Virus record (IMG/VR): IMGVR_UViG_3300011114_000209 | Span: 1 to 20,865 of that record | DNA from: a virus | DNA: 20,865 nt | Direction: 5' to 3' (one strand) | Shown: positions 1 through 20,865 of the stretch, in pieces | Layout of the letters: every line of letters starts with the position of its first letter | Position numbering within the stretch: position 1 is the stretch's first letter | Program-made: the position numbers and the translations under genes | Notes under the pieces: model-generated | Told to the model about the DNA's origin: nothing | The model's input: the letters and a program-made list of their open reading frames with translations, nothing else | Database searches by the model: none

Positions 1-612
1 CCAAAAGCAGAAGTGCATGGCACTCGCAAACAAGACAATGTGGAGTGGTTACATGGAGTTCATTTTGATGCAAGATGCGCAATTGGTGGAATACCTCAGT
101 TTTTCAGGACAACAAGTAAGTCTTTTCCTGGGACTCCTTTTCTAGTACCTGATAAAGAAAAGGTTGATATGTGGAAGTCCATGTTTAAGACATGGGGTAA
201 GACAGTCATAGGCATCACAACTAAAGGTGGTACATTTAGAACAAACTCTAAAGGTCGTCAACTTACAGAAGATGACTTACAGCCACTATTAAGACGCAAA
301 GACATACAGTTAGTTAGCTTAGACTATAGCGTAGAACGCAAAATTGATGGTATTAAGTACTTTGAATTTGCAACAGACGCAAAAGACTATGACGTTACAG
401 CATCTTTAATAGCTGCATGTGATATGAATTTAGGTGTAAACACTACAGCATTGCATTGTAGTGCTGCTATGGGCATAAAAACATGGTGCTTAGTACCTAA
501 ATGGCATCAATGGCGTTATGCTCAACCAAGTATGCCATGGTATAGACACATGAGACTCATTTACCAAGACGATAGAACATGGAAAGAAGTCATTGAGCAA
601 CTTAATATCTAA
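1..612 (+). CDS. Glycosyltransferase family 9-like protein, 5' partial
   Basis: The frame is open from base 1, with four codons (P-K-A-E) before the first GTG at 13, so the true start lies outside the window. Counted from that GTG, residues 136-169 carry a pattern known from the C-terminal nucleotide-sugar half of heptosyltransferase/GT9 and related TPR-glycosyltransferases: an acidic 'CDMNLGVNTTALHCSAAMG' stretch (the usual 'D..ITVDTAVAHLAGA.G') followed by 'W.LVP....WRY' and 'PWY..MRLIYQ'. The N-terminal acceptor half is mostly missing here. It probably transfers a sugar to host surface glycan, DNA or a virion protein; the substrate cannot be told. It overlaps the next gene by about 20 bases, so the two are probably translated together. 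The fold is fairly sure, the activity unproven. Confidence 0.65.
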   Translation, partial: PKAEVHGTRKQDNVEWLHGVHFDARCAIGGIPQFFRTTSKSFPGTPFLVPDKEKVDMWKSMFKTWGKTVIGITTKGGTFRTNSKGRQLTEDDLQPLLRRKDIQLVSLDYSVERKIDGIKYFEFATDAKDYDVTASLIAACDMNLGVNTTALHCSAAMGIKTWCLVPKWHQWRYAQPSMPWYRHMRLIYQDDRTWKEVIEQLNI

Positions 613-1105
613 CGAATATAGGGAAATGCAGGCAAAACTGCATGAAAACCCTGAATACGGTATAGCAAGTACGTATTTTGCACCAATTGTTGATGATGTT
701 ATACAAAGTTTTGGTATTAAGTCGTTATTAGACTACGGTGCAGGTAAATGTAGACTAAAAGATAGCATTAAGTCTGAAGTTATTTACACTCCTTATGAAC
801 CAAGTAACCCATTATGGAGTCAAACACCAGAACCAAATGAATTTGTAACATGTATAGACGTTCTTGAACACATAGAACCTGAATTACTAGATAATGTACT
901 AGATGACTTAAAAAGAGTCGTAGATAAATATGGACTATTTACAATACATACAGGTCCAGCAATGAAAACTCTACCTGATGGTAGAAACGCACATCTTATA
1001 CAACAACCTTTAGAGTGGTGGAACAAACAATTAAACACTCGCTTTACTATAGTTAAACAAGTAAAGATAGAAAACGGTTGTATCGTATTAGTTAAAAAAC
1101 TTTAA
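593..1105 (+). CDS. Class I SAM-dependent methyltransferase
   Basis: A 170-residue Rossmann-type methyltransferase. Motif I, the SAM-binding glycine loop, is 'LLDYGAGKCRL' at residues 45-55. Motif IV-like 'CIDVLEHIE' lies at 87-95, followed by beta-strand 5 'GLFTIHTGPA'. The start is TTG at 593 with a GGAAAG ribosome site 6 bases upstream, inside the preceding glycosyltransferase gene. The only early ATG (626) sits one base from a GGGA and would remove 'EYREMQ', which as I recall belongs to the conserved N-terminus of similar phage methyltransferases. No DNA-target domain is visible, so a small molecule, glycan or protein substrate is as likely as DNA. Its pairing with a glycosyltransferase suggests modification of one shared target. 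Confidence 0.8.
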   Translation: MSNLISNEYREMQAKLHENPEYGIASTYFAPIVDDVIQSFGIKSLLDYGAGKCRLKDSIKSEVIYTPYEPSNPLWSQTPEPNEFVTCIDVLEHIEPELLDNVLDDLKRVVDKYGLFTIHTGPAMKTLPDGRNAHLIQQPLEWWNKQLNTRFTIVKQVKIENGCIVLVKKL

Positions 1106-1114
1106 GGAAATTAC

Positions 1115-1729
1115 ATGGCTTTTACCAACTATACCAGTTTCGTGACTGTGGTAGAGAACTACCTTGCACGTACAGACTTGTCATCACAGATACCTGACTT
1201 TATTCAGTTAGCACAAACAAGAATGTCACGTGACTTAAGAACTGAAAAGATGTTAAAGGTAGCAACAGCTCCAATTACTTCAGGTGATGGTACATTAGCT
1301 GTGCCTTCTGATATGTTAGAAGTAAGAGAAATACATTTACAAGGTAACCCTCCTGTTATTTTAGAGTTTCAGTCACCAGACTTATTCTTTAAAAACTTTC
1401 AAACGTCATTATCAGGAAGACCATTTTATTTTACAATGCTAGGTTCAGAGTTCCAATTTGCGCCAAAACCTAATGGTAGCTTTACAGCACAAATTCTATA
1501 CTATGCACAACCTACATTTATATCAACAACAACAGCTAGTAACTTATATCTAGCTAATTACCCAGACGCTTTATTATATTCAACTCTAGCAGAAGCAGAG
1601 CCATATTTATTGAATGATGCACGTATTCAAACATGGTCAGCTTTATATGACAGAGCAATTGCTAATATTAAAACAAGCGACTTGGGTCAAACATACCCAT
1701 ACACTTCACTAAGCGTAACACCAAGATAA
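1115..1729 (+). CDS. Head-tail adaptor protein (SU10-adaptor-like)
   Basis: This 204-residue protein resembles the phage adaptor family found in podoviruses such as SU10. It begins with a short helical segment ('YTSFVTVVENYLARTDLSSQ', residues 6-25), then 'IPDFIQLAQTRMSRDLR', the hallmark helix of the family. A beta-rich part follows, with 'LAVPSDMLEVREIHL' and a late helical segment rich in Ala and Glu ('LAEAEPYLLND'). In this family the protein forms a ring below the portal that connects the head to the tail nozzle. ATG at 1115 follows a TAAGGA stop/ribosome-site fusion from the methyltransferase. It is the first clearly structural gene of the operon; the portal and capsid genes would be expected upstream of the window. 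Confidence 0.75.
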   Translation: MAFTNYTSFVTVVENYLARTDLSSQIPDFIQLAQTRMSRDLRTEKMLKVATAPITSGDGTLAVPSDMLEVREIHLQGNPPVILEFQSPDLFFKNFQTSLSGRPFYFTMLGSEFQFAPKPNGSFTAQILYYAQPTFISTTTASNLYLANYPDALLYSTLAEAEPYLLNDARIQTWSALYDRAIANIKTSDLGQTYPYTSLSVTPR

Positions 1730-1739
1730 GGACACTATT

Positions 1740-2132
1740 ATGGCAGAAATGAGTAACTACCTAGAGAACGCACTTTTAAATGCTACTCTAAACGGCACAA
1801 CATATACAGCACCAGCTAACGTATACGTATCACTATGGACAACAGACCCTACAGACGCAGGTACTGGTAATGAAGTTTCAGGTGGTTCATACGCTAGAAC
1901 TGAAATTACATTTGCTACAGCTTCAGGAACTTCAGGTCAAATATTAAATGACGCAGCAGTAGAATTTCCACAAGCTACAGCTTCATGGGGAACAGTTGCA
2001 TACTTTGGTATTAATGATGCTTCTTCAGGTGGTAACCTTTTATATCACTCACCATTAACTACTTCAAAAGCAATTGACACAGGCGATATTTTTAAATTCG
2101 CAGTAGGTTCAGTTTCAGTAACATTAGCTTAA
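1740..2132 (+). CDS. Gp80-like phage tail protein
   Basis: A 130-residue protein with the features of the small tail/fibre family often labelled Gp80-like: 'MSNYLENALLNATL' at the start, 'VYVSLWTTDPTDAG.GNEVSGGSYARTEI' in the middle, 'AVEFPQATASWGTVAYFGI.DA.SGGNLLY' and a terminal beta strand. It is probably an all-beta virion protein linked to tail fibres; the exact position in the particle is not known to me. TAAGGA of the previous gene supplies the ribosome site. Family match is good, function is inferred from relatives and from its place between the adaptor and the fibre genes. Confidence 0.65.
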   Translation: MAEMSNYLENALLNATLNGTTYTAPANVYVSLWTTDPTDAGTGNEVSGGSYARTEITFATASGTSGQILNDAAVEFPQATASWGTVAYFGINDASSGGNLLYHSPLTTSKAIDTGDIFKFAVGSVSVTLA

Positions 2133-2140
2133 GGTAAATT

Positions 2141-3115
2141 ATGCCAGTACCAATGACGCTAGAGCAACTAGACGTTTATGGTAGTTTGGAAAATGTACCA
2201 TATAGTTTAGATAATACATTTTATGATAATGGAACTACCATTTGTGGTCCTTGGACATTAGACCAGTTAGACGCATTTGGTAGTTTAGACGCATTAGCTA
2301 TTTCGCTAGATGACCCATTATGGACTACAGCAGCCTGTATTAATTTATCTACAGGCGCTATTACTTCAGATGCAAATGTAGTAGGTAATGCAGTAAGAAT
2401 AAGACAAAGCACAGGTGCTGTTACCGGTGACGCTTCAGTTACAGGAAATGGTATTAGAGTAGCTACAGGCGAAGGTGCAATTACTGCCAATGCTCAATTA
2501 GAAGGTAATGCTTCAAGAATTACATTTGATAGTGGTGCAATTACAGGCTCTGCCACAGTCGTTGGTAATGGTAATAGGGTAGCACTAGCATCAGGTGAAA
2601 TAAATGCGTTAGCAAGCGTTTCTGCAAGTCCTAGCGCTATTTATACATTCTCTGGAGCAATAACTGCTGAAGCTACAGTAACAGGAAATGGTGTTCGTTA
2701 CAGACTTTCTACAGGTTCTATCACAGGAAATGCTCAATTAGAGGGTGCTGGTGACAGAATTAGAACATTTGATGGCTCTATAGAAGGTTATGCTTCATTA
2801 GTAGGTCTAGGTGGCGTTCAATACGCAGGCAATGCTGACATTACATGTGAAGCAAGTCTAGTAGGTAACCCAAATTCAATTTGGTATGGCTTAGGAAGTA
2901 TTACAGGTAATGCCACAGTCACAGGTTTAGGTAAGATATTAGGTGAAGAATGGTCACCAGTTACACCAGGTTCAGAGTCATGGACTGACGTAACACCAAG
3001 TAGCGATACTTGGACGGAAATAACAGCAGGTGGTAGTTCATGGACTGATATAAGTTTTGGTTCAGACACATGGACAGCATCAAGTTCAAGCAACGATACA
3101 TGGGTAAATAGTTAA
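2141..3115 (+). CDS. Tandem-repeat virion protein (20-residue and 10-residue repeats)
   Basis: I do not recognise a named family for the whole 324-residue protein. It has three parts. Residues 6-61 hold two copies of a 'TLEQLDVYGSLENVPYSLD' motif (starting at residues 6 and 39). Residues 72-271 are ten consecutive 20-residue repeats without a single insertion or deletion, consensus roughly G-[AS]-I-T-x3-[AV]-x-[VL]-x-G-N-[AG]. Residues 271-320 are five 10-residue repeats beginning with Trp ('WTDVTPSSDT'). The repeat register suggests a beta-solenoid or stacked beta-strand fibre shaft, probably an accessory fibre or decoration. It sits among tail genes and follows a TAAGG ribosome site. The N-terminal motif is also present in the nozzle-like protein at 9014-10435, which hints at docking or common ancestry. 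Confidence 0.8.
   Translation: MPVPMTLEQLDVYGSLENVPYSLDNTFYDNGTTICGPWTLDQLDAFGSLDALAISLDDPLWTTAACINLSTGAITSDANVVGNAVRIRQSTGAVTGDASVTGNGIRVATGEGAITANAQLEGNASRITFDSGAITGSATVVGNGNRVALASGEINALASVSASPSAIYTFSGAITAEATVTGNGVRYRLSTGSITGNAQLEGAGDRIRTFDGSIEGYASLVGLGGVQYAGNADITCEASLVGNPNSIWYGLGSITGNATVTGLGKILGEEWSPVTPGSESWTDVTPSSDTWTEITAGGSSWTDISFGSDTWTASSSSNDTWVNS
2354..2953 (+). repeat. Ten in-frame 60-base degenerate tandem repeats
   Basis: Reading the protein from residue 72, each block of 20 residues begins with G-[AS/E]-I-T/N-like sequence (block 9 begins A-D-I-T) and carries a V/L-x-G/A-N-like centre. The ten blocks align end to end without gaps. The DNA copies are diverged, so these are old repeats kept by selection on the protein rather than recent expansions. 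Confidence 0.85.
2951..3100 (+). repeat. Five in-frame 30-base repeats encoding Trp-initiated decapeptides
   Basis: Starting at the Trp codon at 2951, Trp recurs exactly every ten residues: WSPVT, WTDVT, WTEIT, WTDIS, WTASS, and then a final WVNS just before the stop. Most units end in S-D-T or S-S. This forms a Ser/Thr-rich C-terminal tail with regularly spaced Trp residues. Confidence 0.85.
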
Positions 3116-3129
3116 TTTAAGGAACAATT

Positions 3130-3933
3130 ATGGCAAAAGATAAAATTAGTCAGTACGACTCAACAAGTGCTGGCGCAAATTTAAACACAGACATTGCAGG
3201 TATTAATATTGATGAGGGTTGCGCACCTTCAGGTATTAACAATGCTATTAGAACGCTAATGGCTCAAATTCGTGACTTGCAGTCAGGTGTGAGTGGCGAT
3301 ACTATTCCTGTAACAGCAGGTGGTACAGGTTCAGGTACAACTTCTTCAGCTAGAGCAGCTTTAGGTCTTGCTATTGGTACAGACGTATTAGCACCTCCTT
3401 CAGGCACAGCTATTCTAAAAGCTAATAGTGGTGGTGCATTAGCAAACGCTACAGCAGGTACAGACTATGTAGCTCCAGCCACAGCTACAACATTTACTGC
3501 TACTCAAACATTTACAGGTTCAACCACAGCTATTGCTGCAGTATTTCAAGATGCAGCAGAAGTAGCAACTGTATCAGCAACTGCAGCTACAGGTACTATT
3601 AACTATGATGCTACAACACAGTCTGTGTTATACTATACAACTAATGCTTCAGCTAACTGGACAGTAAACTTTAGAGGTAATGGTACAACATCTTTAAATA
3701 CGCTTATGTCTACAGGTCAAGCTATTACATTAGTATTTTTAGTATCACAAGGTGCTACTGCTTACTATAACAACGCAGTCACTATTGACGGTACATCTGT
3801 CACACCTAAATATCAAGGTGGCACAGCATGGTCTAGCGGTAATGCTTCAGGAATTGATGCTTACTCATATACCATTATTAAAACAGGTTCAGCAACATTC
3901 TCTGTATTCGCAGCTCAAACACAATTCAAATAG
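3130..3933 (+). CDS. Tail-fibre-like protein
   Basis: A 267-residue protein with the layout of many podovirus fibre proteins. The N-terminus 'KISQYDST......NTDIAGINIDEG..PSGINNAIRTLMAQI' (residues 5-47) is a common phage fibre start. The motif 'GGTGSGTTSSARAALGL' (64-80) and 'TAILKANSGGALANATAGTDYV' are typical of the fibre shaft. The last ~100 residues ('SVLYYTTNASANWTVNFRGN' to 'SVFAAQTQFK') form a beta-rich C-terminal domain that I recognise from fibre proteins of aquatic phages. It presumably trimerises and contacts the host or the neighbouring large fibre protein. It starts with ATG after 'TAAGGAACAATT'. The receptor is unknown. Confidence 0.65.
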   Translation: MAKDKISQYDSTSAGANLNTDIAGINIDEGCAPSGINNAIRTLMAQIRDLQSGVSGDTIPVTAGGTGSGTTSSARAALGLAIGTDVLAPPSGTAILKANSGGALANATAGTDYVAPATATTFTATQTFTGSTTAIAAVFQDAAEVATVSATAATGTINYDATTQSVLYYTTNASANWTVNFRGNGTTSLNTLMSTGQAITLVFLVSQGATAYYNNAVTIDGTSVTPKYQGGTAWSSGNASGIDAYSYTIIKTGSATFSVFAAQTQFK

Positions 3934-3942
3934 GAATTAACA

Positions 3943-6900
3943 ATGTCATTATTGTCAAGACTAGCCGTACAAGCCGCAAGAGCTTATGGTATCTTATCAG
4001 CCGCAGATAAAAATAAAGTAGTAGCTGACTACCTTGTAGTTGCAGGTGGAGGTGGTTCAGGAGGCGGTGGTGGTGGAGCAGGTGGCTATCAAACTTCTAC
4101 AGCAAATTTATCTACACTTAACACTTATTCTATTGCAGTAGGTGCAGGTGGTTCAGGTGTAGTTTGCGTTGGTGGAGGAACTTCTGGTATAGCTGGTTCT
4201 AATTCATCTATTTCAGGCACAGGATTATCTACTATTACTTCTGTTGGTGGTGGTTACGGAGGTGGTGGAGTTAATGGTGGTTCTGGTGGCTCTGGTGGTG
4301 GTTCTGGTTCATCAGGTAGTCTTGTTGGTGGAGGTTCAGGCACATCAGGTCAAGGTAATAATGGTGGAGGCAATGGTGGTTTTACTTCTTCTCCATTTCC
4401 AGCAGGTGGTGGTGGCGGTGCAGGTGCAGTAGGAGGTACAGCTACATCAACTACACAAGCAGGTAATGGTGGTGTTGGTTTAGCATCATCTATTTCAGGT
4501 TCTTCAGTTTATTATGCTGGTGGCGGTGGTGGTGGATATTATTCTACAGGTGGAACTGCTACAACTGGTGGTACTGGAGGTGGTGGAGCTGGTAATAGTA
4601 ATACAGGTAATGCAGTATCAGGAACTGCTAATACTGGAGGCGGTGGTGGTGGAACTGGTCCATCTTATTTAGGCGGTTCAGGCGGTTCAGGCATAGTCAT
4701 CATATCTTACACATCTGCTACACCTAAATTCGTAGGCGGCACAATTACTACTTCAGGTGGTAAACAAATACACACATTCACATCTTCAGGCACATTAAGC
4801 CCTATTACACCTATTACAGCTAGTTATTTAGTCGTAGCTGGTGGTGGTGGAGCAGTAGGTAACAGGTCAGGCGGTGGTGGTGCTGGTGGTTTACTTACAA
4901 GTTCTACTACACTCTATTCAGGTGCTACATACATTGTAACTGTAGGAGCAGGTGGAGCAGGTGGTGCTGGCAATGCAGCTGTAACTTCTACTCAAGATGG
5001 GTCTAACTCTGTATTATCAGGAACTGGTTTAACCACAATTACTGCTACAGGTGGTGGAGGTGGCGGTGGAACTAATAACCCATCAAGCGGAAGGTCTGGT
5101 GGTTCTGGCGGTGGTGCAGGTGGAGATAACGCTACAGGAGCTACAGGTGGAACAGGAACTTCTGGTCAAGGTTTTGCAGGTGGAACTTCAGCAGCTGGTG
5201 GTGGCGGTGGAGGCGGTGGTGCATCTGCTGTAGGTTCTAATGGTTCAAGTAATACTGGTGGTAATGGCGGTGCAGGCACAGCATCAAGTATTTCAGGCAC
5301 TTCAGTTACATACGCTGGCGGCGGTGGTGGCGGTGCTACTACTACTGCTGGAACTGGAGGTGCTGGTGGTGGAGGTAATGGTGCAGGTGGTTCTCCAACT
5401 ACACAATCACGAGGTGTTGATGGAACACAAAATTCAGGTGGTGGTGCTGGTGGTGGTTCTAACTATGTAACTACTGCAGTTACTCAAGCATCAGGTGGCT
5501 CTGGTATCGTTATCATCTCATACGCTGGCTCACAAGCATTTAACGGTGGTCTAGTCACATCATCAGGTGGTAACACTATCCACACATTTACTTCTACAGG
5601 TGCTTTAACACCATTAACAAATAACCTAACTAACTCTTTAAGGTTTAGAAGTAGTGCGAGTGCAAGACTATCAAGAACATTTGCAACTACAGGCACAAAC
5701 AATAAAATACAAACATTCTCTGCATGGGTAAAAAGAGGTCTATTAAGTAGTTCAACAACTTATAGACTAATGGGTTGCTATGATGGAAGTTCAGCTAACT
5801 CTACAGAAATTAACTTTAATAATGACACTTTAAGAATTGAATTTGGTGGTGCTGCATCTAATTCATTAATAACTACACAAGTATTTCGTGACCCTTCAGC
5901 TTGGTATCACATTGTAATTGCAATAGATACAACACAAGCTACTGCGGCTAACAGAATTAAAATGTATGTGAATGGTAACCAAATTACTGCATTTGGAACT
6001 GCAAACTATCCATCACAAAATGCTGCTTCACAATTAACAAGTGCAAATGCTAACAATTCTATTGGTGCAGGTTGGTCAGGCTTTGAATACTTTGACGGTT
6101 ACATGACTGACATTAACTTCATTGACGGTCAAGCACTAGAACCCTATTACTTTGGTAACAATGACGCTAATGGTGTATGGAAACCTATCCTATATAAAGG
6201 CACATACGGAACTAATGGTTTCTACTTAACATTTGGCAACACAACATCCACTACAACATTAGGCTATGACTCATCACCTAATGGCAATAATTGGACTTGT
6301 AACAATATTAGCTTAACTGCTGGCACAACTTATGATGCTATGACAGACGTGCCTACTAATACAAGTGCGACTGTGGCGAATTACCCAACGCTTAACCCAT
6401 TGTCAAATACTTCTACATTAACAGAGGCTAACTTAAGTGCATCTAACATATTACTTGCTGGCACTACAATGGCAACACCAAGCACAGGTAAATGGTATTT
6501 TGAATACACACAAACAACTTCTATCCCAAGTGGTTCATTATGGGTAGGTGTTTCATCTAATACTAATGCTGTAGCAGATAACCAATTACAAGGTTATTCA
6601 TACGCAAGTGATGGTCGTAAAGTAGCATATAATTCTTATACATCAGGTTATGGTTCAACATGGACTAATGGTGATGTTATTGGTTGTGCATTAGACTTGG
6701 ATAACCAAACAATTACATTCTATAAAAACAATGTAAGTCAAGGAACAGCATTTACAAGTATTACTGCTCAACCTTATGTATTTGCTTTATCAGCAGGTGG
6801 TGCAGCTTCTACTAAAGGTGGTTCTATAAATTGTGGTCAAAGACCATTTGCATACACACCACCTACAGGCTTTGTAGCACTAAACACATATAATTTACCT

Positions 6901-7926
6901 ACACCTACTATATTGCAAGGTAATAAGTATATGGATGCAACATTGTGGACAGGTAATGCAACAACAAATGTAATAGTTAATCAAAGTCAATTTAAACCTG
7001 ACTTTGCATGGATTAAAGGTAGAGGTAACGCTGAAAATCATGCACTATTTGACTCTGTTCGTGGAGCTAATAAAAATTTAGCGTCTAATACAACAGCTAT
7101 TGAAGGCACTCAAACTGACATGCTTATGTCATTTAATTCTAATGGCTTTACATTAGGAGCAGATGGTAATTGGCAAGTAAATAAAGCCGCTACAACTTAT
7201 GTAGGTTGGCAATGGCAAGCTGGTCAAGGCTCAACATCATCTAACACTTCAGGCTCTATTACATCTACTGTATCTGTAAACACAACTGCTGGGTTTAGTG
7301 TGGTGACTTATACAGGAAATGGAACAACTGGAGCTACTATTGGTCATGGATTGGGTGTTGTTCCTAAAATGATAATTTTTAAAGATAGAGATAGTGTTAC
7401 AAATTGGCCTGTATATCATGTTTCATTAGGTAATGCTACAGCAGTTAATGTAAACCAAACAAATGCTTCTTTTGCTTCATCATCATTTAATAGCACAACG
7501 CCAACATCTACATTAATTACTCTTGGTGGAAATGGATTAGATGTAAATAATACTAGTAAAAAAATGTTAGCTTATTGCTGGGCAGAAATAAATGGATTTA
7601 GTAAATTTGGTTCTTACACAGGTAATGGTTCTGCTGATGGTAGCCTAATTTACACTGGCTTTAAACCTAAATTTATTATGATAAAATGTACAGATACTGC
7701 TGGAACTGCGTGGGTTACTTATGATACAGCTAGAGATACATATAATGTAGCTGGTAATATTCTATTGCCAAATAGCAGTAGTGCAGAATTATCAGGATAT
7801 TCTTTAGATATATTATCTAATGGCTTTAAACATAGACAAGGTGGTGGTGACCCAAATGCTTCAGGAAGAAATTATATATATGCTTGCTGGGCATCTAACC
7901 CATTTAAGAGTAGCAATGCGGTTTGA
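3943..7926 (+). CDS. Large multidomain tail fibre/adhesin (Gly-rich, LamG-like, SPRY-like, DUF7483-like)
   Basis: A 1327-residue protein read as a host-binding fibre. After a short helical N-terminus (1-25) come two long glycine-rich units (about 30-293 and 294-560), each opening with 'YLVVAGGGG' and closing with 'GGSGIVIISY' then 'IHTFTS.G.L'. Next is a concanavalin/LamG-like domain (about 565-741, with 'TFSAWVKRG', 'WYHIVIAIDTT', 'RIKMYVNGNQI'). A SPRY-like domain follows (about 820-985, with 'GKWYFEYTQ', 'GDVIGCALDLDNQTITFYKN'). Residues 988-1327 form three repeats like DUF7483, each ending near an aromatic/Cys 'Y.CWA' type strand. These folds bind glycans or proteins in other systems, so a receptor-binding role fits, but the target is unknown. 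The last ~600 bases look more AT-rich than the rest and adjoin an endonuclease gene. Confidence 0.75.
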   Translation: MSLLSRLAVQAARAYGILSAADKNKVVADYLVVAGGGGSGGGGGGAGGYQTSTANLSTLNTYSIAVGAGGSGVVCVGGGTSGIAGSNSSISGTGLSTITSVGGGYGGGGVNGGSGGSGGGSGSSGSLVGGGSGTSGQGNNGGGNGGFTSSPFPAGGGGGAGAVGGTATSTTQAGNGGVGLASSISGSSVYYAGGGGGGYYSTGGTATTGGTGGGGAGNSNTGNAVSGTANTGGGGGGTGPSYLGGSGGSGIVIISYTSATPKFVGGTITTSGGKQIHTFTSSGTLSPITPITASYLVVAGGGGAVGNRSGGGGAGGLLTSSTTLYSGATYIVTVGAGGAGGAGNAAVTSTQDGSNSVLSGTGLTTITATGGGGGGGTNNPSSGRSGGSGGGAGGDNATGATGGTGTSGQGFAGGTSAAGGGGGGGGASAVGSNGSSNTGGNGGAGTASSISGTSVTYAGGGGGGATTTAGTGGAGGGGNGAGGSPTTQSRGVDGTQNSGGGAGGGSNYVTTAVTQASGGSGIVIISYAGSQAFNGGLVTSSGGNTIHTFTSTGALTPLTNNLTNSLRFRSSASARLSRTFATTGTNNKIQTFSAWVKRGLLSSSTTYRLMGCYDGSSANSTEINFNNDTLRIEFGGAASNSLITTQVFRDPSAWYHIVIAIDTTQATAANRIKMYVNGNQITAFGTANYPSQNAASQLTSANANNSIGAGWSGFEYFDGYMTDINFIDGQALEPYYFGNNDANGVWKPILYKGTYGTNGFYLTFGNTTSTTTLGYDSSPNGNNWTCNNISLTAGTTYDAMTDVPTNTSATVANYPTLNPLSNTSTLTEANLSASNILLAGTTMATPSTGKWYFEYTQTTSIPSGSLWVGVSSNTNAVADNQLQGYSYASDGRKVAYNSYTSGYGSTWTNGDVIGCALDLDNQTITFYKNNVSQGTAFTSITAQPYVFALSAGGAASTKGGSINCGQRPFAYTPPTGFVALNTYNLPTPTILQGNKYMDATLWTGNATTNVIVNQSQFKPDFAWIKGRGNAENHALFDSVRGANKNLASNTTAIEGTQTDMLMSFNSNGFTLGADGNWQVNKAATTYVGWQWQAGQGSTSSNTSGSITSTVSVNTTAGFSVVTYTGNGTTGATIGHGLGVVPKMIIFKDRDSVTNWPVYHVSLGNATAVNVNQTNASFASSSFNSTTPTSTLITLGGNGLDVNNTSKKMLAYCWAEINGFSKFGSYTGNGSADGSLIYTGFKPKFIMIKCTDTAGTAWVTYDTARDTYNVAGNILLPNSSSAELSGYSLDILSNGFKHRQGGGDPNASGRNYIYACWASNPFKSSNAV
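4030..5620 (+). repeat. Two tandem ~800-base glycine-rich units inside the fibre gene
   Basis: Unit 1 begins near 4030 and unit 2 near 4824; both start with codons for YLVVAGGGG and both end with GGSGIVIISY followed by a GGK/GGN-x-IHTFTS stretch. The DNA is dominated by GGT, GGA, GGC and GCA triplets. The units differ in detail, so this is an older internal duplication with drift. Confidence 0.7.
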
Positions 7927-8639
7927 TGGGTAAACTTATAGACATGATGGGTAAGAAGTTTAATAGACTTACCATTGTTTCTAGAGCTGCTAATGAAAAT
8001 ACAAGAGCAGCGTGGAATTGTATTTGTGACTGTGGCAACACTATAACTCTTAATGGCAAGCAAATAAGAAGTGGTCATACAAAGTCATGTGGTTGCTATC
8101 GTAAAGAAGTAACTTCTAGTCAAGGCTATAAGAATAAATATAGTATTGAATATGTTAAGGCAAAAATAAAAGAAAATGGTTTTGAGTTGCTTTCTGAATA
8201 CAAAGGTATACTAAAACAAGGTAAGTTTAGATGTTTATGCTGTAAACTTGAGTTTACTAGAAAAGTTGCTACATCACTAAATAATACAAGTGGATGCCCT
8301 AGCTGTTCTAAACTTAACAATGGTTTCATGCAAGCAGATACTTTTGAAAGAAAGCCACACTTAAAAGAATTAGACTCTCGTTTATATCTTATGGAGTTTG
8401 ATAATGGTATAGAACACTTTTGGAAACTTGGTATTACTAGACAAAAGTTACATGATAGAATTAGAAAGATACCTTATAAATTAGTATCTATTCAAACTAT
8501 TAGTGGTAAATTGTATGAAATATACAAAGCAGAAAAGATGTTAAAGCAACAAAATAAACAACACAGATATAGACCTAAAACATATTTTGCTGGTCATACT
8601 GAATGTTTCTCTAAATTAATTAATATAGGATGGAATTAA
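7926..8639 (+). CDS. Free-standing homing-type endonuclease, zinc fingers plus GIY-YIG-like domain
   Basis: A 237-residue protein if started at ATG 7926, which shares the TGATG with the stop of the fibre gene; this keeps the usual 'LIDMMGKKFNRLTIV' opening. Residues 32-57 carry 'CICDCG' and 'SCGC', the Cys cluster typical of phage homing endonuclease DNA-binding ends. A second cluster is 'CLCC' (103-106) and 'CPSC' (124-127). The C-terminal part looks like a GIY-YIG/T5orf172-like nuclease: Tyr154 ('LYLMEF'), 'WKLGIT' (166-171), Arg178, Glu203 and 'TECF' near the end. Such genes cut an empty site in a related phage so that they are copied in. Hand counts on sample lines show lower GC (16/60) than the gene after it (23-26/60), in line with separate origin. 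Nuclease type is good, activity is inferred. Confidence 0.75.
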   Translation: MGKLIDMMGKKFNRLTIVSRAANENTRAAWNCICDCGNTITLNGKQIRSGHTKSCGCYRKEVTSSQGYKNKYSIEYVKAKIKENGFELLSEYKGILKQGKFRCLCCKLEFTRKVATSLNNTSGCPSCSKLNNGFMQADTFERKPHLKELDSRLYLMEFDNGIEHFWKLGITRQKLHDRIRKIPYKLVSIQTISGKLYEIYKAEKMLKQQNKQHRYRPKTYFAGHTECFSKLINIGWN

Positions 8640-8641
8640 CT

Positions 8642-9004
8642 ATGGCTCACTTTTGCCAGCTTAACGAAGAAAACATAGTAACACAAGTAATTGTTGTTGC
8701 TAACCAAGACACAGCAGATAAAGACGGTGTAGAGAACGAAGCTATTGGAGCTGAATTCTGCACTAACTTACTAGGTGGTCGTTGGAAACAAACATCTTAC
8801 AACGGTAATATCCGTAAAAACTATGCAGGTATTGGCTACAAGTATGATGCTGACCTAGACGCTTTCATTCCACCACAACCATTTGCTTCATGGACTTTAG
8901 ACGAGTCTACTGCACAATGGAAAGCACCTGTAGACTATCCTACAGACGGTAAGAGATATACTTGGAATGAAGAAACAACATCTTGGGACGAAGTAACAGT
9001 TTAA
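8642..9004 (+). CDS. Conserved phage protein of unknown function (cyanophage-like 'MAHFCQL' family)
   Basis: A 120-residue protein starting at ATG 8642; an in-frame upstream GTG-less extension to 8630 exists but would overlap the endonuclease stop and lacks the conserved beginning. The sequence 'MAHFCQLNEENIVTQVIVV', 'WKQTSYNGN.RKNYAGIGY.YD...DAFIPP.PF.SW' and 'YPTDGKRYTWNEET.SW' is familiar from T4-like cyanophages and other aquatic phages, where it is a protein of unknown role. Its repeated Trp/Tyr-rich strands suggest a small beta protein. Because it lies directly after the fibre genes it may help fibre assembly, but that is only an inference from position. Confidence 0.7.
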   Translation: MAHFCQLNEENIVTQVIVVANQDTADKDGVENEAIGAEFCTNLLGGRWKQTSYNGNIRKNYAGIGYKYDADLDAFIPPQPFASWTLDESTAQWKAPVDYPTDGKRYTWNEETTSWDEVTV

Positions 9005-9013
9005 GGAAAATGA

Positions 9014-10435
9014 ATGCCTACCCAAAGAATACAATTTACAGAGTGGTTACCAGACCAACCTACGACTACTGGAGCTTTGCTAGAAGCTAATAATGTCTAT
9101 CCTTTAACGATAGGTTATGGTCCGTTTCCATTATCTGCTGACTATTCTGGTGCTGCGAGTGAAAACCTAAACAATGTAACTGCTGCTAAATTTGAATTAA
9201 GCACAGTATTATTTGCAGGTGGCACTACTAAACTATTTAAGTTTAACCCAGCTACTGCAGCTTTAGACAATGTATCTAAAACAGGTGGCTATAGTGGTGC
9301 AGACCGTTGGAGCTTTACACAATTTGGTAACGCTGTATTAGCTTCTAATAACCAGTCTAAAATACAAGCATGGTATGTAGGCACTTCTACTGCTTTTGCA
9401 GACGTATCTGCTACAGCTCCTATCGCTAAATACATTACAGTAGTTCGTGACTTTGTAGTCGCTGCTAACATTAACGGTACAGCTAATAAACTACAATGGT
9501 CAGACATTAATGACGAGACTGACTGGACTTCAGGTGGTGCATCACAAGCTGACTATCAAATTTTAGCAGAAGGTGGAAACATTACCGGTATTACAGGTGG
9601 TGAATTTGGTATCGTCTTACTAGAACGTGCTATTTACCGTATGTCATATATTGGTTCACCATTATTCTTCCAATTTGACGCTATCTCACGTAATTTAGGT
9701 TGTAATACACCAGGTTCTATTACACAATATGGACCTAATACATACTTCTTAGCTGATGACGGTTTCTATGCGTGTGATGGTACTAATGTCTATAACATTG
9801 GTAACGATAAAGTAGACGAATACTTCTACGAAAACATGGCTTTAGCACAACAAGACACTATTAGTGCTGCTATTGACCCTATTCGTAATATTGTGGTATG
9901 GAATTATCCTAATACTAACGGTGGTCGTTCATTACTTATTTACAATTGGCTAGTTAAAAAATGGTCATCTGCTGACACTACAGTAGAATACATTGTATCT
10001 TTAGCGTCTTCTTCTATCACATTAGAAGGTTTAGATGCTTATGGAACATTAGACTCACTTCCTGCATCTTTAGACTCACGTGTATGGTCAGGTGGTAAGT
10101 TCTTATTTGGTGGTGCAGACGGTGCTAAAATTGCAACATTTACAGGTTCTAACTCTACAGGTTCTATCGTAGTAGGTGAAATGGAATTTGGTTATAACTC
10201 TATAGTGACTAATGCAAGGGCGCAAGTAGATAACGGTGCTTGTACTATGGCTATATCATCACGTAAAGAATTAAATGGCAATATAAATTACAGTTCTACA
10301 GTTACACAAAATTCTAATGGTACATGTCCATTACGTTCTTATGGTCGCTATCATAGAATTAGAGTCACACCTACAGGTTCATGGTCACATGCTATATCTA
10401 TAGACGTAGACTACACACAAAGTGGGAATAGATAA
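9014..10435 (+). CDS. Tail nozzle/stabilisation protein (P22 gp10-like beta-propeller)
   Basis: A 473-residue protein resembling the P22 gp10 'phage stabilisation' family and the nozzle proteins of SU10-type phages. The start 'RIQFTEWLPDQP....GALLEANNVYP' and the later 'F....LL.ERAIYRMSYIG.P..FQFDAISRNLGC' and 'YFLADDGFYACDG....NIGNDKVDEYF' are typical. Repeated blades ('KLFKFNP', 'KLQWSDINDETDW', 'RNIVVWNYP', 'LLIYNWLVKKW') support a beta-propeller. In relatives it forms the ring that closes the tail channel and holds the fibres. Residues 336-358 contain a 'LDAYGTLDSLPASLD' motif shared with the repeat protein at 2141-3115. ATG 9014 follows TAAGGA; an overlapping ATG at 9010 is in another frame. 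Confidence 0.65.
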   Translation: MPTQRIQFTEWLPDQPTTTGALLEANNVYPLTIGYGPFPLSADYSGAASENLNNVTAAKFELSTVLFAGGTTKLFKFNPATAALDNVSKTGGYSGADRWSFTQFGNAVLASNNQSKIQAWYVGTSTAFADVSATAPIAKYITVVRDFVVAANINGTANKLQWSDINDETDWTSGGASQADYQILAEGGNITGITGGEFGIVLLERAIYRMSYIGSPLFFQFDAISRNLGCNTPGSITQYGPNTYFLADDGFYACDGTNVYNIGNDKVDEYFYENMALAQQDTISAAIDPIRNIVVWNYPNTNGGRSLLIYNWLVKKWSSADTTVEYIVSLASSSITLEGLDAYGTLDSLPASLDSRVWSGGKFLFGGADGAKIATFTGSNSTGSIVVGEMEFGYNSIVTNARAQVDNGACTMAISSRKELNGNINYSSTVTQNSNGTCPLRSYGRYHRIRVTPTGSWSHAISIDVDYTQSGNR

Positions 10436-11253
10436 TGTCTAGAGACATGTATCGTAAACTGAATTGGCAAGGTGGTACGCCAAGAGAAGTTTCAGAAGTA
10501 GTAAACAATTTAGTAGAAGGTAAGTCTAATAACACAGGCGAAATTACTTTAAACGCTAGTGGTGCTACTACTACAACTATTTATGATGAACGTATAGGTT
10601 ATAACTCAGTCGTATTGTTAATGGCAACTACTGCTACAGCAGCAGATGCAGCTAATACTGCATTACCTTATGGTTCATGGCAAAATACTACAACACATAC
10701 AGCAGCAGCAGCTAATACAGCTTATGCTATTGACTTAAATACTACAGACTTTCAAGAAGGTATTGAATTATTAAGTAGTACTCATTTAAAAGTTAAGTAT
10801 TCTGGTATTTATAATGTTCAGTTTAGTCTTCAATTATCTAGTTTATCTAATGCAACACAAGATGTAGACGTATGGTTTAGAAAAAATGGTACAAATATAC
10901 CAAGTTCTAATAGTCGTTTTGGTTTAGCACCTAGAAAAAATGCTACAGACCCATATAACGTCATTGCATCACTTAATTACTTTGCATCTTTAGCTGCTGA
11001 TGACTATATAGAGCTTGTTTGGAGTACTACAAGTACAGATGTTACTATAAATGCTGTTACAGGTTTAACTTCACCTACAAGACCTAATATTCCTAGTGTT
11101 ATTGTCACTATGTTATATGTTTCAGGTGATGGTTATTCTACAGGTTTATTTGGTGGTGTTTATATTAGTTCTACTACTAAAGGTAGTGCTGTTATCACAC
11201 ATCCAGCTAATACTTTAACTACAAAGACATACAGGTATTTAGTCGTAGCGTGA
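10435..11253 (+). CDS. Virion protein with a jelly-roll domain nested in a small phage domain
   Basis: A 272-residue protein joined to the previous gene by a TAATG overlap. Residues 1-65 ('REVSEVVNNLVEGKSNNTG', 'TTTTIYDERIGYNSVVLLM') and 236-272 ('GGVYISSTTKGSAVITHPAN....TYRYLV') together match a small conserved phage structural protein usually around 100 residues. Between them, residues 78-229 form a C1q/TNF-like jelly-roll ('YSGIYNVQFSLQL', 'DVDVWFRKNGTNIP', 'ADDYIELVWSTTST'), a module I know from many phage surface proteins. The jelly roll therefore looks inserted into the smaller protein. It may decorate the tail or bind host glycans. Domain reading is by eye; the role is inferred. Confidence 0.65.
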   Translation: MSRDMYRKLNWQGGTPREVSEVVNNLVEGKSNNTGEITLNASGATTTTIYDERIGYNSVVLLMATTATAADAANTALPYGSWQNTTTHTAAAANTAYAIDLNTTDFQEGIELLSSTHLKVKYSGIYNVQFSLQLSSLSNATQDVDVWFRKNGTNIPSSNSRFGLAPRKNATDPYNVIASLNYFASLAADDYIELVWSTTSTDVTINAVTGLTSPTRPNIPSVIVTMLYVSGDGYSTGLFGGVYISSTTKGSAVITHPANTLTTKTYRYLVVA

Positions 11254-11265
11254 TATAATTGTAGG

Positions 11266-11664
11266 ATGATATTACACTATATACCTAAAGATAATTTACG
11301 TCAACATTGGGACTATGTAAAACATGGTCTTGAATTAGTAAGACAACGTGGTCATACATCTTGGATAGTAGAAGATGTTTACTGTGACTGTTATGAAAAT
11401 AGGTCTATGTTATTTGTAGGCATTATTAATAACAAAGCAGTAGGTTTCGTAGTATTACAACCATTAGGAGACACACTTCATGTATGGGCTTCTTGGTCTA
11501 CTATTAATGACCAAACACTTTTTCATCAAGCATGGCAAGAAATACAACAAATAGCAAAACAAGGCGGTAAGACTAAAGTTACATTCAATTCACAAAGAAA
11601 AGGATGGGAACGTAGAGCTAGACAAATGGGTTTTAAACCTCAAACATGGGAATATACGTTATAA
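11266..11664 (+). CDS. GNAT-fold acetyltransferase-like protein
   Basis: A 132-residue protein with the strand-helix order of the GNAT superfamily: N-terminal 'HWDYVKHGLELVRQRG', central strands 'SMLFVGIINNKAVGFVVLQPLGD', a helix 'FHQAWQEIQQIAKQGG' and the final 'KVTFNSQRKGWERRARQMGFKPQTWEYTL', in which the 'R.GF......Y' ending is usual for the fold. No clear Q/RxxGxG/A acetyl-CoA loop is visible, so catalysis is uncertain. Similar small GNAT-like genes are common within phage structural operons, sometimes as virion parts. The ribosome site TAGG is only a few bases before ATG 11266. Confidence 0.55.
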   Translation: MILHYIPKDNLRQHWDYVKHGLELVRQRGHTSWIVEDVYCDCYENRSMLFVGIINNKAVGFVVLQPLGDTLHVWASWSTINDQTLFHQAWQEIQQIAKQGGKTKVTFNSQRKGWERRARQMGFKPQTWEYTL

Positions 11665-11673
11665 GGAAATAAT

Positions 11674-12075
11674 ATGGGCGGACAAGTTCAACCAAATGCA
11701 CCAACACAGGTCTATTACGACCCTGAAAAACAACAATATTTTAGTTATAAAAGAGAAAGTACAGGTAATTTTTTAGGAGATATGTTAATTGGAGCTAACG
11801 TTCCTGTGACTGTAAATGGTCAACCAGTATCTCAAGAAAGAATGTATTTAGCTAGTCCCTATGGCACAAGTGCAACTAATAGAATACCACAAGGTACAGT
11901 ATCTGCATATCCTAGCACAGACGCATTATTCCCAACATTAAATGCAGGTTTAATTAATAGTTTATTATCATCTACACAACCTACAGGTGCTATGTATGGC
12001 GCAGGTAAATATCTAACAGGCACAAATTTATTATCAATGCCAACAACAACTACTTCAGAAAGCAAAGGCAAATAG
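11674..12075 (+). CDS. Hypothetical phage protein
   Basis: I do not recognise this 133-residue protein. It opens with 'VYYDPEKQQYFSYKRE', a pattern reminiscent of short domains in phage internal proteins, and is otherwise polar with Gly, Ser and Thr (C-terminus 'PTTTTSESKGK'). It contains no evident membrane segment or enzyme motif. It starts at ATG 11674 after TAAGGAAATAAT and lies one base before the next gene, within the block of candidate ejection genes, so it may be a small virion component or assembly factor. Confidence 0.6.
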   Translation: MGGQVQPNAPTQVYYDPEKQQYFSYKRESTGNFLGDMLIGANVPVTVNGQPVSQERMYLASPYGTSATNRIPQGTVSAYPSTDALFPTLNAGLINSLLSSTQPTGAMYGAGKYLTGTNLLSMPTTTTSESKGK

Positions 12076-12076
12076 T

Positions 12077-13201
12077 ATGAAATTATTACATTTTCTTATT
12101 CCAGCATTAAGTAACTACTTCACATTATGGGGTGGAGGTGGTTCTGGTGGAGGAGGTTCTACTACATCTAAAACTACTTCTGAATTAGACCCTACAGTTA
12201 GACCGTATGTAGAATATGGTTTACAAGAAGCTAAAGGTTTATACCAAACTCCTGGTCCTTCTTACTATCCTGGTCAAACATATATTGGACCTTCTGCACA
12301 AACTTCTGCATCACTACAAGCAGCTCAAAATAGAGCATTAATGGGTAGTCCACTTCAGCAAGCAGGTCAACAACAACAATTAGGAACTATTGGTGGACAA
12401 TACTTATCTGCTGGTAACCCATACTTCACACAAGCATTAGCAGGTCCTACACAACAAGCTACACAAGCATATAATGACGCTATCAAAGCTGCACAAGGTA
12501 CTGCTTCTATGGCAGGTCGTTATGGTTCAGGTGTATCTGCTGACATTCAAAATAGAGCAGCACAAACATTATCTAATACATTAGCTAATAAATATGGTGA
12601 ACTTGCTTATCAAAACTATGCAGCAGAACGTGCTGCACAAAATGCAGCAGCAGTAAATGCTCCAGCTATGGCTGCAGCAGACTATGCTGATATTCAACAA
12701 TTAGCTAACGTAGGTAAAACTGCTGAAGGTTATCAACAAACAGCATTACAGTCAGCTATTGACCGTTATAACTACGAACAAAACTTACCATATCAAAAAC
12801 TTTCTGCATACCTTGGTGCTGCTTATGGTACACCAATGGGTCAAGTTTCTACATCACAACAACAGTCATCAGGTGGTGGCAAAATTGTATGTACAATGAT
12901 GAACGAGTCTTATGGCTTTGGTTCATACAGAAATGCAGTATGGCTCAAACATTCAGCAAATATGCCTAATAGAGAAACATACCAAAAAGGCTATCATAAA
13001 CTATTCTTACCATTAGTAGACTTTGCTAAAGGTAACGGTAAACTTAATAAACTTGTAAAAGTGGTATTAGAACATATTGCAAGACATAGAACATCTGACA
13101 TTTACTTAGAAATGAAAGGTAAACGTAGAGATACATTAGGTCGTATTTACAGAGCAGTATTAGAACCACTTTGCTTATTAGCAGGAAAGGTAGGTAAATA
13201 A
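12077..13201 (+). CDS. Candidate DNA-ejection/internal virion protein with C-terminal Cys module
   Basis: A 374-residue protein. After a short hydrophobic start (residues 2-17) comes a natural (Gly4Ser)2-like linker at 19-28, then a Gln/Ala-rich helical body (36-260) with 'DPTVRPYVEYGLQEAKGLYQ' and 'YPGQTYIGPS', a pattern I associate with phage ejection/internal proteins. Residues 268-374 form a separate domain ('GKIVCTMMNESYGFGSYRNA', 'YHKLFLPLVDFA', 'LEHIARHRT', 'TLGRIYRAVLEPLCLLAGK') that recurs at the C-termini of other phage virion proteins; Cys272 and Cys366 stand out. It probably enters the host envelope at infection; this is inferred from composition and neighbours. Confidence 0.55.
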   Translation: MKLLHFLIPALSNYFTLWGGGGSGGGGSTTSKTTSELDPTVRPYVEYGLQEAKGLYQTPGPSYYPGQTYIGPSAQTSASLQAAQNRALMGSPLQQAGQQQQLGTIGGQYLSAGNPYFTQALAGPTQQATQAYNDAIKAAQGTASMAGRYGSGVSADIQNRAAQTLSNTLANKYGELAYQNYAAERAAQNAAAVNAPAMAAADYADIQQLANVGKTAEGYQQTALQSAIDRYNYEQNLPYQKLSAYLGAAYGTPMGQVSTSQQQSSGGGKIVCTMMNESYGFGSYRNAVWLKHSANMPNRETYQKGYHKLFLPLVDFAKGNGKLNKLVKVVLEHIARHRTSDIYLEMKGKRRDTLGRIYRAVLEPLCLLAGKVGK

Positions 13202-13920
13202 TGGGCGCACCAGTATTAATTCCAGCAGCAATAGGTGCTGTAGGTTCAGCAGCAATGGGTAAAAGCCCTATCACCGGTGCTTTAATGGGTGGTGCTTTAG
13301 GTGGTTTTGGTTCAAGTTTATTTAGCGGTGCAGCAGCAGGTGCAACAGGTGCTAATGCAGCAGGAGCAGCAGCTCCATCTTCATTATTTGGTGCTACAGA
13401 AGCTATTAGTCCATTTACTCCTACAGGCGTATTAGGCACACAAACAATGAACGCAGCATTAACAGGTTTAGAACCAGCATTAGGTCAAGCAGGCGCACAA
13501 TTTGCAGCACAAAATGCACCTTTATATACAGGTTCTACAGGTATGTTTGATGTAGGTGGTACACAAAACCAAATTTTAGGTGGCATTGGTCAATCAACTG
13601 CAGCAACAGGTGGTGGATATGACCCATCTTTAATGGGAAGCGTTAAACGTGGTCTTGAAACAGGTTATGGTTCACTATCAGACTGGGCTAAAGCTAACCC
13701 TATGCAAGCATTATCTACTACAGGTCAAGCTATTCAAGCAGTAAGACCACAAGAACAAGCTCAACAAACTGCACAACCTGTAATTCCTCCTATTACTAGA
13801 GGCACATATAATGCTGCACCTACATTAGGTATGGGACAAAATGAAAAAGTAGCTACAAGGTTACAAGTAACTCCTAACCAATTGCAACTTTATCCTTCAT
13901 TATTTAGAGGAGGCTTCTAA
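13201..13920 (+). CDS. Ala/Gly-rich candidate ejection protein
   Basis: A 239-residue protein joined by TAATG to the gene before it. Its first ~60 residues are small and hydrophobic ('LIPAAIGAVGSAAMG', 'ITGALMGGALGGFGSSLFSG'), with spaced glycines like a glycine zipper that could insert in a membrane. The rest is Gln/Pro/Thr-rich and probably disordered, with 'SLSDWAKANP' and 'TPNQLQLYPSLFRGGF' at the end. Such proteins in podoviruses leave the capsid and help form a channel through the cell envelope. I assign the role by composition and by the run of similar neighbours; no family is recognised. Confidence 0.5.
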   Translation: MGAPVLIPAAIGAVGSAAMGKSPITGALMGGALGGFGSSLFSGAAAGATGANAAGAAAPSSLFGATEAISPFTPTGVLGTQTMNAALTGLEPALGQAGAQFAAQNAPLYTGSTGMFDVGGTQNQILGGIGQSTAATGGGYDPSLMGSVKRGLETGYGSLSDWAKANPMQALSTTGQAIQAVRPQEQAQQTAQPVIPPITRGTYNAAPTLGMGQNEKVATRLQVTPNQLQLYPSLFRGGF

Positions 13921-13921
13921 C

Positions 13922-15106
13922 ATGGCTTTTTTCCCAACAAACACAGGTGGTTTGTTTGATGGTATAAATATATTTGGTGCTAGACAGCCTGACTATTTAG
14001 GTGGTTTATTATCACCTGAAGAACTACAAAAAATTCAGAACCAGTCATTACTTCAAGGAGCATTAGGAACTGTTGCAACATATTTAGCACAACCTAAAAA
14101 CCAAGGATATGGCTCTGCATTACCTTATTTAGGTAAAGCGTATCTTGGTGGTATGCAAGCATCACAAGGTGCTTATGACACAGCTACACAAAATTTACTT
14201 ACTAAAGGTAAATTAGCAGAATTAGCAAGAGAAGCAGAAACTGCTAAATTAAGTAGAGAAGCTCAACAAGAACTTTTACAAGACCCACGAGTTCAGTCTA
14301 ATTCTGTATTAAAAGCATTAGTGTCTAAAGGTGATATTAAAGGTGCTTCAGAATACTTAGCTCCACAACCTTCAAATGAATATGACAGATATGCACTAGC
14401 ATATAAAGAAAAACCATTTGTTCAACTTACTGCACCTGAAAAACAAGAAATTATTAAACAAGTGCAAGAAGATAAGAAAGCACAAGCTACTCAAATTAAC
14501 TTAGGTAGTCCTGTAGCTGGTGTAGATGCACAAGGTAACCCTGTATTCTTTCAACCATCTAAAGCAGGTGGTCAAGCAGTTATTGTTCCTGGCATTAAAC
14601 CATTACAAGAACCTAAAGCTCCTACTGAGTCACAAGCTAAAGCACAAACATTCTATAGCCAAATGACTTCAGCAAGCAGAGAATTAGAAAACTTACAAAA
14701 ACAAGGTTTTGACCCTAATTCATTAGCAAGTCAAACACAAGTAAAACTAGCTGGTACTCCTGCTAGAATTGTTGTAAGTCCAGAAGCACAAGGTGCAAGA
14801 CAAGCTCAAGAACAATGGGCAGAGTCATTCTTACGTATTAAAACAGGTGCAGCAGCCACTAAAGACGAAGTTACAAGAAACGTAGCTACATTCTTCCCAC
14901 AAATTGGTGACTCTCCACAAGTAATTGAACAAAAAGCTCGTATGCGTCAACAAGCTGAACAAGATGTTTTAGCAATGACTAAGCCAGGTAGTGTAGGTCC
15001 AAAACCTAAAGAATTATCTGCACAAGATAAACAGGCTTTAGACTGGGCTAATTCTAACCCAACAGACCCAAGAGCAATTCAAATAAAACAAAAATTAGGA
15101 CTTTAA
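13922..15106 (+). CDS. Candidate internal virion/ejection protein
   Basis: A 394-residue, mostly helical protein. Residues 85-120 form an Ala/Glu/Lys-rich coil ('LAELAREAETAKLSREAQQE'). Residues 292-352 match a structural module I recognise near the end of several phage ejection-type proteins: 'WAESFLRIKTGAAATKDEV', then 'FFPQIGDSPQVIEQKARMRQ' and a helix. The C-terminus 'LSAQDKQALDWANSNPTDPR' resembles a short helical hairpin seen in the same proteins. It starts at ATG 13922, one base after the previous stop. The role is inferred from the module and from the neighbouring Gly/Ala-rich genes. Confidence 0.55.
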   Translation: MAFFPTNTGGLFDGINIFGARQPDYLGGLLSPEELQKIQNQSLLQGALGTVATYLAQPKNQGYGSALPYLGKAYLGGMQASQGAYDTATQNLLTKGKLAELAREAETAKLSREAQQELLQDPRVQSNSVLKALVSKGDIKGASEYLAPQPSNEYDRYALAYKEKPFVQLTAPEKQEIIKQVQEDKKAQATQINLGSPVAGVDAQGNPVFFQPSKAGGQAVIVPGIKPLQEPKAPTESQAKAQTFYSQMTSASRELENLQKQGFDPNSLASQTQVKLAGTPARIVVSPEAQGARQAQEQWAESFLRIKTGAAATKDEVTRNVATFFPQIGDSPQVIEQKARMRQQAEQDVLAMTKPGSVGPKPKELSAQDKQALDWANSNPTDPRAIQIKQKLGL

Positions 15107-15107
15107 A

Positions 15108-16697
15108 ATGGCAGAATTTAACCCTGATGAATATTTAAAGGGTAGTGCAACATTTAACCCTGACGAATATTTAGGTATTAAAAAAGAACCTGCAAAACCA
15201 GCAGTACAAAAACGTTCTAATATTGACGAATTAAAAAGACAATTAGGTCTAACAAGTCGTTATTTAACAGAAGGTATTGTTGGAACTGCTGACTTTTTAG
15301 CAACACCTGTAAGACAAGGTTTAAATGCTATTTTACCTGAAAATTTACAAGCTAAACCTGTAGCTGAAGTATTAACTAGAAACTTACCACAACCTGAAAA
15401 TACAAAAGAAAGACTTGTTGCAGACGTATCACGTACATTAGTAAGTACAGGAACTGGTATGGGATTAGCTAAAGCAGCTAAACCTGTTACAGAAATTGGC
15501 AAAGCTATTAAAGAAAGTATTATATCTAATGCACCTACACAAGCAGCAAGTGCTATTGGTGGTGGCTTAGGCACAGGAACTGCTAGAGAAATGGGTGGTG
15601 GTGTTGTAGGTCAAACAGTAGGTGGTTTAGTAGGTAGTTTAACAGGTGCTGGTCTTGTAAAACCACAAGCTGTTGGTCCATCTACACAACAATTACAAAA
15701 TGCTACTAGAGACGAAACACTTAAAATAGGTAGAGAAGCTGGTTATGTTGCATTACCTACAGATGTAGGTGGTAGAAAAACAGGTCGTTTCTTAGAAGGT
15801 GTTTCCGGTAAATTTAAAACAGAAGAATTAGCTAGTGCTAGAAACCAACAAGTTACTAATAACCTTACTAAAAAATATTTAGGTTTACCTGAAGACGCAC
15901 CATTAACTTCAGAAGTATTGGAAAATGCAAGAACATCTGTATATCCTGCTTATGAAGCTATTGCAGAAACAGGTACTATTACTTTAGGTAATAAAAACCC
16001 ATTCTCTAATATTGTGACAGGTGTCAATAAAGTTGCAGGTGGTAAAAATGCACTTATGCAAGATGTACCTGATACATATACTATGGATGCTGCAACAGCT
16101 ATTCAAAAACTAAAAGAGTTACGTAGTGATGGTAGTGCTTATTTACGTTCAGGCACTAACATTATGAAACCTAACCCTAAAGAAGTAGCACGTGGTAATA
16201 GATATTTATCTGAAGCAGATAAGCTAGAAAAAGCAATTGAAAACCATGTTATTAAATTAGGTCAACCTGAATTAATTAACCAGTTTAGAGATGCAAGAAA
16301 ATATATTGCTAAAACATTCACAGTAGAAAAAGCATTAAACCCACAAACAGGCACTATAGATGCTAAAAAGATAGCTAAACAATTAGACCAAGGTGTGCCT
16401 ATTACAGATGAATTAGCTTTAGTAGGTAAGTATGCACAAGCATTTCCTAAAGCAACAAAAGTAGTAGCAGAAGCACCTGCACCATTTTCAGTATTAGATA
16501 TATATGGTGCTGGAGCAGGAGCTGGAGTTGATATTATGACTGGTGTGCCTGCATTATCTCTTTTAGCTCCAGGAAGACTTGGTGCTAGATATGGTTTAAT
16601 GACACCACAAGGTCAAAGAATGTTTGCAACACCTCAATATACGCCTAAAACAGTACCATTTGTACCGTATCAAGGCTTACTTAACATTCAAGAATAA
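15108..16697 (+). CDS. Candidate DNA-ejection protein with glycine zipper
   Basis: The 529-residue protein begins with two copies of 'FNPDEYL' (residues 4-10 and 16-22), a short motif seen at the N-termini of podovirus ejection proteins. Residues 150-184 form a glycine zipper ('GGGLGTGTAREMGGGVVGQ', 'GGLVGSLTGAGLV') able to pack as membrane helices. A long helical body follows (200-450), with 'IQKLKELRSDGSAYLR' and 'FRDARKYIAKTFTVEKAL', then a second small-residue segment (467-487). It most likely travels with the DNA into the cell envelope. ATG 15108 is one base after the preceding stop, with AGGA about 13 bases upstream, so translation is probably coupled. Confidence 0.6.
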   Translation: MAEFNPDEYLKGSATFNPDEYLGIKKEPAKPAVQKRSNIDELKRQLGLTSRYLTEGIVGTADFLATPVRQGLNAILPENLQAKPVAEVLTRNLPQPENTKERLVADVSRTLVSTGTGMGLAKAAKPVTEIGKAIKESIISNAPTQAASAIGGGLGTGTAREMGGGVVGQTVGGLVGSLTGAGLVKPQAVGPSTQQLQNATRDETLKIGREAGYVALPTDVGGRKTGRFLEGVSGKFKTEELASARNQQVTNNLTKKYLGLPEDAPLTSEVLENARTSVYPAYEAIAETGTITLGNKNPFSNIVTGVNKVAGGKNALMQDVPDTYTMDAATAIQKLKELRSDGSAYLRSGTNIMKPNPKEVARGNRYLSEADKLEKAIENHVIKLGQPELINQFRDARKYIAKTFTVEKALNPQTGTIDAKKIAKQLDQGVPITDELALVGKYAQAFPKATKVVAEAPAPFSVLDIYGAGAGAGVDIMTGVPALSLLAPGRLGARYGLMTPQGQRMFATPQYTPKTVPFVPYQGLLNIQE

Positions 16698-16706
16698 GGA
16701 ATAGTA

Positions 16707-16865
16707 ATGGTAAAGAACGACACAGACTCACGTTTAAATACGCATGAAGAAGTTTGTGCTATTCGCTATGAGCAAATAAATGCAAGACTCAAGCGTTTAG
16801 AGCAAATACTTTTAGGTACAGCAGGTTTCGTTATTGTATTTTTATTAACACACTTTGCAAAATGA
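16707..16865 (+). CDS. Small coiled-coil plus membrane-anchor protein (XhlA-like layout)
   Basis: This 52-residue ORF runs ATG 16707 to TGA 16863. It follows TAAGGAATAGTA, a good ribosome site. The polar N-half holds an amphipathic helix ('RYEQINARLKRLEQIL', about 20-35), followed by one transmembrane helix ('TAGFVIVFLLTHF', 38-50) and a short end. This N-cytosolic-helix, C-terminal-anchor arrangement is like XhlA-type lysis accessory proteins. Its ATGA overlap with the SprT-like gene and its place before a holin support a lysis role. Spanin or anti-holin functions are alternatives; family membership is not proven. Confidence 0.7.
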   Translation: MVKNDTDSRLNTHEEVCAIRYEQINARLKRLEQILLGTAGFVIVFLLTHFAK

Positions 16866-17221
16866 CATTTATCACAGAGAACAACATAGCTAATTTATAT
16901 TCAGCTTTAATAGAGTTCCCTGTGTTTGACGAGTATAAACTTCCACCGGCAAGTAAAGTAGACTTCGTAGTAGTGCATGACGATACTATCTGTGGACAAT
17001 ACGAACCACCAGAAGCAGGTGAACCACATGTCATTACTATATCTACTGCAAAGTGTGGACATTTAGATACAGTTATCAAAACTATCTGTCACGAAATTAT
17101 CCACATGATATGCTATCTTGAAGCACCTAAAACAGAGAAATATACAAGTCATAAAGGTTTATTCTTAAAACTACAAAAGAGAGTAGCTAATACACTTGGC
17201 TACGACCCTAAAGAACTATAA
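16862..17221 (+). CDS. SprT-like zinc metalloprotease
   Basis: A 119-residue protein with a clear zinc-metalloprotease signature: 'CHEIIHMICYL', giving His77, Glu78 and His81, with His97 in 'SHKGLF' as the probable third zinc ligand, as in SprT/Spartan-like proteins. It is only the catalytic domain; no zinc-ribbon tail is present. The ATG at 16862 overlaps the preceding stop (ATGA), and its end overlaps or abuts the holin. A role in releasing proteins from DNA, maturing a virion protein or attacking an envelope protein at lysis are all possible. Phage SprT-like proteins have no settled function that I know. Confidence 0.75.
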   Translation: MTFITENNIANLYSALIEFPVFDEYKLPPASKVDFVVVHDDTICGQYEPPEAGEPHVITISTAKCGHLDTVIKTICHEIIHMICYLEAPKTEKYTSHKGLFLKLQKRVANTLGYDPKEL

Positions 17222-17225
17222 GGAG
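17220..17225 (+). promoter_or_regulatory. Strong ribosome-binding site before an apparent AUA start
   Basis: AAGGAG lies on the SprT-like stop codon and is followed six bases later by ATA at 17232, in frame with the holin. No ATG, GTG or TTG lies at usable distance downstream; the only standard alternative is TTG 17196, upstream and without a comparably good site. Confidence 0.55.
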
Positions 17226-17231
17226 AATATC

Positions 17232-17597
17232 ATAGACCCTATTACCATACTAGCAGCATTAGGACCTTTAGCAGTAGACTTAGGTAAATCACTTATTAAT
17301 CGCTTTGTAGCGCCTGACCAATTTAAACCTGCTACGATAGAACAATATGCTCAGATGAAAAACATTGACCTAGAGTTCTTTAAAGTCATGAATGAAGCTG
17401 GTAGTGGTAATCCATCATATCCATGGGTAGAAGCTATTGTAAGACTTATGCGACCAGCTATAGGTTTATTAGTATTAGCAACATGGGCTACAATGCACCT
17501 ACAAGGTATCGCAACACAAGAAGTAGATAACTTTGCTAGTGCTGTAGGTTTCTATCTCTTTGGGGAACGTAGTTTATTCTACATTAAAAAGAAATGA
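17232..17597 (+). CDS. 3TM-type holin, probable AUA start
   Basis: The protein resembles the phage/GTA 'holin of 3TMs' family: an N-terminal hydrophobic stretch ('PITILAALGPLAVDLGKSLI'), a polar middle ('QFKPATIEQYAQMKNIDLEF'), then 'PWVEAIVRLMRPAIGLLVLATWATM', in which 'W...I.R..RP.I' is the family's mark, and a last segment 'FASAVGFYLFGERSLFYI'. It would form holes in the inner membrane that free the lysin. The start is the oddity: the best ribosome site points to ATA 17232, giving M-D-P-I-T-I. TTG 17196 in the same frame would add twelve residues and overlap the protease by 26 bases. The end overlaps the next ATG (ATGA). Confidence 0.65.
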   Translation: MDPITILAALGPLAVDLGKSLINRFVAPDQFKPATIEQYAQMKNIDLEFFKVMNEAGSGNPSYPWVEAIVRLMRPAIGLLVLATWATMHLQGIATQEVDNFASAVGFYLFGERSLFYIKKK

Positions 17598-17752
17598 TAG
17601 TCTTAAACATACTTAACTTTATCGGTTTAGCTATACTTAAATTATTAGTCGTATCCTTGCTATTCGTAGCTATGGGTTTCTCTATTCTATTTATGTATGC
17701 TATGCAATATCTTACACAAGCTCTAACTTATATAGACAAAAATGTTAATTGA
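17594..17752 (+). CDS. Small hydrophobic membrane peptide in the lysis cassette
   Basis: This 52-residue ORF runs ATG 17594 to TGA 17750. Residues 3-44 are almost entirely hydrophobic ('VLNILNFIGLAIL', 'LLVVSLLFVAMGFSILFMYAM'), enough for one long or two short membrane helices, with a polar tail 'TYIDKNVN'. It overlaps the holin stop by an ATGA and the start of the DUF5675 gene by 11 bases, filling what would otherwise be a 144-base gap, which favours its being real. It may be an anti-holin or second holin. The function is inferred from position only. Confidence 0.6.
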   Translation: MIVLNILNFIGLAILKLLVVSLLFVAMGFSILFMYAMQYLTQALTYIDKNVN

Positions 17753-18131
17753 AGTAAAAAGGTTTGAGTTTAAAGACACGCATACTATAGGTAAGATGTA
17801 TATAGATAATATATACGAATGTTACACATTAGAAGATGTTGTTAGAACAGGAGCTAAAGTAAATGGACAAACAGCTATTCCTACTGGCACTTATAACGTC
17901 ATTATTAATCATAGCAATCGTTTCAATAGGGATTTACCTTTACTAGAAAACGTGCCTAACTTTACCGGTGTTCGTATTCATTCAGGTAATACATCTGCTA
18001 ATACAGAAGGATGTATATTAGTAGGCACTACATGGTCAGGCAAAGACTTTATCGGTAATTCTAAAGTAGCGTTTAACAAACTATTTGAGAAGCTACAAAA
18101 AGCTAAAACAGCAACAATTAAGATATGCTAG
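17742..18131 (+). CDS. DUF5675 family protein, candidate peptidoglycan-acting enzyme
   Basis: A 129-residue protein with the features of DUF5675: 'CYTLEDVVR' (28-35), 'VNGQTAIPTGTYNVII' (40-55), 'FNRDLPLLENVPNFTGVRIH' (61-80) and 'SGNTSANTEGCILVG' (81-95). The His80-x-Gly-Asn-...-Gly-Cys91-Ile arrangement recalls the His/Cys active site of YkuD L,D-transpeptidase-like folds, although that relation is my inference. It directly follows the holin and the tiny membrane peptide, so an endolysin-like role is plausible, but no lytic activity has been shown for the family to my knowledge. Confidence 0.65.
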   Translation: MLIEVKRFEFKDTHTIGKMYIDNIYECYTLEDVVRTGAKVNGQTAIPTGTYNVIINHSNRFNRDLPLLENVPNFTGVRIHSGNTSANTEGCILVGTTWSGKDFIGNSKVAFNKLFEKLQKAKTATIKIC

Positions 18132-18232
18132 ATTATTTTATCTGCGACATATTGTGCGCTATTACTCATTTTAAATACGTGTTTCTAATGCTAATTTTAT
18201 ATCTAGTATATAATAAAGTATCTCAACAATAG
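18125..18232 (+). CDS. Possible 35-residue membrane peptide
   Basis: ATG 18125, overlapping the DUF5675 stop, opens a frame to TAG 18230. The peptide is largely hydrophobic ('YFICDILCAI', 'YVFLMLILYLVYN') and would contain one membrane helix. The overlap style matches its neighbours, and without it the region would be a 110-base gap. Against it: no clear ribosome site, AT-rich sequence that yields hydrophobic codons by chance, and it could instead be promoter or leader DNA for the exonuclease gene. Confidence 0.35.
   Translation: MLDYFICDILCAITHFKYVFLMLILYLVYNKVSQQ
18197..18214 (+). promoter_or_regulatory. Possible -10 promoter box / short AT inverted repeat
   Basis: TATAAT occurs at 18209-18214, within a small inverted repeat (TTATAT, five bases, ATATAA). 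No good TTGACA-like box is seen 17 bases upstream. It lies before the exonuclease gene in the largest plus-strand gap between large genes. Weak evidence only. Confidence 0.2.
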
Positions 18233-18237
18233 GAGAG
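18231..18237 (+). promoter_or_regulatory. Ribosome-binding site that fixes a TTG start
   Basis: AGGAGAG is placed just before TTG 18242, which opens the exonuclease as L/M-K-I-L-L-L-D-I-E; the first catalytic Asp is only residue 7, so the start cannot be much later. Confidence 0.65.
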
Positions 18238-18241
18238 TTAC

Positions 18242-18982
18242 TTGAAGATTTTACTTTTAGATATAGAGTGCGCACCAAATCTTGCAACAGTATGGGGTAT
18301 ATGGCAACAAAACATTGCACTTAACCAACTCCTAGAGTCATCATACACACTATGCTATGCAGCTAAATGGTATGGTGAGAAAAAGATTATGTTTGACTCT
18401 GTATATAAAACAGACCGTAAAACAATGCTAAAGTCTATTCATAAACTTATGGATGAAGCTGACGCAATAGTTCACTATAATGGCAATAGGTTTGATATAC
18501 CAATGCTTAATAAAGAGTTCCTAGAAGCTGGTATGCCACCTCCTAGCCCTGCTAAACACATAGACTTACTACAAACATCTCGTAGCAAATTTAGATTTGT
18601 TTCTAACAAACTAGACTATATTGCACAGCGTTTAGGTCTTGGTAAAAAAACTGCTCACGAAGGTCACGAACTATGGCTTAAAGTGATGAATAACGATAGG
18701 TCAGCATGGAAACGCATGGAAGAATATAATAGAAATGACGTTGTATTATTAGAGAAAGTATATGACAAGTTTAAAGGTTGGATAAGTAATCATCCTAATC
18801 ACAATCACTTTTCAGAAGAAAGAGTATGTCCTAGCTGTGCAAGTAGTAAAGTGCAACAACGTGGCTATTCTGTATTAACTGCTGGAAAGTATCCAAGATT
18901 CCAATGTCAAAATTGTGGTTCTTGGTTTAGAGGTAACAAAAAATTAACATCAGACAAATCAGAAAAATTCGTCAGAATATAG
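18242..18982 (+). CDS. DEDDy 3'-5' exonuclease-like protein with C-terminal zinc ribbon
   Basis: A 246-residue protein of the ribonuclease H-like exonuclease group (YprB/DnaQ-like). The acidic residues are in order: Asp7 and Glu9 ('LLLDIECAP'), Asp85 ('HYNGNRFDIPML'), Asp108 ('HIDLL'), and Tyr162 with Asp166 ('EYNRNDVVLL'), which makes it a DEDDy type. Residues 196-225 form a zinc ribbon ('CPSC' and 'CQNC'). It probably trims DNA or RNA 3' ends during replication, repair or host nucleic-acid breakdown. It is odd that it lies downstream of the lysis genes, on the late strand. TTG is the start. No polymerase domain is attached. Confidence 0.8.
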   Translation: MKILLLDIECAPNLATVWGIWQQNIALNQLLESSYTLCYAAKWYGEKKIMFDSVYKTDRKTMLKSIHKLMDEADAIVHYNGNRFDIPMLNKEFLEAGMPPPSPAKHIDLLQTSRSKFRFVSNKLDYIAQRLGLGKKTAHEGHELWLKVMNNDRSAWKRMEEYNRNDVVLLEKVYDKFKGWISNHPNHNHFSEERVCPSCASSKVQQRGYSVLTAGKYPRFQCQNCGSWFRGNKKLTSDKSEKFVRI

Positions 18983-18990
18983 GATTTATT

Positions 18991-19167
18991 ATGCAACGGT
19001 CAGAAGTAGAAATTATCTGTAATCACATGCTAGGTAGAGTGATTGTATCCTGTGAAGCATTACATGGCGATAGCACTATAGTCATCACATTAGATGACGA
19101 TAGCCTAATTGAAATTAGTGGTGAAGAGTTATCTATCTATGGCGAACTAACGCCAATGGATGATTAG
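18991..19167 (+). CDS. Small hypothetical phage protein
   Basis: A 58-residue ORF from ATG 18991 to TAG 19165, eight bases after the exonuclease stop, with the ribosome site AGGA in 'TAGGATTTATT'. It is acidic ('ITLDDDSLIEISGEEL') with alternating hydrophobic strands, which looks like a small beta fold; Cys10 and Cys21 are present. I do not recognise it. It is the last plus-strand gene, and its stop overlaps the stop of the converging minus-strand gene. Length, ribosome site and composition support a real gene. Confidence 0.65.
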   Translation: MQRSEVEIICNHMLGRVIVSCEALHGDSTIVITLDDDSLIEISGEELSIYGELTPMDD

Positions 19168-19319
19168 ACACAAATCACAATACCATTACTACCTACTTGA
19201 CACACAGTTACAGAACCATCTGGTGCTAGTATCGTTGTAGTTTGACCCATAGCCTTTTCAGTTCCCCAAATAGCTAATGCAGCCATAACAATCACGAATA
19301 ACCAATAGACTTTACTCAT
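19164..19319 (-). CDS. Small membrane or secreted protein with two C-terminal cysteines
   Basis: This 51-residue minus-strand ORF reads from ATG at 19319 (a second in-frame ATG is at 19322) to TAA at 19164-19166. Residues 3-18 form a hydrophobic segment ('KVYWLFVIVMAALAIW') that may be a signal or anchor. The rest, 'TTTILAPDGSVTVCQVGSNGIVICV', matches a pattern I recall from many small phage proteins: 'PDG..x.C......C'. The two Cys residues (40 and 50) would suit a disulphide outside the cytoplasm. AAGG lies seven bases before ATG 19319. Function unknown; it overlaps the DUF3310 gene by eight bases. Confidence 0.65.
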   Translation of the reverse strand: MSKVYWLFVIVMAALAIWGTEKAMGQTTTILAPDGSVTVCQVGSNGIVICV

Positions 19320-19587
19320 CATCAAACCTTTCTAAGATAGCTTCTACTTCAGGTGGATTAATAGCATCTTCATCTCTAGTAGCTTCTAATAGCTTATTCT
19401 TATACCAATCAGACTTCTCTAAATCTTGTTGTGGATTATCTTTAAACGGATAACGTAAGTCATACTTTAACTTACATCCTTTTAGATACCCAATGTATTC
19501 TTCTTTAGTTAAACGACTCTTAATCACATCTATTGCTTCTATACCGCCCACTAAATAATGTGGTGGTCTATTCACCATATCTACCAT
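19312..19587 (-). CDS. DUF3310 (SaV-like) protein
   Basis: A 91-residue protein with the DUF3310 pattern: 'VNRPPHYLVGGIEAIDVI' near the start, 'EEYIGYLKGCKLKYDLRYPFK' in the middle and 'QDLEKSDWYKNKLLE' after it. The family is widespread in phages; it is sometimes labelled 'nucleotide kinase' because of fusions in which DUF3310 sits beside a kinase domain, but no P-loop is present here. AAGGGG lies six bases before ATG. It belongs to the leftward operon. The exact function is not known. Confidence 0.85.
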   Translation of the reverse strand: MVDMVNRPPHYLVGGIEAIDVIKSRLTKEEYIGYLKGCKLKYDLRYPFKDNPQQDLEKSDWYKNKLLEATRDEDAINPPEVEAILERFDDE

Positions 19588-19589
19588 AA

Positions 19590-19706
19590 CTATCCCCTTA
19601 TAAAAAATAAATCAATCAACTGATACGTACCATAAAAAAAGCCAAATATACTAAAACCAATCAACAAATAAATACACCAATCAATTACTTTTAGTATCCA
19701 GTCCAT
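19590..19706 (-). CDS. 38-residue membrane peptide
   Basis: ATG at 19706 to TAG at 19590-19592. The peptide is aromatic and hydrophobic ('ILKVIDWCIYLLIGFSIFGF', then 'FYGTYQLIDLFFI') with one membrane helix and ends R-G. AGGGAG stands eight bases before the start, it overlaps the upstream gene's end by 16 bases and stops two bases before the DUF3310 start, so it fits the operon spacing. Function unknown. Confidence 0.55.
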   Translation of the reverse strand: MDWILKVIDWCIYLLIGFSIFGFFYGTYQLIDLFFIRG

Positions 19707-19945
19707 TTACCATACTCCCTTCCTACACTTACAGACACATAATGTCTATTCTTAAAACGTCTATCTAATACGTCTTGATGAGTTAGTTTAGGCAAGCTAA
19801 AGTATCCTTGACTTTCTAAATACTTTAACCTTGTTCTATTAGTTACGCATTGTTGCACAATATCTTTAATGCTGCAACTAGGATGTTCTTGCATATATTT
19901 AACGATAAACTTTGCTTGTCGTTGGTCATCTAGTTTAGTGTACAT
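19691..19945 (-). CDS. Hypothetical protein, possible winged-helix/HTH
   Basis: An 84-residue basic protein. Residues 8-60 read as helices with a turn ('RQAKFIVKYMQEHPSCSIKDI', 'NRTRLKYLESQGYFSLPKL'), a spacing like a winged helix in which 'SIKDI..Q.VTNRTRLKYLE' would be the recognition part. Similar sequences occur in phage early regions. The C-terminal part is basic ('DRRFKNRHYVSVSVGREYG'). A DNA-binding regulator is possible, but there is no firm family match. It lies within the leftward operon and overlaps the upstream gene by 11 bases. Confidence 0.6.
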   Translation of the reverse strand: MYTKLDDQRQAKFIVKYMQEHPSCSIKDIVQQCVTNRTRLKYLESQGYFSLPKLTHQDVLDRRFKNRHYVSVSVGREYGKWTGY

Positions 19946-20084
19946 CTTTTACTCCATGAGCTTGTTCTAGCAGTCTAGCAAACTTAAATATTCTATCTAG
20001 TGTTACTACTTGACTACCGTATCCAAATGCTGCTTTGTATATCTTAATTATTTCTTCTTGTGTAAGTGGTTTAGAGTCCACCAT
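19935..20084 (-). CDS. Small conserved phage protein
   Basis: A 49-residue ORF from ATG 20084 to TAA 19935-19937. Its sequence 'PLTQEEIIKIYKAAFGYGSQ...LDRIFKFARLLEQAHGV' follows a pattern I recall from many phage small proteins ('LT..EI......G......FARAIE.AHGI'), where it is of unknown role. The ribosome site GGAGG is strong but only three bases from ATG. It overlaps both neighbours, by 14 and 11 bases, as expected for coupled genes. Confidence 0.65.
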   Translation of the reverse strand: MVDSKPLTQEEIIKIYKAAFGYGSQVVTLDRIFKFARLLEQAHGVKDVH

Positions 20085-20307
20085 GTGCCTCCGTTAGTTT
20101 CTTACTGTCGTATTTTTTCATGTTAGTTATTTTAATAATATTTTTTGTGTCTGCAATAAGTGGAGTAATAACCCAATTATGCAATTTATTTTTGATGTCT
20201 TTTTCAATCTCTAAAGATGTTGGTTTAGATGACATAAAGGCAGACCATACAAGTTTTCCTGTATTATCAAATTCTTCTACGAGATAACCTAGTATTTTAT
20301 CTTTCAT
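20071..20307 (-). CDS. Hypothetical protein
   Basis: A 78-residue protein that I do not recognise. It begins 'KILGYLVEEFDNTGKLVWSAFMS', a beta hairpin-like opening, and is lysine-rich in its second half ('NIIKITNMKKYDSKKL'). No membrane segment or motif is seen. ATG at 20307 shares an ATGA with the stop of the gene before it, so it is probably expressed by coupling. Confidence 0.6.
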   Translation of the reverse strand: MKDKILGYLVEEFDNTGKLVWSAFMSSKPTSLEIEKDIKNKLHNWVITPLIADTKNIIKITNMKKYDSKKLTEAHGGL

Positions 20308-20507
20308 TTGTATAACGCTTTTCTAGCATTTTTAATACATGGAACATCATGCCATTGTGGGTCGTTATTTGTAAATACCTCTATTAACCATTCTAAAGCA
20401 TAAGTTAATTCTTCATTGTCTTTAATAATTTTTTTTCTAATATGAGCTTCATCCATTACGTCTTTATGGATTTTAGCTAACCACAGTTTAGTATTATGTT
20501 CTTGCAT
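20304..20507 (-). CDS. Hypothetical protein
   Basis: A 67-residue, mostly helical and charged protein ('LWLAKIHKDVMDEAHIRKKI', 'ALEWLIEVFTNNDPQW'), with no motif that I know. It joins the SleB-like gene by a TAATG and the next gene by an ATGA. These overlaps are the main support for its being real. Confidence 0.6.
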   Translation of the reverse strand: MQEHNTKLWLAKIHKDVMDEAHIRKKIIKDNEELTYALEWLIEVFTNNDPQWHDVPCIKNARKALYK

Positions 20508-20865
20508 TAGTAAAACACCATCCTTCCTATGTGCGTTTTCTTGCGTTTACCGAACCATTCTTTCTTTGGCGGTATTGAGTCATCATGGAAATATAAAGCA
20601 TTTGCAACTGGGTTAGTATATTTATTATGAACAATCGTATCAATAACAAGTAGTTTAGTCTCCAGATACGCCTTTTCATTAACTGGATGGTGGGACTCAT
20701 CTTGCACAGCAAACTGATTATTAGCATAAACGACAGAGCATACAGAATAACCCCAAAGACCAGAATGTAACCTATTACGTATAACATTTATCACACCTAC
20801 CTTTTCTTCTAGTGAACGAGTATTTACCTCATGATACACAGCAGTCGCATAACACGCTATATCTA
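20507..20865 (-). CDS. SleB-like cell-wall hydrolase, 5' partial
   Basis: The frame is open to the window edge and continues upstream as 'DIACYATAV' before the internal GTG at 20839, so the start lies outside. The sequence 'ATAVYHEVNTRSLEEKVGVINVIRNRL' matches the 'A..I..EA......G...V..VI.NR' core of SleB/hydrolase_2 enzymes, with the Glu in 'YHE' as the likely catalytic acid. It is followed by 'VCSVVYANNQFAV' (family 'C.VV...QFS') and 'PVANALYFHDDSIPP' ('GA..FH'). In this family the enzyme cuts the glycan strands of peptidoglycan. It lies on the minus, early-looking strand, away from the holin, so its timing is unclear. Confidence 0.75.
   Translation of the reverse strand, partial: DIACYATAVYHEVNTRSLEEKVGVINVIRNRLHSGLWGYSVCSVVYANNQFAVQDESHHPVNEKAYLETKLLVIDTIVHNKYTNPVANALYFHDDSIPPKKEWFGKRKKTHIGRMVFY

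Follow-up and report, generated by a model that had tools for sequence, protein, structure and literature searches.

Genomic context of the repeat gene

The window analysed here is the whole 20,865-base stretch of an IMG/VR virus record, and contains a tail cluster in which the gene for a repeat protein lies beside adaptor, fibre, and nozzle genes (Table 1). Three of these neighbours, the genes starting at 1115, 1740, and 9014, are homologues of the adaptor, fibre I, and nozzle of GP4-type podophage tails (fibre I gp80, PF23140, 8jou; nozzle 8zkk/8zkm). Wherever a compared locus has both fibre I and nozzle (113 loci/records compared), the repeat gene lies between the two, and the complete 35-kb genomes of C72C1 and MW202462 have no other gene in that interval. 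From this gene position, we infer that the protein is located in the tail of the virion.

Two further genes were noted in the cluster. An HNH-endonuclease-type ORF (7923-8639), found in only four of the compared loci, is encoded between the large fibre gene and a gene at 8630, and is possibly a mobile insertion. A small acetyltransferase-like gene occupies positions 11266-11664, and its MW202481 homologue is annotated as an acetyltransferase.

Table 1 Features of the repeat gene and the surrounding tail cluster, in window positions
Feature	Position	Strand	Evidence and remarks
Tail adaptor	1115..1729	+	SU10 adaptor family PF24175, E 4e-32
Podophage GP4 fibre I homologue	1740..2132	+	PF23140, PDB 8jou; E 4.2e-51; 1.7e-18
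Repeat-rod protein, whole	2141..3115	+	324 aa; relatives compared in 113 loci/records
N-terminal motif copy 1, proposed anchor	2156..2224	+	aa 6-28, TLEQLDVYGSLENVPYSLDNTFY
N-terminal motif copy 2	2252..2323	+	aa 38-61, WTLDQLDAFGSLDALAISLDDPLW
Ten 20-residue units, proposed beta-solenoid shaft	2339..2938	+	aa 67-266; self-comparison, AF2 of homologous L041 region
Trp ladder	2951..3103	+	Six Trp, aa 271-321, exact 10-residue spacing
Fibre-like protein	3130..3933	+	phrog_5906 (unknown function); weak phrog_24210 tail fiber; in 95/113 loci/records
Virion structural/tail fibre protein, 1,327 aa	3943..7926	+	phrog_19943, E 3e-178; phrog_24898 tail fiber, E 8e-84
Tail nozzle protein	9014..10435	+	Profile match to nozzle chains 8zkm, 8zkk, E 2e-21
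Motif copy inside nozzle	10019..10090	+	Nozzle aa 336-359, TLEGLDAYGTLDSLPASLDSRVWS

Two repeat periods in one protein

The protein consists of three parts: an N-terminal segment (aa 1-66), the unit region, and the Trp ladder. When the unit region was compared with itself against a background of 1,000 shuffles, lags 20, 40, and 60 stood out (z = 12.5 with 64 identities, 12.6, and 11.4), while the best lag beyond these reached only z = 4.6. The ten gapless 20-residue repeats of the original prediction are thus borne out across aa 67-266; the start given there, position 2354, falls within the first unit, and both the ORF and its N-terminal module begin further upstream. The five 10-residue Trp repeats claimed to follow were likewise recovered, as tryptophans at aa 271, 281, 291, 301, 311, and 321 bound five exact 10-residue intervals (lag 10 z = 9.5).

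At the DNA level, Tandem Repeats Finder detected no tandem repeat in the ORF region, and the units have therefore diverged. Self-comparison was also used to look for a 10-residue sub-period within the 20-residue units, and none was seen. The period of 20 differs from the 15-residue repeat of the triple beta-spiral (adenovirus-type shaft), as lag 15 does not rank in the top ten for the unit region, and lags 5, 10, and 15, which would mark the five-residue periodicity of pentapeptide-repeat proteins, are all missing from that top ten.

Across the units scored, position 8 is I or V in 654 of 654 and position 6 is A or G in 648 of 654, a pattern typical of buried residues. The conserved small or aliphatic positions 6, 8, 10, 12, 14, and 16 alternate, as expected if they form an inward-facing row; the least variable from phage to phage are positions 8 and 12. 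The Trp ladder is regular as well: spacing is 10 in all 455 cases from 94 distinct relatives, and the first Trp is found 5 residues past the last unit in 91 of the 94. Such strong conservation is unusual for a host-specific tip and counts against the fibre or spike reading proposed below.

Relatives differ in length by whole units

Relatives were collected in two partly overlapping IMG/VR scans of 80 loci each. The window protein has no significant sequence match in Pfam, NCBIfam, or the PDB, and PHROG gave no useful family; PDB sequence searches of the repeat protein matched no solved chain, those of GP4-type tails included. A scan of bacterial and archaeal genomes with search patterns drawn solely from the Trp ladder returned no relative.

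Of the 591 unit spacings in distinct proteins from the first scan, 564 are exactly 20 residues and the other 27 are 21; a protein with a spacing of 21 has just one, and belongs to the type whose N-terminus reads MFGISAFSQ. The additional loci contributed 249 spacings of 20 and seven of 21, along with a few of 40 or 26 that seem to be sites where a degenerate unit fell below score. The unit profile used for these counts was trained on the same proteins, yet imposes no spacing. Relatives with different unit numbers, which the original prediction had proposed to look for, were found (about 3, 8, 9, 10, 11, 12, 14, and 15 units), and they keep the 20-residue spacing, whose loss in relatives would have spoken against the prediction. 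The smallest members, L164 and L165, are 117-aa miniatures with approximately three units and a ladder of four Trp.

Proteins with 14 units fall into two groups, each with four whole units more than their 10-unit relatives, lying at different places, and the extra four most resemble units two positions away. In the A type (L034, L038, L033, L041, and L042), unit counts change in steps of four, and a unit resembles the one two positions along more than the one next to it. Four-unit differences combined with likeness at two positions suggest, as far as sequence comparison goes, that length may change by copying of 40-residue pieces.

The arrays appear to be long established. When units are compared across phages, those with the same index share 11.8 of 20 residues on average vs. 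6.8 of 20 for different indices, which indicates that these phages separated after most of the array had formed. By simple counting, dN/dS is 0.30-0.49 in the units, 0.14-0.43 in the Trp ladder, and 0.01-0.20 in aa 1-66, making the N-terminus the most constrained part of the protein. The view of the repeats as old and selected holds on both the index comparison and the unit dN/dS. Constraint on the N-terminus would be compatible with a putative homotrimer attached to the tail by that end.

Predicted fold of the unit region

AF2 modelled the whole window protein poorly (pLDDT 44.8, 41 alignment rows), with a pLDDT of ~26 for the predicted Trp ladder, and Foldseek searches with this model gave weak beta-helix matches only. 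Because of the pLDDT of 45, the whole-protein model was not used for fold assignment. The ten units of one relative, L041, were modelled with much higher confidence (pLDDT 80.3, pTM 0.77, 87 alignment rows) as a regular beta-solenoid with one coil per 20-residue unit, in which three short strands per unit recur every 20 residues; the sequence modelled with confidence is thus the relative's and not that of the window protein.

Foldseek on the L041 model returned nothing at E ≤ 0.001 in the PDB or BFVD. With VIA-align 2, solved beta-helices and synthetic solenoids ranked first, including tapirin chain 6n2c_B (Z 15.6, rmsd 2.2 Å over 190 residues) and the synthetic solenoid 4yei_A (Z 14.8). The C-terminal beta-helix of tapirin (6n2c, 6n2b, 4wa0) and the synthetic solenoid Beta1 (4yei) are the closest solved folds (Z 14.6-15.6), although at 13-17% sequence identity this is a likeness of fold that implies no common function.

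The original prediction was of a solenoid or stacked fibre with one turn per unit. A solenoid is supported by the L041 model, and the contrary outcome named at the time, a globular fold without a repeating unit, was not found; the predicted architecture is very likely correct. Since no confident model of the Trp ladder was obtained, the relation between its 10-residue period and the 20-residue period of the units remains numerical.

A motif shared by the N-terminus and the nozzle

The N-terminal segment contains two copies of a motif of the form TLxQLDxxGSLDxLxxSLDxxxW, and a further copy is found inside the nozzle protein encoded in the same cluster (Table 1). Copy 1 aligns with the nozzle at a local score of 71, compared with a maximum of 50 in 2,000 shuffles; copy 2 scores 71 against the nozzle and 64 against copy 1, and 0 of 2,000 shuffles scored as high. 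A search with the N-terminus alone returned nozzle genes (L247-L250), and scanning the loci located the motif only in the repeat protein, the nozzle, and truncated copies. The N-termini of relatives comprise several unrelated types, for example MFGISAFSQxPFSSL, and these other types lack the nozzle motif. Aligned nozzles keep a version of the 24-residue motif, even in phages whose repeat protein is without it.

Relatives in cultured phages and complete genomes

Several named proteins share the repeat architecture. Gp59 of Methylophilales phage MEP401 (OP830906, annotated “tail protein”; L253:3106-3921) is encoded directly downstream of the fibre I homologue and has the 20-residue units (lag 20 z = 9.8, lag 40 z = 11.0), which are 26% identical to those of relative L042. 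It differs from the window protein in its N-terminus, which represents a third type, and in its C-terminal tryptophans (aa 237, 250, and 263), which are 13 residues apart rather than 10. The best reading of this 13-residue ladder, judged on the sequences, is that the Trp-rich C-terminal module would be exchangeable.

Gp51 of Methylophilales phage Venkman (MT375522; L084:5926-6642), whose gene is close to the nozzle gene, has the 20-residue units and a 10-residue ladder of four Trp, but differs in its B-type N-terminus, its length of 238 aa, and its fewer units. Its label “putative E3 ubiquitin-protein ligase HERC6” is apparently a misannotation to which the repeats gave rise. The host of Venkman is an OM43 Methylophilales strain; TEM showed the phage to have a short, podovirus-like tail, yet it is classed as a siphovirus (PMC8163748). 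C72C1 CDS0008 and the MW202462 “serine-rich adhesin” share the LD-rich N-terminus, the 20-residue units, and the 10-residue Trp ladder, although the C72C1 protein is only 25.6% identical and shows weaker periodicity (z = 4.9).

Proposed role and alternative explanations

We consider the protein to be probably a structural part of a short-tailed phage tail, most likely a three-module fibre or spike subunit with an N-terminal anchor, a solenoid shaft, and a Trp-ladder end. The first ~66 residues would anchor the rod to the tail with the N-terminus directed inward, the ten units are predicted to wind into a beta-solenoid shaft in which each unit is one coil, and the C-terminal ladder would cap, oligomerise, or tip the rod. 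Gain or loss of whole units would alter rod length and leave the fold unchanged. The anchor-shaft-tip layout favours a fibre or spike component, and as the number of coils in relatives ranges from about 3 to 15, the protein is most likely a tail rod whose length can be adjusted. Its gene belongs to the tail cluster, near those for adaptor, fibre, and nozzle, and a constant repeat that equals one coil is present both in the sequence period and in the L041 model. The repeat family would thus belong with the known phage beta-solenoid tail proteins, and is not a new kind.

Phage fibres are usually trimers, and the units could instead form an intertwined trimeric beta-fibre (a triple-stranded beta-helix or prism), with the Trp ladder likewise a trimeric prism; the protein would still be a tail fibre. 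The poor monomer model of the full window protein is consistent with such an arrangement, as is the 10-residue repeat, which is short for a single-chain solenoid coil, and monomer AlphaFold models of obligate trimeric solenoids are reported to fail and can mislead (PMC10584680). We nevertheless regard an intertwined trimer as on the unlikely side, if a serious contender, given that the relative's unit region is confidently modelled as a single-chain solenoid (pLDDT 80) and that many solved single-chain beta-helices can be aligned with this model over 160-200 residues. A more distant idea is a closed beta-flower or Tubby-like barrel in which each unit would be a beta-hairpin petal. Relative L042 does exceed the cut-off of the corresponding Pfam entry PF21786 (40.4 vs. 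34 bits, E 3.4e-10), whose domain has six petals in ~125 residues, but L042 is alone in doing so: four other relatives are below the cut-off and the window protein has no match at E ≤ 1. The number of petals in published beta-flowers is four to six (PMC10584680), compared with ten units here and about 3 to 15 in relatives, and the L041 model, in which each unit contributes three short strands, matches parallel beta-helices in structural alignment. Membership in this family was rejected on both cut-off and petal number, and the barrel is highly improbable.

The remaining alternative concerns function rather than fold. The protein might be an assembly scaffold, ruler, or plug at the adaptor-nozzle junction and not a receptor-binding fibre, its N-terminal motif filling a nozzle site during assembly. 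The motif common to both proteins, the identity of the neighbouring genes, the strong conservation of N-terminus and ladder, and the retention of the repeat gene even where a large dedicated fibre gene (3943-7926) is present are all in line with this. Changing length in whole coils and having a choice of N- and C-terminal modules are traits more typical of fibres, however, and the other N-terminal types are without the motif, so that we find a scaffold, ruler, or plug rather unlikely.

Within the preferred reading, a fibre or spike subunit, the shared motif raises the tentative possibility that length-adjustable tail rods dock through copies of a nozzle segment, a piece of the nozzle having been re-used as an anchor, with interchangeable anchors and Trp-ladder tips on one solenoid shaft.

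Significance

Members of the family are found repeatedly, in many phages from the environment as well as in cultured phages of Methylophilales (OM43). The cultured members bear misleading names, Pfam and NCBIfam have no entry that matches the window protein, and rods of this kind are barely covered by protein-family databases. The motif shared with the nozzle provides a concrete, testable idea of how such rods may be anchored. Because length changes by whole coils, the relatives form a natural series, from about 3 to 15, for testing rod length in a short-tailed phage.
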